DNA of 47,483 nt from Candidatus Woesebacteria bacterium GW2011_GWB1_33_22. Lineage in GTDB: Bacteria > Patescibacteriota > Microgenomatia > UBA8517. The first letter of the stretch is position 1. The number at the start of each line of letters is the position of its first letter. Made by a program: the position numbers and the translations under genes. Where the stretch lies: assembly GCA_000989765.1 (NCBI GenBank), contig LBOW01000003.1, forward strand, positions 1-47,483, in the 5' to 3' direction. The notes under the pieces are model-generated. The model was given only the letters and a program-made list of their open reading frames with translations. It did no database searches and had not been told where the DNA came from. Shown piece after piece: positions 1-47,483 of the stretch.

Positions 1-360
1 ATTGCGCACGATTCCCGGTTGCTGCCACCCGTAGGTGTATGGGCCGTGTCTCAGTCCCATTCTGGGGGGTCATCCTCTCAAATCCCCTACCCGTCATAGT
101 CTTGGTAGGCCATTACCCTACCAACTAACTGATGGGAAATAGGCTCATCCATCGGCGCGCGGTTAAGCGCTTTTTCCTTCGATTACTCTCAGGAGTCATG
201 TGGTATTAGCTCCGCTTTCGCGGAGGTATTCCACACCATTGGGTAGATTCCTATTTTATACTCAGCCGTTCGCAACTAGAGTATTACTACTCTCGTTCTA
301 CTTGCATGCCTAAAGCACGTCGCTAGCGTTCATCCTGGACCAGGATCAAATCCTCAAAAA
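1..360 (-). rRNA. 16S ribosomal RNA, 5' part (runs off left edge)
   Basis: The minus strand carries the first third of a small-subunit rRNA. The 5' region reads GATTTGATCCTGGTCCAGGA, followed by GATGAACGCTAGCGACGTGC and GCATGCAAGTAGAACGAG, and the window edge is the 338-390 region with GACTGAGACACGGCCCA and ACACCTACGGGTGGCAGCA. The A/T swap in that last motif (ACTCCTACGGGAGG in most bacteria) is known from Microgenomates and related Patescibacteria. The mature 5' end is placed near 360 by alignment to the E. coli start and may be off by several bases. The gene continues leftward outside the window. Confidence 0.95.
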
Positions 361-428
361 GTGACGGTTCCTTTCGGAATCATCTTACACACTCCTAGTC
401 ACATCTTGAACTTGTAGTCATACTAGAC

Positions 429-458
429 TACATAGTTTACTGTCATATTACATTTCAA
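429..458 (-). promoter_or_regulatory. Possible rRNA promoter
   Basis: On the minus strand upstream of 16S there is TTGAAA (453-458), an 18-bp spacer and TATGTA (429-434). This is a fair sigma70-like match in the expected place, about 70 bp from the 16S start. The whole leader 361-671 is AT-rich and has other partial matches, so this is a tentative choice. No gene is seen in 361-671; it also holds the hairpin repeat at 570-619. Confidence 0.3.
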
Positions 459-569
459 TTTCAAAGTACAAAAAGATATGTAATTATCAATAAATAAGCC
501 ACAAAAAATCTATATTTAAAACTTATTTATTAATAACTAATCTGATTTGTAAAGTAAAGGTTCTTTTGG

Positions 570-619
570 AGGTTATCATCCTGAGCGAGCTCTTGCGAGT
601 CGAACAGGCGAGTCAACCT
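570..619. repeat. Hairpin repeat, TCCTGAGC..GTCGAA family, rRNA leader
   Basis: Outer arms AGGTT (570-574) and AACCT (615-619) enclose a copy of the dispersed element TCCTGAGCGA..GAGTCGAACAGG (579-608) that recurs elsewhere in this window. It lies between the 16S leader and the convergent end of the DedA operon, so it might act as a processing or termination hairpin, although no clear U-run follows on either strand. Confidence 0.55.
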
Positions 620-671
620 TTAAACTTATAAGAAGAATTATAACATTATTAAATTCAATATCAATAAGTGA

Positions 672-1307
672 TTATTTTCTTCTTACTTTAACAAATTCAT
701 ATATTATTGGTGCAATTGATAATCCAATAATTACAAGCACAACTAATGAAAAGTTATTTTTAACGACTGGTATATTACCAAAGAAAAAGCCTAAAAGAGT
801 AAAACCAAAGACCCAGACAAATCCACCTGCTAAATTATATTTAATAAAATCTCCATAATGCATCTTTCCAATTCCGGCTACAAATGGAGCAAAAGTTCTG
901 ACAATAGGCACAAAACGAGATAAAAATATAGCCTTACCACCATATTTTTTGTAAAACTCTTCAGCTTTTCCAATATGTTTCTTATTAATAAAAGGTATTT
1001 TTGGACTATCTATTATCTTTTGACCAAAGAAATGCCCTATCCAATAATTTGTAGTATCTCCCAAAAAAGCTGCCAGCCATAAAATCCCTAAAATTAAAAA
1101 AATATTAAAACTTCCAATTGCCGCAAAAGCTCCGGCAGCAAAAAGTAGTGAATCTCCTGGTAAAAAGGGTGTAAATACAAAACCAGTTTCAGCAAAAACT
1201 ATTAAAAATAAAATTAAATAGGAAACCACACCATAATTATTGATTATGTCACCTAAATAGGTATCAATATGTAACACAAAACTAAAAAGGTTACTTAGAG
1301 TTTCCAT
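672..1307 (-). CDS. DedA family membrane protein
   Basis: This 211-residue protein has the DedA/SNARE-associated layout: an N-terminal hydrophobic stretch, the motif FxETGFVFTPFLPGDSLL (about residues 38-55), a central GDTTNYWIGHFFG segment, and F.SRFVPIVRTFAPFVAG.. (about 128-150) before two C-terminal membrane helices. Family members are inner-membrane proteins linked to lipid (undecaprenyl-phosphate or phosphatidylethanolamine) scrambling and membrane homeostasis; the substrate here is not visible. The start overlaps the end of the upstream 175-residue ORF by 17 bp, so the three genes from 2351 leftward are probably cotranscribed. Length is typical. A second VTT-type protein lies at 33451-33993. 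Confidence 0.93.
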   Translation of the reverse strand: METLSNLFSFVLHIDTYLGDIINNYGVVSYLILFLIVFAETGFVFTPFLPGDSLLFAAGAFAAIGSFNIFLILGILWLAAFLGDTTNYWIGHFFGQKIIDSPKIPFINKKHIGKAEEFYKKYGGKAIFLSRFVPIVRTFAPFVAGIGKMHYGDFIKYNLAGGFVWVFGFTLLGFFFGNIPVVKNNFSLVVLVIIGLSIAPIIYEFVKVRRK

Positions 1308-1818
1308 ATTTTTGAAGATCTTCCAGAAGTTTGCTCATGTCTTGAAAATTAACATCAGTTGGAATGGTAAAATATGAATCCATTACTGTTGCAATTTTAC
1401 ATGAATCTTTATATTTATCTATTGCTTCAAAATACGAATCACTTTTAACAGCCTCTGAGTTTCCATTTTCCTCGTTTATCGAATAGACAAAACCCTCTTT
1501 GGTTTTAGAATCCCACATATACATTTTTTGATCTTTAATGATAATTTCGTTAGACTGACCCCCCCCTGTCCCTGTTGAAGTCACTCTTACTGCCCCATTT
1601 TTAATATAAGACTTGACAATAGTTCCCGTCTCATCAGTAAACTCACAAGAAAGTGTCATCTTTTGAGTCAAAGCATCTTTAACTGAAGCAAAGACACCAT
1701 TTTTATTGTCATTTTGGCCAACAGTATTATTTCCTTTAAACTTTATATATGAAACCCAACCAATTAGACTAAGAACAAGTATACTTACTAAAATAAATAA
1801 AACTTTTTTGTTTTTCAT
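1291..1818 (-). CDS. Hypothetical anchored envelope protein
   Basis: A 175-residue protein with a short positive N-terminus and one membrane helix (about residues 5-26), followed by a polar domain likely outside the cytoplasm. The domain has a beta-rich look (CEFTDETGTIVKSYIKNG, IIIKDQKMYMWDSK) and two cysteines (near 58 and 141) that could pair. Lipoprotein-carrier-like domains can look similar, but I cannot assign a family. Its start shares ATGA with the stop of the upstream gene and its end overlaps dedA, so translation is probably coupled. Confidence 0.75.
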   Translation of the reverse strand: MKNKKVLFILVSILVLSLIGWVSYIKFKGNNTVGQNDNKNGVFASVKDALTQKMTLSCEFTDETGTIVKSYIKNGAVRVTSTGTGGGQSNEIIIKDQKMYMWDSKTKEGFVYSINEENGNSEAVKSDSYFEAIDKYKDSCKIATVMDSYFTIPTDVNFQDMSKLLEDLQKYGNSK

Positions 1819-2351
1819 TGTGTTTCTATTGTATCAGTTGCAATTGGAGTTGCACTAGGGGTTGGCTCAATTGTTGGTATTGGAACTGGAGTTTTAGACA
1901 AAACTTCTAAATCTTTAACATCAAAGACTTTAAGAAGTCTTTCGGTTTTATTATATTGCCCAATTGCAAAAATTCTTTTACCTACAAGGGTTAATAAATC
2001 CAAATTATCAGGCACATCTAAAGTAATTGCTTCTGAAGAAGTGGTAATTAAAAAATATTTATTAGTTGTTAACGAAAGTTGTAATTTACCAGTAAAGGCA
2101 GTTTCTTTCCAAGATGATATTATAGTTGATGACGGGCTTGAAGTTGGAGACGCATCAGATTCAATATTACCTATACCAAAAACAATTGTACCCAAAATTA
2201 CTAAGGCAACTACGGTAGTTAAAGGCCTTATTGTAATCTTAACTTCCATTCCTTCATTGCCTATTACCTTCTCCCACCAACGCCTTAAATATGTAACAGG
2301 ATTTGTAACTTTAACATCAACCAAAGGCGGTTCAATATTTGAAGTTGCCAT
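1815..2351 (-). CDS. Hypothetical single-pass membrane protein
   Basis: This 178-residue protein has a roughly 40-residue cytoplasmic N-terminus with a basic WW-containing patch (YLRRWWEKVIG), one membrane helix at about 45-62, a Ser/Pro/Thr-rich spacer, a small outer domain (about 85-155) with a fold that could be OB-like, and a Pro/Thr-rich tail. No family is recognised. It heads a three-gene overlapping set with the 175-residue protein and DedA. It starts about 50 bp from tRNA-Glu on the same strand, so it may be transcribed from the same unit. Confidence 0.72.
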   Translation of the reverse strand: MATSNIEPPLVDVKVTNPVTYLRRWWEKVIGNEGMEVKITIRPLTTVVALVILGTIVFGIGNIESDASPTSSPSSTIISSWKETAFTGKLQLSLTTNKYFLITTSSEAITLDVPDNLDLLTLVGKRIFAIGQYNKTERLLKVFDVKDLEVLSKTPVPIPTIEPTPSATPIATDTIETQ

Positions 2352-2402
2352 AGTTAACTTTAATACTTTTTAGAGTTAAAAAGCAAATGTTACTAAAATT
2401 TG

Positions 2403-2474
2403 TGACCCCACAGAGAGTCGGACTCTGCCTTCTAGGATGAAAACCTAGCGTCCTAACCGATAGACGATGGGGCC
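2403..2474 (-). tRNA. tRNA-Glu(UUC)
   Basis: Acceptor GGCCCCA pairs with TGGGGTC; the D arm is GTCTATCGGTTAGGAC; the anticodon stem CTAGG/CCTAG holds loop TTTTCAT with anticodon TTC; the T arm has loop TCCGACT. The discriminator is A. No CCA is encoded. Confidence 0.95.
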
Positions 2475-2487
2475 TCGTTTTGCTCGT

Positions 2488-2531
2488 CCCATCGTGTAGC
2501 ACTCCGCTATCGCGGATTGTAGACGGATGGG
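2488..2531. repeat. Long imperfect hairpin between tRNA-Lys and tRNA-Glu
   Basis: CCCATCGT (2488-2495) pairs imperfectly with ACGGATGGG near 2523-2531, and an inner perfect stem TCCGC/GCGGA closes a TATC loop. The right arm plus flank (TAGACGGATGGGGCC) nearly repeats the 5' end of tRNA-Glu (TAGACGATGGGGCC at 2461-2474), so it may come from a partial tRNA duplication or be a mobile hairpin repeat. Confidence 0.5.
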
Positions 2532-2558
2532 GCCATTTAAAACAAGGCTACTATTTTG

Positions 2559-2630
2559 TGAGCCCAACAGGGATCGAACCTGTGACCTTTTCCTTAAAAG
2601 GGAACCGCTCTACCGCTGAGCTATGGGCCC
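2559..2630 (-). tRNA. tRNA-Lys(UUU)
   Basis: Acceptor GGGCCCA pairs with TGGGCTC; D arm GCTCAGCGGTAGAGC; anticodon loop CTTTTAA with anticodon TTT; T arm ACAGG-TTCGATC-CCTGT; discriminator A. Same strand as tRNA-Glu, about 84 bp upstream of it. Confidence 0.95.
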
Positions 2631-2755
2631 TCACTTTACTTAGGGCACACAAGCTATGCTTATGGACCCAAAATATATCAAACTTCAGTATTTTAGCAAA
2701 TTTACTTGGAATTACCAACATCGAGCTGGTACAATACAGATTGTATTAAATTTAT

Positions 2756-2829
2756 TGGGGGATCGTCTAATGGTAGGACTTTGGTTTTTGGTACCAAGTA
2801 TCGGGGTTCGAATCCCTGTCCCCCAGCCA
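2756..2829 (+). tRNA. tRNA-Gln(UUG), CCA encoded
   Basis: Acceptor TGGGGGA pairs with TCCCCCA; D arm has GTCTAATGGTAGGAC; anticodon stem TTGGT/ACCAA with loop TTTTGGT, anticodon TTG; T arm CGGGG-TTCGAAT-CCCTG; discriminator G followed by genomic CCA. It is divergent from tRNA-Lys. Confidence 0.95.
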
Positions 2830-2902
2830 AGACATGAGATATAAAACACAACGGCAATTTAGACAAGTAAAATTCCCCCATATTGATTTGGAGGATGCAA
2901 TA

Positions 2903-3088
2903 ATGATGAGTCAAAGTAAAAGATTGTGGCCCTTATGTAAATTAAAGGATTCAGGAAGTTGTCAGGATATTGCAATAATTCCACCCGAAGTCCATGAGGA
3001 CGGAGATTTATATTACTGGGAAGTTTCGCCAAGAATTAAGTCTTGCAGAGAGTGCGGTTTCCATAGAAAGAATTGTGAACAATGTTAA
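2903..3088 (+). CDS. Small cysteine-rich protein
   Basis: A 61-residue protein read from the ATG at 2903, which has a clear Shine-Dalgarno GGAGG eight bases upstream (2890-2894). The same frame is open back to an ATG at 2834, only four bases after the tRNA-Gln CCA, but that start has no ribosome site. The protein has six cysteines, including a C-terminal CREC....KNCEQC cluster that could bind zinc or a metal cluster. No family recognised. It lies directly downstream of tRNA-Gln and could share its transcript. Confidence 0.6.
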   Translation: MMSQSKRLWPLCKLKDSGSCQDIAIIPPEVHEDGDLYYWEVSPRIKSCRECGFHRKNCEQC

Positions 3089-3134
3089 GGTGTTTATAGG
3101 ATCGAATGGTTCTAGACCATGATACTCAATAAAA

Positions 3135-3326
3135 ATGTGTTATACTTATCTTATAAATACAAATTTTTCAGTAGACCAACTAGCTAACGCATTAATTAAA
3201 AGGGGTGGTCGTATAAACAAATATTATCTTCAGGAGTGGAATAGAAGTAAACCTGCAATTGTATTCCTTAATGTTTGGATTGGTGGCAAAAACATCCGCG
3301 AAGCATTACTTAAAGCGTTAATTTAA
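3135..3326 (+). CDS. Hypothetical 63-residue protein
   Basis: A short ORF with a plausible compact alpha/beta composition (NFSVDQLANALIKRGGR; IVFLNVWIGGKN). No Shine-Dalgarno precedes the ATG. Nothing competes with it on the opposite strand, and it converges with the zinc-ribbon gene with a four-base overlap. The family is unknown and the call rests on reading frame and composition only. Confidence 0.4.
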   Translation: MCYTYLINTNFSVDQLANALIKRGGRINKYYLQEWNRSKPAIVFLNVWIGGKNIREALLKALI

Positions 3327-3580
3327 TCTTCGTCGTCATCTTTGTGGTTCTTTTTATCTTCAATTATCTGTTTTCTTGCTTCTTCTCTTTTGACCTGTTC
3401 ATCCTTAATAAATTGTCTTTTTTTCTTTTCAGTGAGAAGAGTTTTATTTACCATTTTTTGACATTCTGGATCAGAACATTCTGTTATAGTATATGTAACA
3501 GTTGAATTATCTATTTTTTCATCGTACGTCTTGACTACAATTCTAGGTTTACCACATCTTGTACAAGTACTACCTGTCAT
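3323..3580 (-). CDS. Small zinc-ribbon-like protein
   Basis: 85 residues from the ATG at 3580. A longer frame reaches 3688 but would run into the divergent methyltransferase gene and adds an implausible hydrophobic leader. Residues 6-9 (CTRC) and a later CSDPEC (near 34-39) form a likely four-cysteine zinc ribbon. The C-terminal half is a highly charged Lys/Glu/Asp helix ending KKNHKDDDED. Function unknown; similar small ribbons are common in Patescibacteria (recollection, not checked). Confidence 0.7.
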   Translation of the reverse strand: MTGSTCTRCGKPRIVVKTYDEKIDNSTVTYTITECSDPECQKMVNKTLLTEKKKRQFIKDEQVKREEARKQIIEDKKNHKDDDED

Positions 3581-3602
3581 TAAGGCTATTTTACCATGAA
3601 GC

Positions 3603-3611
3603 TGATATAAT
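3603..3611 (+). promoter_or_regulatory. Extended -10 element upstream of methyltransferase
   Basis: TGATATAAT (TGN plus consensus TATAAT at 3606-3611) sits seven bases before the first in-frame ATG (3618). A transcript starting near 3618 would be leaderless for that start, or have a short leader for the ATGs at 3630 and 3675. There is no good -35, which fits an extended -10 promoter. Confidence 0.5.
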
Positions 3612-3656
3612 AGCCATATGCTAAATAGGATGAATTCTAAATATTTAAGGAAGAAC

Positions 3657-3686
3657 CCGCCCAAGGCGGATGATATGAAGCATATC
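3657..3686. repeat. Two adjacent palindromes at the start of the methyltransferase gene
   Basis: CCGCC-CAA-GGCGG (3657-3669) is followed by GATATG-AAG-CATATC (3672-3686). The first supplies the AAGGCGG that looks like a ribosome site for the ATG at 3675. Confidence 0.5.
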
Positions 3687-4157
3687 AAGAGAAACCCTAT
3701 TTATTTTGTTTTAGATAATGTCTTGGATACTTATAACATTGGCTCTATTTTTAGACTAGCTGACGCAGTAGTAGCAGAAAAAGTTTATATTTGTGGAGAG
3801 AATTCTGAATATCCACCATCTTCTAGAATTCATAAAGCTGCAGTAGGCACAGAAGAATGGGTACCGTGGGAACACAGTAATTCAGTAACTCATTTAATCG
3901 GTAAACTCAAAAAACAAGGCGTGCAAATTATTGCTGTCGAGCAAGATGCAAAAGCTGTAGACTATAGACAATTGACCGTAGACAGTTTGCGACTTCCAGT
4001 CGCATTGGTCGTCGGTCATGAAACTACTGGTGTATCAAAAGAAGTGTTAGACATGGCAGATTTAATTGTAGAATTACCTATGTTTGGAATTAACAATTCC
4101 CTAAATGTCTGGGGGTCACTAGCAATTGTTTCTTATAAAGTCATTGAAAATCTTTAA
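3675..4157 (+). CDS. TrmH/SpoU family RNA 2'-O-methyltransferase
   Basis: A 160-residue SPOUT-class enzyme that uses S-adenosylmethionine to methylate a ribose in tRNA or rRNA. Motif 1 is NIGSIFRLADA near the N-terminus, motif 2 is VALVVGHETTGVS, and motif 3 is LPMFGINNSLNVWGSLAI, which builds the trefoil-knot cofactor site; the catalytic Arg of motif 1 and Asn of motif 3 are present. The start is uncertain: the frame is open from 3618 (19 more residues, also ATG at 3630). I prefer 3675 because conserved sequence begins there and AAGGCGG lies five bases upstream, inside a palindrome. The RNA target cannot be told. Confidence 0.9.
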   Translation: MKHIKRNPIYFVLDNVLDTYNIGSIFRLADAVVAEKVYICGENSEYPPSSRIHKAAVGTEEWVPWEHSNSVTHLIGKLKKQGVQIIAVEQDAKAVDYRQLTVDSLRLPVALVVGHETTGVSKEVLDMADLIVELPMFGINNSLNVWGSLAIVSYKVIENL

Positions 4158-4969
4158 ACACTATATTCTTTGTAAAGTTGTTCTGAAGAACCAATCATCA
4201 TGTATGCAGTTATCGTTACAAATTTTTCCAAGTTTGATCCTACTAGTTTTTCTGTCATAATTTCGTCCAGTTGAAATACTCCTGCAGGGTTTGTCATATG
4301 AATTCTAATTTCAATTGGTTTTTTATTTCCTTCCAATATCTCAACATTATTAATCGCTAAATCTGACTCAGAATAAATATTGACCTCTCCCCTTTTATAA
4401 GTAATTCTACTTCTTCCCTTGCCCATATCAATTGCATCTGCAATCCTCATAATTCCAGCCTCTATTGTCTTAGGTTTGCCGTTTGCACGGTGAGAGATAA
4501 TGGCATGAAGTATTTCTGAAGTCACTACCATTCTCTCTTCAATCGGCATAAATGAAAGAATTTCTTTAAGCATATCTCGTGCAATGAAAAGACTGTATCC
4601 TTCATGGCCATCTCTATGAATTGAAATTCCCAAGTCATGCATAATGCATGCTAAAAACACAACAACTTCAGCATGATCATTAGTTAGTCCAAAATCGGTA
4701 ACAATTGACATTGGAATATTATTTTTCTCTAGTATTTTAATAAGCCTTTGGCCGTTATTAGCCACAATATTAAAATGAGTTGGCCCATGATCACTCATTC
4801 CTAACCTATCAATGGCCATAATATTCATAATCTTCCAAAGCGTTTTTATCTCATTATTACTATTAATGTTGTCTAAAACTTTTTTTAGAAGTTCATTTTT
4901 CTCCACGAAAAGATTAATTTTAATTGCATCAAGTGAAGATTTAACTATTTTTTTACCTAAATTATTCAT
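4154..4969 (-). CDS. HD-domain metal-dependent phosphohydrolase
   Basis: 271 residues. The HD signature is complete: H61 and H65 (SDHGPTHFN), H111-D112 (CIMHDLG), H118, H122, and H155/H160 (LHAIISHR), followed by GIMRIADAIDMGKGRSR, the usual downstream Asp region. Such proteins hydrolyse phosphate esters or nucleotides with bound divalent metal in the cytoplasm; the substrate is unknown. The C-terminal 90 residues form a separate beta-rich domain typical of small HD proteins conserved in archaea and Patescibacteria. It converges with the methyltransferase gene, overlapping by four bases. Confidence 0.88.
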   Translation of the reverse strand: MNNLGKKIVKSSLDAIKINLFVEKNELLKKVLDNINSNNEIKTLWKIMNIMAIDRLGMSDHGPTHFNIVANNGQRLIKILEKNNIPMSIVTDFGLTNDHAEVVVFLACIMHDLGISIHRDGHEGYSLFIARDMLKEILSFMPIEERMVVTSEILHAIISHRANGKPKTIEAGIMRIADAIDMGKGRSRITYKRGEVNIYSESDLAINNVEILEGNKKPIEIRIHMTNPAGVFQLDEIMTEKLVGSNLEKFVTITAYMMIGSSEQLYKEYSV

Positions 4970-4988
4970 TTTGTATACGAGAAGTTAT

Positions 4989-5786
4989 TTATTTAGCAGA
5001 GAAAATTGCATCATGCATTTCCCAATATTTACCCTGGTCAGAGGCGCATTCTGCAGCCTCTGCCGCCTTTTGAGCGTTTGGATGAAATGGTAGAGGATAA
5101 TTCTTAACAATTAACTTAACTTTATTTGTATCTATATAATTTTTCTTTATATCAGGCCAAGTCTGAGTAAAATGTCTTATACAATATGGGCATTCAAAGT
5201 CAGTAAATTCAACGATTGTAACTTTAGCATCATTATTTCCCAAAACATGAGAGTTGGAAGTATCAATATTTTTTGCGACGGCTATAAACGACGGTGAAGG
5301 GTTCCCCGCTTGATCTTTCTGTTCTGCAGCATCTTGCAAATCTTTTGAATATGTCTTGTAATCATCTGACCCCTTACCATCAAGTTCTCTATCAATTACC
5401 TCTTTAAATGAGGCAAATGGGTATGCTCCACCTAAAAATCGTCCGTTAATAAAAAATGCAGGAGTCCCACTTACACCGACAGTTCCTCCATAATCACTAT
5501 CCTTTTTAACAACATCTGCTTTGATTCCATCATCAAGACATTTATTAAAATCATTAGTATTTAAGTCAAGTTTTTTGGCTATCTTTTTTAAATTATCAAC
5601 CGATATGGGAGACTCGCCCGTTCCCTGCTGAACTGTATCTGTGGTGCCTGTTGTACTTCCTTTTCCAATGTTTTCAACTTTTTGCCAAAGGACACCCACC
5701 AAAAAGGCAAGACCTACTGTGATAACTAGAAGCGCTGGAACAAACTTTTCAAGAAGTGTTGATTTCTTTTCAGAATTTTCAGACAT
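4989..5786 (-). CDS. DsbA-like thiol oxidoreductase with swapped halves
   Basis: 265 residues with one N-terminal membrane helix (about 15-36), so the redox domain should face outward. The thioredoxin-like DsbA domain is present but in permuted order. Residues 61-135 match the part that is normally C-terminal: the helix SVDNLKKIAKKLDLNTNDF and then GVSGTPAFFINGRFLGG with cis-Pro 109. Residues 181-265 match the part normally N-terminal: VLGNNDAKVTIVEFTDFECPYC with CPYC at 199-202, then NYPLPFHPNAQKAAEAAECA and a stop right after WEMHDAIFSAK, where the helical insertion usually continues. About 45 linker residues join the old termini. All active-site elements are kept, so it is probably functional. 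It lies near trxA, trxB and ccdA genes. Confidence 0.9.
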   Translation of the reverse strand: MSENSEKKSTLLEKFVPALLVITVGLAFLVGVLWQKVENIGKGSTTGTTDTVQQGTGESPISVDNLKKIAKKLDLNTNDFNKCLDDGIKADVVKKDSDYGGTVGVSGTPAFFINGRFLGGAYPFASFKEVIDRELDGKGSDDYKTYSKDLQDAAEQKDQAGNPSPSFIAVAKNIDTSNSHVLGNNDAKVTIVEFTDFECPYCIRHFTQTWPDIKKNYIDTNKVKLIVKNYPLPFHPNAQKAAEAAECASDQGKYWEMHDAIFSAK

Positions 5787-5890
5787 GTGTTAATTCTTCC
5801 AGAAGCCTTGTATTTTGTCAACCAACAAAAAAATTAAATCTCTTCTGATTGTTCAGGATAAAATATAGATATTTAATAGGTTTCATAAAT

Positions 5891-6001
5891 TTATTTCTTT
5901 TTAATTTTTGCAGGTTTTGCAGTATGAGATAGTTTCCACATCATAAAAAAAATAATTGGTATCAAAACCAAGGATGGCCATGGTGTTTCTAAAATATTCA
6001 T
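5891..6001 (-). CDS. 36-residue single-helix membrane peptide
   Basis: A very short ORF starting MNILETPWPSLVLIP, with one hydrophobic helix (about 9-23) and a lysine-rich tail (AKPAKIKKK), which predicts an N-out, C-in orientation. It starts four bases after the stop of the 38-residue ORF, in line with a chain of coupled small genes after trxB. No family recognised. Short length makes it uncertain, but the helix plus basic tail is not what chance AT-rich sequence usually gives. Confidence 0.45.
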   Translation of the reverse strand: MNILETPWPSLVLIPIIFFMMWKLSHTAKPAKIKKK

Positions 6002-6005
6002 AATA

Positions 6006-6122
6006 TTATTTTTTAACAATGATATTGTTTCTGTAATATATCAAGAAACTGAGAATTATTACAACGAAAATCCCGAAAACATTTTGAGCTCTAAACATTA
6101 TTTTTGCTATATCAATTTCCAT
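6006..6122 (-). CDS. 38-residue single-helix membrane peptide
   Basis: A short ORF starting MEIDIAKIMFRAQNVF, with one hydrophobic helix (about 15-30) flanked by charged residues and ending in KK. Its ATG overlaps the end of the 71-residue gene by 11 bases, suggesting coupled translation. No family recognised. Together with its neighbours it may form a small membrane complex or modulate a larger membrane protein, which is a guess. Confidence 0.45.
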   Translation of the reverse strand: MEIDIAKIMFRAQNVFGIFVVIILSFLIYYRNNIIVKK

Positions 6123-6327
6123 AATTTATATCTTTAAATAACCACGAAATAAAAAATGCTAAAGTTCCATACAATACGTTCAACAAAATAAGTATAGCAT
6201 TTGTATCAATATTTGATGATTGCCAAAAAGAAGGTAGTATCAAAATCGCACCAAACCAACCCGCAGATAAATTCACAAACAGATCAGAGAGTGTAGTTAG
6301 AAAATTTGATTTAGCAAAAAATTTCAT
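6112..6327 (-). CDS. Hypothetical two-helix membrane protein
   Basis: 71 residues from the ATG at 6327, whose ATGA overlaps the trxB stop codon. The frame is open to 6372, but that would sit inside trxB. Two hydrophobic segments (about 17-32 and 43-62) with a short loop. No family recognised. Direct coupling to trxB and the two following peptides suggests a membrane function linked to thiol redox, which is inference from position only. Confidence 0.65.
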   Translation of the reverse strand: MKFFAKSNFLTTLSDLFVNLSAGWFGAILILPSFWQSSNIDTNAILILLNVLYGTLAFFISWLFKDINYGN

Positions 6328-7250
6328 TTCAATTCTGCAAGATAATTTAGAGCGGACATAGCTGCCATACAACCGTAACCTGCTGCAGTTACTGCTTGTT
6401 TGTAAGTATGGTCATGAACATCTCCCGACACAAAAACCCCAGGAATATTAGTTTTAGAATTTTCTTTTGGAATAATATAGCCCTTACTATCAAGATCAAT
6501 CAAGCCTTTAAATATTTGGCTTGATGGATCATGTCCGATGGCTACAAACAAACCATCTAGTTTAATTTCCGATTCTTCTTCGGTTTTACTGTTTCTAATT
6601 GTTATAGATTCTAGTTTCTGATCTCCTAGTATCTCTTTTACTTCACTGTCCCAAATTACATCTATTTTAGAATTTGCAAAAACTTTTTCTTGCATTGCTT
6701 TACTCGCTTTAAATTCTGACTTTCTATGAATAATAGTGACTTTTGAAGCATATTTTGTTAAAACCAAAGCCTCCTCCATTGCCGAATCTCCACCTCCGAC
6801 CACAACTACATATTTTTCTTTAAAAAATGGAGCATCACACGGAGCACAAGAAGAGATTCCACGACCAATTAATTCCTTCTCTCCAGGAACTCCCAACCAT
6901 TTTGTTTCTGCACCTGTTGCTATAATAACGCTATTAGCATATAGCTCACGGTCTACGGTAAACAACACAAAAGGTCGAACAGAAAAATTAACTTTAGTTA
7001 CATTTTGAGGAACAAACTTGGCACCAAAACGAATAGCTTGAGATTTCATTTTTTCCATTAAGTGAGGTCCCATTATTCCTTCTGGAAATCCAGGAAAATT
7101 ATCAACAGTTGAAGTTAGCATTAACTGTCCTCCCCAAACATCTCCACCTAATATAATTGTTGAAGCTGCTCCACGAGTAGTATAAACACCCGCAGTTAAA
7201 CCTGCAGGTCCAGAACCAATTATGGCCGTATCCCAAATAGTGTCTTGCAT
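6324..7250 (-). CDS. trxB: Thioredoxin-disulfide reductase
   Basis: 308 residues, normal length. It passes electrons from NAD(P)H through FAD to thioredoxin. FAD site GSGPAGLTAGVYTTRG (residues 13-28), redox pair CAPC near 135-138 (usually CATC or CAVC) followed by D, NADP-type site VVGGGDSAMEEA, and the C-terminal FAD motif GVFVSGDVHDHTYKQAVTA. The NADPH-binding HRK segment (TIIHRKSEF) is present. It is followed without a gap by small membrane ORFs and preceded by a low-complexity ORF and trxA on the same strand, so substrate and reductase are together. Confidence 0.96.
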   Translation of the reverse strand: MQDTIWDTAIIGSGPAGLTAGVYTTRGAASTIILGGDVWGGQLMLTSTVDNFPGFPEGIMGPHLMEKMKSQAIRFGAKFVPQNVTKVNFSVRPFVLFTVDRELYANSVIIATGAETKWLGVPGEKELIGRGISSCAPCDAPFFKEKYVVVVGGGDSAMEEALVLTKYASKVTIIHRKSEFKASKAMQEKVFANSKIDVIWDSEVKEILGDQKLESITIRNSKTEEESEIKLDGLFVAIGHDPSSQIFKGLIDLDSKGYIIPKENSKTNIPGVFVSGDVHDHTYKQAVTAAGYGCMAAMSALNYLAELK

Positions 7251-7257
7251 TATCTAA

Positions 7258-7455
7258 TTATACAGTTTGTGTTGGTGTAGTAGTATCAGCGGGTACCGGT
7301 ACTTCAGTTGGAACTTCAGTTGCAACTGGTGTATCTGTTTCTACTGGTTCAACAATTGGTGTTTGTGCAACAGGAACTGTTGTAACTGGCTGACCCATTG
7401 TGGGTGCAATTGGTGTATCTGTTGTTGGATTTGCTGTTGGTGTATTATCGTTCAT
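7258..7455 (-). CDS. Pro/Thr/Val-rich low-complexity peptide
   Basis: 65 residues built almost only from Pro, Thr, Val, Ala and Asp/Glu (for example TDTPVATEVPTEVPVPADTT), with no cysteine, no lysine and no membrane segment. It is very acidic and likely disordered. The start at 7455 has one of the strongest ribosome sites in the window (AAGGAGGTGA, 7462-7471), part of which comes from a dispersed repeat. It sits between trxA and trxB. Function unknown; resembles proline-rich tails fused to membrane proteins, but here it stands alone. Confidence 0.6.
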   Translation of the reverse strand: MNDNTPTANPTTDTPIAPTMGQPVTTVPVAQTPIVEPVETDTPVATEVPTEVPVPADTTTPTQTV

Positions 7456-7461
7456 TAAAAA

Positions 7462-7471
7462 TCACCTCCTT
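7462..7471 (-). promoter_or_regulatory. Strong Shine-Dalgarno partly made by a repeat
   Basis: AAGGAGGTGA lies six bases before the ATG at 7455. Its first half (AAGGA) is the end of the TCCTGAGCGAAGTCGAAGGA element. Confidence 0.75.
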
Positions 7472-7486
7472 CGACTTCGCTCAGGA
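7467..7486. repeat. TCCTGAGCGAAGTCGAAGGA element, trxA 3' end
   Basis: An exact copy of the dispersed 20-bp element on the minus strand. It provides the trxA stop codon (TGA at 7481-7483) and the AAGGA of the next gene's ribosome site. Confidence 0.9.
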
Positions 7487-7804
7487 CAAGCCTTTTTTGA
7501 TTAAATCTTCAAATGATTGTTTTCCTCCAAAACCAATTTGTCTCCCTATCTCTACCCCATCTTTAAATAAAATTGTAGTAGGAATTGACATAACTCCCAA
7601 TTTCCCAGATGTTATTTGATTTTCATCTACATTAATTTTAACTAAGACAAGTTTACCTTTATAATTCTCACTAAGTTCTTCCAATATTGGTTCAGCCATC
7701 TTGCATGGTCCACACCAGTCTGCATAGAAATCCACCAAAACTGGAAGAGAATTTTTCAATACATCTTGATCAAATGAAGAATCGGTAACTTTATTTAGTG
7801 CCAT
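7481..7804 (-). CDS. trxA: Thioredoxin
   Basis: 107 residues from the ATG at 7804; an upstream TTG in frame (7816) adds four residues and is less likely. The active site is FYADWCGPCKMAEPIL, with the cis-Pro loop MSIPTTILFKDG and the buried Asp of VDENQ. Standard thioredoxin size and motifs; a cytoplasmic disulfide reductant, presumably for the class II ribonucleotide reductase and other partners, recharged by the TrxB encoded downstream. The last two residues and stop codon are formed by an inserted repeat, so the native C-terminus has been altered. Confidence 0.95.
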   Translation of the reverse strand: MALNKVTDSSFDQDVLKNSLPVLVDFYADWCGPCKMAEPILEELSENYKGKLVLVKINVDENQITSGKLGVMSIPTTILFKDGVEIGRQIGFGGKQSFEDLIKKGLS

Positions 7805-7875
7805 AGCAAGAAACAATATACAAGTTTATGAAGTCTCCCGTCAACCCCCAAGTGTTTAACAAATTCATATTTGTA

Positions 7876-9978
7876 TCAGATCTTCACCCTATTTAACCTC
7901 AAGGAATTTAGAACCACAGAGATTGAACTTGCGGCCATTGCAAAGGAAGCCAACATTGGGTTTAGAAGTCCAAGTGTTGCTACAGGAATTAATATTACGT
8001 TATAACCGAAAGCCCAAAATAAATTTTGTTTGATAACTCTCATTGTTACTTTACTTAAATTCATAGCAGTTAAAACAGATTTAAAATCGGAATTTAAAAG
8101 CGTAATTCCAGCAGACTCCATAGCAATATCAGTTCCTGTTCCCATAGCAATTCCCACATCAGCCGCTGCTAAAGCTGGGGCGTCATTAATCCCGTCGCCA
8201 ACAAAGGCTACGTTTGTAAACTCCTTTACTTTTTCTGATTTCTCATTAGGCATTACTTCTGCCATAACATTTTTAATTCCAGCTAATTTTGCAATAGCAT
8301 TAGCAGTTCTTTGATTGTCCCCAGTTACCATCCATGTCTTTATTCCCTTATCTTCTAAACTTTTTATTACCTCTCTTACCCCAGTCTTTAAAGTGTCAGC
8401 TACAGCAACAAAACCTAATAGTTCATTTTCCCTCGTAAGACCCATTACTGTTTTACCTTGACTTTCAAGATTTTTAATCTTGTCTGATTTTTCTTTAATT
8501 TTTCCAAAAAAATATTTTTTGTTTTGAATAAAACCCTCGACCCCTTCACCCGCTATTGCCTTAAAACCATTAACTTTTTTGGTCTTTAATCCCAATTCCT
8601 TAGCCTTTAACACAATTGTTTCTCCAAGTGGATGCTCTGAACCTTTTTCTAAGGACGCAGTAATTTCAAGGATTTCTGTGTCTGAAATGTCAGTTACAAC
8701 AGGCATACCTTTAGTCAAAGTCCCTGTTTTATCGAAGATAATCGTTCTAATTTTGTGTGCAGTTTCAAGGCTTGTAGCATCCTTAATTAATACACCTTTT
8801 TCTGCTCCCTTCCCTGTTCCAACCATTATTGCTGTAGGTGTTGCAAGACCCATTGCACAAGGACAAGCAATAATTAAAACTGCAACAAGATTAATAAAAG
8901 CATCTGTCGGTAAACCAACAACATACCAAACCACAAATGTCGCAACAGCAAGCATTAATACTATTGGTACAAAGTAGGAAGAAACCAAATCTGCCATTCT
9001 AGCTATTGGTGCCCTCGAACTTTGAGCTTCCTTAACCATTTCGACTATGTGGGATAGCATTGTTTCACTTCCAACCTTTGTTGCTTTGAAGATGAAACTT
9101 CCAGATTTATTCAAGGTTGATCCTATTACATTTGCACCAATTAATTTTTCAACAGGGAATGACTCTCCAGTTACCATTGATTCGTCAACAAAACTATTTC
9201 CCTCAGTAATAACACCGTCCACTGGCACTTTTTCCCCAGGCCTTACTCTTATTAAATCACCCGCCACAACTTCACCTAATGGCACGTCAATCTCCACACC
9301 ATTTCTAATCAAGCGAGCGGTTTTAGGAACAAGACCTAAGAGTTTTTTAATTGCGTCAGAGGTATGAGATTTTGCTTTAGCTTCTAAAAACCGTCCCAGT
9401 AAAATTAGTGTGATAATAACTGCAGCCGTATCAAAATACATTCCCTCTACAATATTAAACATAGAAAGTATCGAATAAAAATATGCAGCTGTTGTACCAA
9501 TAACTATTAATGTATCCATACTAGCAGTTCTATTTTTAAGTCCCGACCATGTGGCTAAATAAAAGTCCTTTCCGGCCCAAAATTGTACTGGAGTTGCTAA
9601 AAACAATAGAAAGTAAGGATTAGAGATTAGAGAATAGCTAAACCATTCAGGAAAACTACCAATAAAAACCAGTATTGAAAGAATTGAAGAAATAATTACT
9701 TTTGTTTTTAGTTTTTTTAACTCATTTGTTTTAATTTCCTCGACATTTTGATCTTTGACATTTGAATTTTGATCTAGTAACGCTTTATATCCAGCATCTT
9801 TAACCGCTTTTTCAAGTTCTTGATCTGTGACACGATCGTTTATCTCGACAGTAGCAGATTCACTACCATAATTTACCGAGGCTTTTATAATACCAGGAAC
9901 TTTAGAAAGACTTCTTTCTATTAACTTTGCGCAAGATGCACAATGCATACCAACAACTGGAAATGTTTTTTTTGTCAT
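7876..9978 (-). CDS. copA: Copper-exporting P1B-type ATPase (first copy)
   Basis: 700 residues from the ATG at 9978, which overlaps the stop of a 25-residue ORF by ATGA; an in-frame ATG at 10002 is possible but lacks this coupling. One N-terminal HMA domain (GMHCASC, Cys 13 and 16), eight predicted membrane helices, actuator loop TGES, membrane CPC at 372-374, phosphorylation site DKTGT (Asp 416), SEHPLG (447-452) and GDGIND (594-599). FGYN in helix 7 and MAASS in helix 8 mark the Cu(I) class (P1B-1). It pumps cytosolic Cu(I) outward. It is the last gene of the two-component operon, so export is probably copper-induced. Confidence 0.96.
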
Positions 9979-10052
9979 TTTTTCCCAAGGAAAAACCACC
10001 ATATAAATCCAATTAATCCAAGTCCAGAAATTAAAACTATTATTTTGTCCAT
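9975..10052 (-). CDS. 25-residue single-helix membrane peptide upstream of copA
   Basis: A tiny [23 protein letters not shown] followed by FLGKK and TGA. Its start overlaps the end of the sensor kinase gene by 13 bases and its stop overlaps the copA start (ATGA), so it fits exactly between them. The sequence resembles the N-terminal anchor that precedes cupredoxin domains in metal-linked proteins of other bacteria (recollection). It could be a remnant of such a protein, a coupling leader for copA, or a real small subunit. Confidence 0.55.
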
Positions 10053-11380
10053 ATCGTTGGTAGATATACTTTTACTAAAGTCCCCGTTCCAATCTTACTT
10101 AATATTTTAACACTTCCACCATGTGCATTTATTATTCCTTGCGCTATAGCTAAGCCCAGACCAGACCCTAATGTCTTTGTGGATTTTGATCCCCTGTAAA
10201 ATCTTTCAAAAACATGGCTTAAATCTTCTTTTGCAATACCAACACCTTCATCTTTGATTTCCATTATTGCATTTTTGTTAACCAGCTTTAAAGAAACTGA
10301 TATTTTTTTACCATTTGGCGTGTACTTTATTGCATTTTCAATAATATTTACCAATGCCCTATTAATTTTGCCTTCATCACCAAATATCTTTATTTTTGGC
10401 TCAAGATCAAAGCTTACATTAATCTTTTTTTGCTGTCCAAGTTTTGTGGTAATTTGTGATAAATCATAAAGCAATTTTGATAAATTAAATTGTTTATTGA
10501 TAGTTTCATTATGAGATGCTCCAACCCAGGCAAGATCCAATAAATTCTTAACTAGATTTGAAATTTTATCAGTATCTATCAAGGTTTCCTCTAACGTTTT
10601 TTCATATTCTAATTTTGATCTGTCTTTTGAAAGAGTAAGTTCAATCCCACCTTTTAAAGTAGCAATTGGAGTTTTAAGTTCATGGGCAATATCTTCTATA
10701 AATTGCCTTTCCCTTTTAAAAGACTGTTGTAATCTATCAAGAAGGTTGTTAAATGTTAAAGTAAGTCTTTGAATCTCGTCATTTGATCCTGGATCTTCTA
10801 ACCTTTTATCTAAGTTTTCAGAAGTAATATCATCCATATTTTGAATAATATTTGAGAGTGGTTTAATAATTTTATTTGTAAACATTATGGCTCCTAAAAT
10901 TACTGGTGCTATAAAAATAGCAAAAATTATAGCCAAAATTGACAGAAGAAGGTTTAAAGATTTTTGGATTGCCTCAATTGGGTGAGCAATAAGTAAAACT
11001 TCAGTAAGTTTGTCATTTTCATAGACTGGTTTAACTAAAAACCTCATCGGTGTATTCCCAATATTCTGATTTGTATAAGTAATCGATCTATTTTTTTGGG
11101 CTACCTCAAATAAATATTTGTATGATACATAAGGTGTGTCAAAACTAAGGGAACTGTCAACTATACTTCCGTTTTGATTAAGAAGGGTTATCACCATCCC
11201 TGGGACGCTGTTGAATTGGTTTAGATTATATGAATGGAGCAATAATTCCTTATCAACTTGCTGATAAATAATCTTGTTAGTAACTATATAAAAACTTGTA
11301 AAAATAATACTTATTGCAACAATTAATATTGAGCTAAATAATATTACTATTCTAAATTTTAAACTTTTAATATTCATCAT
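10040..11380 (-). CDS. Sensor histidine kinase, probable copper sensor
   Basis: 446 residues. Membrane helices at about 9-32 and 143-168 enclose a roughly 110-residue outer sensor domain without obvious metal-binding Cys or His clusters. HAMP follows (about 168-220), then HisKA with phospho-acceptor H233 (IAHELKTP), and HATPase_c with N box [15 protein letters not shown]1 DEGVGI, F box FERFYRG and G2 GSGLGLAIA. Start shares ATGA with the response regulator stop, a normal pair. Located next to CcdA, DUF1573 and CopA genes, it most likely senses copper or envelope thiol stress; this is by context. Confidence 0.93.
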
Positions 11381-12039
11381 ATAGTATAACCAACACCATG
11401 AATTGTCTTAATAAGTTTTTTCTTATATTCTTTGTCTATTTTTTTGCGAAGTGTAACAACCAAAACGTCGACTATATTGCTCATCCCTTCAAAATTATAG
11501 TCCCAGACATGTTCGATTATTTTTGTTCTAGTTACTACCTCTCCACTATTTCTCATCAAAAGTTCCAAAATCGCAAATTCTTTTGGAGTTAAATTAATTA
11601 TTTTTCCATCCCTTGTTACCTTATGACTTAATGGATTAAGTTTTAAATTATCAATTTCCAATATCGGAGACGTATTTTTGTGACTTCTTCTTATTAACGC
11701 ATGTACTCTTGACCTAAATTCCATAAATGAAAACGGTTTTGTTATATAATCATCGGCTCCACTATCAAGGCCTTTTATTTTATCTTCAACTGTTGATCTA
11801 GCGGTCAACATCAAAATTGGAGTTCTTATGTTTTTTGCTCTTAAATTTTTACAAACTTCTATCCCGTCAATTTTAGGCAACATTAAATCTAAAACTATTA
11901 AATCGTAGTCTTCATTTTCTGCTAAAAATTGGCCTTCTTCTCCATCAAACGCCTGGTCAACAGCAAAACCATCTTCAACAAAGCCCTTTTTTAAAATATT
12001 ATTGAGTCTTTCTTCATCCTCAATAATTAATACTCTCAT
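11377..12039 (-). CDS. OmpR/PhoB family response regulator
   Basis: 220 residues from the ATG at 12039; an in-frame extension to 12090 runs into the upstream gene and is unlikely. Receiver domain with acidic pair ED, phosphorylation site Asp 51 (VLDLMLPK), conserved T (MLTARS) and K (ITKPF); C-terminal winged helix with VTRTKIIEHVWDYNFEG and VDVLVVTLRKKID. It pairs with the kinase that follows. As the only OmpR-type regulator seen in the copper island it is the best candidate for binding the direct-repeat boxes at 14283-14299 and 18879-18895. A palindrome AATACGTATT lies just before its start. Confidence 0.95.
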   Translation of the reverse strand: MRVLIIEDEERLNNILKKGFVEDGFAVDQAFDGEEGQFLAENEDYDLIVLDLMLPKIDGIEVCKNLRAKNIRTPILMLTARSTVEDKIKGLDSGADDYITKPFSFMEFRSRVHALIRRSHKNTSPILEIDNLKLNPLSHKVTRDGKIINLTPKEFAILELLMRNSGEVVTRTKIIEHVWDYNFEGMSNIVDVLVVTLRKKIDKEYKKKLIKTIHGVGYTI

Positions 12040-12049
12040 ACAATACGTA

Positions 12050-12949
12050 TTATACCCCACATCCACCGCCTGTTTTTGGAGGCTCTGCAACTAACCCCTG
12101 TTGAGATAACCATGTTTTGATATTTCTAGAGCCACTTGCAGAAGAATAATCTTTACTTAAAAGTAATTTTGCATCAATGTCGGTAAAATTTAAGTTTTCT
12201 TTATTTTTAAAATACATTGCTAGGTCATAGTAATTCCCAGGAAACCAAAAGGCGTTAAAATACTTCCCCGCCTCGTACATTTCGCCTTCTGATGCACCGT
12301 TTCCTGCCATGAGCTGTAGTACTCCTAGAAGGGCCATACCGTGATTGCAATCTGGGAAAGCCGTTGAATTATTACAACACGGTCTAAATATATTTGATGA
12401 AACTTCTTCTACTAATTTCTCTTGTTCTAAAGTTAGAGTTATAAGAGATGCTTTCGAGTAATAATTCATTGTATTGCCACTAGCGAGTGACCACCCACCT
12501 GTCGAGGCAAAGTCTCCTGCACCTTTTAGTCCTCCATATTTCATCATGTCACCCTCGTCTAGAATTTTAGATTTATTATTTAGTCCAACTGCCCAGAAAA
12601 AATTAAGCAAGAAATATGAATTTTCTCTAGTTATTTTAATTTTTTCATCTGACCCGAAAACAAGAATTTTTACCTGATCTTCTGTTAAAGGCTGATTAGA
12701 CTTTTCATAAATATTAATAAACTTATCCTTATCAATAATACCTGAAGCAATCATCATTGGACCCAAATTGTTAAACCTAGCATTAATTTCAAAACCTCCT
12801 GTGGGGTTAATCTCTTCAAACAATTGATTGTTGTTTTCTTTTGATTTTATAGCGATTGGGGTAACTTTTTTTGGCAATTTTAAAATCAGAATAATATTAG
12901 TTATCACGCTTAAAAGTATTATTGCAATTAAAATTCTAATTTTTGTCAT
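12050..12949 (-). CDS. Conserved unknown protein of the copper island
   Basis: 299 residues with an N-terminal membrane anchor (about 5-25) and a large outer domain. Visible motifs are STGGWSLASGNTMNYY (about 150-164), FRPCCNNSTAFPDCNHGMAL (188-207) with Cys 191, 192, 201 and His 203, LSKDYSSASGSRNI, and a C-terminal GGGCGV. The CC...C.H set looks like a metal or thiol site. I recall related proteins with the RPCC..ST.FPDCNHG motif in other bacteria and archaea without known function. It overlaps ccdA by four bases and is followed by the response regulator, so a role in periplasm-side copper or thiol handling is likely. Confidence 0.85.
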   Translation of the reverse strand: MTKIRILIAIILLSVITNIILILKLPKKVTPIAIKSKENNNQLFEEINPTGGFEINARFNNLGPMMIASGIIDKDKFINIYEKSNQPLTEDQVKILVFGSDEKIKITRENSYFLLNFFWAVGLNNKSKILDEGDMMKYGGLKGAGDFASTGGWSLASGNTMNYYSKASLITLTLEQEKLVEEVSSNIFRPCCNNSTAFPDCNHGMALLGVLQLMAGNGASEGEMYEAGKYFNAFWFPGNYYDLAMYFKNKENLNFTDIDAKLLLSKDYSSASGSRNIKTWLSQQGLVAEPPKTGGGCGV

Positions 12950-13758
12950 TTTTTAAATTTAAGTAATTTGTAAAAGATAAATAATATACTTAAAAATATT
13001 CCCAAATCAACGAAGATGTTCTGAAAGTATTTACTTATTTCAAAGACAATCATTCTTATTTTCTGTCCGTATAAATCTGCATCATCCATTACAAGTTTTC
13101 CTTGGAAATTTAAGATCGTAATTGCAATTGCTGTTACAAAAAATATTGCTGACCCTAAATATCTTAAAATATTATAAATTTTTTGCCTGTTAGCTCCCCC
13201 AATTTTAGATGTCGCTTTTTCATAGAACATTGACATTATAAATAATGGCATAACAATTCCTATTACGTAAGCAATTGAAACGAAAAACGCTTGAAATATA
13301 GATGGGGACAAAGAAGTTAATGTGACTGCAGCAAAAAGTACTGGGGCACAACAGGCGGAAGTTAACCCGGACATTAATCCCAAACCAAAAACTGAAAAGC
13401 TGTTAACTTTCTTTCCCTGAATTCCTGTTACATGGAATAGTTGAGGCAAGTGAAGAATTGGTTTTAACGTCATTATTCCCATTAAAAACATTACAAATGC
13501 TCCGAGATAATAGATTTGTAAATGATAAGTATCTAAAAATAAAATTGCAAACCTTAAGCCTAGTGCTATTGGAACTAAAACAAAGGCCAAACCAATTGCA
13601 AATATTAGTGTGTAATACATTACTCTTTTGTTTTCTTTAAATATTGTTCCTAAATAGGATGGAAAAAGAAAGGTAATACAACACGGAGCAAACAAAGCTA
13701 AAACACCAGCTAGAAATGATGCTGTGAGTGAAATTCCAAAAAGAAAATTTGTATCCAT
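12946..13758 (-). CDS. ccdA: CcdA/DsbD-type membrane thiol transporter
   Basis: 270 residues with six to eight membrane helices. Two Cys-bearing conserved segments, ALFAPCCITFLFP (Cys 26-27) and SACCAPVLF (about 137-138), match the paired redox cysteines of CcdA. Family members carry reducing equivalents from cytoplasmic thioredoxin across the membrane. Here both sites are CC rather than a single Cys, which is unusual and may relate to metal handling. It is between a DUF1573 protein and the unknown Cys-rich protein, and thioredoxin genes lie 5 kb downstream. Confidence 0.88.
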   Translation of the reverse strand: MDTNFLFGISLTASFLAGVLALFAPCCITFLFPSYLGTIFKENKRVMYYTLIFAIGLAFVLVPIALGLRFAILFLDTYHLQIYYLGAFVMFLMGIMTLKPILHLPQLFHVTGIQGKKVNSFSVFGLGLMSGLTSACCAPVLFAAVTLTSLSPSIFQAFFVSIAYVIGIVMPLFIMSMFYEKATSKIGGANRQKIYNILRYLGSAIFFVTAIAITILNFQGKLVMDDADLYGQKIRMIVFEISKYFQNIFVDLGIFLSILFIFYKLLKFKK

Positions 13759-13759
13759 A

Positions 13760-14260
13760 TTATTTAACTGTTGTTTTCAATGTAAAAATTATTTTAAGGT
13801 TATTAGGATCGTTGGTAGTTACAATTACATCTCGACTAACAGGACCATAAACCGGCATGATGGCTGGAGTATAAATAACTTTAACTGTTGCAATATCTCC
13901 TGGGGCAATATCTGTAACATAACCACTTTGTTTATGCATTCCAAATTGTTTTGTTTCCAGATCTTTGTATATAATTTTTCCAAAAGTACAATTACAACTT
14001 GAGTTTATATTTAAAATTTGAAGTGGTTTATTGCCTGAGTTTTTTAATGTGAAACTAACCTCTTTTGTTTCACTAACTTTCATCTCACCTATATCCATAA
14101 AGTTGCTTTGAGCTTCTGCTATAGGTCTATCGGTTTGCTGCTTAGAATAATTTTGAATATTAGGATCTGGTTTTTGATCTTTGGTCATTAAATATGCCAA
14201 ACCAAAAAATAAAACTAAAAACCCAACTGATAATAATAAAATAACCGTTTTAGACATCAA
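13760..14260 (-). CDS. DUF1573 domain envelope protein
   Basis: 166 residues: an N-terminal membrane helix (about 6-24), then an immunoglobulin-like DUF1573 domain (about 52-165) with FMDIGEMKVSETKEVSFTLKN and the typical SSCNCTFGK pair of cysteines, ending in VIVTTNDP. Such domains are outside the cytoplasm and often sit beside redox or copper genes. It is the first gene of the unit that runs through ccdA to copA, with only one base to ccdA. Its promoter region carries the shared copper box. Confidence 0.88.
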   Translation of the reverse strand: MMSKTVILLLSVGFLVLFFGLAYLMTKDQKPDPNIQNYSKQQTDRPIAEAQSNFMDIGEMKVSETKEVSFTLKNSGNKPLQILNINSSCNCTFGKIIYKDLETKQFGMHKQSGYVTDIAPGDIATVKVIYTPAIMPVYGPVSRDVIVTTNDPNNLKIIFTLKTTVK

Positions 14261-14264
14261 ACAA

Positions 14265-14299
14265 ATTATATTCCTTGATATATTAAGATTTTATGAAGA
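14265..14299 (-). promoter_or_regulatory. Copper-box promoter of the DUF1573-ccdA-copRS-copA unit
   Basis: On the minus strand: direct repeat TCTTCA-N5-TCTTAA (14283-14299, half-sites 11 bp apart), 12 bp, then a consensus -10 TATAAT (14265-14270), with the ATG only a few bases on. No good -35 exists; the second half-site covers that position, as in PhoB/OmpR class II activation. The same layout occurs at 18861-18895. Confidence 0.7.
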
Positions 14300-14301
14300 C
14301 C

Positions 14302-14523
14302 TTATAAAACCTCTCCACGCTTTTCAAGCATCATATGATGGATTGCTCCAATTTGTCCCCAAATTGCAAAAAGAACCAAAATTGCAGAACAAATAAGCGC
14401 ATCCAACTTTGTAATCCCAAATACAACGTTGTCAGCTCCTCCAAATACTGCTCCAAGAAATGAAACAGCTCCGACAAAACCAACAATGACACTAATAATG
14501 TGCATTATTTTTGATAACTTCAT
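14302..14523 (-). CDS. Small two-helix membrane protein
   Basis: 73 residues with two hydrophobic segments (about 7-29 and 38-57) and a polar tail. The ribosome site AGGGGGTGA is strong. It follows copA (second copy) by 28 bases and ends the operon that begins at 18853. A His pair with Met (IHHMM, near 63-67) could bind copper, which is speculation. No family recognised. Confidence 0.72.
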   Translation of the reverse strand: MKLSKIMHIISVIVGFVGAVSFLGAVFGGADNVVFGITKLDALICSAILVLFAIWGQIGAIHHMMLEKRGEVL

Positions 14524-14551
14524 TTAATAATCACCCCCTTTTATATTACTA

Positions 14552-16906
14552 CTACTTTTCCATTCCAAGCGAACTAAATTTAGCAAATTCAAAAAACAGG
14601 AAGGAGAATGCTACTGCCATAACAAAAGGAGCATACATTGACAAGTAATTTTTCTGGTTTGGTTTATAACCTCTAAGAAGAAGGGAATTACCAACAACAG
14701 AAACCGAACTTAGTGCCATAGCAAGACCTGCTAGTTCGGGCTTTAAAACTAGCCCCATAAACGAGAATACTCGGGCAGCTACAGGAATTCCAATTACGTT
14801 ATAAAAAAGTGCAAAGAACATGTTTTGTCTTATTTTAGAAACTGTCGATTTTGAAAGGTCTAAAGCATTAACAACGTCTCGAAGATCGTTTTTGATAATT
14901 ACTATTCCACCAGTTTCCATGGCAACATCAGTCCCACTTCCCATGGCAATTCCTAAATCAGCTTGAGCAAGCGCAGGTGCATCATTAATACCATCTCCCA
15001 CCATGGCAACATACTTTCCTAAACTTTGTAATTTTTTAACTTCTAATGCCTTATTTTGAGGTAAGACTTCAGCTAAAATGTTTGTAATACCCACCTCACC
15101 AGCTATTGCATTAGCAGTTCTTTGGTTGTCCCCCGTAATCATCCAAACATCAATTCCACGTTTTTTAAGCATTTCTACAGCTTCTTTAGAAGTTTCTTTA
15201 ACGGTGTCTGCAACTGCGATAATTCCCAATATTTCTTTTTTTGAAGAAAGTATCATGGCAGTTTTGCCTTGATCCTCAAGTCTTTCAAGTTTTCTTTCAA
15301 ATTTATCAATGTCTAAGTCTAATTTGTCGATCATTAATTTTCTATTACCCAAAAAGTAATCAGTTTTGCCAATTTTACCTTTAACCCCATGTCCTGGAAT
15401 TGCCTCAAACCCTTCGACTTCGTTCAGTATGGATTTTTCTTCCTCTGCATAGTTAACAATTGCTTCAGCTAGTGGATGTTCTGATTGCTTCTCTAAACTT
15501 GCGGCTATTGTTAATATCTCTTTTTCATATAAGTCACCTAGTTCTTCAATATCTGTAACTTCAGGTTTACCTTTAGTAACTGTTCCTGTCTTGTCAAAGA
15601 TAATAGTATTTATTTTACTTGCACTTTCTAATGGTTCCCCACCTTTAATTAATATTCCATGCTCTGCACCAGAACCAGTTCCCACCATTATTGCAGTAGG
15701 GGTTGCAAGACCTAAAGCGCAAGGGCAAGCAATAACTATTACAGCTGTAAAGGCCATTAGGGCAAAGGATAAAGTTGACCCTAAAACAAAATACCAAACG
15801 CCAAAGGTTAAAATAGCAACACCAATAACTGCAGGCACAAACCATGAAGAAATTTTGTCAGCGACAGCCTGAATTGGTGCCTTTGATCCTTGTGCATCTT
15901 CAACTAACTTAATAATCTGAGAAAGCGTAGTTTCGGACCCAATTCTGGTGGCACAGAACTCAAAACTTCCTAGTTTATTTATTGTTCCACCTATAACATT
16001 ATCGTCGACATGTTTTTCAATTGGCATACTTTCTCCTGTTATCATTGATTCATCAACTGCTGATGAACCTTTAGTAATTACGCCATCAACAGGTATTTTC
16101 TCACCCGGTCTAACTATCAAAATATCATCTTTGACAACCCGATCAATTGGTATGTCAACTTCTTGGCCATTACGTATAATGCGCGCAGTTTTGGCTTGTA
16201 ATCCCATTAATTTCTTTATGGCTTCAGATGTTCTTCCTTTTGCTTTTGCTTCCAAAAATTTACCCAAAATAACAAATGTAATAAGAAATGCTGCTGTTTC
16301 AAAATATAAATCTGGAATTTTTTCTCCCATTATCCCTATAAAAGAGTTATTCAAAGCATAATAACCTACAAAATTTACTAAACTGTAAAAATAAGCAACA
16401 GAGGTACCAATTGCAATCAAGCTATCCATATTAAATGTTTTCATGCGAAGTGCTGAGATCATACCTTTATAAAATCCTGAACCAATATAAAATTGAACTG
16501 GGGTAGCAAGAATAAATGAGATTATTCCTATGTAAGGAAATACAAAACTGCCTCCTGGTAAAAATTTAAAGAAGTCTAAAAACATAAAATAAATCATAGG
16601 AGCTGACAAGATAAAACTAATTAAAAATCTTTTCCACTGACTTTTAATCTCTTCTTCTTGTCTCACTGTCTGGTTTTTTGATAATTCTTCAGTTTCCTCT
16701 TGTGCCGAATAACCTGCACTTTCTACCGCCTTTATTAAATCACTAATTTTACTAACAGTTGAATCATATGTAATTGTTGCTTTTTCAGATGCAAAATTAA
16801 CTCGTGCTTCACTGACACCAGCTACTTTTTTAAGTTGTTTTTCAATTAAACCTGCACACGATGTACAGTGCATTCCTTTAATCTCTAGATTAATCTTTTT
16901 GCTCAT
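14552..16906 (-). CDS. copA: Copper-transporting P1B-type ATPase (second copy)
   Basis: 784 residues: an N-terminal HMA domain (GMHCTSC, Cys 14 and 17), eight helices, TGES, membrane CPC at 394-396, DKTGT (Asp 438), SEHPLAEA (475-482) and GDGINDAP, with FYNV in helix 7 and MALSS in helix 8, all of the Cu(I) class. Longer than the first copy mainly in the loop near helix 3-4 and at the C-terminus, which has an extra hydrophobic segment. Residues 491-499 (KSILNEVEG) in the nucleotide-binding domain are encoded by a dispersed repeat inserted in frame. Its start overlaps the free HMA gene by 17 bases. The two ATPases may differ in direction or rate, for example export and enzyme loading. Confidence 0.96.
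15410..15432. repeat. TCCTGAGC..GTCGAAGG element inside copA (second copy)
   Basis: The minus strand reads CCATACTGAACGAAGTCGAAGG plus G, a variant of the 20-bp element. It is in frame and adds residues SILNEVEG in the nucleotide-binding domain. Confidence 0.7.
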
Positions 16907-17096
16907 ATGGCATACCTTCTAAGCTTAAATTTATTTCTGCTTTTTCAATTGGCCTTTTCGATTCTATAATTGTTTCACCTGTTTCAAAGTCAACACTAAC
17001 ACTTATTACATTATTAATTCCTGATATTTTTCTTTCAATCAATTTTTTACATGCTGGGCAATGTGTACCTGTTATATATATTATTTGTGTGTTCAT
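16890..17096 (-). CDS. Free HMA copper-chaperone-like protein
   Basis: 68 residues from the ATG at 17096 (an in-frame extension to 17141 overlaps the previous gene). One HMA fold with [13 protein letters not shown], so the metal motif is CPAC instead of the usual CxxC with Met before it. It starts two bases from the stop of the fusion protein and ends inside copA, so it is translated with them. It probably carries Cu(I) to the ATPase next to it. Confidence 0.85.
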
Positions 17097-17098
17097 AT

Positions 17099-18853
17099 TT
17101 AATTTACAATAATTTCTCCCCTTGGAACTCCCATCGCACAAGTTATAGCAAAAGTCCCTGTTTTTGTAGGTGTAAATTCAAAGATAACAGTCTCATCTTT
17201 AATAAATCCAGAGACATCTTCAGAAAGTCCCGGAAGAGCAACACTTCCCATGCATCCTTGACCATTTTCTAGAACCGTAATTTCAAGCTTGACAGGTACA
17301 CCTACTTTAACATTAAATTTATTTGGAGTTATGTCTGTACTTACAGAATAACTTGCTTTAAGAACCTGAGTTTTACCTACGTTTAATACTTCACCTGTTG
17401 TGGGGGTGATATTCTTTTTTACTCCGCCTCCGCAACCACAACCACCACTTCCACCACACGAAGGAGCTTTGGCAGGAATGGATGTATCAGGAGTAACAAT
17501 TCCCGTGTCATCTACTACAACAAAAGACCCTGTGTACATCCCCATACTGCAAGAAAATCTAATTGTTCCTGCTTCTTTTGGAGTAAATTCAAAGATATTT
17601 TCTCCTAATTTTAAACTGCTTCTTATTCCTAATTGTTGTGAAACAATGCTACTAGCACATGAGTAAATACTTTCTGATGTAATAATCCAACGAACTGGAA
17701 CCCCTTTTTTGATTGTAAATTTATTTGGTGTGTAACCATTTGTCTTTTGCGTCATTTTAACAACTTGTACACCGTTTACTATCTTTACATTTTTATCTAT
17801 AGAAGTGGGTGCGTTTTTGGCAAATACTGACTTTATACCTAATAAATTAAGACCATTTGAAACATTAAATAGTGAAAGTAAAACCACAATTACACCTGCA
17901 GTTTTGAAAAATAATTTAGAAAATCCACCTTTAACTACTGAGGTTAGTCCCCCCACTCCCAAAAGACCAGGAGTAGTTCCAAGTGCAAAAACACCCAAAG
18001 TTAATGCACCCTGCAATGGACTACCAGTACTAATTGCATAAAGCTGCATTGCTTGTGTAAAACCACATGGCAAAAAGAATGTAGAAGCACCAAGAATTGA
18101 AGCATTTGAATTACTATATTCTGCATTTTCTTTATTCCTAATACCTAAAAACTTATATATTCCTTTCGGAAGTGTAAAAGAAATACTTTTTAAAAACGGA
18201 AAAATATCAATCAATTGGCTACCCAAAAGTAACATTACTAAACCTACAGCTACTGTTAATATTCCAAGAATCGATGTTGATAGCTGAAAAAAGGATCCTG
18301 CATAACCAATAATTCCACCTAATATAAAATATGAAATAATTCTGCCTAAATTGAAATAAACATGAGGTACAAATTTTTCGACACCCGTTGCCTCTGGATT
18401 CTGTTTTGCAAATTTAGATGACATACCAAGAACTAATCCTCCAACTAGAGCCATACAGGTTGATATCCCTGCAGTTATACCTATTATAAAAACCACAGGA
18501 AGTGACGAATAACTACCCTTTACCGATCCAGCTAATTCAAATAATCCCAATTTCTTTGCTATCAAAAATAATGCCGTGGCAATGAAAAAAGCTAATCCTA
18601 ATTCTATATAATCTTTTTTGTTCTTTGATATCAAGGGTAACTTTGCGTTTTCTCCTACACAATAGCCCGCATTCTCTACTGCAGTATTTACATCAATATT
18701 ATTTAATTTATCTATAAAACTAATATCAGCAATTCCCTCTTTATGGCTAACAGTTACATCAGTAACACCCCTAATTTTCTTTAACTCTTCTTCAATTAAT
18801 ATCTCGCAAGATCTGCAATGCATTCCTGTAATGTGTATCTTTTTATTTGACAT
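17099..18853 (-). CDS. HMA + UreH/TauE-like membrane domain + two cupredoxins fusion
   Basis: 584 residues in four parts. Residues 1-65: HMA domain with GMHCRSC (Cys 13, 16). About 85-345: a six- or seven-helix domain of the UreH-like/sulfite-exporter type, with GITAGISTCMALVGGL and FFLPCGFTQAMQL. About 355-455: a cupredoxin-like domain with CASS and FSCSMGMYTG as ligand loop. A linker PSCGGSGGCGCGGG. About 480-584: a second cupredoxin-like domain with GQGCMGS and ITCAMGVPRG. This is a full copper path, from cytosolic chaperone through membrane to outer cupredoxins, in one chain. First gene of the 18853-14302 operon. Confidence 0.93.
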   Translation of the reverse strand: MSNKKIHITGMHCRSCEILIEEELKKIRGVTDVTVSHKEGIADISFIDKLNNIDVNTAVENAGYCVGENAKLPLISKNKKDYIELGLAFFIATALFLIAKKLGLFELAGSVKGSYSSLPVVFIIGITAGISTCMALVGGLVLGMSSKFAKQNPEATGVEKFVPHVYFNLGRIISYFILGGIIGYAGSFFQLSTSILGILTVAVGLVMLLLGSQLIDIFPFLKSISFTLPKGIYKFLGIRNKENAEYSNSNASILGASTFFLPCGFTQAMQLYAISTGSPLQGALTLGVFALGTTPGLLGVGGLTSVVKGGFSKLFFKTAGVIVVLLSLFNVSNGLNLLGIKSVFAKNAPTSIDKNVKIVNGVQVVKMTQKTNGYTPNKFTIKKGVPVRWIITSESIYSCASSIVSQQLGIRSSLKLGENIFEFTPKEAGTIRFSCSMGMYTGSFVVVDDTGIVTPDTSIPAKAPSCGGSGGCGCGGGVKKNITPTTGEVLNVGKTQVLKASYSVSTDITPNKFNVKVGVPVKLEITVLENGQGCMGSVALPGLSEDVSGFIKDETVIFEFTPTKTGTFAITCAMGVPRGEIIVN

Positions 18854-18860
18854 ATTAAGA

Positions 18861-18895
18861 ATAATACTAAATCAATTATTAAGATTTTGTGAAGA
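18861..18895 (-). promoter_or_regulatory. Copper-box promoter of the fusion-HMA-copA unit
   Basis: On the minus strand: TCTTCA-N5-TCTTAA (18879-18895), then exactly 12 bp, then -10 TATTAT (18861-18866). It matches the box at 14283-14299 in 16 of 17 positions with the same spacing to -10. Confidence 0.7.
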
Positions 18896-18907
18896 ACATG
18901 ATAAAAT
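18879..18907 (+). promoter_or_regulatory. Divergent promoter for the plus-strand copper unit
   Basis: On the plus strand the same box gives TTAAGA (18879-18884) at the -35 position, 17 bp before TAAAAT (18902-18907), which has an upstream TG. Transcription would start at about the ATG (18915), so the mRNA could be leaderless. One operator may thus serve both directions. Confidence 0.45.
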
Positions 18908-18914
18908 TTCTAAC

Positions 18915-19907
18915 ATGTCAAATCTTTGGATAATCTTTCTTACAGGTTTAATTTCAGGTGGATTATCTTGTTTTGCTGTTCAAGGAGGTCTTTTAGCGGG
19001 AATACTAGCTGAGCAAAAAAATAATAATCAGAAAAGATCAATTTTAATATTTTTAGGCTCAAAGTTGATTGCACATTTACTTTTAGGTGGTTTACTGGGA
19101 TTATTGGGTTCAGCTCTTGTTATTACTTCAACTTTTCAAGGTGTAATGCAAATTGTTGCAGGACTGTTTATATTATTAATGGCCTTAAAAATTTCAGAAG
19201 TTCACCCAATATTTCGCAATTTTAGTATTACTCCCCCAAAGTTTATCTTTAGACTATTAAGGAAAGGGTCAAAAAGTGAAAACTTCTTTGCCCCATTGGT
19301 TGTAGGTTTCTTAACTATCTTAATACCTTGTGGAATAACTCAAGGCATGATGCTACTTTCGGTATCATCAGGAAATTTTTGGTATGGAGCTTTAATTTTA
19401 GGTTCATTTGTTTTGGGAACAACCCCAATCTTTTTTGCCTTGGGAATAGCTTCTGAAAAGATTCTTTCTATTAAACCTCTAAAAATATTTGCGGTTCTTG
19501 CAATGATTTACCTTGCCTTTGCATCTATTAATAGTGGTCAAGTACTTCGAGGTTCTGTTCATACCTGGCAAAATTATAAATTAGCTATTACAGGTTCGGA
19601 ACCTGTGAAATCAGAACAGGTTCTGAACCTACAAGATGGCAAGCAAGTAGTTACAATTGATGTTAAAAGTACATCTTACAAAGCATCAGCAACCACTTTA
19701 AAAATTGGAGTGCCTGTAAAGTTAATTCTAAAAACTAACAATGTCTTTAGTTGTGCCAGATCTTTTACTATTCCCTCGCTAAATATAAGTAAACTTCTTC
19801 CTTCAACTGGAACTGAAACAATTGAATTTACTCCAACAAAATTAGGAAAACTTACCTTTACCTGTAGCATGGGAATGTATAGTGGCTATTTCAACATAGT
19901 TGAATGA
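18915..19907 (+). CDS. UreH/TauE-like membrane protein with C-terminal cupredoxin
   Basis: 330 residues from the ATG at 18915; the frame opens earlier (18831) but that would overlap the divergent gene. Six or seven helices: GLISGGLSCFAVQGGLLAG at the N-terminus and LTILIPCGITQGMML at mid-protein match the same family as the membrane part of the 17099-18853 fusion. The C-terminal 100 residues are one cupredoxin-like domain with NVFSCARSF and LTFTCSMGMYSG. Likely a copper transporter or loader in the membrane, a shorter paralogue of its divergent neighbour without the HMA part; that part is supplied by the next gene. Confidence 0.9.
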   Translation: MSNLWIIFLTGLISGGLSCFAVQGGLLAGILAEQKNNNQKRSILIFLGSKLIAHLLLGGLLGLLGSALVITSTFQGVMQIVAGLFILLMALKISEVHPIFRNFSITPPKFIFRLLRKGSKSENFFAPLVVGFLTILIPCGITQGMMLLSVSSGNFWYGALILGSFVLGTTPIFFALGIASEKILSIKPLKIFAVLAMIYLAFASINSGQVLRGSVHTWQNYKLAITGSEPVKSEQVLNLQDGKQVVTIDVKSTSYKASATTLKIGVPVKLILKTNNVFSCARSFTIPSLNISKLLPSTGTETIEFTPTKLGKLTFTCSMGMYSGYFNIVE

Positions 19908-20098
19908 ACAATAAAACATACAAAATTAAGGGAATGGATTGTGATTCTTGTGCCAAAATGATTGAGCTTGACTTGGAAGATATTGGAATTATTTCCAAGT
20001 GTTCCTATACGAGAGAGACTTTGGAGATAACTCATGACCACGACACCACAAAAGTGGTTGAAATAGTTACCAAATCAGGTTACAGTATTACAACATGA
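19904..20098 (+). CDS. Free HMA metal-binding protein
   Basis: 64 residues with KGMDCDSCAKMIELDL: a CxxC HMA site with Asp before the first Cys instead of His/Thr, typical of variant HMA domains. It overlaps both neighbours by ATGA, so it is coupled to the membrane protein before and the thioredoxin-like protein after. Predicted to pass Cu(I) or another soft metal to the adjacent transporter. Confidence 0.88.
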   Translation: MNNKTYKIKGMDCDSCAKMIELDLEDIGIISKCSYTRETLEITHDHDTTKVVEIVTKSGYSITT

Positions 20099-20472
20099 AC
20101 AAGGTTGGAATCATAATTATTATTTCTTCTCTTTTAATTCTTGCTGGTGGTGCCTATTTTTTTACAAAACAAGGAAAACCAGTAGAGATTCCGCAAAAGG
20201 AAACAAACAGTTACGAGTATTTCTGGGGCAACGGTTGCCCACACTGTGCTAAAGTAGCCGAGTTTTTTGATTCATCCGATAAAGATGAAAAAGTGAAATT
20301 AGTAAAATATGAAGTTTGGTACGACAAAACAAATGCAAAAATAATGCAAGATAGATTTAATAAATGCTCACCCAAACCCGAAGGAGCTATGGCTGTTCCA
20401 TTCATGGTAACTCCTGATGGAAAATGCATAATGGGAGATATTCCAATAATTGAATTGTTTAATAATCTTTAA
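20095..20472 (+). CDS. Membrane-anchored thioredoxin-like protein (CPHC)
   Basis: 125 residues with one N-terminal helix (about 4-22) and an outer thioredoxin-like domain. The active site is FWGNGCPHCAKVAEFF, the DsbA-type CPHC sequence, and a short cis-Pro loop (AVPFMVTPDG) follows. Smaller than standard DsbA and lacking the helical insertion. Placed after two copper proteins, it may keep cupredoxin or HMA cysteines in the right redox state. Coupled to the HMA gene by a four-base overlap. Confidence 0.85.
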   Translation: MNKVGIIIIISSLLILAGGAYFFTKQGKPVEIPQKETNSYEYFWGNGCPHCAKVAEFFDSSDKDEKVKLVKYEVWYDKTNAKIMQDRFNKCSPKPEGAMAVPFMVTPDGKCIMGDIPIIELFNNL

Positions 20473-20487
20473 AGCAAGAATTGCTTC

Positions 20488-20970
20488 TCATATCATCAAC
20501 CCGAAAATGAAAAGTAATGCTAATAATATAAAAAAATATTCTTTAATTTCTTTATTTAAAAACTTTCTTAAATTAAATAAAACCAAACTTAAGTAAAACC
20601 CCAAGACTAATCCTCTGCCAAATAAACTACCTGATGAGGATATCACCCAGAAAGTTAAAATTGTAAAAATAATTTGAAAATTAACTGAATGAAAAATTAG
20701 GTCCTTTCTCTCTCCCCTTGTGTCATATAATAGAATAATCCCCTCTTTATACCTTTTTTCGTTTATCAAAAGTTTTACTCTTTGAGAAGTAAGTTCAAGT
20801 GGTTTAAACACAAAAACATGTAATAGATGGTCAAGATTAGGCATAAACAATCCAATTAAACCACCAACATAAAGTGGCCAGAAGGAAAATGAAAAAAGCT
20901 TGTTTATAAGAGTAACAAGTAAAAAGAATGAGAAAAAATATATAAAATTATTTGTTAGATCTTTTTTCAT
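20488..20970 (-). CDS. Hypothetical membrane protein
   Basis: 160 residues with about four or five hydrophobic helices. A PNLDHLLHVF segment after helix 2 recalls membrane-bound YdjM/metal-dependent hydrolase-like proteins, in which a D..H motif lies in the membrane, but the match is short. It starts directly at the end of the CvpA/CAP gene on the same strand, so it is probably in that operon. Function unknown. Confidence 0.75.
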   Translation of the reverse strand: MKKDLTNNFIYFFSFFLLVTLINKLFSFSFWPLYVGGLIGLFMPNLDHLLHVFVFKPLELTSQRVKLLINEKRYKEGIILLYDTRGERKDLIFHSVNFQIIFTILTFWVISSSGSLFGRGLVLGFYLSLVLFNLRKFLNKEIKEYFFILLALLFIFGLMI

Positions 20971-21960
20971 TTAATCAGTAAACACTTGTACAAACATTTT
21001 GCCATATACACCATTATCAATTACTCCTATTCCTATTCTCTTAAATCTGGGTTCTAAAATGTTTTCTCTATGCCCTTTTGAGTTCATTAAACCCGTGTGA
21101 GCCGTTCCTAAAGTTGGGGCAAGTGCTAAGTTTTCTCCTGCAAAGCCATATTTTATGCTAGCGGCTTGCAGTCTGTCCCCCACATCTTTACCTTCAGGTG
21201 AATAGTGAGAGAAATAAGATCTTTCCCACATATCTTTGGCATGCGACCTTGCAACAGGCACCAGATCAGGATTCCAAGTAAGTTCTTGGATTGCAAGTTT
21301 TCTTCTTTCTTCATTTACTTTTTTAAACATTTCAGTTTCAGATTTTTCATCGATTGTAATTTGAAATTTTGTAATATTTAATTTAACAGTTTCATCTGTA
21401 TTAGGCTTAATAGTGAAATATGTTAAAGAATCATTTATAACTCCGCCAAAAATCTCATTGATATATTTTTCAGCTTGGGCAGTTTGCTGTAAGATGATTG
21501 ACCCTACGCGCGAATTTTCGATATCTACCTTTATTTGAGGTCTTACAGGTAAGGAAATTATCAAGGTCAAAAGAAACGAGATTAAAATAAGCCCCTCACC
21601 CACACCAGGAATTATTCCCAAAAGTTTATTTAATTTGTGCTTCTTAAAACTTTGAGGCAGTTTATGGATCAAGAACCCTAAGACTATTCCCAAAATAGAT
21701 TCAACAAGTAAGGCAGTGAAGAGAAATCCTAAAGCATTGGAAATAGAAAGTGTTAATGAAAAATTGAGTTTGAAAAACTCTGATACATATTTATAAAGCC
21801 TTAAAGAAAGAAGTAGGGAACCTAGAAACGAGATAAAATCAGCTAGAAGTATCCAGAAACCATGACGCCAAGCTTCAGAAGCAAAGTAAACTAAAATTAA
21901 AATTATTATTAAATCTATATAATTTCCGTTAAGAAACTGAGGCATTTTTAATTGTAACAT
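20971..21960 (-). CDS. CvpA-like membrane domain fused to CAP/SCP domain
   Basis: 329 residues. The first 165 contain four helices of the CvpA family (colicin V production type), for example NYIDLIIILILVYFA and IPGVGEGLILISFLL. Residues about 205-329 are a CAP domain: VNEERRKLAIQELTWNPDLV, ARSHAKDMWERSYFSHYSPEG with the His of the active site, and GENLALAP..TAHTGLMNSKGHRENIL, all usual signature regions. The CAP domain should be outside the cell. The fusion is known in Gram-positive lineages; the exact role (peptidoglycan or surface interaction) is unknown. It overlaps its upstream gene by 32 bases. Confidence 0.9.
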   Translation of the reverse strand: MLQLKMPQFLNGNYIDLIIILILVYFASEAWRHGFWILLADFISFLGSLLLSLRLYKYVSEFFKLNFSLTLSISNALGFLFTALLVESILGIVLGFLIHKLPQSFKKHKLNKLLGIIPGVGEGLILISFLLTLIISLPVRPQIKVDIENSRVGSIILQQTAQAEKYINEIFGGVINDSLTYFTIKPNTDETVKLNITKFQITIDEKSETEMFKKVNEERRKLAIQELTWNPDLVPVARSHAKDMWERSYFSHYSPEGKDVGDRLQAASIKYGFAGENLALAPTLGTAHTGLMNSKGHRENILEPRFKRIGIGVIDNGVYGKMFVQVFTD

Positions 21961-22216
21961 TTTCCTTTAACTGTTTTAAACGCCACATGAAGAGCTTCCC
22001 TTTACTTCTTGCATTGACAGCATCTTTAACAAAACCTCTGGCAGACTCCATTAGGCCACGGGGCGTATTTTTAGCTAGTCTCATATATAAAGACTTGTGA
22101 GATAAATCATCAAGTTCAATAGCGAGGTCATATGCATACTTTTGAAACTCACGGGAGACATATTTGTCAGTGTCATCTGTTTTGAACTTAGCTACAATGT
22201 CGCCAATTTTTTGCAT
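21929..22216 (-). CDS. Hypothetical helical protein
   Basis: 95 residues, predicted all helical, basic C-terminal half (NARSKGKLFMWRLKQLKEN). No cysteine, no membrane segment. It overlaps pth upstream by 25 bases and the CvpA/CAP gene downstream by 32 bases, so it belongs to that unit. No family recognised; the pattern RLAKNTPRGLMESARGFVKDA suggests a conserved small protein of this lineage, possibly nucleic-acid binding. Confidence 0.65.
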   Translation of the reverse strand: MQKIGDIVAKFKTDDTDKYVSREFQKYAYDLAIELDDLSHKSLYMRLAKNTPRGLMESARGFVKDAVNARSKGKLFMWRLKQLKENVTIKNASVS

Positions 22217-22689
22217 ATTTCTTTAATTACTTTGTCTAATATTACTTTTTCTTCGTCTGTAAAATCCTCCAGCACGTATTCTTCGCCTTTGGTCTTTAGT
22301 CTTTGGTCTTTAGTTCTTGAGTCAATACCGACGCGGACATGCCAAAAGTCTTTATTTCCCAAATTATCATAAATATCATTTAATCCATTATGAACCTTTG
22401 GTCCTTTTCCAAACTGAATTTTAAATTCTCCCAGACGAATATCTAAATCGTCATGAATAACGTACAGGTTAGAAGCTAGAACCTGGAATCTAGAAACTAG
22501 CTCCGAAACAAAACTACCTGAATCGTTCATGAATTTGTCAGACTTTTTTAAGGTCAGACCTTTATATAGATTTAGCTTTGAAGGTCTGACCTTACCAGAA
22601 GCTAAAGCATCTATCACTATATGCCCCACATTATGCCTGTTACTTTTATATTGTCCTCCTGGATTACCAAGTCCAATAATTAACTTCAT
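22192..22689 (-). CDS. pth: Peptidyl-tRNA hydrolase
   Basis: 165 residues, shorter than E. coli Pth (194). It frees peptides from stalled peptidyl-tRNA. Catalytic residues are in place: N9 (GLGNPG), H19 (RHNVG), N55 (FMNDSG), D80 (HDDLD) and the KVHNGLNDI segment (H100, N101). At least three stretches are encoded by repeats common in this window: residues about 32-48 (two AAGGTCnGACCTT palindromes), about 62-75 (TCTAGATTC-type), and about 122-135 (GACCAAAGACTAAAGACC tandem). The enzyme is essential in most bacteria, so these are presumably tolerated in surface loops. Confidence 0.94.
   Translation of the reverse strand: MKLIIGLGNPGGQYKSNRHNVGHIVIDALASGKVRPSKLNLYKGLTLKKSDKFMNDSGSFVSELVSRFQVLASNLYVIHDDLDIRLGEFKIQFGKGPKVHNGLNDIYDNLGNKDFWHVRVGIDSRTKDQRLKTKGEEYVLEDFTDEEKVILDKVIKEICKKLATL
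22287..22313. repeat. Tandem CTTTGGTCTTTAGT repeat in pth
   Basis: Two units of about 14 bp (CTTTGGTCTTTAGT then CTTTGGTCTTTAG). It encodes residues TKDQRLKTKG of Pth in a surface region. Confidence 0.7.
22468..22501. repeat. TAGAANCTAG-type repeat in pth
   Basis: GTTAGAAGCTAGAACC followed by TGGAATCTAGAAACTAGC, related to the intergenic array at 41418-41500. In frame within Pth, encoding about SELVSRFQVLASN. Confidence 0.55.
22550..22593. repeat. Two AAGGTCnGACCTT palindromes in pth
   Basis: AAGGTC-A-GACCTT (22550-22562) and AAGGTC-T-GACCTT (22581-22593) flank 18 bp of AT-rich sequence; all in frame in Pth (about residues 32-48). Confidence 0.8.
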
Positions 22690-22716
22690 GAAGTTATTTT
22701 ACACTAAAAACCTATT

Positions 22717-22734
22717 AAGGTCTGACCTTGCAAG
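22717..22734. repeat. AAGGTCTGACCTTGCAAG repeat, intergenic
   Basis: A third copy of the palindrome between pth and the DUF4870 gene, extended by GCAAG as in the copy at 45160-45180. Confidence 0.8.
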
Positions 22735-22742
22735 AAATACTA

Positions 22743-23075
22743 TCATGCTTTCTTAACTAAACTTCTTGCAAACTTACCTGCAAATGGAACTTCCCACTCT
22801 TCTCCTTGCCATGCTTTATAAATACACATGAGCCAAAGGATAAAGGAAACGATTCCAACTAAAGGAACTAGTATTGCTAAAATTATTGTTAATCCCAACA
22901 TCCATTGAATTGCAAAGAGTCCTACAAATACAACAATTGATTGCATTGCGTGAAATTTTACAAATGGATCTTTTTCTAAAACAAAAAATAATACTCCAGT
23001 TAAAGGACCTAACACATAGGCGAGTGCTCCGGCTGTTTCTTTTTTAAGTCCTGTTCCTGTTTTTAATTCTGCCAT
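22743..23075 (-). CDS. DUF4870 membrane protein
   Basis: 110 residues with four hydrophobic segments. The features AGALAYVLGPLTGVLFFVLEK, FVKFHAMQSIVVF and WLMCIYKAWQGEEWEVPFAGKFA match DUF4870/TIC20-like small membrane proteins, whose role is unknown. Normal length. The 3' end is ten bases from a palindromic repeat. It is downstream of the Nramp-like gene on the same strand with a 28-base gap. Confidence 0.85.
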   Translation of the reverse strand: MAELKTGTGLKKETAGALAYVLGPLTGVLFFVLEKDPFVKFHAMQSIVVFVGLFAIQWMLGLTIILAILVPLVGIVSFILWLMCIYKAWQGEEWEVPFAGKFARSLVKKA

Positions 23076-23103
23076 TATTAATCACCCACTCTCAACTATC
23101 TAT

Positions 23104-24402
23104 TTAAAATATACCAGCTATTGTTCTAAAACTAAAGTAGCCAAAAAACAAAAAGGCTATTAGAATCATAATAATTCTAAACCAATTGGGTCTTATCTCT
23201 TTTTCTAATTCTTTCATGTTTAAATTTAAAGTTAAACCAATATGTACAAACATTGCCAAAGCATTTAAAACTGCAGAGATGGTTAGAAGAAGTAATGGTT
23301 GTCCTAAATTTAGACTAAATATTATTATACCGAATATAATTTGTATCCATAAAAAGGGGTAATAAATTTTTGAAAAACTTTTTGATTTATCTAAGATTTG
23401 TAAATTTTCCGTCATTATTCTACTTGTTGCATCAAGTACTGTTAATTGTGTATTAAAAAGCATTAATCCCCCAATCATCAAAAAGAAGGTGCCAATAATA
23501 TTTCCGAGTTTTGTTGAAATTACTATTGATTCTTGAATTAAAAATCCAACACCTGTTGGTAAATTAGATAAGCCAAAAACTGTTGAGTAAGCTAAAAGCG
23601 AAAGTAAACAAATTGTTAAAATTCCACCAAACCAGAAAATTAACAGGTGTTCAATATTAATAACTCTCCACCATTTTTTAAATTTTAATAAGTTCTCATT
23701 ATTTATTTCAAACTTTGCAAATTTCCCTCCATACTTTCCCATGCCATATCCTTTTTCTTTAACATAGAAGCTTTGTGCCAAATTTAAGTTACCTCCAGCT
23801 CCTGCAAATGCAAAGGCAGCCAAAAACACGGCTATTGGAAGGCCTTCTGGGAAAAATCCTAAGTTTATTGCACCATTAAATAAGTCCAAAACATCAGATC
23901 TTTTTGTTAAATAAAAAGTTAAAAGAAAAATTGCAGGGACACCAATAATTATTAAGAGTGTTGAAATTTTTTCAACTGTTTTGTATAGACTTTTACCGAC
24001 TGTTAGAATTAAACCAATAAGTACCAGTAAACCAATCCCCAATAAATTAAAATTGGTTATTCCAAAAACTTCTCCCAAAAGCCTGGCTGAAGTTGCTATT
24101 ATTCCTGGCCAAATCCAACAAATAAAAGTTGAGAAAATAAACCAAAAAGGCAAGATTTTCATTTTTCTGGCAAAACCAACAAAGACACTTTCCCCCCTAG
24201 CAAGTGCATACCTTTCAATTTCCATATTAATAAAAAATTGAAAAGTAACTCCCAAGATTGCTCCCCAGATTATCCCCATTCCCCAGTTGCTAGTTAAATA
24301 GGGCCACAAAATTAATTCTCCACTCCCTAAACCAAGCCCCAGAAGGATAAATGAAGGTCCAATTAAATTTTTAAACCTAGGGGCTTGTGGTAAATCATTC
24401 AT
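23104..24402 (-). CDS. Nramp-superfamily metal transporter
   Basis: 432 residues with 11 or so helices. The N-terminal GPSFILLGLGLGSGELILWP aligns with Nramp helix 1, but the metal-binding DPGN is replaced by GSGE, and helix 6 shows AFAFAGAGGNLN in place of the usual MPHN/MxxH region. Such changes are seen in distant Nramp-related branches whose substrates may be Mg2+ or non-metal. It is therefore a divalent-cation or related solute symporter of uncertain substrate. It overlaps the VapC-type toxin gene by eight bases. Confidence 0.85.
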   Translation of the reverse strand: MNDLPQAPRFKNLIGPSFILLGLGLGSGELILWPYLTSNWGMGIIWGAILGVTFQFFINMEIERYALARGESVFVGFARKMKILPFWFIFSTFICWIWPGIIATSARLLGEVFGITNFNLLGIGLLVLIGLILTVGKSLYKTVEKISTLLIIIGVPAIFLLTFYLTKRSDVLDLFNGAINLGFFPEGLPIAVFLAAFAFAGAGGNLNLAQSFYVKEKGYGMGKYGGKFAKFEINNENLLKFKKWWRVINIEHLLIFWFGGILTICLLSLLAYSTVFGLSNLPTGVGFLIQESIVISTKLGNIIGTFFLMIGGLMLFNTQLTVLDATSRIMTENLQILDKSKSFSKIYYPFLWIQIIFGIIIFSLNLGQPLLLLTISAVLNALAMFVHIGLTLNLNMKELEKEIRPNWFRIIMILIAFLFFGYFSFRTIAGIF

Positions 24403-24763
24403 ATAATTTCAAATTTTTAATTTTGGAAAAATGTCTTTGGTTACTTGTAGCAACTTGTGCCCCTAATCCCAAGGCTGTAGCTGCAATTATTGCATCAATA
24501 GTTCCCATTAATTTGTTATTTCTTAATAATTTCCCTGCATTTTTGGCAGATTCTTTACTTAAATCAACTTCAATAAATCTTTCAATTAATTTTTCTATCT
24601 TTTTTTCATTATTTTTATCATTCATGCTTACTCCTGCCCATAGTTCAGAAATAACTACCATTGGAATATAAATTTGGACTCCTGAAGATATGAGTCTAAG
24701 CAAAACCCCCTTGTTTGCCCTAGTATGGTCAATAATTACTGATGTATCTATAATTATTTTCAC
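24395..24763 (-). CDS. vapC: PIN-domain toxin, VapC type
   Basis: 122 residues. PIN-domain acidic residues are present: D6 (IIIDTSVIIDH), E40 region (VVISELWAG), and TIDAIIAATAL near 88-98 with the third Asp. VapC enzymes are Mg-dependent ribonucleases, often cutting tRNA or rRNA. It overlaps its antitoxin gene by four bases (stop within ATG region), the standard order antitoxin then toxin. Normal length. Confidence 0.92.
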   Translation of the reverse strand: MKIIIDTSVIIDHTRANKGVLLRLISSGVQIYIPMVVISELWAGVSMNDKNNEKKIEKLIERFIEVDLSKESAKNAGKLLRNNKLMGTIDAIIAATALGLGAQVATSNQRHFSKIKNLKLYE

Positions 24764-25041
24764 CTTTTTTTTGCTATTTCAAACCTCTCATTAAAACTGT
24801 TTCTAAATCTTTTTCTTGCAAGATCATCTTCTCTACTTGCCAATAAACCACACCCACCAAGACTTTTTACAAATTTTACATATTCATCCCAATCAAAATC
24901 TTCTTTGTCTGCTTTAACAATTTTAAATATAGGTATGCCTCTCTTTTCATCCCTAACAGTCACGGATTTACCAGCAATAGCCATATCGGCATAATCACTC
25001 ATATTTTTTCTAAAATCAGTATAAGAAACAGTATAATTCAT
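24760..25041 (-). CDS. Phd/YefM-type antitoxin
   Basis: 93 residues with the Phd fold at the N-terminus (NYTVSYTDFRKNMSDYADMA and AGKSVTVRDEKRGIPIFKIV) and a charged C-terminal arm (DLARKRFRNSFNERF) that would wrap the toxin. It represses its own promoter in known systems; a palindrome lies in the promoter spacer here. First gene of the pair. Confidence 0.9.
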   Translation of the reverse strand: MNYTVSYTDFRKNMSDYADMAIAGKSVTVRDEKRGIPIFKIVKADKEDFDWDEYVKFVKSLGGCGLLASREDDLARKRFRNSFNERFEIAKKR

Positions 25042-25049
25042 ATGTTTTT

Positions 25050-25079
25050 ATTATATGTACATAATGTACTTATTGTCAA
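25050..25079 (-). promoter_or_regulatory. Consensus promoter with palindromic operator, toxin-antitoxin 1
   Basis: Minus strand: perfect TTGACA (25074-25079), 18-bp spacer, perfect TATAAT (25050-25055). The spacer contains the palindrome GTACAT-N-ATGTAC (25057-25069), a likely autorepressor site. Confidence 0.85.
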
Positions 25080-26746
25080 GTAGTAGCAATTTCTTTTAAT
25101 TCCCCTAAAGTTGTTGCTTCGTTTGGACCTTTGTCTTCCCTGATTTTTATAAATCTAGGAAACCTTAAAGATAAACCCAGTGAGTGTTTTGTTGATTTAG
25201 AAATACTATCTGCTGTGACCTCAACAATCAGCCCTGGGCTGACCCAAACATCAGGAATTAAATCTTTTGAAGCCTCATATTCTTTTGGTTTAATCTTAGA
25301 TTTTAACTTGTTAAGCATATTTTTAATTTCAACCAGCATAACTTCTGTTAATCCCGTCCCGACTTTGGTTAGAGTTCTAATACTATCCCCATCTTTGATG
25401 CCTACTAGGATTTTACCTAACCCAAACTGGGCCCTTTTGCCTAATCCCTTCCAATAGCCCATTACAATACAATCTAGAGTGTCAGAAAGCCTTCCTTGGC
25501 TTCCCTCTTCCTCTTTCATTTTAACCCAGTTCCAGCCAGTTCTACCTGATACATAATGTCCATTTGCTCTTTTGACAACCACTCCTTCAAGTCCCATTTT
25601 TAAGTATTTAAGATGTAAATTTTTAATCACTTCTGGATCAGAGGTTATAGTTGATTCGTCAATACGTAATGGTCCACCAACAACAATTACTTCTTCTAGT
25701 TTTTTACGTCTTAACTGGTATGTTTCATTGATTAAACTTTGATCGTTAATCAAAAGACAGTCAAAAACCTGAAATTGAAGTGGTGTTTCCCCTGATGATT
25801 TTTCTATATCATGCTTCCTTCTTCTTGAAATTGTTTTTTGAAAATCCACAAACATTTGGCGTTTAGGATCTAAACCAACAGCCTCAGTATCAAGAATTAT
25901 TTCATCAGACTTAATATATTTTCCAATTTCCAAAAGCTCAGGAAAAGATTCCATCGGTAGACTATTCATATTACGTGTATATCCCCACACCAAAGGTTTT
26001 GGTGTGCGGGTAAAATGTATAAAGATACGAAGTCCATCAAATTTTGGTTCAACTGCAACTTCCCCCATCTTGGCTATCATTTCGGTTGTAGAGTTAAGCC
26101 TTTGGGCAAGCATTGGTACAACAGGAACACCTACTTTGGGGCTTACAGTCGATAGCTTATGGCTTATAGCTAACTGGGCAATATAACCAATGTCAGGGTG
26201 AATATTATAACCTTCCTCCCCCACACCTAACGCATCTAAAATGGTCTTTTCAGAAAAACCCAATCGAAGTTTACCTACAGGAATTCTTGTAACATATCTA
26301 ACAGAAAGTGAATCTAATTGTTTTAAAAGTTCTGCAAACTTAACAATCTTCCTGTCTTGTGACCCTTCCCCACCATCTTTGGCAATAACCAAAAGTTTCT
26401 GAAACACTTGACTAACTGTTATCTTTTTAACTCGTAGCGCGTCACTCATAACCGACAAACTCTCAGCAACATTACCCAAATCCCCCTCTTTCTTATACAA
26501 TTTTGTGACCGATTCCAAATCTTTATTGTAAGCTAATGAAATTGACCTGGCTACCATTTTCTCAGCCAAATTCAGTAAAACACCTTCATAATTTGGAGCC
26601 AAAATGCCAAGTGATAAATAAACAACTTCTTTTACTTCATCTTTTGAAGTTTTGTTAAAAAGTTCTTTTAATATTGCAGTTATTTCAAGTCTTGAGGGTG
26701 TTTTTTCAAGTCTCTCTAAATATTTTGAAAAGTCGGAAAACTTCAT
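25076..26746 (-). CDS. ATP-dependent DNA ligase
   Basis: 556 residues, the length of archaeal-type ligase I. The N-terminal DNA-binding domain (about 1-200) is followed by the adenylation site VEPKFDGLR (Lys 235), then later motifs including LQFQVFDCLL, EGVVVKR (motif IV region) and the C-terminal OB fold with VEVTADSISKS. It seals nicks using ATP. Bacteria usually rely on an NAD-dependent LigA; it is not visible here whether this genome also has one. Residues about 193-203 (AISHKLSTVSP) come from a tandem repeat in frame. Confidence 0.93.
   Translation of the reverse strand: MKFSDFSKYLERLEKTPSRLEITAILKELFNKTSKDEVKEVVYLSLGILAPNYEGVLLNLAEKMVARSISLAYNKDLESVTKLYKKEGDLGNVAESLSVMSDALRVKKITVSQVFQKLLVIAKDGGEGSQDRKIVKFAELLKQLDSLSVRYVTRIPVGKLRLGFSEKTILDALGVGEEGYNIHPDIGYIAQLAISHKLSTVSPKVGVPVVPMLAQRLNSTTEMIAKMGEVAVEPKFDGLRIFIHFTRTPKPLVWGYTRNMNSLPMESFPELLEIGKYIKSDEIILDTEAVGLDPKRQMFVDFQKTISRRRKHDIEKSSGETPLQFQVFDCLLINDQSLINETYQLRRKKLEEVIVVGGPLRIDESTITSDPEVIKNLHLKYLKMGLEGVVVKRANGHYVSGRTGWNWVKMKEEEGSQGRLSDTLDCIVMGYWKGLGKRAQFGLGKILVGIKDGDSIRTLTKVGTGLTEVMLVEIKNMLNKLKSKIKPKEYEASKDLIPDVWVSPGLIVEVTADSISKSTKHSLGLSLRFPRFIKIREDKGPNEATTLGELKEIATT
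26145..26174. repeat. AGCTTATGGCTTATAGC-type tandem repeat in DNA ligase
   Basis: Reads GATAGCTTATGGCTTATAGC with flanks, an imperfect tandem of an 11-base unit, in frame within the ligase N-terminal domain. Confidence 0.6.
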
Positions 26747-26755
26747 ACAAAAGGA

Positions 26756-26962
26756 TTATACACCGCGGTTAGCCATGTAGGAAGAAAAAAAGAAGTAGGC
26801 AAAGACTACCATTGCAATAAACAAAAGTCCAAAAAAGACGCTTATTAATCCACTCCATTCCTCATGAGCACATTTATATATTCCTTCCCCCATTAAAGTC
26901 AAACCAAATAAACTTGGTAAAACCAAGATCATGTATAAAAACTGTGGATCTTTAGGTGACAT
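26756..26962 (-). CDS. Hypothetical two-helix membrane protein
   Basis: 68 residues, two hydrophobic helices (about 8-25 and 38-62) and a short polar loop with a Cys-His pair (YKCAHEEW). It lies between the Fic and ligase genes on the same strand with gaps of only 2 and 9 bases, so all three are probably one transcript. No family recognised. Confidence 0.7.
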   Translation of the reverse strand: MSPKDPQFLYMILVLPSLFGLTLMGEGIYKCAHEEWSGLISVFFGLLFIAMVVFAYFFFSSYMANRGV

Positions 26963-26964
26963 TT

Positions 26965-28029
26965 TTATTTATTTGCAATGACATATCTAGCCGATTTTGT
27001 GCTTCCTTCTTTTTTAATTATGCCCTTTTTTGTAAGCCCTTGTAAATCACGTAAAATAGTGTCTTCAGAAACCATTGGAATAAGTTTCTTTAACTCAACC
27101 ATTGGTGCTCCATCCTGATCTGAAATATATTCCATAAGCCTCATTTGGCGCTCTGAAAGAGCAATTTGTTCTCCAAATTTGACTTTCAGCCTAGTGTCTA
27201 AAGACAATTTTCTGACTTTTTCTTTTATTTTAGATAATTCAATAGCAACCACTTGGGTAAAATATTCAATCCAAACAGTTAAATCACGAGAAGCTATGTT
27301 TTGAGACTCTTTGTCAACTTGAAAAAGGGCGTCGTAGTAAGCTCCTAGATCAGAATCAAAATTCTCTTCCAGTGAGAAGAATTTTTTTATGTCATAACCT
27401 TCCTTCATTAAAAGAAGTTGGGTAAAAGCTCTAACAGTTCTGCCATTTCCTTCCACAAAAGGATGGATTGCAACTAAAACATAGTGAATCATCGCTGCCC
27501 TTAAAACGGGATGAATTTCCCTTGCAGGTTCAGAGTTTAGCCAGCCAAAAAAATCTTCCAAAAGGTATGGAACTTCAACAAAAGGGGGTGGTTTAAGTAC
27601 CACCTTATCAGTCCCTTCTTCTTTTATAATTACCTGTGTTGTTCGAAGTACTCCAACTTTATTAGGATCAACAATTTTTTCAACAGTTACCTTATGAATA
27701 TCAAGCAATGTAGTTAGATCAAGTTCTCCCTTTTTGTAAACCAATTCATCAAGAAGAGTCATGACATTCCTGTAATTAATTACCTCTTGAATATCCCTCG
27801 GTCTTCCATAAACCTCTTGTCCCTCAAGTATTTTTTTAGTTTGTAATAAATTTAATTCATTTCCCTCGATATGAGTTCCGTGGTGAATAGTTCTGGCAAT
27901 TGCATCAGTCTGAAATTGTTTTTCATAACTTGGAACCAGTGGAGCATTTTCAATGACTTCTTTACAACCCTCAATAACACCAATATTTTTTAAGATTTTA
28001 TTTGTTATAGAGTATTTTGGAGAATACAT
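26965..28029 (-). CDS. Fic/DOC family protein (AMP transferase type)
   Basis: 354 residues. The Fic motif is intact: HPFVEGNGR at 189-197. An N-terminal helix with THIEGN (52-57) resembles the inhibitory (S/T)xxxE(G/N) motif that blocks ATP binding in class II Fic proteins, and the C-terminal third is a winged helix (EQIALSERQMRLMEYI; TILRDLQGLTKKGIIKKEG). Such enzymes add AMP to a target protein or act on their own DNA-binding regulation; target unknown. No antitoxin partner is seen beside it. Confidence 0.92.
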   Translation of the reverse strand: MYSPKYSITNKILKNIGVIEGCKEVIENAPLVPSYEKQFQTDAIARTIHHGTHIEGNELNLLQTKKILEGQEVYGRPRDIQEVINYRNVMTLLDELVYKKGELDLTTLLDIHKVTVEKIVDPNKVGVLRTTQVIIKEEGTDKVVLKPPPFVEVPYLLEDFFGWLNSEPAREIHPVLRAAMIHYVLVAIHPFVEGNGRTVRAFTQLLLMKEGYDIKKFFSLEENFDSDLGAYYDALFQVDKESQNIASRDLTVWIEYFTQVVAIELSKIKEKVRKLSLDTRLKVKFGEQIALSERQMRLMEYISDQDGAPMVELKKLIPMVSEDTILRDLQGLTKKGIIKKEGSTKSARYVIANK

Positions 28030-28073
28030 ACTCTAAATATACCGCAAATGTTACGGAAATAAAAGAGTTAGTA

Positions 28074-28268
28074 CTATTTCTCACCTTCAACCAACGGCGC
28101 ATCAGGTCTTGGACGATGGAGGTTAAGGGGTTTTCCTGGAGGTACTATCACTCCCTGTTGTCTTCTCTTTTTCAATTTTTCAGCTGCCTCAGCGTCTGCT
28201 TTTTCAACTCTTCCCCTCCAATCTTTTTGGGCTTTATCATTCTCTATTTTCAAAAATTCTAAAGTCAT
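28074..28268 (-). CDS. Hypothetical charged protein downstream of recF
   Basis: 64 residues, highly charged helix at the N-terminal half (RVEKADAEAAEKLKKRRQQG) and a Pro-rich C-terminal half. The start shares ATGA with the recF stop, so it is cotranslated with recF. No family recognised. It is likely cytoplasmic and partly disordered. Confidence 0.65.
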   Translation of the reverse strand: MTLEFLKIENDKAQKDWRGRVEKADAEAAEKLKKRRQQGVIVPPGKPLNLHRPRPDAPLVEGEK

Positions 28269-29302
28269 AGATTTATCACTTTCATTTTTTTATCCTCCAA
28301 TCCTTGTAAATTGTGAGGATCTGCTGAGGTGATTATAACCTGATGGTTTCTTATACTGTCAAGAACTATTTTTCTATGTTCATGATCCAGTTCTGAAAAG
28401 ATATCATCGAGGAGTAAAACTGCCTGCCCTGAGCGAGAATTTTCGAGTCGAAGGGTTTCTTTATCTACAAAAGCAAGTTCTGCAAGTTTTAACCATAATA
28501 TTTCCATTCTCTGTTCACCTCTTGAGCCATAACTGGCTAAATCCCTGCCTGCCGGCAGGCTGGCCTTGTCATTTTTAAAAAAGATAAAGTCATCTCGGTG
28601 CGGACCCACAAGAGTCATTGCTGAAGCTACTTCTTCATCTCTATATTGCTCCAATCTTCCTTCACTAATTACAGAATTATCATATTTTAAATTGCATTTC
28701 TCTAGACTATTAATAAAATTAATAAGTTCTTCTCTTTTTTCTGTAACGTAATTTCCGTTTTTAATTAAAAGCTGGTTCCAAAAAAGAAGATGTAATCTTG
28801 ACAGGTTTTCTTCCCTAATACGAAATAGAAGTCTGTTTCTTTGTCTTATACCTTTCTCATATGAACCAATTGCTCTTCTATATTCCCTATCTACTTGAGA
28901 AAGTACAGTATCCAAAAACTTTCGTCTCAAAGTTGGCGTACTTGTTACTAAATCCAAATCTTCAGGAAGAAACAAAACTGTTTTTAAATTCCCTACAAAA
29001 TCAATAAGTCTTTTACCAACTTCATTAACCATTAATTTTTTCTTGGGCCATTCAGGAATATCCTTCGTTAAAACAATTTCCAAACTATCCCCCTTAATCC
29101 TTGCTAGATCTGAATCGTAATTTATTGATTCTTCTGATAGATTTGCTTTAAAACTTTTCCCGGTTGAAAGCATAAATAAGCCTTCCAAGATATTTGTTTT
29201 ACCTTTGGCATTTGGAGCATTAATTACTGTAATCCCTTCCCCAAATTCAAAGGATTTATTGGTAAAGTTTCTAAAATTAAGAAGTTGAAGATTTGAGATC
29301 AT
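28265..29302 (-). CDS. recF: DNA replication/repair protein RecF
   Basis: 345 residues. Walker A APNAKGKT (29-36), the usual RecF N-terminus with LQLLNFRNF, conserved LFLPEDLDLV (110-119), VGPHRDDF (232-239), signature region SYGSRGEQR (258-266) and Walker B VLLLDDIFSELD (295-306). RecF helps load RecA at gaps. Two repeats are in frame: residues 247-254 (ASLPAGRD, CCTGCCGGCAGG palindrome) just before the signature, and 284-293 (LRLENSRSGQ, TCCTGAGCGA..TCGAAGG element) just before Walker B. Family length is otherwise normal (slightly short). Confidence 0.95.
   Translation of the reverse strand: MISNLQLLNFRNFTNKSFEFGEGITVINAPNAKGKTNILEGLFMLSTGKSFKANLSEESINYDSDLARIKGDSLEIVLTKDIPEWPKKKLMVNEVGKRLIDFVGNLKTVLFLPEDLDLVTSTPTLRRKFLDTVLSQVDREYRRAIGSYEKGIRQRNRLLFRIREENLSRLHLLFWNQLLIKNGNYVTEKREELINFINSLEKCNLKYDNSVISEGRLEQYRDEEVASAMTLVGPHRDDFIFFKNDKASLPAGRDLASYGSRGEQRMEILWLKLAELAFVDKETLRLENSRSGQAVLLLDDIFSELDHEHRKIVLDSIRNHQVIITSADPHNLQGLEDKKMKVINL
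28427..28455. repeat. CCCTGAGCGA..GTCGAAGGG element in recF
   Basis: Reads CCCTGAGCGAGAATTTTCG plus AGTCGAAGGG on the plus strand; the core element with a 9-base central insertion. It encodes LRLENSRSGQ in RecF next to Walker B. Confidence 0.75.
28544..28563. repeat. CCTGCCGGCAGG palindrome in recF
   Basis: CCTGCCTGCC-GGCAGGCTGG, one mismatch from the perfect 20-bp palindrome at 29809-29828; in frame, encoding SLPAGR. Confidence 0.8.
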
Positions 29303-29754
29303 ACAAAGCTTAAAATACCTCTTCCCACAGCTAAAGTAAATAGTGTTGAAGGTACATTAGCTAATATTAAAATAATATATTTATACGAAAAATCTCTTAA
29401 AAGAAGCCTTATGGTAAGTGCAGAAAAGACAGGGCCACCAATTGTACCAATAATAAAAACGGCAAGTATTTTCCCATGATGAAGATATTTTTTTAATAAT
29501 TTCTTTTCTTTTTTTTCTTCCTCTTTTTCAATTTCTTTTCCAACAGGAAAAAATTTCTCATGACTTAAAATATAAAGCAAGATTAAACCAAATCCCGTTC
29601 CAAACAAATAAAGTTGTAGAAAAGATTCAACCAGATTTTGGTTTGAAAACGCATGAACCATATTAACTTTAGAGAGCAAAAAGTAACCCCCTAAAATCAA
29701 AACTGCAAATAAATGCACCCAATGAAATTTGTGTTTTTGTATTACTTTTGACAT
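29299..29754 (-). CDS. Hypothetical four-helix membrane protein
   Basis: 151 residues from the ATG at 29754 (an in-frame TTG at 29766 is weaker). Four hydrophobic segments and a Lys/Glu-rich cytoplasmic loop (EIEKEEEKKEKKLLKKYLHHG) between helices 2 and 3. It overlaps the end of the Fpg gene by 13 bases and the recF start by four, so it is part of an Fpg-recF transcript. No family recognised. Confidence 0.72.
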   Translation of the reverse strand: MSKVIQKHKFHWVHLFAVLILGGYFLLSKVNMVHAFSNQNLVESFLQLYLFGTGFGLILLYILSHEKFFPVGKEIEKEEEKKEKKLLKKYLHHGKILAVFIIGTIGGPVFSALTIRLLLRDFSYKYIILILANVPSTLFTLAVGRGILSFV

Positions 29755-30596
29755 ATCTTGCACCAATAAGTCCCCCTACCTCCTAAGAAGAATTTCTCAA
29801 TTTTGGCACCTGCCTGCCGGCAGGCAGGATTTTGGCAAGACTTATTCTGCCTACCATATATTAAAGTGTGGTTTTGATATTCCCCTTCTTTTCCATCTGG
29901 GGTAACAAAAGCAAGCTCTGATGCCCCACCATACTTTAAGCCGGCTTGTAAGACAGTGTTTAAGGCGTTGAAGATTAATTTTATTTCCTCAGTACTCAAG
30001 GTTTTAGAGGCTCTCTTTGGGTTTATTTTAGAGAGCCAAAGAGCATCGTTTACATAGATGTTTCCCACACCTCCAATTTTCGTCTGATCCATTAAGTGAA
30101 CCTTTATGTTTCTTGATGATTTTAAAACTATTTTTTCAAAATCTTTTAAACTCAAAACTAGCATGTCCGGGCCTAATTTTTTAATAAAACTTTCATTCTC
30201 TACATCTATTGTCTTTTCAATTCTGATCCAGCCAAACCTTCTAACGTCGTTGTAGTAAAGTACTCCACCTCTATCTAAGTTAAAAATAACCAATGTGTGT
30301 GGTCCATTAAGGCCTCCTGTTACTTTATTTGAAAGAGATTCTGTTTTTAAATTTGGACCTCTATATATAAACTGTCCTGTTAATTTTACGTGGGTTAATA
30401 TGGAATATTTGTTATCAAGGTCTATTACTGTTACTTTCCCAAACCTTCTAGTGCCAAGTACTTTAGCATTAATTATTTTGTTCTCATCACCTTGAAAAAC
30501 TCTACGATTTTTAACTTCTACGTAGACAATTTTATGACCAACAAGAAATTTCCCTAGCTGTAATTTTATTGTTTCAACTTCTGGTAGTTCTGGCAT
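29742..30596 (-). CDS. mutM: Formamidopyrimidine-DNA glycosylase
   Basis: 284 residues. It removes oxidised purines and cuts the abasic site. N-terminal PELPEVET provides the catalytic Pro 2 and Glu 3; Lys near 65-72 (HVKLTGQF) is present; the helix-two-turn-helix has DQTKIGGVGNIYVNDAL (170-186); and the zinc finger is at the C-terminus. The zinc finger is altered: Cys 254 and Cys 259 (SCQNPACRQAG) are four residues apart, not two, and the second is encoded by the perfect 20-bp palindrome at 29809-29828. The second pair, Cys 279/282, is normal (YWCKICQK). It may still bind zinc or be weakened. Confidence 0.95.
   Translation of the reverse strand: MPELPEVETIKLQLGKFLVGHKIVYVEVKNRRVFQGDENKIINAKVLGTRRFGKVTVIDLDNKYSILTHVKLTGQFIYRGPNLKTESLSNKVTGGLNGPHTLVIFNLDRGGVLYYNDVRRFGWIRIEKTIDVENESFIKKLGPDMLVLSLKDFEKIVLKSSRNIKVHLMDQTKIGGVGNIYVNDALWLSKINPKRASKTLSTEEIKLIFNALNTVLQAGLKYGGASELAFVTPDGKEGEYQNHTLIYGRQNKSCQNPACRQAGAKIEKFFLGGRGTYWCKICQK
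29809..29828. repeat. Perfect 20-bp palindrome CCTGCCTGCCGGCAGGCAGG in Fpg gene
   Basis: A perfect inverted repeat in frame with Fpg, encoding residues PACRQAG (257-263) on the minus strand. Related copies lie at 28544-28563 and 43415-43432. Confidence 0.95.
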
Positions 30597-30665
30597 TGAT
30601 AAATTATAACACCTCCTATTCTATATAAATTCGTATTTAATATTATCTTATAATATACTACGGGG

Positions 30666-30878
30666 ATGACAGGAAAAAGAGCTCCGATGGATTCCAAAAG
30701 TGCAGCAGCACTTATTAAAAAATCTACTAAAGAAAATAAACCAACTTCTGAAAATGAAGTTGAAAAACTGGCCTTAGAAATACAAAAAACACTAGAACAG
30801 TTGGGGGAACTAGTTGCAGAGCAAACAGAACTCACTATGGAAATAGTAGGCAAAAGAACTACCGAGAGACTTCAATAA
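30666..30878 (+). CDS. Hypothetical charged coiled-coil protein
   Basis: 70 residues, no membrane segment, a predicted helix from about 30 to 65 (EVEKLALEIQKTLEQLGELVAEQTEL) with heptad-like leucines. A TATAAT lies just upstream. It converges with the glycosyltransferase gene and overlaps its end by 20 bases. A minus-strand frame over the same region is lower in quality. No family recognised. Confidence 0.5.
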   Translation: MTGKRAPMDSKSAAALIKKSTKENKPTSENEVEKLALEIQKTLEQLGELVAEQTELTMEIVGKRTTERLQ

Positions 30879-31968
30879 TAAACTTCTTTATTTCTTTTAT
30901 AAATCTTTCTTTACTAAATTTCTTGGTGTGATTTATTATTTCTTCCCTATTCCATTTTGTTTTCTCTATTTTTTCTATTGCTTCTTGTAAAGATTTTTCA
31001 GAAATCTCATTAACTAAAATTCCAGTTTTGCCATTAATTACAGACTCTCTAAATCCACCACCATTAAAGGCAATTACTGGAGTCCCTGCAGCTTGCGCTT
31101 CAACTACGGTCATACCAAAGTCTTCATCACGAGCAAAAGCGAGAAAAGCTCTAGCTTCTGCCATTAATTTATACTTTTCAGGGTCTGTAACTAAACCTAA
31201 GTATTCAATATTATTTTGATTGGTTTTTTGAAGACTGTCCTGTATATTTGATAACCCATGACTTTCGCCTACAATTTTTAAATTTATCTTTAGTTTTTGA
31301 GCAATATTTACTGCATATTCAATTCCTTTTGCACCTACAAGTCTTGAAACAATCAAATAGAAATCTTTCTTTTGAATCCCTTTTACTGTTTTTTTGATTT
31401 CTTCAGTTTCTATTGGAGGATAAATAACAACAGCTTCTTTTCTGTAATATTTCCAAATCCTATCACTAACGTTTTTAGAGTTTGCAATCCAAAAGTTTAT
31501 TTTTTGAGCGGTATTAAAATCATAAATCCTCATGAAATGCCCAACAATTGCAGCATATATTTTGACAGGCCAGTATTTGGTGAACCCTACTGAAGTTTCA
31601 TATCCATAAAGCCATCTTGGAGGTGTGTGGCAATAAGCAATCACTTTAGTATTTTTACCTACCTTAAAACCTCTGGTTATATACCAGCTACAAGAAGTAA
31701 TAACTAAATCATATTTTGTTAAATCCATTCTCCCCCAAATAATAGGAATCAAAAATCTTAAAGGGCTATACAGTTTCCATATTTTAAGTATTGGGGATAA
31801 CGAACTTTCTACAATTTCTTTACCTTTGAACTCTTTATCAGCAGTAGAGTTTTTTACCCTAAAGGCAGTATAAATGGGAGCTTCAGGAAACAAACTGGAC
31901 AATGTTTTTAAAACTCTCTCAGCTCCTCCATATTCTTTTATATAATCATGTACTAATGCTATCTTCAT
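30859..31968 (-). CDS. Glycosyltransferase family 4
   Basis: 369 residues of GT-B type: N-terminal MKIALVHDYIKEYGGAERV with GGAER, and C-terminal EARAFLAFARDEDFGMTVVEAQAAG with the E-x7-E sugar-nucleotide motif, followed by GTPVIAFNGGGFRESV. It transfers a sugar to a lipid, polysaccharide or glycan in surface polymer synthesis. Its substrate is unknown; a UDP-sugar dehydrogenase is at 40554-41417. It follows the exonuclease gene with a one-base gap. Confidence 0.93.
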   Translation of the reverse strand: MKIALVHDYIKEYGGAERVLKTLSSLFPEAPIYTAFRVKNSTADKEFKGKEIVESSLSPILKIWKLYSPLRFLIPIIWGRMDLTKYDLVITSCSWYITRGFKVGKNTKVIAYCHTPPRWLYGYETSVGFTKYWPVKIYAAIVGHFMRIYDFNTAQKINFWIANSKNVSDRIWKYYRKEAVVIYPPIETEEIKKTVKGIQKKDFYLIVSRLVGAKGIEYAVNIAQKLKINLKIVGESHGLSNIQDSLQKTNQNNIEYLGLVTDPEKYKLMAEARAFLAFARDEDFGMTVVEAQAAGTPVIAFNGGGFRESVINGKTGILVNEISEKSLQEAIEKIEKTKWNREEIINHTKKFSKERFIKEIKKFIIEVSR

Positions 31969-31969
31969 A

Positions 31970-32920
31970 TCAAAAAAGTGATCCTTGTTTTTCGTCTTCT
32001 ATTTTTTTAGCCAATGCTTTTATTCTAGCAGTTAAGGTTTTAAAACCATATTTTTCAAAAAGTTTTAAAACTTTTTCTGAAACCAAATTCCAATTGTTAG
32101 AATTTTCTATATTAAATTTAACTGGGACATTCCTAACAATCGTTGCAAGTTTGTATGATAAATTCGCCGATTCTTTGCCTTCAATTAATTTAGATCTTAA
32201 CTTCTCTGAAATCTCACTTATATGTTCATATATATTACTTAGAGTCTTATATTTGGCTAAAAGACCAATAGCAGTTTTTGGACCAATTCCAGCAATTCCA
32301 AAATAGTTATCAGATGGATCTCCCACCAAGCCTTTATAATCAGCTATCTGATTTGGAGCTACCCCCATTCTTTCAACAGTCTCTTTTTCTGTAAAAATTT
32401 TGCCATTTGCGAGTCCTCCAATTGGCATAAAAAGTTTAATATTTTTCTCATCATCAACAAGTTGTAATATATCTCTATCCCCTGTAACTACAACTACCTC
32501 GTCTATGGCTGATGGTCTACGGTCTACGGTTTTATTCTTGCTGTAGTCTGTAGACTGTAAGCTATCAGCAATAGTACCAATAACATCATCTGCTTCGAAT
32601 CCAGACTTTGAATAGTTTTGAATTCGCGCGGCGCGTAAAAAGTCCTTTGCTTTAAAAAACTGTGGTATCAAATCAGATGAAGTTTCTGGCCTTTGGGATT
32701 GGTAAGTAAGTAGAAGTTTGCTCCTGAAGGTCGGCTCTTTCTCATCAAAACAAAAAATAATGTGAGTCGGTTTAAGGTTTTCAACAACATTTAAAAGCAT
32801 TGAAACAAGGCCGTAGACAGCATTTATTGGTTCGCCTTTCTTGGTAGTTAAGGGAGGCAATGCATGAAAAGCCCTGTGCATCAGTGCATTCCCATCAAAA
32901 ATAACCAGTTTGCTTTGCAT
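31970..32920 (-). CDS. Stand-alone 5'-3' exonuclease (PolA N-terminal type)
   Basis: 316 residues equal to the 5' nuclease domain of DNA polymerase I, without polymerase. Metal-binding acidic residues: D9 (IFDGNALMHR), FCFDE (57-60), FEADD (108-112), TGDRD (146-150) and GLVGDPSDNYFGIAGIGPKTA, the helix-hairpin-helix region. It removes RNA primers or flaps. Residues 119-141 (DSLQSTDYSKNKTVDRRPSAIDE) between the third and fourth acidic clusters are repeat-encoded and longer than usual. Whether polymerase I is encoded elsewhere is not known. Confidence 0.92.
   Translation of the reverse strand: MQSKLVIFDGNALMHRAFHALPPLTTKKGEPINAVYGLVSMLLNVVENLKPTHIIFCFDEKEPTFRSKLLLTYQSQRPETSSDLIPQFFKAKDFLRAARIQNYSKSGFEADDVIGTIADSLQSTDYSKNKTVDRRPSAIDEVVVVTGDRDILQLVDDEKNIKLFMPIGGLANGKIFTEKETVERMGVAPNQIADYKGLVGDPSDNYFGIAGIGPKTAIGLLAKYKTLSNIYEHISEISEKLRSKLIEGKESANLSYKLATIVRNVPVKFNIENSNNWNLVSEKVLKLFEKYGFKTLTARIKALAKKIEDEKQGSLF
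32501..32569. repeat. GTCTACGGTCTACGG / TGTAGTCTGTAGACTGTAAG tandem repeats in exonuclease
   Basis: Two neighbouring stretches, 32501-32529 and 32541-32569, built on a GTCTAC/GTAGAC 10- to 11-base unit. Related to 44980-45007. In frame within the exonuclease. Confidence 0.7.
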
Positions 32921-32944
32921 GAAGATATTTTACCTTAAATTTAA

Positions 32945-33124
32945 TTAAGAAACCTGCTGGGATGGATGTTTTCCAAGTTTTAACTGCTCAAGCGTGTATT
33001 TCGCAATCTTTGCGAATCTCTTTTTTTCCTCCTCAAAATTTTCTATTCTTTTCCACTCCCCCGCCTTAAATTCCTTCAAAAATTGTTTTTCTTCTTCATC
33101 TAGTTTAAAAAATTTAATTTTCAT
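32945..33124 (-). CDS. Small charged protein resembling the N-terminus of CopG-type antitoxins
   Basis: 59 residues, MKIKFFKLDEEEKQFLKEF then KAGEWKRIENFEEEKKRFAK and a short tail ending SQQVS. The pattern (KLD.EE...L..FE.GEW....N.EE.K......A...L) resembles the leading part of BrnA/CopG antitoxins, which continue with a ribbon-helix-helix that is missing here. It could be a truncated antitoxin, or a separate short family. No toxin gene is beside it. Confidence 0.5.
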   Translation of the reverse strand: MKIKFFKLDEEEKQFLKEFKAGEWKRIENFEEEKKRFAKIAKYTLEQLKLGKHPSQQVS

Positions 33125-33138
33125 AAAGTATATTTTAA

Positions 33139-33411
33139 TTATTTATCTAAACGGAATTTTTCTTGCATGTCAGCCCACTTACTAATAGCTTTATATCCAT
33201 CTGGTTCTAATAACATTGTTGTGTCATTAGCTAAATCAAGCAATTCATTCTCTGGTTTTTTATATCTTTTTACCAAATTTTTTAAAACACCTCTGAATCG
33301 ACGTTGAAAATTGTCCATCTCCATTTGTTCGGTTGAAGTCATAAACAAATCTGCACTCGCCCCCGAAGCTCTTGCTATATTTACACCCTTACCCATTTCA
33401 TCATTTGTCAT
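33139..33411 (-). CDS. Hypothetical protein
   Basis: 90 residues, mixed charge, predicted helical (NFQRRFRGVLKNLVKRYKKPENELLDLAND). No cysteine or membrane segment. It begins 39 bp from the divergent VTT-family gene. No family recognised. Confidence 0.6.
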   Translation of the reverse strand: MTNDEMGKGVNIARASGASADLFMTSTEQMEMDNFQRRFRGVLKNLVKRYKKPENELLDLANDTTMLLEPDGYKAISKWADMQEKFRLDK

Positions 33412-33450
33412 GGCCGTATTTTACGCTATAAATTAAGTTATAATCAAATT

Positions 33451-33993
33451 ATGGATAAGATAAAAAGGTGGTTTGCTGGAAATAAAGATAAAATAATTAA
33501 GTATTTTTTTATATTGGCCTCAATAGCAATAAGTGGAACTATTATTTATTTTAGAAATGAACTCGCACGATTATCAGAGTTCGGATATTTGGGAATATTT
33601 TTAATAAATCTTGTGGGAAGTGCAACCATAATTATCCCTACCCCATCTTTGGTTGCAACATTTGTTGGTGGATCAATTTATAACCCACTATTAGTTGGTA
33701 TCTTTTCTGGAGTTGGGGCTTCAATTGGTGAAATAACAGGATACTTGGCAGGTTACGGTGGATCTGTGGCCATCAAAGAAAACAAACATTACAAAAGAAT
33801 TGAAAAATGGATGAACATAAACGGATTTGTAACTATCTTAGTTTTAGCTTTAGTTCCCAACCCTATTTTTGACCTATCTGGTATTTTTGCAGGTGTTACA
33901 CACTACTCATTAAAAAAGTTCTTTGCAGCGGTTTTGATTGGAAAAACAATTAGATTTATTGGTTTAGCTTTTTTGGGGAGTAACTTCCTTTAA
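33451..33993 (+). CDS. VTT/DedA-like membrane protein
   Basis: 180 residues with about five hydrophobic helices. The conserved VTT regions are visible: IIIPTPSLVATFVGGSIYNP (about 55-75), SGVGASIGEITGYLAGYG (about 85-102), and NPIFDLSGIFAGVT (about 135-149). The usual Arg of F.SRF.P is replaced by ALVPN, so it belongs to a divergent branch. A lipid-scrambling or membrane-homeostasis role is inferred from the family. Converges with ftsH, overlapping by 30 bases. Confidence 0.85.
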   Translation: MDKIKRWFAGNKDKIIKYFFILASIAISGTIIYFRNELARLSEFGYLGIFLINLVGSATIIIPTPSLVATFVGGSIYNPLLVGIFSGVGASIGEITGYLAGYGGSVAIKENKHYKRIEKWMNINGFVTILVLALVPNPIFDLSGIFAGVTHYSLKKFFAAVLIGKTIRFIGLAFLGSNFL

Positions 33994-35880
33994 AATTCCC
34001 ACACCTTCTCCGTTTTGTTTCTTGCCTACAATTCTTTCAAACTGATCTTTGTCAACAGTTTCTTTTTCTAAAAGCTCTTTAGCAACCAAATCCAACTTAG
34101 ACTTATATTTTTTTATTAATTTTTCTGCTTCTAACAAACCATGTTCCATTATTTTTCTAACTTCATTATCAATTTTTTCTTGCATTGCAGGGCTAACTGC
34201 ATTTTCTTGATACCAATCTGTTTGTCCAAACTCTCCAGATGAAGTGTCGGGGCCATAATTAACAGGTCCCAAAGAACTCATACCCCACTCGATAACCATG
34301 GCACGGGCTATTCTTGTTGCATTTGCTATATCGTTAGAAGCACCTGATGTCATTTCATTGAAAACAAACTCTTCTGCTGCTCTTCCTCCAAGCATAGCTG
34401 TAATTTGATCAAGGAGCCTAGTTTTAGTATCGTGAGTTCTATCTGCTGCTGGTGGAATTAAAGTGTGCCCCAAACTCATACCCCGGGCAACAATTGAAAT
34501 TCTATGCACGGGATCCATGCCTTTTGTAAAGTGAGTTACAATTGCATGCCCCGCTTCATGATAGGCTGTAATTTTTTTGTCTTCTGCACTCTGTAATCTT
34601 TTCTTGGCAGGACCTAATTTTACTTTTGTGGCTGACTCTTCAATGTCTGTCATATCAATTTCAGGTTTATTAAGTCTGGCTGCTCCAATTGCAGCTTCAT
34701 TTAACATATTCTCAAGATCAGCTCCAGAAAATCCTACAGTTCTGTCTGCAATCCTGGCCCAATTAATGTCTTTACCAAAGGTTTTTCCCTTTGAATGAAT
34801 TGCCAAAATTGCCTGTCTTCCCTCTTTGTCAGGCATATCTAAAGTTACCCTTCTATCAAATCTGCCAGGCCTTAAAAGTGCGGGGTCTAACAAATCTCCT
34901 CTATTGGTGGCTGCCAAGACTATAACTGATTCATTTGGAGTAAAGCCATCCATCTCAACTAAAATTTGATTTAAAGTTTGTTCTCTTTCATCATGACCTC
35001 CAACAAGACCCGATCTTCCCCTTTGCCTTCCAATTGCGTCAATCTCATCAATAAATATAATAGACGGGGCTTGCGCTTTAGCTTGTGCAAATAAATCTCG
35101 AACTCTAGAAGCTCCAATTCCAACTAGCATCTCCATAAATTCAGAACCTGCCATGGAAAAAAATGGAACATTTGCTTCCCCAGCCACGGCTTTGGCAAGC
35201 ATTGTTTTTCCTACTCCTGATGGACCGAACAAAAGCACACCCTTGGGTGTTCTTGCCCCAATTTTTTTATATTTTTCAGGATTTTTCAAAAAATCAACAA
35301 CTTCAACCAATTCTTTTTTAGCTTCATCAACTCCTGCAACATCAGCAAAAGTTGTGTCTTGTTTTCCTTTAGCAAAAATTTTAGCTTTACTTTTACCAAA
35401 TGAGAAAATGTCTTGCGCTCCTCTAGTCTGAGATTTCATCATGTAAAAGAAAAGTCCACCTAAAAGTATAATTGGTAAAACTATACTAACCACCTCTGCC
35501 ATTGCTTTAGCTAGTGTCTGATCAACTACAGTAAATTGTAATTTATTAGGATCAATGTCAGAGGCAACTAATAAATCTGTAAAACTCTGACCTTCTTCTT
35601 TACTGGCTAATTTCGTGGTTTTGTCTTTATAAGTTAATATCAAATTATTCTTTTCAATAGACACCTTTTCTATTTTTTCATTCTTTAAATCATTTAAGGC
35701 GCTTGATAAATCTACTTTTAAATCAGTTGATCCAATACCTAGTAATGAAAAAATTGAAGGAAGAAAGAAAAGAACGAGTAAAATACTAAAAATAACTGTC
35801 CAGATATTTATTTTCATCTTAACAGTTACTTGTTTTTTTGTAGATTTTTTGGGGTCCTTCTTCTCTTCTTTAGGTTTCAT
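33964..35880 (-). CDS. ftsH: ATP-dependent zinc metalloprotease FtsH
   Basis: 638 residues. Two membrane helices (about 26-47 and 129-148) flank an outer domain; AAA domain with Walker A GPSGVGKT (219-226), Walker B FIDEID (276-281), second region of homology RPGRFDRRV; then the protease site HEAGH (441-445) and the third zinc ligand Asp in the helical region near 515. It degrades membrane and short-lived cytoplasmic proteins. Standard length and domain order, with a Lys-rich N-terminal extension of 25 residues. Confidence 0.97.
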   Translation of the reverse strand: MKPKEEKKDPKKSTKKQVTVKMKINIWTVIFSILLVLFFLPSIFSLLGIGSTDLKVDLSSALNDLKNEKIEKVSIEKNNLILTYKDKTTKLASKEEGQSFTDLLVASDIDPNKLQFTVVDQTLAKAMAEVVSIVLPIILLGGLFFYMMKSQTRGAQDIFSFGKSKAKIFAKGKQDTTFADVAGVDEAKKELVEVVDFLKNPEKYKKIGARTPKGVLLFGPSGVGKTMLAKAVAGEANVPFFSMAGSEFMEMLVGIGASRVRDLFAQAKAQAPSIIFIDEIDAIGRQRGRSGLVGGHDEREQTLNQILVEMDGFTPNESVIVLAATNRGDLLDPALLRPGRFDRRVTLDMPDKEGRQAILAIHSKGKTFGKDINWARIADRTVGFSGADLENMLNEAAIGAARLNKPEIDMTDIEESATKVKLGPAKKRLQSAEDKKITAYHEAGHAIVTHFTKGMDPVHRISIVARGMSLGHTLIPPAADRTHDTKTRLLDQITAMLGGRAAEEFVFNEMTSGASNDIANATRIARAMVIEWGMSSLGPVNYGPDTSSGEFGQTDWYQENAVSPAMQEKIDNEVRKIMEHGLLEAEKLIKKYKSKLDLVAKELLEKETVDKDQFERIVGKKQNGEGVGILKEVTPQKS

Positions 35881-35891
35881 GCTTGAAGATT

Positions 35892-36242
35892 TTACCTTAC
35901 TTTACAGCCATTTACCACTCTCTTTGAAAGTTTAAATAAAATCGGTTTAGTTTCTTCATCGTCTTTAGGCACACACATTATCATCATTACTTCGCTAAGT
36001 TCTTTATCCTGTCCTATTGTTTTAGGTTTAAGATTTACAACAAATGGAAATTGTTTACCAACAAGATCTTCGGGTTTGTAGAATTTCATAATCCCTGAAA
36101 ATGCTTGTTTAATACCAATTTCGGGTCCTAAATCAACTTTCATTCTAATTACCCAATGGCTCCATTCAGGTACAACTGCCTCAATAACAGTTCCAATTCT
36201 TATATCAACTGCTTCAAACTGATCAAATGTTATTTCATCCAT
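35892..36242 (-). CDS. tRNA-binding domain protein (CsaA/EMAP-like)
   Basis: 116 residues from the ATG at 36242, just past the trpS stop (a frame open to 36257 overlaps trpS). One OB fold with FEAVDIRIGTVIEAVVPEWS and IGIKQAFSGIMKFYKPEDLVGK, typical of the C-terminal MetRS domain, CsaA and YtpR. It probably binds tRNA, either free or with an aminoacyl-tRNA synthetase. It follows trpS directly. Confidence 0.88.
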   Translation of the reverse strand: MDEITFDQFEAVDIRIGTVIEAVVPEWSHWVIRMKVDLGPEIGIKQAFSGIMKFYKPEDLVGKQFPFVVNLKPKTIGQDKELSEVMMIMCVPKDDEETKPILFKLSKRVVNGCKVR

Positions 36243-36243
36243 T

Positions 36244-37239
36244 TTAGAAATAATCAATCTTCATAACTTTTCTTACTTTTTTCATTGTTTCTTCAGCCAA
36301 TAACTTCGTTTTCTTGGTTCCCTCAATTAATATTTGATCTAGTCTCTCTGTATCCTTTGATAAATCCTCTCTTCTTTCTCTTATAGGCATTAAAAAATTG
36401 TTTAGTGCGGTAAACAGTTTCTCTTTGACTTCTACATCCCCCACTGTTCCCTTTTTATACCTCTCTTTTAAATCATTAACTTCATTTTTGTCAGAGTTAA
36501 AAGCATCGTGATAAACAAAAACAGGGTTGCCAATAACTTCGCCAGGATCAGTTGGGTGAATTCTTTTGGGATCGGTATACATACTCATGACTTTTTTCTT
36601 TAAATCATTCTCAGTATCGCTAAGATAAATTGCATTTCCCAAGCTTTTTCCCATTTTTGAGTTTCCATCAATTCCAGGAAGTCTTTTAATATCTCCAATT
36701 AAAGCTTCTGGTTCAACAAAAACCTCCCCATACAAGGAGTTAAATTTCCTGACAATTTCCCTTGTTTGTTCAATCATTGGCAATTGATCCTCACCCACAG
36801 GAACAAGGTTTGCATTAAGAAAGGTTATGTCTGCAGCCTGAGAAACTGGGTACATTGCAAAACCAGCAGGAAGTGATTTTTCAAATCCCTTTTGCTTTAT
36901 CTCTTCCTTAACTGTTGGGTTTCGTAAAACTCTATCTAGTGTTACAAGGTTAAGATAAAAAACAGTAAGTTCTGCAATTTCAGGAATTAATGACTGAATA
37001 AATATTGTGGTTTTATTAGGATCAATTCCTACAGATAAATAATCTAAAACTAGTTCTCTTACATTATTTCTTACCTTTTCAGGGTTATCAAAATTATCAG
37101 TTAGAGCTTGAACATCAGCAATCATGACAAATTGGTCATATTCATCTTGAAGATTAACTCTATTTTGTAAACTTCCTACAAAATGACCCAAATGCATTCT
37201 GCCCGTTGGCCTATCCCCTGTTAAAATTCTTTTCTTCAT
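36244..37239 (-). CDS. trpS: Tryptophanyl-tRNA synthetase
   Basis: 331 residues. Class I synthetase with HIGH-like site PTGRMHLGHFVG (11-22) and KMSKS-like KMGKS (195-199), followed by GNAIYLSDT. Standard small bacterial length. Charges tRNA-Trp. It is immediately followed by the tRNA-binding OB protein. Confidence 0.95.
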   Translation of the reverse strand: MKKRILTGDRPTGRMHLGHFVGSLQNRVNLQDEYDQFVMIADVQALTDNFDNPEKVRNNVRELVLDYLSVGIDPNKTTIFIQSLIPEIAELTVFYLNLVTLDRVLRNPTVKEEIKQKGFEKSLPAGFAMYPVSQAADITFLNANLVPVGEDQLPMIEQTREIVRKFNSLYGEVFVEPEALIGDIKRLPGIDGNSKMGKSLGNAIYLSDTENDLKKKVMSMYTDPKRIHPTDPGEVIGNPVFVYHDAFNSDKNEVNDLKERYKKGTVGDVEVKEKLFTALNNFLMPIRERREDLSKDTERLDQILIEGTKKTKLLAEETMKKVRKVMKIDYF

Positions 37240-37281
37240 TACTATATTCTACATTCAGATCATGAGGAGAGCAATCCTGTC

Positions 37282-37616
37282 TTACCTTTTCTTAAATAGA
37301 TTGGGGTAATCATTTCTTAAAAGTTGCAACTGCTTTTGAACAAACGATCCCTCATCCTCTAAAATTTCTGTCATAATAGGCATCCTGTCCATTTTTTCTA
37401 TCAACCTAGACAAACTATCTAAATCCATTTGAATAAACAATTCGGGAATACCAGGATATTTTTCTGAAAATTGTTCTAGTTGCCTAGTTGTACCTTTCAA
37501 TTTTTTTAAACTACAAAGAGTCTCCAAAATTCCAGCTTGATTAAAAAGATCAAAATATTTCCAAGGGTACCTGGGGGATAAGTTTCGTAAACTGTTTTTG
37601 ATTCAATCTTAGACAT
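37282..37616 (-). pseudogene. Hypothetical protein with apparent frameshift
   Basis: Two frames join well: an ATG at 37616 opens MSKIESKTVYETYPP, and the other frame continues RYPWKYFDLFNQAGILETL down to 37282 (ending NDYPNLFKKR). The switch needs one extra base at the C5 run (G5 on the plus strand, 37573-37577). Joined, the protein is about 110 residues, helical with leucine heptads. It starts 15 bases from tRNA-Met. Either an assembly or true indel, or a -1 slip on the homopolymer. The family is unknown. Without the shift, the second part could only start at a TTG (37527). Confidence 0.55.
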
Positions 37617-37630
37617 ATAAGTTTTTAAAG

Positions 37631-37702
37631 TGCCAGCGACAGGATTCGGACCTGTGACCTTAGTCTTATGAAAACTCCGCTCTACCACTGAGCTACGCTG
37701 GC
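37631..37702 (-). tRNA. tRNA-Met(CAU), elongator type
   Basis: Acceptor GCCAGCG pairs with CGCTGGC, discriminator A; D arm GCTCAGTGGTAGAGC; anticodon loop TTCATAA with CAT; T arm ACAGG-TCCGAAT-CCTGT. A G27-A43 mismatch is seen in the anticodon stem. The body resembles elongator tRNA-Met rather than initiator. No CCA encoded. An Ile2 role (C34 modified to lysidine) is less likely because tRNA-Ile(UAU) is at 40467. Confidence 0.92.
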
Positions 37703-37719
37703 ATAGACTGTATTTTATA

Positions 37720-38400
37720 TTAATCAGCCTGCAATCTCAAACCTTCAATAAAACCATATATTTTCCTTAAAAAATCTTTACTTTTTAAGACTTTTACTCT
37801 TAAAACACCAAAGTATTCGTTCGGGTGTTCATATACTTTTTGCCATTTTACATTCTGGTAAAATGGTTTTCTAAAATTTGAAATTGGTATCTCTACTTCT
37901 TTTGACCAATAATTCTGAACTTCATTAATTCTATCTGCATGTGAAATATTTAATGTAACACGCACAGAAAAATCATTGACTCCATACCTAAAACATTTAT
38001 CCAACCACTTCAAAAATAATTTGATCATTTTAGGATCAGAATTGGCAAAACCGACCTGACTATCTTTTTTAAACCCTTCTCCCCAATATAACGCTACCCC
38101 AACTAAAAACAATTCTCTCTTAGATAAACTACCAACATCTTTAATTCCTTCTTTTTTAAGTCTATCTATTTTCTGATTTGTTAATTTTTTTATCTTATTT
38201 ATATATTTAAGCCTGTTTCCATAGTATGGATTTCTTGCATTTTCAGCTAATTTATCAAATTGATCTTTTGTTAAAACAACATCTCTTACCCAAGTGCTTA
38301 CGGAACTTACTGAAACATTAATTTTCTTGGCTATAAACTTTATACTTAATCCTTGTTTTCTTAGTTTAATAGCCTCAATTTTTTCTAATGATCTAGCCAT
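37720..38400 (-). CDS. HTH protein with LAGLIDADG-like endonuclease domain
   Basis: 226 residues. Residues 1-40 form a helix-turn-helix (EAIKLRKQGLSIKFIAKKINVSVSSVSTWVRD). After a basic helix comes LVGVALYWGEGFKKDSQVGFANSDPKMIKLFLKWL (about 95-130), the LAGLIDADG-like pattern LYW.EG.K....F.NSDP.M...FL.WL that occurs in HTH/homing endonuclease-like proteins in archaea and Patescibacteria. It faces away from the intron-containing tRNA with 84 bp between. It may be a relic of a mobile element or a regulator. Confidence 0.75.
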   Translation of the reverse strand: MARSLEKIEAIKLRKQGLSIKFIAKKINVSVSSVSTWVRDVVLTKDQFDKLAENARNPYYGNRLKYINKIKKLTNQKIDRLKKEGIKDVGSLSKRELFLVGVALYWGEGFKKDSQVGFANSDPKMIKLFLKWLDKCFRYGVNDFSVRVTLNISHADRINEVQNYWSKEVEIPISNFRKPFYQNVKWQKVYEHPNEYFGVLRVKVLKSKDFLRKIYGFIEGLRLQAD

Positions 38401-38438
38401 GTATAAGTATTATTATACTATATATCTGGGTATTTTTG

Positions 38439-38467
38439 TTGTTAAATAAATTAAATTAAGTTATAAT
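38439..38467 (+). promoter_or_regulatory. Promoter of the intron-containing tRNA
   Basis: TTGTTA (38439-38444), 17-bp spacer, TATAAT (38462-38467), 17 bases ahead of the tRNA 5' end (38485). Confidence 0.65.
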
Positions 38468-38608
38468 ATGTTTTGTTCGTTACATGCGGGGTAGTGTACA
38501 GTGCACGTGAGGCTTGATGAAAATTGGGCCACTTTAATAGCAATATTAAAAGTGAAACTTGGCTATATCGGGGAACGCCTTATTAAATTGAGGTCAATCC
38601 CGAGGGAA

Positions 38609-38628
38609 CCCTGAGAAAGGTCGAAGGG
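38609..38628 (+). repeat. CCCTGAGAAAGGTCGAAGGG element in intron P6
   Basis: A variant of the dispersed 20-bp element (consensus TCCTGAGCGAAGTCGAAGGA). Its CCCT/AGGG ends form the P6a stem of the group I intron. Confidence 0.65.
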
Positions 38629-38652
38629 ACTCCGTAGAGACTACACGCCAAG

Positions 38653-38677
38653 CATCCTGAGCAATGTCGAATGGATG
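38653..38677 (+). repeat. CATCCTGAGCAATGTCGAAT..GGATG element in intron P8
   Basis: Second variant in the same intron, at P8, with CATCC/GGATG as closing stem. Confidence 0.55.
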
Positions 38678-38772
38678 AAGAGATAGTCCGGCACTCTAAG
38701 TAATTAGAGATTACAGAAAGCATAATCTCACAGGTTGGGCGCAACTCCCAACCCCGCAACCAAATTTCGACT

Positions 38773-39024
38773 ATGTATTTTGTATATATTTTGTTGTGTG
38801 AAGATGACAGTTTATATACTGGGTACTCAAACAATCCCCAAAAACGTTTTTTAGATCATAAAAACGGTAAGGGTGGAAAATATACAAAATCGCACAAACC
38901 AATTAAACAAATTTACTTAGAAAAATTATCTTCTAAATCTGATGCGTTAAAAAGAGAAGCTCAAATCAAGAGTTGGACTAGGTTTAAAAAGATCAAAGTT
39001 CTTAAATTAGATTTACTTAAATAG
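38773..39024 (+). CDS. GIY-YIG nuclease-like protein (UPF0213/YhbQ type)
   Basis: 83 residues. YFVYILLCEDDSLYTGYSNN carries the GIY-YIG equivalents (VYI...LYTGY), then RFLDHKNGKGGKYTKSH with the conserved Arg and His region, and an ALKREAQIKSWTR..KI motif with the Glu. This is the small stand-alone subfamily common in bacteria and abundant in Patescibacteria. It starts 11 bases after the intron-bearing tRNA but is outside the intron, so a homing role is not proven. Confidence 0.9.
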   Translation: MYFVYILLCEDDSLYTGYSNNPQKRFLDHKNGKGGKYTKSHKPIKQIYLEKLSSKSDALKREAQIKSWTRFKKIKVLKLDLLK

Positions 39025-39381
39025 CTCCATCCATTTTTGCCAGTTGGGTTTTGATTTAACTTCCTCTTCTTCAGGTATAATTGGAGCAAGTTTCCTAACA
39101 ATATCAGCCTCAGGTAAAACAATAACTATCTCCCCTTCTTTGACTAGTCCTAATTTATTTCTTAATTGTTCTTCCATAAATTCATCACTTTGAACTATTT
39201 TTACTTGTTCTTCTAGTTTTTTATTTTCTTCTACTTGTTTTTCAAGTTTGGCTTGATTCTTCTTGATTAGTGCATCGCCGTCTCTAATTCTTTTAATACC
39301 CTTGATAAAAGATGAGGTAAGCACAACCAAAAGAACAATTGAGGTTAAAGGACCTATAATATTGACTATTTTTTTATTCAA
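39013..39381 (-). CDS. FtsB/DivIC-like septum formation initiator
   Basis: 122 residues from a TTG at 39381 with AGGGGG as ribosome site (a longer frame to 39420 has none). One membrane helix (about 7-27), a coiled coil (about 30-72, DALIKKNQAKLEKQVEENKKLEEQV), then FMEEQLRNKLGLVKEGE, the typical DivIC/FtsB motif after the coil. A division-complex protein facing outward. It converges with the GIY-YIG gene and is divergent from the recombinase gene, overlapping neither by much. Confidence 0.87.
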   Translation of the reverse strand: MNKKIVNIIGPLTSIVLLVVLTSSFIKGIKRIRDGDALIKKNQAKLEKQVEENKKLEEQVKIVQSDEFMEEQLRNKLGLVKEGEIVIVLPEADIVRKLAPIIPEEEEVKSKPNWQKWMELFK

Positions 39382-39411
39382 GTTATAATACCCCCTAGGC
39401 GTTAAATTATT

Positions 39412-40275
39412 ATGACACAAGACTCAATCAAAAGCTTACTACCCGAGTTTATAAAGTCACTTGAGAAATTGGGTAGATCACCTGCCACAATATTGGCATA
39501 TAAATCTGACCTAGAGCAGTTAGTGGAATTTTTGACAAAAAAAAATATTGCTACTCCTGACAAAATTAAATCTGAAGATTTAGATTCATTCAGAGATACT
39601 TTACTTTCTCAAAAATACACTCCAAAATCTGTTTCAAGAAAACTAAATGCTGTTAAAACATTTTTTCGATGGATGGTCGAAGAAAACTATCTAACTACAG
39701 ATTTGTCAAAAAATGTATCTCACCCCAAAGTTGAAGCAACTCAACCTAGATTTTTAACACCTCTTGAATATAGAGCCTTAAGAGATGCAACAAGGTCTGA
39801 TTTAAGAATTTCAGCCATGGTCGAGCTTATCCTGCAAACAGGGCTTAGAATTTCAGAAGTTGCAAATATTAAATCAAGCGACATCACTGATTCAACCTTA
39901 AAAGTTGAAGGCTATGCCACACAACCTGAAAGAACAATACCTTTAAATAAACCCGCAAAAGATGCAATCGATAGATATTTGACTGAAAGACCAACTATAT
40001 TTTCAGAATATATGTTTATCAGTAAAACTGGAAAGCCATTGGCTGTCAGAAATATTAGAGCATCAATTGATAGATTTATTCAAAAAGCTGAACTTCCTAA
40101 ATACTCCGTTAATGATTTAAGAACAACTTTTATTGTAGAAAACGTTAAAAACGGAGTTGATTTAATGCTTATCTCACAAGTTTCAGGCCACAAAAGACTT
40201 TCAACAACTGAAAGATACTTAGAACTTGCAAACATTAAAGAGGTAGGCAAAAAACCTACATTAATCGAGCTTTAA
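39412..40275 (+). CDS. Tyrosine recombinase (Xer-like), catalytic set altered
   Basis: 287 residues. SAM-like N-terminal domain (about 1-95) and integrase domain. Arg 146 (LQTGLRISEV), Arg 237, His 260 (SGHKRLSTTERYL) and Tyr 269 are present. The HxxR box reads NDLR (Asn 234 in place of His), and the beta-hairpin that normally carries the catalytic Lys (GKGNKERxxP in XerD) reads GYATQPERTIP with no Lys. The length fits XerC/XerD, so it could still resolve chromosome dimers in this lineage, or be a variant with lowered activity. A dif site was not identified here. Confidence 0.9.
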   Translation: MTQDSIKSLLPEFIKSLEKLGRSPATILAYKSDLEQLVEFLTKKNIATPDKIKSEDLDSFRDTLLSQKYTPKSVSRKLNAVKTFFRWMVEENYLTTDLSKNVSHPKVEATQPRFLTPLEYRALRDATRSDLRISAMVELILQTGLRISEVANIKSSDITDSTLKVEGYATQPERTIPLNKPAKDAIDRYLTERPTIFSEYMFISKTGKPLAVRNIRASIDRFIQKAELPKYSVNDLRTTFIVENVKNGVDLMLISQVSGHKRLSTTERYLELANIKEVGKKPTLIEL

Positions 40276-40452
40276 TTTTTTGATTTCTTCTGTCACTGAA
40301 TTTAACATATCTTCATATACCTTGATTTCAGAATATTGTAGTTCAGAATGTGCACTCTCATGTTTAACTCCATGAAAATGTTTGTACATTTCCACAAGTT
40401 TTTCTTTGTACTCATCTCTTTTTTTAATTAAACTCGCAAGTTTTTTGTCCAT
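40261..40452 (-). CDS. Hypothetical short coiled-coil protein
   Basis: 63 residues, helix-rich (LASLIKKRDEYKEKLVEMYKH; VYEDMLNSVTEEIKKLK) with a central His-rich stretch (HFHGVKHESAHSE). Starts 15 bases downstream of tRNA-Ile on the same strand. Overlaps the recombinase end by 15 bases convergently. No family recognised. Confidence 0.6.
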   Translation of the reverse strand: MDKKLASLIKKRDEYKEKLVEMYKHFHGVKHESAHSELQYSEIKVYEDMLNSVTEEIKKLKLD

Positions 40453-40466
40453 TAGATATTATTTTG

Positions 40467-40538
40467 TGGGCCTGGAAAGAGTCGAACTTTCGTCCTAAAT
40501 TTATAAGATTTATGTCCTAACCGTTGAACGACAGGCCC
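40467..40538 (-). tRNA. tRNA-Ile(UAU)
   Basis: Acceptor GGGCCTG pairs with CAGGCCC, discriminator A; D arm GTTCAACGGTTAGGAC; anticodon stem TAAAT/ATTTA with loop CTTATAA, so the anticodon is TAT; T arm GAAAG-TTCGACT-CTTTC. Reads AUA codons directly. No full CCA encoded. Confidence 0.9.
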
Positions 40539-40553
40539 AAAGTTATGAAGGTA

Positions 40554-41417
40554 TTATATCTTATTTTTTGAAGCGCCGCGACCAAAGGCATTATCCATAT
40601 GTTCCCAATCTCTAACTTTCCTTATTTTTAAATTTTTCTTCCAAATTGCCGAGAGAGCACTCATATCAATTTTCTTTTGTACGGCAAAAGAAAGTAGTCC
40701 TAAGGTATCTTTCGGAAAACAGGCTCCACCAAATCCAAGATCACCATCTGGACCAGGAACAGAAAGATGTGTTCCTATCCTTGGATCGGCAGAAACCGCA
40801 GGATATATTTCTTTATAATTAGCTCCAACATGCTCTGCGAGCATGAAAAACTCATTAGCCAATAAAACTTTACTTGCAAGCATTAAATTGCTCATATATT
40901 TAATAATTTCAGCTTCTGTTAAACCTGTTATGAAATATTTCTGGTCTTTAGGTAAAATTGTTTTGTATAGTTGTCTTAATCTATCCCCTATACGCTTTTC
41001 GCTGATACCTATTACGGTCCTTGCGGGTCTCATAAAATCTTCTTTTGCTTTATTCTGTGTTAAAAATTCAGGATTCATTGCAAAATTAACTTTTGGATAT
41101 TTTTTGGCATATTTGGCTGTAGTTCCAGGAAGTGAAGTTGACTTAAGAATAATAATTTTACTTGTTCCTGAAACTTTTGGAACAATTAGGTCTAAAACAC
41201 CTTCCACAATACTCATATCCATACCTGAATAATTTCTAAACATTGGAGTAGGAACACAAACAAATATATATTCGCAATTTTCTACTACTTCATCAAAAGT
41301 ATTAGGAGATTTTTTAAATTTATCAAACCAAAAGACCCTATTCTGCTTTGCAGAAGCAAATCCAGCACCAGTTGCCTCTCCTACAAAGCCATAACCAATT
41401 ATTCCAATATTGTTCAT
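40554..41417 (-). CDS. UDP-glucose/GDP-mannose dehydrogenase family protein, short form
   Basis: 287 residues against about 400-450 in the family. NAD-binding GIIGYGFVGEATG (5-17), CVPTPM (54-59), STSLPGTT (93-100), EAEIIKYMSN..A (168-182) and the catalytic Cys 233 (GFGGACFPKD). The C-terminal UDP-binding domain is missing; the protein stops shortly after the central dimerisation helix. It is probably a natural short form as no truncation signs (frameshift) are seen. It would oxidise a nucleotide sugar for surface polysaccharides. Confidence 0.9.
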   Translation of the reverse strand: MNNIGIIGYGFVGEATGAGFASAKQNRVFWFDKFKKSPNTFDEVVENCEYIFVCVPTPMFRNYSGMDMSIVEGVLDLIVPKVSGTSKIIILKSTSLPGTTAKYAKKYPKVNFAMNPEFLTQNKAKEDFMRPARTVIGISEKRIGDRLRQLYKTILPKDQKYFITGLTEAEIIKYMSNLMLASKVLLANEFFMLAEHVGANYKEIYPAVSADPRIGTHLSVPGPDGDLGFGGACFPKDTLGLLSFAVQKKIDMSALSAIWKKNLKIRKVRDWEHMDNAFGRGASKNKI

Positions 41418-41500
41418 AAAGCTAGTAACTAGATATTAGACACTAAAAACTAGAAAAAAACAACTAGTAGCTAGATTCTAAATTCTAGATTCTAATTTCT
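41418..41500. repeat. TAGAATCTAG-type repeat array, intergenic
   Basis: A run of CTAGT and TCTAGA units: GCTAGTAACTAGATATTAGA, CAACTAGTAGCTAGATTC, AAATTCTAGATTCTAA. Same type as the pth repeat at 22468-22501. No gene seen. Confidence 0.6.
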
Positions 41501-41505
41501 TGTGC

Positions 41506-43851
41506 CTAAAGTTTTGCACGTCTAGTGATTTCTGCTTCTACAAGTTTCATGTCACGGCCATGTTTTAGTCTACTCATTTCTTTAATAATTTCTGCTGTCC
41601 TTTCGTTTTTCATGGCATTAATTTTTGCCATGTCCATTGTGGTATCCAACGAAAACGGTGTTTGTGGTTGATTTTTAACAATTGTTTTAACATAGGCATG
41701 GAATCTTTCAACGTTCAAGAGGTCATCCTCGCCGAACGTAGGAGAAAATTCATGTTGTAAATAATTTGCATCAGTTACACCAACTCTAAATGAAATCTTT
41801 GTACCAACGTTACCAAAAACGGCATTTTTAACCTCTTCCTCCATCTGACCTATAAATTGGTTAGCAACTGTTAAATTGAGCTTATATTTTCTGGCTTCAG
41901 ATAAAATTACAGCAAAATCAGGGGTTGCAAAATTTTGAAACTCATCAACATATAAATAGAAATCGCGTCTTTGTTCCTCTGGGGTATCGCTTCTACTCAT
42001 AGCTGCCATTAGAATTCGAGGAACCAAAATAAGGCCTAAAAAGTTGGAATTTTCCTCACCCAGTTCGCCTTTAGCGAGATTAATAAGTAAAATTTTGCCA
42101 TTGTCCATCGCATCCCTAAATGAGAATGATGAGACAGATTGACCAATAATATTTCTTATCATCTTGTTGGTAACAAATCTTCCAAATTTTGAAGTTATAT
42201 AATCCAAAACCTCTGATTTATGAAAATCGCTGGTTTGGGCAATTTGATCGGTCCAGTAACGTCTTATAATCGGGTCTGTAACCTTAGGAAGAAGCTCTTG
42301 AACATACCTTGAATCAGTTAAAGCTCTCATAAGTTCAACGAATGTGGACCCTTTTTCAGACATAATAGTAAGCATGGCGTTTCTTACTGCGTGTTCAAAA
42401 CGAGGCCCAACAATACCTGTTTTGTAAGGATCAAAAAGTTTATACATCATGTTAATAATTGACGAGGCTACAAAGTGCTTTTCATCTTCAGTTGAGGCCT
42501 CCATTAAGTTAAGACCAAAAGGTCGTTCTGTGTCTGAAGGTCTAAAATAAATCACGTCTTCAGCTCGTTCTGGAGGAATAAGTTTTAAAATATCTTCAAC
42601 AGCATCTCCATGTGGGTCCATAAAACAAACTCCTTTACCACTATTAATATCTTGCATAATCATACTTTTTAGAAGTTCTGTTTTACCTGTACCAGTTGCA
42701 CCGATAATATAAACGTGACGTCGCCTATCATCATCCTCAATTGCAATTTTTCTTGTCACTCCACGGTAAATACTTTTACCAATGTAAAGACCCTCCTCGG
42801 GAATTTCAGCTGGAGCAGGAGCTGTTTTACTATGCAACCAATGAATGTGGGGTGTTGTTATCTGTCTATTTGGAAAATGAAAAATTGTAGCAAGTTCTTC
42901 AGTATTTAATACTGATACATGATTTTTAAAAACATTAAACATTGGCTGATAACGATATAGGAAATCTTGCATAAAACCTCCCTTGTTATATATTTTTCTT
43001 GATCCAAAATTGTTATACTCTCCAGACGTTTGTCCAATTGAAGAAATTATATTATCAAGATGAACTTTAGCCATTTCTTTAGTCTGAGCCGTAGTAACTA
43101 CCCTAATTGAAGTTTCAAAACCAGCTTTACTAATTTTTCCTTCAATAGCTTCAAGTTGCTTTGCTGAAACTGAATATTTGGCACTTTCTGAACTACTTTC
43201 TTGTTTTTTGGTTTCTGAAATAAACTTACTTCCCAATTTTTGCCATTCAGATTCGGCAGGGGAAATTAAAATTTGAATTGCAGCAGCTTCATTTTGACCC
43301 ATTTTGGCTAAACTTGATGTTAAGGAAGCTAAAATATCAGTTGGTAAATCCTTAAAAGTTTTTAATGGATAGAAATTGGCCTTGTTAAGTTGTAAAGCTT
43401 TATAGGCAACCCTACCTACCTGCGCAGGCAGGCCTTCTTCACTAAAAATATTAATTTCTTGCACTTCTTTAACTTCTGCATCTGAATAAGCACCATGGAT
43501 TGATTTTTCAATTAAATCTTTATATAAACTAGGGGTCCAAACGTAAAATTTAATATCTCCCACTCTTGCAATTATTTCAAATGATATTGCTGGTTGAACA
43601 GAGAATTTTTGTTTCCAACCACCTCTCTTAATTGAATAAAGGGAAGCAAAAAGCTGTTCCATCGCATCGGTCTTTGTTTCATTCAATCTCGGTACTGAAA
43701 CTTGTAGATAAACCGAGTCGACAGACTTTTCTTCCCTACCTCTGTACTTAAAAATAATAAACAAAACATAACCAATAACTGTAAATAAAAAGGCAAGAAA
43801 AATAATACTAGTTAAAAATAAAATTATTATATTAAGATCTGGTATTATCAT
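41506..43851 (-). CDS. VirD4/TraG-like type IV secretion ATPase
   Basis: 781 residues. Two N-terminal hydrophobic stretches (about 5-33), a 330-residue domain of its own type, then the P-loop ATPase: Walker A GATGTGKT (384-391), FMDPHGD after it, Walker B YLYVDEFQNF, and NLTVANQFIGQM, a TraD/VirD4 feature. These proteins couple DNA or protein to export or act in pili-linked DNA movement. A CCTACCTGCGCAGGCAGG repeat gives residues about 140-146. It overlaps the small downstream-coded gene at its start by four bases. No relaxase or other T4SS genes are in the window. Confidence 0.88.
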   Translation of the reverse strand: MIIPDLNIIILFLTSIIFLAFLFTVIGYVLFIIFKYRGREEKSVDSVYLQVSVPRLNETKTDAMEQLFASLYSIKRGGWKQKFSVQPAISFEIIARVGDIKFYVWTPSLYKDLIEKSIHGAYSDAEVKEVQEINIFSEEGLPAQVGRVAYKALQLNKANFYPLKTFKDLPTDILASLTSSLAKMGQNEAAAIQILISPAESEWQKLGSKFISETKKQESSSESAKYSVSAKQLEAIEGKISKAGFETSIRVVTTAQTKEMAKVHLDNIISSIGQTSGEYNNFGSRKIYNKGGFMQDFLYRYQPMFNVFKNHVSVLNTEELATIFHFPNRQITTPHIHWLHSKTAPAPAEIPEEGLYIGKSIYRGVTRKIAIEDDDRRRHVYIIGATGTGKTELLKSMIMQDINSGKGVCFMDPHGDAVEDILKLIPPERAEDVIYFRPSDTERPFGLNLMEASTEDEKHFVASSIINMMYKLFDPYKTGIVGPRFEHAVRNAMLTIMSEKGSTFVELMRALTDSRYVQELLPKVTDPIIRRYWTDQIAQTSDFHKSEVLDYITSKFGRFVTNKMIRNIIGQSVSSFSFRDAMDNGKILLINLAKGELGEENSNFLGLILVPRILMAAMSRSDTPEEQRRDFYLYVDEFQNFATPDFAVILSEARKYKLNLTVANQFIGQMEEEVKNAVFGNVGTKISFRVGVTDANYLQHEFSPTFGEDDLLNVERFHAYVKTIVKNQPQTPFSLDTTMDMAKINAMKNERTAEIIKEMSRLKHGRDMKLVEAEITRRAKL
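43415..43432. repeat. CCTACCTGCGCAGGCAGG palindrome in VirD4-like gene
   Basis: Near-palindrome related to the CCTGCCTGCCGGCAGGCAGG family with CG to GC centre change. In frame, encoding GLPAQVGR. Confidence 0.75.
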
Positions 43852-44177
43852 CTGTCAAACACCACCTTCCAACCAAAAAATATGGCTTTTTTAAATATTC
43901 TAAGCCAATAAGCAATAGACCATATTTTACTATCTTCTTTATTTCCATCTTTAATATCTTTTTCCATTTGGTCTTTACTTTTTTGAGGAATTACAATTTT
44001 ATACTTGGTATCATCTGTTGATTGAGTTAAGTTTTGTCCATTATCATCAGCAATGTTAACCTTAAAATGAGTTGGAACAGGAGTTATAACCTCTTTCCTT
44101 TCTATGTTTAAAGGTGAAGCTTCATCAATATTCTCATATTTATTTTTAACAGGTTCCCTCTCAGGCAGTATTCCCAT
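43848..44177 (-). CDS. Hypothetical protein upstream of VirD4-like ATPase
   Basis: 109 residues, polar and charged N-terminal 75 residues (disordered-looking, with IVIPQKSKDQMEKDIKDGNKE), then a possible membrane-associated helix at the C-terminus (IWSIAYWLRIFKKAIFFGWKVV). It overlaps the ATPase start by four bases, so it probably works with it. No family recognised. Confidence 0.62.
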   Translation of the reverse strand: MGILPEREPVKNKYENIDEASPLNIERKEVITPVPTHFKVNIADDNGQNLTQSTDDTKYKIVIPQKSKDQMEKDIKDGNKEDSKIWSIAYWLRIFKKAIFFGWKVVFDR

Positions 44178-44189
44178 GAATTAATAATA

Positions 44190-44573
44190 TCACAATGGAT
44201 ACAACATTAAGTTTGGAATTTGACTGAAATGTTTTTTATTTAAAGTTACAATTTGCGCTCCAATTTCCATGGCTGTTGCGGCAATAATATAGTCAGGAAC
44301 TTCTAAGCCTTTTATTTTATCTCTATAAATTTCCCCAGCAATTTTAGATATTTTCCAATTTAAATCAACTTCTGTAAAATGTGATAATAATTTAGACATT
44401 CTCTCGCTTTGTATTGTATCTTTTGAACTTTTTCCAGAAAACAGTTCAAAAGCAGTTATTGTAGATATAAATAGATGATCAACAACTCCGTCAAAATTCG
44501 CAAACACTTGTCTAGCTTTCTTGTTTTGTCTTAAGGCATCAATAATAATATTGGTATCAAAAATATAATTCAT
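44190..44573 (-). CDS. vapC: PIN-domain toxin, VapC type (second)
   Basis: 127 residues from the ATG at 44573, which overlaps the antitoxin stop by ATGA (an upstream in-frame ATG at 44582 is also possible). PIN residues: D6 (IFDTNIIIDAL), E41 region (TAFELFSG), and VPDYIIAATAMEIGA near 94-108 with the third Asp, followed by TLNKKHF. An Mg-dependent RNase in known cases. Standard toxin-antitoxin partner for the Phd-like protein. Confidence 0.92.
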   Translation of the reverse strand: MNYIFDTNIIIDALRQNKKARQVFANFDGVVDHLFISTITAFELFSGKSSKDTIQSERMSKLLSHFTEVDLNWKISKIAGEIYRDKIKGLEVPDYIIAATAMEIGAQIVTLNKKHFSQIPNLMLYPL

Positions 44574-44830
44574 TTGTCCCACTTACCTAAAAAATTAGCA
44601 GAACCTTTTTTCCTTAATGGGTTATCCTCTTTAGCATATATAAAATCAATTGAAGCTAAGTCTAAAGACTTTAACAAGCCTTTACTTTTATTAAATTTAG
44701 AAATCGGTGAAATATTTGCGATTAATTTATTGTCTTTTTCAATCATTATAGTTTTGCCCATAGAAACCCATGTCAAAATATCAAAAAATTGATTCCTCGC
44801 TTTTGTTGCTGAAAATGTTATTGTTTGCAT
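44570..44830 (-). CDS. Phd-type antitoxin (second)
   Basis: 86 residues, MQTITFSATKARNQFFDILT and MGKTIMIEKDNKLIANI in the N-terminal Phd fold, then an acidic and basic tail (LDLASIDFIYAKEDNPLRKK) for the toxin. Upstream promoter has a palindrome at the -10. Coupled to the toxin gene. Confidence 0.87.
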   Translation of the reverse strand: MQTITFSATKARNQFFDILTWVSMGKTIMIEKDNKLIANISPISKFNKSKGLLKSLDLASIDFIYAKEDNPLRKKGSANFLGKWDK

Positions 44831-44836
44831 ATTAAT

Positions 44837-44865
44837 ATATTAACACCTGACGTACATCTTGTCAA
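44837..44865 (-). promoter_or_regulatory. Promoter with palindromic -10 region, toxin-antitoxin 2
   Basis: Minus strand: TTGACA (44860-44865), 17-bp spacer, TAATAT (44837-44842). The palindrome TTAATATATTAA overlaps the -10, a probable site for autorepression by the antitoxin. Confidence 0.75.
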
Positions 44866-44875
44866 TAGAAAAAGA

Positions 44876-45361
44876 CTACATCTTCCATACTTCTTCTTTT
44901 ATTTTTTTCTTGAAATTTGTGAAGCGGGCGAGAGTAAAAAGATAATCACTGAGACGATTGAGGTACGGCAAGATCTTTGCTGTAGACTGTAGACTGTAAG
45001 CAATAAGCGTTCTTTCAGCTCGACGGCAAAGAGCGCGGGCATAGTACAGCTTCACAGCTCTTGAAGTTCCTGAGTAAATAATAAAGTTGGCAAGAACTGG
45101 CATTTTTTTCTCCATCGTATCAATTTCTTTTTCGAGTTTTTTTGTCGCGTCCTTTGGCATTGCAAGGTCAGACCTTGCAAGTATGGCGTTTATTATAAAA
45201 AGATTTCTTTGAATTTCTTGAAGTTCCCCTATTATTCCTAAATATGAATTTAGTTCATCAATTGCTCCAATAGTATTAATTAGTTTTGAAGATTTTGAAA
45301 CTCTTTTTCCACTAAACGTCCCCGTCATCCCCTTATCCCCTGTTTTTGTATAAACACTCAT
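44876..45361 (-). CDS. ATP:cob(I)alamin adenosyltransferase, PduO type
   Basis: 161 residues. N-terminal TKTGDKGMTGTFSG (5-18) with the ATP-binding motif, GAIDELNSYLG (32-42), RAERTLIAY (114-122) and NRLSDYLFTLAR (135-146) are all standard for PduO-type enzymes. It makes adenosylcobalamin, the cofactor of the ribonucleotide reductase gene directly upstream (TAA and ATG are adjacent). Residues about 60-68 (ILARSDLAM) and 121-130 (AYSLQSTAKI) are encoded by two repeat types. Somewhat shorter than typical (about 180). Confidence 0.93.
   Translation of the reverse strand: MSVYTKTGDKGMTGTFSGKRVSKSSKLINTIGAIDELNSYLGIIGELQEIQRNLFIINAILARSDLAMPKDATKKLEKEIDTMEKKMPVLANFIIYSGTSRAVKLYYARALCRRAERTLIAYSLQSTAKILPYLNRLSDYLFTLARFTNFKKKIKEEVWKM
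44980..45007. repeat. CTGTAGACTGTAGACTGTAAGC tandem repeat in adenosyltransferase
   Basis: A TGTAGAC unit repeated with flank TGTAAGC, same kind as in the exonuclease gene (32541-32569). In frame. Confidence 0.7.
45160..45180. repeat. Perfect 21-bp palindrome in adenosyltransferase
   Basis: Arms TTGCAAGGTC and GACCTTGCAA around a central A. The longest copy of the AAGGTCnGACCTT family. In frame, encoding about LARSDLA. Confidence 0.85.
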
Positions 45362-47483
45362 TTAACATTCACTGTGACCACAAGCATGACATTTACTGCA
45401 TCCTTCTTCAAACACTAAAGCCCCTGCCCCACAAGAGGGACAAATGTCTCCTGGTTTATCATGCTTATCAACCGTTGCTGTCACAAACAAACTTTCTTGT
45501 TGTTTACTTGGTTCAACATGTGGAACAGAGGCAACAACCTCACTTACTACCCCATTTGTATTTAGATTTCCAAATATATTTGGACTATTATGATATCCGT
45601 TTATCCCAAAATTATAATGAACCGAAATAGCTCCAGCAATAGCATCTGGTAGAGACCTTATTTTAGTTGGACCAAAACCAATTGACCTTCTCCCTCCAAT
45701 ACCCGACAGTTGTTCCGCAATTTCTTTGGCCTTTTCTTTTGCCGAAACATTTCCTCTAAATTTTAGGGCTGTTGATATAGTTCTACCCAATGCTTCAGCC
45801 ATTGCCGCAACATCTGACCCCGCTTTGCCGACATTAATAAATACTTCTAATGGTTCACCAAGATTATCTTCGTTTATGGTAATAAATGCAGTGCCAACTG
45901 GAGTATTCATTCTATAAGTTGATCCCTTGACCATATATGGCCTATGTCTTAACGGTTCTTCCTGAATAATTGGTAAGTCTTTTTTAACTCCGAGGTTTAA
46001 TACCTGAACATCTTTACAACCATCTCTAAAAACTGTTATACCTTTGCAATCAGATTTCCAGGCTTGTAAGTAAACATTTTTAATGTCCTCAACTGAGACA
46101 TCATGTCTTAAATTAATAGTTTTACTTACAGCATTTTCGGTATGTTTTTGGAATACATTTTGAGTTTTGATGTGCCACTCAGGATCTATTTCATGGGCTG
46201 TTCCAAAGATATCTTTAATCTTTTGGGGTAGTTCTTCAATATGCCTGACAACTCCTTTCTCTCCAACTTTATCCATTAGTTCTTGGCTCCAAAAGCCCTC
46301 TTTTTTGGCTATCTCTTCAAATTTAGGATTAACAAAAGTTAATTTTCTATTTAAGTGTTTATCTTTAACAATATGCTGAAAGGCAATTGCAAATAACGGT
46401 TCGATCCCAGAAGATGCACCAGCAATAATTGATATTGTCCCAGTTGGTGCAATTGTTGTAACTGTAGAGTTTCTCCTAAGCTTACCTTTTTTGTAAATCG
46501 ATTCTTTAAATAATGGAAATGCTCCCCTAACTTTAGCTAGATTTTCTGTCTCATCAACCGCAGTTTCTTGTATAGTCCTCGCAATTTTTTCGGCAAGCTC
46601 CAAGGCTTTGGAAGAATCATATGGAATTCCCAAATCCAAAAGCATATCTGCCCAACCACCAATCCCCAAACCAATCCTTCTTATGGCAAAAACTGTATTT
46701 CTTATTTGTTCTAAAGGATAAGGGTTGACTTCAATAACATTATCCAAAAATCTAACAGACTTTCTAGTTATATCTTTTAATTCATCCCAAAGAACCTCAC
46801 CGTTTTTAACAAAGTAAGTTAAAAAGATACTACCAAGGTTGCAGGCATCAAAAGGATAAAGAGGTTGTTCACCACATTGATGAACAACAATTCCGTTTGC
46901 AATTATAGAATGACTAATCGGTTCTGTAACATCGTAAACATTTTGAATACCGGCGTTTTTAATTTCTACAACGATATCTACAAATTGGTCCTGTAAACGT
47001 CTATTTTTTCTTGGTCTGGTATTTTCAAGATGTTTTTGTTTATCAATATTTAAAAATCCTATCTCATTCTTAAATTTCTCTCTGAAATCACCAAATATGC
47101 CTAATTCATAAAGCACACCATCCGTTGTATAAGTTTTTATATTTCCCTTCTTGTCTTTATAAGGGAACATTCCCAACCTTTCATCTCTACTTCTGTCAAA
47201 TATTCTCGATTTAATTCCTAAATTTAATAAAAGTAGTTGTACATCTTTTAAGAGTCTCTCGCTTTTTGAAGTTAAAGCAACCCAATCGCTATTGCTTTTT
47301 TTGCTATCTCTAACAGTTTCGTCTGCTGAAAATAAACCTTGCAAGAAACCTACGACAGCATCCTCAGTTGCTGAAAAGATTGATTCGGGAACAGTTTTTT
47401 CTTGAGCTTTGACAGATTTCACTCCAAAGTTCATAAACAAGTCAACCATCTCCTGAGAATGATAAGAAAGATGATATGTATTT
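45362..47483 (-). CDS. nrdJ: B12-dependent ribonucleotide reductase with intein (5' end outside window)
   Basis: The frame is open to the right edge, so the start is outside. From the edge to 46877 the sequence is the C-terminal part of an intein (see separate entry); from 46876 on it is host protein. The extein begins CGEQPLYPFDACNLGS, the conserved NPCGEQ region with the active-site Cys, followed by the finger-loop motif APTGTISIIAGASSGIEP, GRTISTALKFRGNVSA, and a C-terminal Cys cluster CPSCGAGALVFEEG then CSKCHACGHSEC. This is the class II enzyme that reduces ribonucleotides with adenosylcobalamin, without oxygen. Its partner adenosyltransferase gene follows with no gap. Confidence 0.95.
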   Translation of the reverse strand, partial: NTYHLSYHSQEMVDLFMNFGVKSVKAQEKTVPESIFSATEDAVVGFLQGLFSADETVRDSKKSNSDWVALTSKSERLLKDVQLLLLNLGIKSRIFDRSRDERLGMFPYKDKKGNIKTYTTDGVLYELGIFGDFREKFKNEIGFLNIDKQKHLENTRPRKNRRLQDQFVDIVVEIKNAGIQNVYDVTEPISHSIIANGIVVHQCGEQPLYPFDACNLGSIFLTYFVKNGEVLWDELKDITRKSVRFLDNVIEVNPYPLEQIRNTVFAIRRIGLGIGGWADMLLDLGIPYDSSKALELAEKIARTIQETAVDETENLAKVRGAFPLFKESIYKKGKLRRNSTVTTIAPTGTISIIAGASSGIEPLFAIAFQHIVKDKHLNRKLTFVNPKFEEIAKKEGFWSQELMDKVGEKGVVRHIEELPQKIKDIFGTAHEIDPEWHIKTQNVFQKHTENAVSKTINLRHDVSVEDIKNVYLQAWKSDCKGITVFRDGCKDVQVLNLGVKKDLPIIQEEPLRHRPYMVKGSTYRMNTPVGTAFITINEDNLGEPLEVFINVGKAGSDVAAMAEALGRTISTALKFRGNVSAKEKAKEIAEQLSGIGGRRSIGFGPTKIRSLPDAIAGAISVHYNFGINGYHNSPNIFGNLNTNGVVSEVVASVPHVEPSKQQESLFVTATVDKHDKPGDICPSCGAGALVFEEGCSKCHACGHSEC
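46877..47483 (-). other. Intein (C-terminal part, with LAGLIDADG endonuclease) in ribonucleotide reductase
   Basis: Counted from the ATG at 47449, residues 33-43 (AVVGFLQGLFSAD) form a LAGLIDADG-like motif. The C-terminal splice region is NVYDVTEPISHSIIANGIVVHQ and then Cys. The junction is HQ|C, with Gln in the place of the usual Asn, and Cys 192 (codon 46874-46876) is the +1 residue and also the reductase active-site region. The N-terminal splice half lies outside the window. Confidence 0.88.

Follow-up and report, generated by a model that had tools for sequence, protein, structure and literature searches.

A dispersed 20-bp palindromic repeat as the probable source of a zinc-ligand cysteine in the DNA repair enzyme Fpg

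Intragenic palindromic repeats are usually seen as neutral passengers, and a 2007 review stated that an insert improving enzyme function had not yet been shown (PMC2229807). In Candidatus Woesebacteria bacterium GW2011_GWB1_33_22, a perfect 20-base palindrome lies inside the open reading frame of fpg, in the zinc finger of the encoded DNA glycosylase, which raises the question of whether the repeat is tolerated there or provides one of the four zinc ligands. The window analysed here is the whole stretch of 47,483 nucleotides from contig LBOW01000003.1 of this genome (G000). Because simple assays exist for Fpg, exaptation versus tolerance is directly testable at this locus.

A palindrome in the zinc finger of Fpg

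The following features of the fpg locus were annotated.

29742..30596, minus strand: fpg/mutM, formamidopyrimidine-DNA glycosylase, 284 aa, with the insert (Pfam, phmmer, AF2 model)
29809..29828, no strand assigned: palindromic repeat, perfect copy, encoding PACRQAG, Fpg residues 257-263 (sequence; 12 copies in the genome)
29835..29837, minus strand: codon of Cys254, native first zinc ligand (invariant in sets of 27 and 51 sequences)
29820..29822, minus strand: codon of Cys259, from the element, in the second zinc-ligand position (sequence; alignment A1)
29760..29762, minus strand: codon of Cys279, third zinc ligand (invariant in the 27- and 51-sequence sets)
29751..29753, minus strand: codon of Cys282, fourth zinc ligand (nearly invariant in 27 sequences; Cys or His in 51)
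29806..29808, minus strand: TGC immediately following the element, probably what was the native codon for the second Cys; it is out of frame, read GGT GCC = Gly-Ala (TGY follows the element in 4/5 carriers)
29800..29837, plus strand: 9-bp direct repeat ATTTTGGCA flanking the element (29800-29808 and 29829-29837)

The palindrome CCTGCCTGCCGGCAGGCAGG has two matches with at most three mismatches in the window, against 0 expected from 100 window shuffles. Its minus strand reads CCT GCC TGC CGG CAG GCA GG(T), that is, P A C R Q A G, and the resulting finger comprises Cys254-x4-Cys259 and Cys279-x2-Cys282. The original prediction, which had described a palindrome coding PACRQAG and placed Cys259 at the second zinc Cys with x4 spacing beside a normal second pair, was borne out on each of these points.

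The product matched the Pfam families Fapy_DNA_glyco (78 bits) and H2TH (75.5 bits), and its best phmmer match among solved Fpg structures was 1tdz (5.7e-40). It shares with Fpg/MutM glycosylases the fold, the catalytic domain with the N-terminal PELPEVE, the H2TH domain, the finger arginine and three of the four native Cys residues, but differs from them in having C-x4-C instead of C-x2-C as the first pair. Catalytic residues and the remaining zinc ligands were conserved in the alignment. Arg274, equivalent to the finger residue Arg260 of LlFpg that contacts DNA (PMC4176347), was invariant.

A single-sequence scan returned no viral relatives of Fpg, and an alignment-based scan returned seven, which were included for the AF2 model. 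The model (pLDDT 86.1) aligned to MutM 1r2y over residues 2-284 (Z 33.4, 2.2 A, 265 residues). Its pLDDT was 92-94 across residues 251-270, and the PACRQ part of the insert formed a short helix at residues 257-261. Against zf-FPG_IleRS (PF06827), whose pattern consists of two C-x2-C pairs, the four-Cys window finger with its C-x4-C pair scored 13.0 bits, below the cut-off of 21.3, and the empty finger of the same-genus relative G001 scored 27.3 bits; this drop shows only the unusual spacing. The window fpg (29742-30596) also has a mosaic look, residues 240-284 being 85% identical to G001 and residues 1-240 being nearer to other genera (53-60% identity to G001).

The palindrome is a dispersed and translated repeat

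Twelve copies of the element, with at most three mismatches, were counted in genome G000 (860 kb). Most are located inside ORFs and in frame, including those of TypA, EF-G, PheS, RecG, RecF and a MurD-like fusion, among others, and the usual peptide is LPAGRQ. The original prediction had recognised a real repeat in fpg and overlooked this genome-wide spread, with in-frame copies in many genes, usually without Cys. The second copy of the window lies in a recF-like gene.

28265..29302, minus strand: recF-like gene with the window's second copy (Pfam SMC_N, 51.7 bits)
28544..28563, no strand assigned: second copy of the element, one mismatch, in recF, read ASLPAGR, +21 bp net relative to the empty G001 gene (sequence, comparison)

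Compared with the empty G001 orthologues, the net gain was +21 bp in PheS, RecF, the MurD-like gene and one more, +15 bp in TypA, and +12 bp in RecG and EF-G. This gain was always a multiple of three, indicating that the element is translated and that the frame is kept. A copy in a glycosyltransferase-like gene is common to G000 and G001 and therefore predates their split. The TypA copy is located in stretch L002, and the EF-G copy (L009, 1501-1520; G000 C5) lies in the G domain, shortly upstream of the RINLIDTPGH motif.

Among the relatives, 62 of 142 genomes carried the element, with 327 copies in total; as many as 96 copies occur in a single genome (G240). The exact 20 bases were also found in contigs named Parcubacteria, WWE3, Omnitrophota, Bacteroidetes, Elusimicrobia, Nitrospirae and Planctomycetes, and in 33 stretches of viral contigs. 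A literature search by the element's peptides and core DNA yielded no report of it, the matches being unrelated peptides. The element is a very short repeat with no known mover that occurs widely in Patescibacteria and in several further phyla and lies in frame in essential genes. G105 and G120 contain intergenic regions (L062, L351-L364) with a mosaic structure of numerous short repeats, including the palindrome. These two genomes were considered as a clean empty-site pair and rejected, the copies being embedded in such mosaics.

These results bear on whether fpg contains an insert at all, since PACRQAG could be a chance or ordinary variant of Fpg, or the palindrome could be bypassed or removed before or during translation. 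The element RNA is predicted to form a stable 8-bp hairpin (-13.9 kcal/mol), which speaks for bypass or removal; however, a bypass of exactly 20 bases would break the frame, the net gain being a multiple of three. A chance origin of the palindrome in fpg is refuted by the shuffles, by the 12 genome copies, and by the presence of these 20 bases in genes and phyla unrelated to one another. We regard chance, an ordinary variant and bypass or removal together as scarcely credible.

Recurrence at one codon of fpg

The Fpg comparison covered 51 sequences, five of which carry the element (G000 CQNPACRQAGAKIEKF, G017 CPRPACRQIGVKFTKYF, G148 CKRPACRQAGVKIEKF, G130 CRRPACRQAGGGIIHRL and G552 CLRPACRQAGVIIKKA) and 46 of which are empty. 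In G017, G148, G130 and G552, the element occupies the same codon and frame as in G000, and no copy was found at any other position in the sampled Fpg proteins. Three families are represented among the carriers, one of which belongs to a different class from that of the window. All five carriers have C-x4-C, versus 0/46 empty Fpg, in which the second position is C-x2-C in 36, C-x3-C in two and without Cys in eight. The spacing suspected to come from the repeat is thus shared by no repeat-free homolog in this sample, and the earlier idea of an insert agrees with the empty site of G001, the closest relative lacking the element, which reads CQTCGTKIEKF with C-x2-C. Across the 51 sequences, the first and third Cys are invariant and the fourth ligand is Cys or His, the second being the labile one.

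In an Fpg tree built without the finger columns, five changes were needed to explain the distribution of the element, at least four of them forced by well supported (starred) branches. G552 is on a long branch that makes its exact position uncertain, though it is distant wherever it belongs. On these sequence comparisons, the insertions look independent in five lineages. A single origin, with fpg or its 3' end then passed on horizontally, would also place one element in several lineages, and the mosaic window fpg (residues 240-284 being 85% identical to G001) suggests that recombination in fpg may occur. Both flanks of the element nevertheless resemble each carrier's own relatives (G000 and G001, G017 and G019, G148 and G130 and their own family), and the tree still needs five changes; any transferred piece would need to have been only a few tens of bases long. 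Transfer is accordingly judged improbable, and repeated insertion is the reading followed below.

Several f15 Fpg lack the second Cys (L338, L339, L341, L333 and L335, with CLRDDGG, CHRGDG, CLRNDGG, CLREDGG and CKRGDGG), and f19-family Fpg (L037, L299 and L293) have a C-D-C-H type finger in place of four Cys.

Junctions, frame and the origin of Cys259

In all five carriers, exactly nine bases separate the beginning of the first Cys codon from that of the element. The three bases on its 3' side are TGC, TGT, TGT and TGT in four carriers and TGG in G130; the probability of TGY in 4/5 carriers by chance is 4.6e-6 (1/32 each). TGY is apparently the native second Cys codon, kept but out of frame. 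The out-of-frame reading, GGT GYN, would close the insert with Gly-Ala or Gly-Val, and approximately 5-8 bases would have been lost further downstream. The original proposal that the insert replaced the native CG holds as a net description, but the element precedes the native Cys site, and the TGC at 29806-29808 persists out of frame. From the junctions, the native codon seems to have been shifted out of frame with loss of a few downstream bases, rather than cleanly swapped. The 9-bp repeat ATTTTGGCA was considered as a target-site duplication, but it was seen only at the window fpg copy and at none of the other carriers, and so does not establish one.

The frame is also unusual. PACRQAG was read in 5/5 Fpg versus 3/26 other gene copies (Fisher 3.3e-4), the 26 well-placed copies, counted after dropping two Fpg rows and one duplicate, being read as LPAGRQ (20), PACRQAG (3) or CLPAGR (3). 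A look for further zinc sites of this kind gave none: the exact C-x2-[PACRQAG] places examined outside G000 were in a long ORF only when they belonged to fpg. For four hits at one codon in the 373-genome class sample, random insertion over tolerant codons gives a rough, assumption-dependent expectation of 1e-7 to 0.07 such codons.

We consider it probable that a dispersed, RPE-like repeat was inserted before the codon of the second ligand and that the element's own TGC (Cys259) became the ligand. The element would insert into intergenic DNA and, where the frame survives, into protein genes. In fpg, it would have landed immediately ahead of the codon for the second zinc-binding Cys and shifted that codon out of frame, the loss of a few downstream bases keeping the rest of Fpg in frame. 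Cys259 would then have taken over as ligand, giving a C-x4-C / C-x2-C finger. If survival was confined to insertions in which the element's TGC preserved a finger with four ligands, the five lineages would be expected to share one spacing from the first Cys and one frame that is rare elsewhere, and the fixed left junction agrees with selection for a Cys at a constant spacing from the first. From these patterns we infer that Cys259 binds zinc, that the enzyme is active, that the element is mobile and that selection caused the recurrence.

Alternatively, the site could be an insertion hotspot without benefit, a permissive loop or attracting DNA in which the Cys is a by-product and the finger, zincless or weakened, is tolerated. 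The second ligand is indeed the most labile (lost in 8/46 and with x3 spacing in two, ligands 1 and 3 being invariant), and zincless fingers of the NEIL1 type exist (PMC9266487). Moreover, if one DNA site were always struck, one frame would follow automatically and frame and site would not be independent, so selection and a DNA hotspot remain mixed in these data. Evidence against such a hotspot comes from the single element site in the sampled Fpg proteins, from the flanks of other element copies, in which no common target sequence was seen, and from E. coli Fpg, in which Cys-to-Gly/Ala/Ser/His changes in the finger are stated to abolish DNA binding (PMC4176347). We regard it as rather unlikely, though less so than transfer.

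The proposed recruitment of Cys259 has a parallel in the designed variant LlFpg C248GH (PDB 4pd2), in which this ligand was changed and one residue added; the protein folded with its finger structure retained, was crystallised and complemented an E. coli fpg- mutator (PMC4176347). The second ligand position thus tolerates altered spacing. The two cases are alike in a changed second ligand, a lengthened loop and, for the LlFpg variant, retained function, but LlFpg C248GH was designed and has a His ligand and one extra residue, whereas the window Fpg has a natural insert, five net residues and a Cys. Given the recurrence in five lineages with the same frame and spacing, a working finger is more likely than a weakened one. 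As counterpoints, the window finger falls below the PF06827 cut-off, and the absence of the second Cys from 8/46 empty Fpg means that the ligand may be dispensable there.

In G165, the sister of G130, the second Cys is missing (CLREDGG). G130 may therefore have had no native Cys for the element to replace, and the element may have restored a lost ligand in that lineage. More tentatively, the 20-bp palindrome might be a portable donor of a metal-ligand Cys, reused convergently in Fpg and perhaps restoring the lost Cys in the G130 lineage. The repeat appears to have supplied a structural metal ligand on several independent occasions to a repair enzyme of known structure, and DNA resembling junk may have been put to new use as a functional part.

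Relation to known repeats and candidate movers

Rickettsia palindromic elements (RPEs) are 105-146 bp long and known from Rickettsia, and in the one tested case, an insert in gmk, the protein stays active (PMC2229807). The present element resembles them as a dispersed palindromic repeat that occurs both between genes and, in frame, within conserved protein genes whose orthologues in relatives are empty. It differs from RPEs proper in its length of 20 bp, in its presence in many Patescibacteria and other phyla, and in giving a likely ligand residue at the same Fpg site in several lineages.

REP/RAYT and TIRYT/TIR systems likewise comprise short, high-copy palindromes, some of which lie in genes, including repair genes (PMC3733652). 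Unlike REP/RAYT, the 20-bp core has no GTAG or CGTC tag beside it, and neither a shared target sequence nor such a tag was found in the flanks of the 12 G000 copies. Y1-type transposases were detected in 92/142 genomes, with six in G000, and presence of the element was weakly associated with Y1_Tnp (p 0.05), 16 genomes having the element and no Y1_Tnp match. The element was absent from all 20 stretches examined beside Y1_Tnp genes, including the six of G000, where the palindromes beside several genes are of other types (e.g., TGCAAGGTCTGACCTTGCA). On the stretches examined, Y1/RAYT transposases are an unlikely mover. An uptake-sequence function also appears unlikely, as 12 copies in 860 kb would be too few.

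Other repeats

A second palindrome family, AAGGTCWGACCTT, has four exact copies in the window (22550-22562, 22581-22593, 22717-22729 and 45164-45176; 0.05 expected), and a palindrome of this type flanks a Y1 transposase gene of G000 (L253, 1343-2083). Repeats of TCGACTTCGCTCAG are located at 7471-7484 and 15414-15427 (exact and with one mismatch), and inserts of the SAQGKP, NTRSGQA and PSTSSALRG types in the Fpg of relatives are possibly related to them. Besides its palindrome, the window recF seems to contain a further insert, CCTTCGACTCGAAAATTCTCGCTCAGGGCAGGCAG (LRLENSRSGQA), at about 28415-28455. Additionally, the repeat CTGTAGACTGTAAGC, at 32541-32562 and 44980-45001, has seven window matches with at most three mismatches, compared with 0.66 expected.

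Follow-up and report, generated by a model that had tools for sequence, protein, structure and literature searches.

A compact group I intron interrupts the only initiator tRNA gene that we detected in the genome, that of a tiny uncultured bacterium, represented by the present window (the whole stretch of 47,483 nt that was analysed). Across the class such introns usually lie beside one particular gene, encoding an HTH/LAGLIDADG-like protein, which suggests a two-part mobile element residing in a gene on which the start of every protein depends. We consider it probable that an IC3-like ribozyme removes this intron from the sole detected initiator tRNA and that the adjacent protein promotes its homing in trans. 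Below we describe the anatomy of the intron, the unusual features of its host tRNA, the distribution of both elements among relatives, and the alternatives that these observations leave less probable.

The intron occupies positions 38515-38720 (+), is 206 nt long, contains no ORF, and is inserted between U33 and C34, inside the anticodon loop. A sequence-only reading of this DNA had proposed a group I intron with a complete P1-P9 core of about 206 nt, a terminal G and a U-G pair at the 5' splice site, and had named an Infernal search against Rfam as its check. That search (cmscan) matched the full model of Intron_gpI, RF00028, to positions 38505-38710 (+), scoring 81.6 bits where the gathering threshold is 50 (E 2.6e-19) and confirming the group I assignment; the length of 206 nt and the terminal G (omega-G, at 38720) also proved accurate. 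The fold predicted for the precursor is markedly stable (z = -3.74), with none of 200 shuffled sequences equally so. Size and GNRA-type L2 and L9 loops are consistent with a likeness to small IC3 introns such as that of Azoarcus, and by this comparison the intron may be described as compact and IC3-like.

We extracted and aligned thirty introns that relatives carry at this site; across P1-P10, standard pairs fill 93.8% of cells. Both sides have changed in 26 of 46 pairs, a result as good as which arose in none of 500 shuffles, and pairing falls to 35-46% when partners are slid out of register as a control. P1 joins exon positions 38511-38514 to the internal guide at 38527-38530 (99.2% paired cells), and the splice-site pair U38514.G38527 is U.G in 30 of 30 introns, as the earlier reading had it for the window. 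In P10, U38525-G38526 pair with C38721-A38722; the first two pairs form in all 30 introns, and the outer two partially. P2 (38530-38554) carries a GCAA loop, read from the sequence, and is followed by P3 (38558-38563/38647-38652; 96.7% paired cells), P4 (38568-38573/38598-38603; 100%), P5 (38577-38579/38592-38594; placed by the alignment and by sequence reading) and P6 (38604-38606/38631-38633; 95.6%). P7, the G-binding helix, is pseudoknotted with P3 (38639-38643/38684-38688) and is paired in 100% of cells, that is, in 30 of 30 introns; P8 (38653-38657/38673-38677) reaches 80%, and the P9 hairpin with its GUAA loop (38694-38709) 100%, with double changes in five of its six pairs. All of these elements lie on the forward strand. 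The core helices covary, those of the P3/P7 pseudoknot among them, which upholds the claim of a complete core. The omega-G ends the intron of the window and that of every sampled relative except one genome (G027, locus L050), in which the initiator-tRNA intron apparently ends in A.

The flanking exons comprise positions 1-33 of the tRNA (38485-38514, +) and C34 to A76 (38721-38762, +), the latter closed by a templated CCA at 38760-38762. The 5' exon recurs in the same architecture, and the 3' exon in uninterrupted homologues, among relatives. ARAGORN did not report the interrupted gene on the raw window, and called tRNA-Met(CAT) once the exons were joined. The exon and intron coordinates given by the earlier reading, and its statement that the joined exons make a tRNA, were correct; it had overlooked the T-loop CGCAACT, the shortened D-loop, the divergent ORF and a second group I intron, in tRNA-Asp, all taken up below. 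According to passages in PMC8450103, tRNAscan-SE is not designed for such introns, which also account for 36 bacterial genomes that lack a predicted fMet or Ile2 gene. Since one program misses the interrupted gene and the other is not designed for it, initiator tRNAs may go reported as missing in Patescibacteria. A promoter-like sequence, TTGTTA-17-TATAAT, precedes the tRNA (38439-38467, +), overlapped by a divergent promoter-like site before the neighbouring ORF (38445-38417, -); both were called by a consensus scan alone, in which sites were no more numerous than in shuffled sequences.

The genome (860 kb in 19 contigs, 97% complete) contains 37 tRNAs recognized by Rfam models, and reading these individually disclosed no second initiator; a search of the genome for an initiator-like 3'-half pattern found a matching acceptor in the split gene alone. 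The sole other CAU tRNA (37630-37702, -) is an elongator tRNA-Met by ARAGORN, Rfam and sequence reading, with a G1-C72 pair and without a templated CCA, a feature described in part of PMC5143459 as being of high frequency in bacterial initiator genes. The split gene combines the CAU anticodon with the weak or mismatched 1:72 pair expected of an initiator, U1:A72, and U1 or C1 with A72 recurs in 104 of 106 parsed rows. It has U11:A24, read from the sequence, in place of the initiator mark A11:U24, and AGG:UCU in place of GGG:CCC at 29-31:39-41, likewise in most of the lineage. This deviation of the anticodon stem lies within 38511-38514 and 38721-38729 of the window. Of 38 relatives, 36 carry a homologue of the joined exons, full-length in most and split at the same point in the others, and the Met-tRNA formyltransferase Fmt is present here as in all 36 genomes tested. 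The named records of these relatives, which belong to the Microgenomates (Woesebacteria, Levybacteria, Gottesmanbacteria and others), support the earlier attribution to Patescibacteria, and more closely to a Woesebacteria-like member of the class Microgenomatia. The suggestion of a probable initiator is thus supported by the conserved homologues, the failure to find another initiator, the elongator-like second CAU tRNA and the presence of Fmt, and the evidence supports the split gene as the sole initiator tRNA detected in this 97%-complete genome. If no second initiator sits in the missing ~3%, splicing would be required for translation initiation.

The host tRNA departs from convention in its elbow as well. 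Its T-loop (38743-38749), which holds position 55, reads CGCAACT against the usual TTCRANY, and its D-loop (38498-38503), which holds position 18, is shortened, with AG in place of GG. These features, together with the anticodon stem that lacks GGG:CCC, might be read as signs that the CAU tRNA is a decaying copy, or a tRNA-Ile2, rather than a working initiator, and that the intron has no essential role. The pattern of variation across the class argues otherwise: in 92 distinct tRNAs the combination at 18-55 is A-G (42), G-U (41) or G-C (9) and no other, and when mutual information was computed for every pair of columns, 18-55, at 0.995 bits, was the lone non-helical pair to rank with the stems. 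Because the two positions covary without exception, as G18-Y55 or A18-G55, the odd T-loop is compensated and not decayed. As to a tRNA-Ile2, the genome has a tRNA-Ile(UAU) at 40466 (ARAGORN), which reads AUA, and TilS was not found in it, the search cut-off being reached in none of 19 genomes; a lysidine-type CAU tRNA-Ile2 is therefore not expected. With orthologues, split ones counted, in 36 of 38 relatives and an elongator-like second CAU tRNA besides, we regard decay or an Ile2 identity as very improbable and rejected both. Residues G18 and U55 of the elbow are described as universally conserved in a passage of PMC7912444. A search for the Psi55 synthase TruB detected it in seven of 36 relatives and not in the genome of the window; all seven have U or C at position 55 and never G. 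The A18-G55 exchange concerns the nearly universal G18-Psi55 pair of the elbow, and is confined, in this sample, to genomes without detectable TruB.

Among the matches listed, an intron lies exactly at U33/C34 in 37 of 118 named loci, 79 being uninterrupted and two ambiguous, in a sample of at least 118 named loci that is biased by having been matched on the exact 5'-exon pattern. At one locus (L119, LCJH01000009.1) the match to the initiator intron ends past the P6 region and gives way to unrelated sequence, possibly reflecting an insertion or an assembly break. Group I introns are frequent in the relatives, occurring in 25 of 36 genomes, where they also interrupt tRNA-Asp(GUC) and tRNA-Asn(GUU), by our reading after U35.

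The neighbour of the initiator tRNA in the window is a 226-aa ORF (37720-38400, -), divergent from the tRNA and starting 85 bp upstream of it. Homologues occupy the same place in 23 of 35 intron-bearing loci and in one of 69 intron-free loci (p = 2.5e-13, among the matches listed that have enough flank), a significance that is overstated to the extent that such tests treat related genomes as independent, although we regard the linkage itself as secure. Intron and ORF recur together in Woese-, Levy-, Gottesman-, Ames-, Roizman- and Blackburnbacteria, with ORF starts 47-114 bp upstream of the tRNA, one fragmentary case apart. Only six of 32 copies of the ORF family fall elsewhere in the 859 kb of listed loci; in 36 whole genomes, 14 of the 16 copies scoring above 240 bits have a tRNA group I intron no farther than ~150 bp away, and the genome of the window contains exactly one copy, that beside the initiator tRNA. 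Loci differ in state: some have the intron with an intact gene, one (G026) has it with a broken copy containing six stops, 12 of the 35 intron-bearing loci (matches listed) have the intron with no ORF nearby, and others present an empty site. Taken together, these loci represent every stage of a homing cycle. At a single locus, L136, the ORF is found next to a tRNA that lacks the intron and has a normal-looking anticodon arm. Divergence of the ORF is uncorrelated with that of the intron (Mantel r near 0), so that the two are not a strictly co-inherited unit; this fits partners that re-associate, as in collaborative homing. On the opposite side, 10 bp downstream of the initiator tRNA, the window contains an 83-aa GIY-YIG ORF (38773-39024). 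Homologues of this ORF served as an internal control, being equally common near initiator tRNAs with and without the intron (p = 0.76, matches listed), and for want of linkage we rejected it as the partner of the intron.

The 226-aa ORF has an N-terminal HTH (HTH_23, E 2.9e-6), and the remainder of the protein carries the motif ALYWxEGxK...NSDP. A profile of the ORF family matches I-DmoI around its second LAGLIDADG motif, aligning ALYWxEGxK with LYVAEGDK, in a weak match of E ~0.001. Pfam gave no LAGLIDADG match among those listed, and in NCBIfam and PHROGs the matches of note fell only in the HTH region. Two AlphaFold models are confident (pLDDT 92-93), and three Foldseek searches with them returned no significant match and no LAGLIDADG structure; the highest-ranking matches, YfiB and IspF, with E >= 0.02 and low TM-scores, were disregarded. 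As confident models yielded no significant fold match, the nuclease assignment is provisional. We accordingly treat the ORF as a candidate freestanding homing endonuclease of LAGLIDADG-like type, a provisional designation that draws on the HTH_23 match, the family profile and the linkage to the intron.

From these observations a mechanism may be envisaged. The precursor would fold into the P3-P9 core, exogenous guanosine would cut after U33 at the U.G pair of P1, and P10 would align C34, so that U33 is joined to C34 and the intron released; only the spliced tRNA would be chargeable, formylatable and able to read AUG. That the sole initiator precursor is spliced we infer from the complete anatomy of the ribozyme. 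The ORF-less intron most likely owes its spread and persistence at this site to the HTH/LAGLIDADG-like protein encoded next to it in divergent orientation, acting in trans; the target of this protein would be the DNA of the anticodon arm in its uninterrupted form. The intron would destroy this target and so protect a genome carrying the endonuclease gene, and when an intron-free allele has been cut, its repair would bring in the intron along with the flanking gene, by the logic of collaborative homing; DNA cleavage, target site and co-conversion are each inferred. If the uninterrupted arm is indeed the target, a genome would be expected to tolerate the endonuclease only if the intron interrupts that site, in keeping with the observed linkage, L136 excepted. 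To the combined proposition that the intron serves as the immunity of the endonuclease through its split target, while in the host tRNA an A18-G55 elbow replaces G18-Psi55, we assign an even chance.

Two other accounts of the association deserve consideration. LAGLIDADG proteins can act as maturases, and the flanking protein might be a maturase of the tRNA intron, instead of or besides a homing endonuclease; the tight linkage of the ORF to tRNA introns and the structure searches that returned no nuclease fold are compatible with such a role. It is made unlikely by the 12 loci where the intron has no ORF nearby and by G026, in which the intron remains beside a broken ORF even though the cell cannot do without this tRNA: loss or decay of the ORF while the intron stays argues against an obligatory maturase. 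The occurrence of the ORF without an intron at L136, and an N-terminal HTH of the DNA-binding type, point in the same direction. Alternatively, the intron might be old, vertically inherited, immobile and repeatedly lost, and the ORF a separate selfish gene or regulator that accumulates at this place. Distances between introns do correlate modestly with those between exons (r ~0.24-0.25, p ~0.01), and no such correlation links the ORF to the intron, as this account would have it; yet the near absence of the ORF from intron-free loci (the single case in 69) and its presence also beside introns of other tRNA genes, which a random neighbour would not show, make it, too, improbable. Homing in trans by the flanking protein thus remains our preferred reading.

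The intron itself is of a known kind. Group I introns interrupt the initiator tRNA-fMet of the cyanobacteria Synechocystis and Gloeobacter (Biniszkiewicz 1994 and Paquin 1997, as cited in a passage of PMC8450103); the Synechocystis intron holds a 150-codon ORF (PMC5733544, in part), and an endonuclease specific for the anticodon region of tRNA-fMet has been reported (Bonocora and Shub 2001, as cited in a passage of PMC3984707). The intron described here is similar, at the level of the loop at which the two were compared, in lying in an initiator anticodon loop with a linked endonuclease, in our case a candidate; however, the cyanobacterial endonuclease is encoded inside the intron, whereas here the intron is ORF-less and a protein of a different family is encoded on the opposite strand, beyond the tRNA gene. 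The IC3 introns of Azoarcus tRNA-Ile and cyanobacterial tRNA-Leu share the ~200-nt core, the GNRA-type P2 and P9 loops and a tRNA host, but occupy other tRNAs at other insertion points than U33/C34. Collaborative homing is known in phages, from F-CphI and others (passages of PMC3984707 and PMC6083498), where it concerns protein genes; here the setting would be a bacterial chromosomal initiator tRNA with an HTH/LAGLIDADG-like protein, the linkage of the two being consistent with such homing. Group I introns were noted in some tRNAs of circularised CPR genomes (PMC8172020), in passages of that source that mention neither an initiator tRNA nor where such introns are inserted or which gene flanks them. 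A search of the open-licence literature found no paper pairing 'initiator tRNA' with 'Patescibacteria', and within that literature we found no description of U33/C34 as a class-wide insertion site, of the partner gene outside the intron, or of an initiator elbow with A18-G55. If our reading is correct, these cells can make no protein unless a ribozyme splices one particular transcript, and a selfish pair of DNA elements persists inside the gene for starting translation. The patchy states of the loci, from intron with intact or broken gene to intron alone and empty site, make both the homing cycle and the collaboration directly testable.

Other tRNA genes of these genomes provide further observations. 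A second group I intron in the genome of the window interrupts tRNA-Asp(GUC) after U35 (contig C4:50146-50373, minus strand; L001 1501-1728); no HTH/LAGLIDADG-like homologue was found beside it, and it is common to a genome of the same genus (G001) and others. No match to the initiator tRNA was found in G001, and the intron-like match there proved to be the intron of tRNA-Asn(GUU). This group I intron of tRNA-Asn(GUU) in G001 is adjoined by a member of the same ORF family, in this case downstream and convergent (L204 1455-2396).
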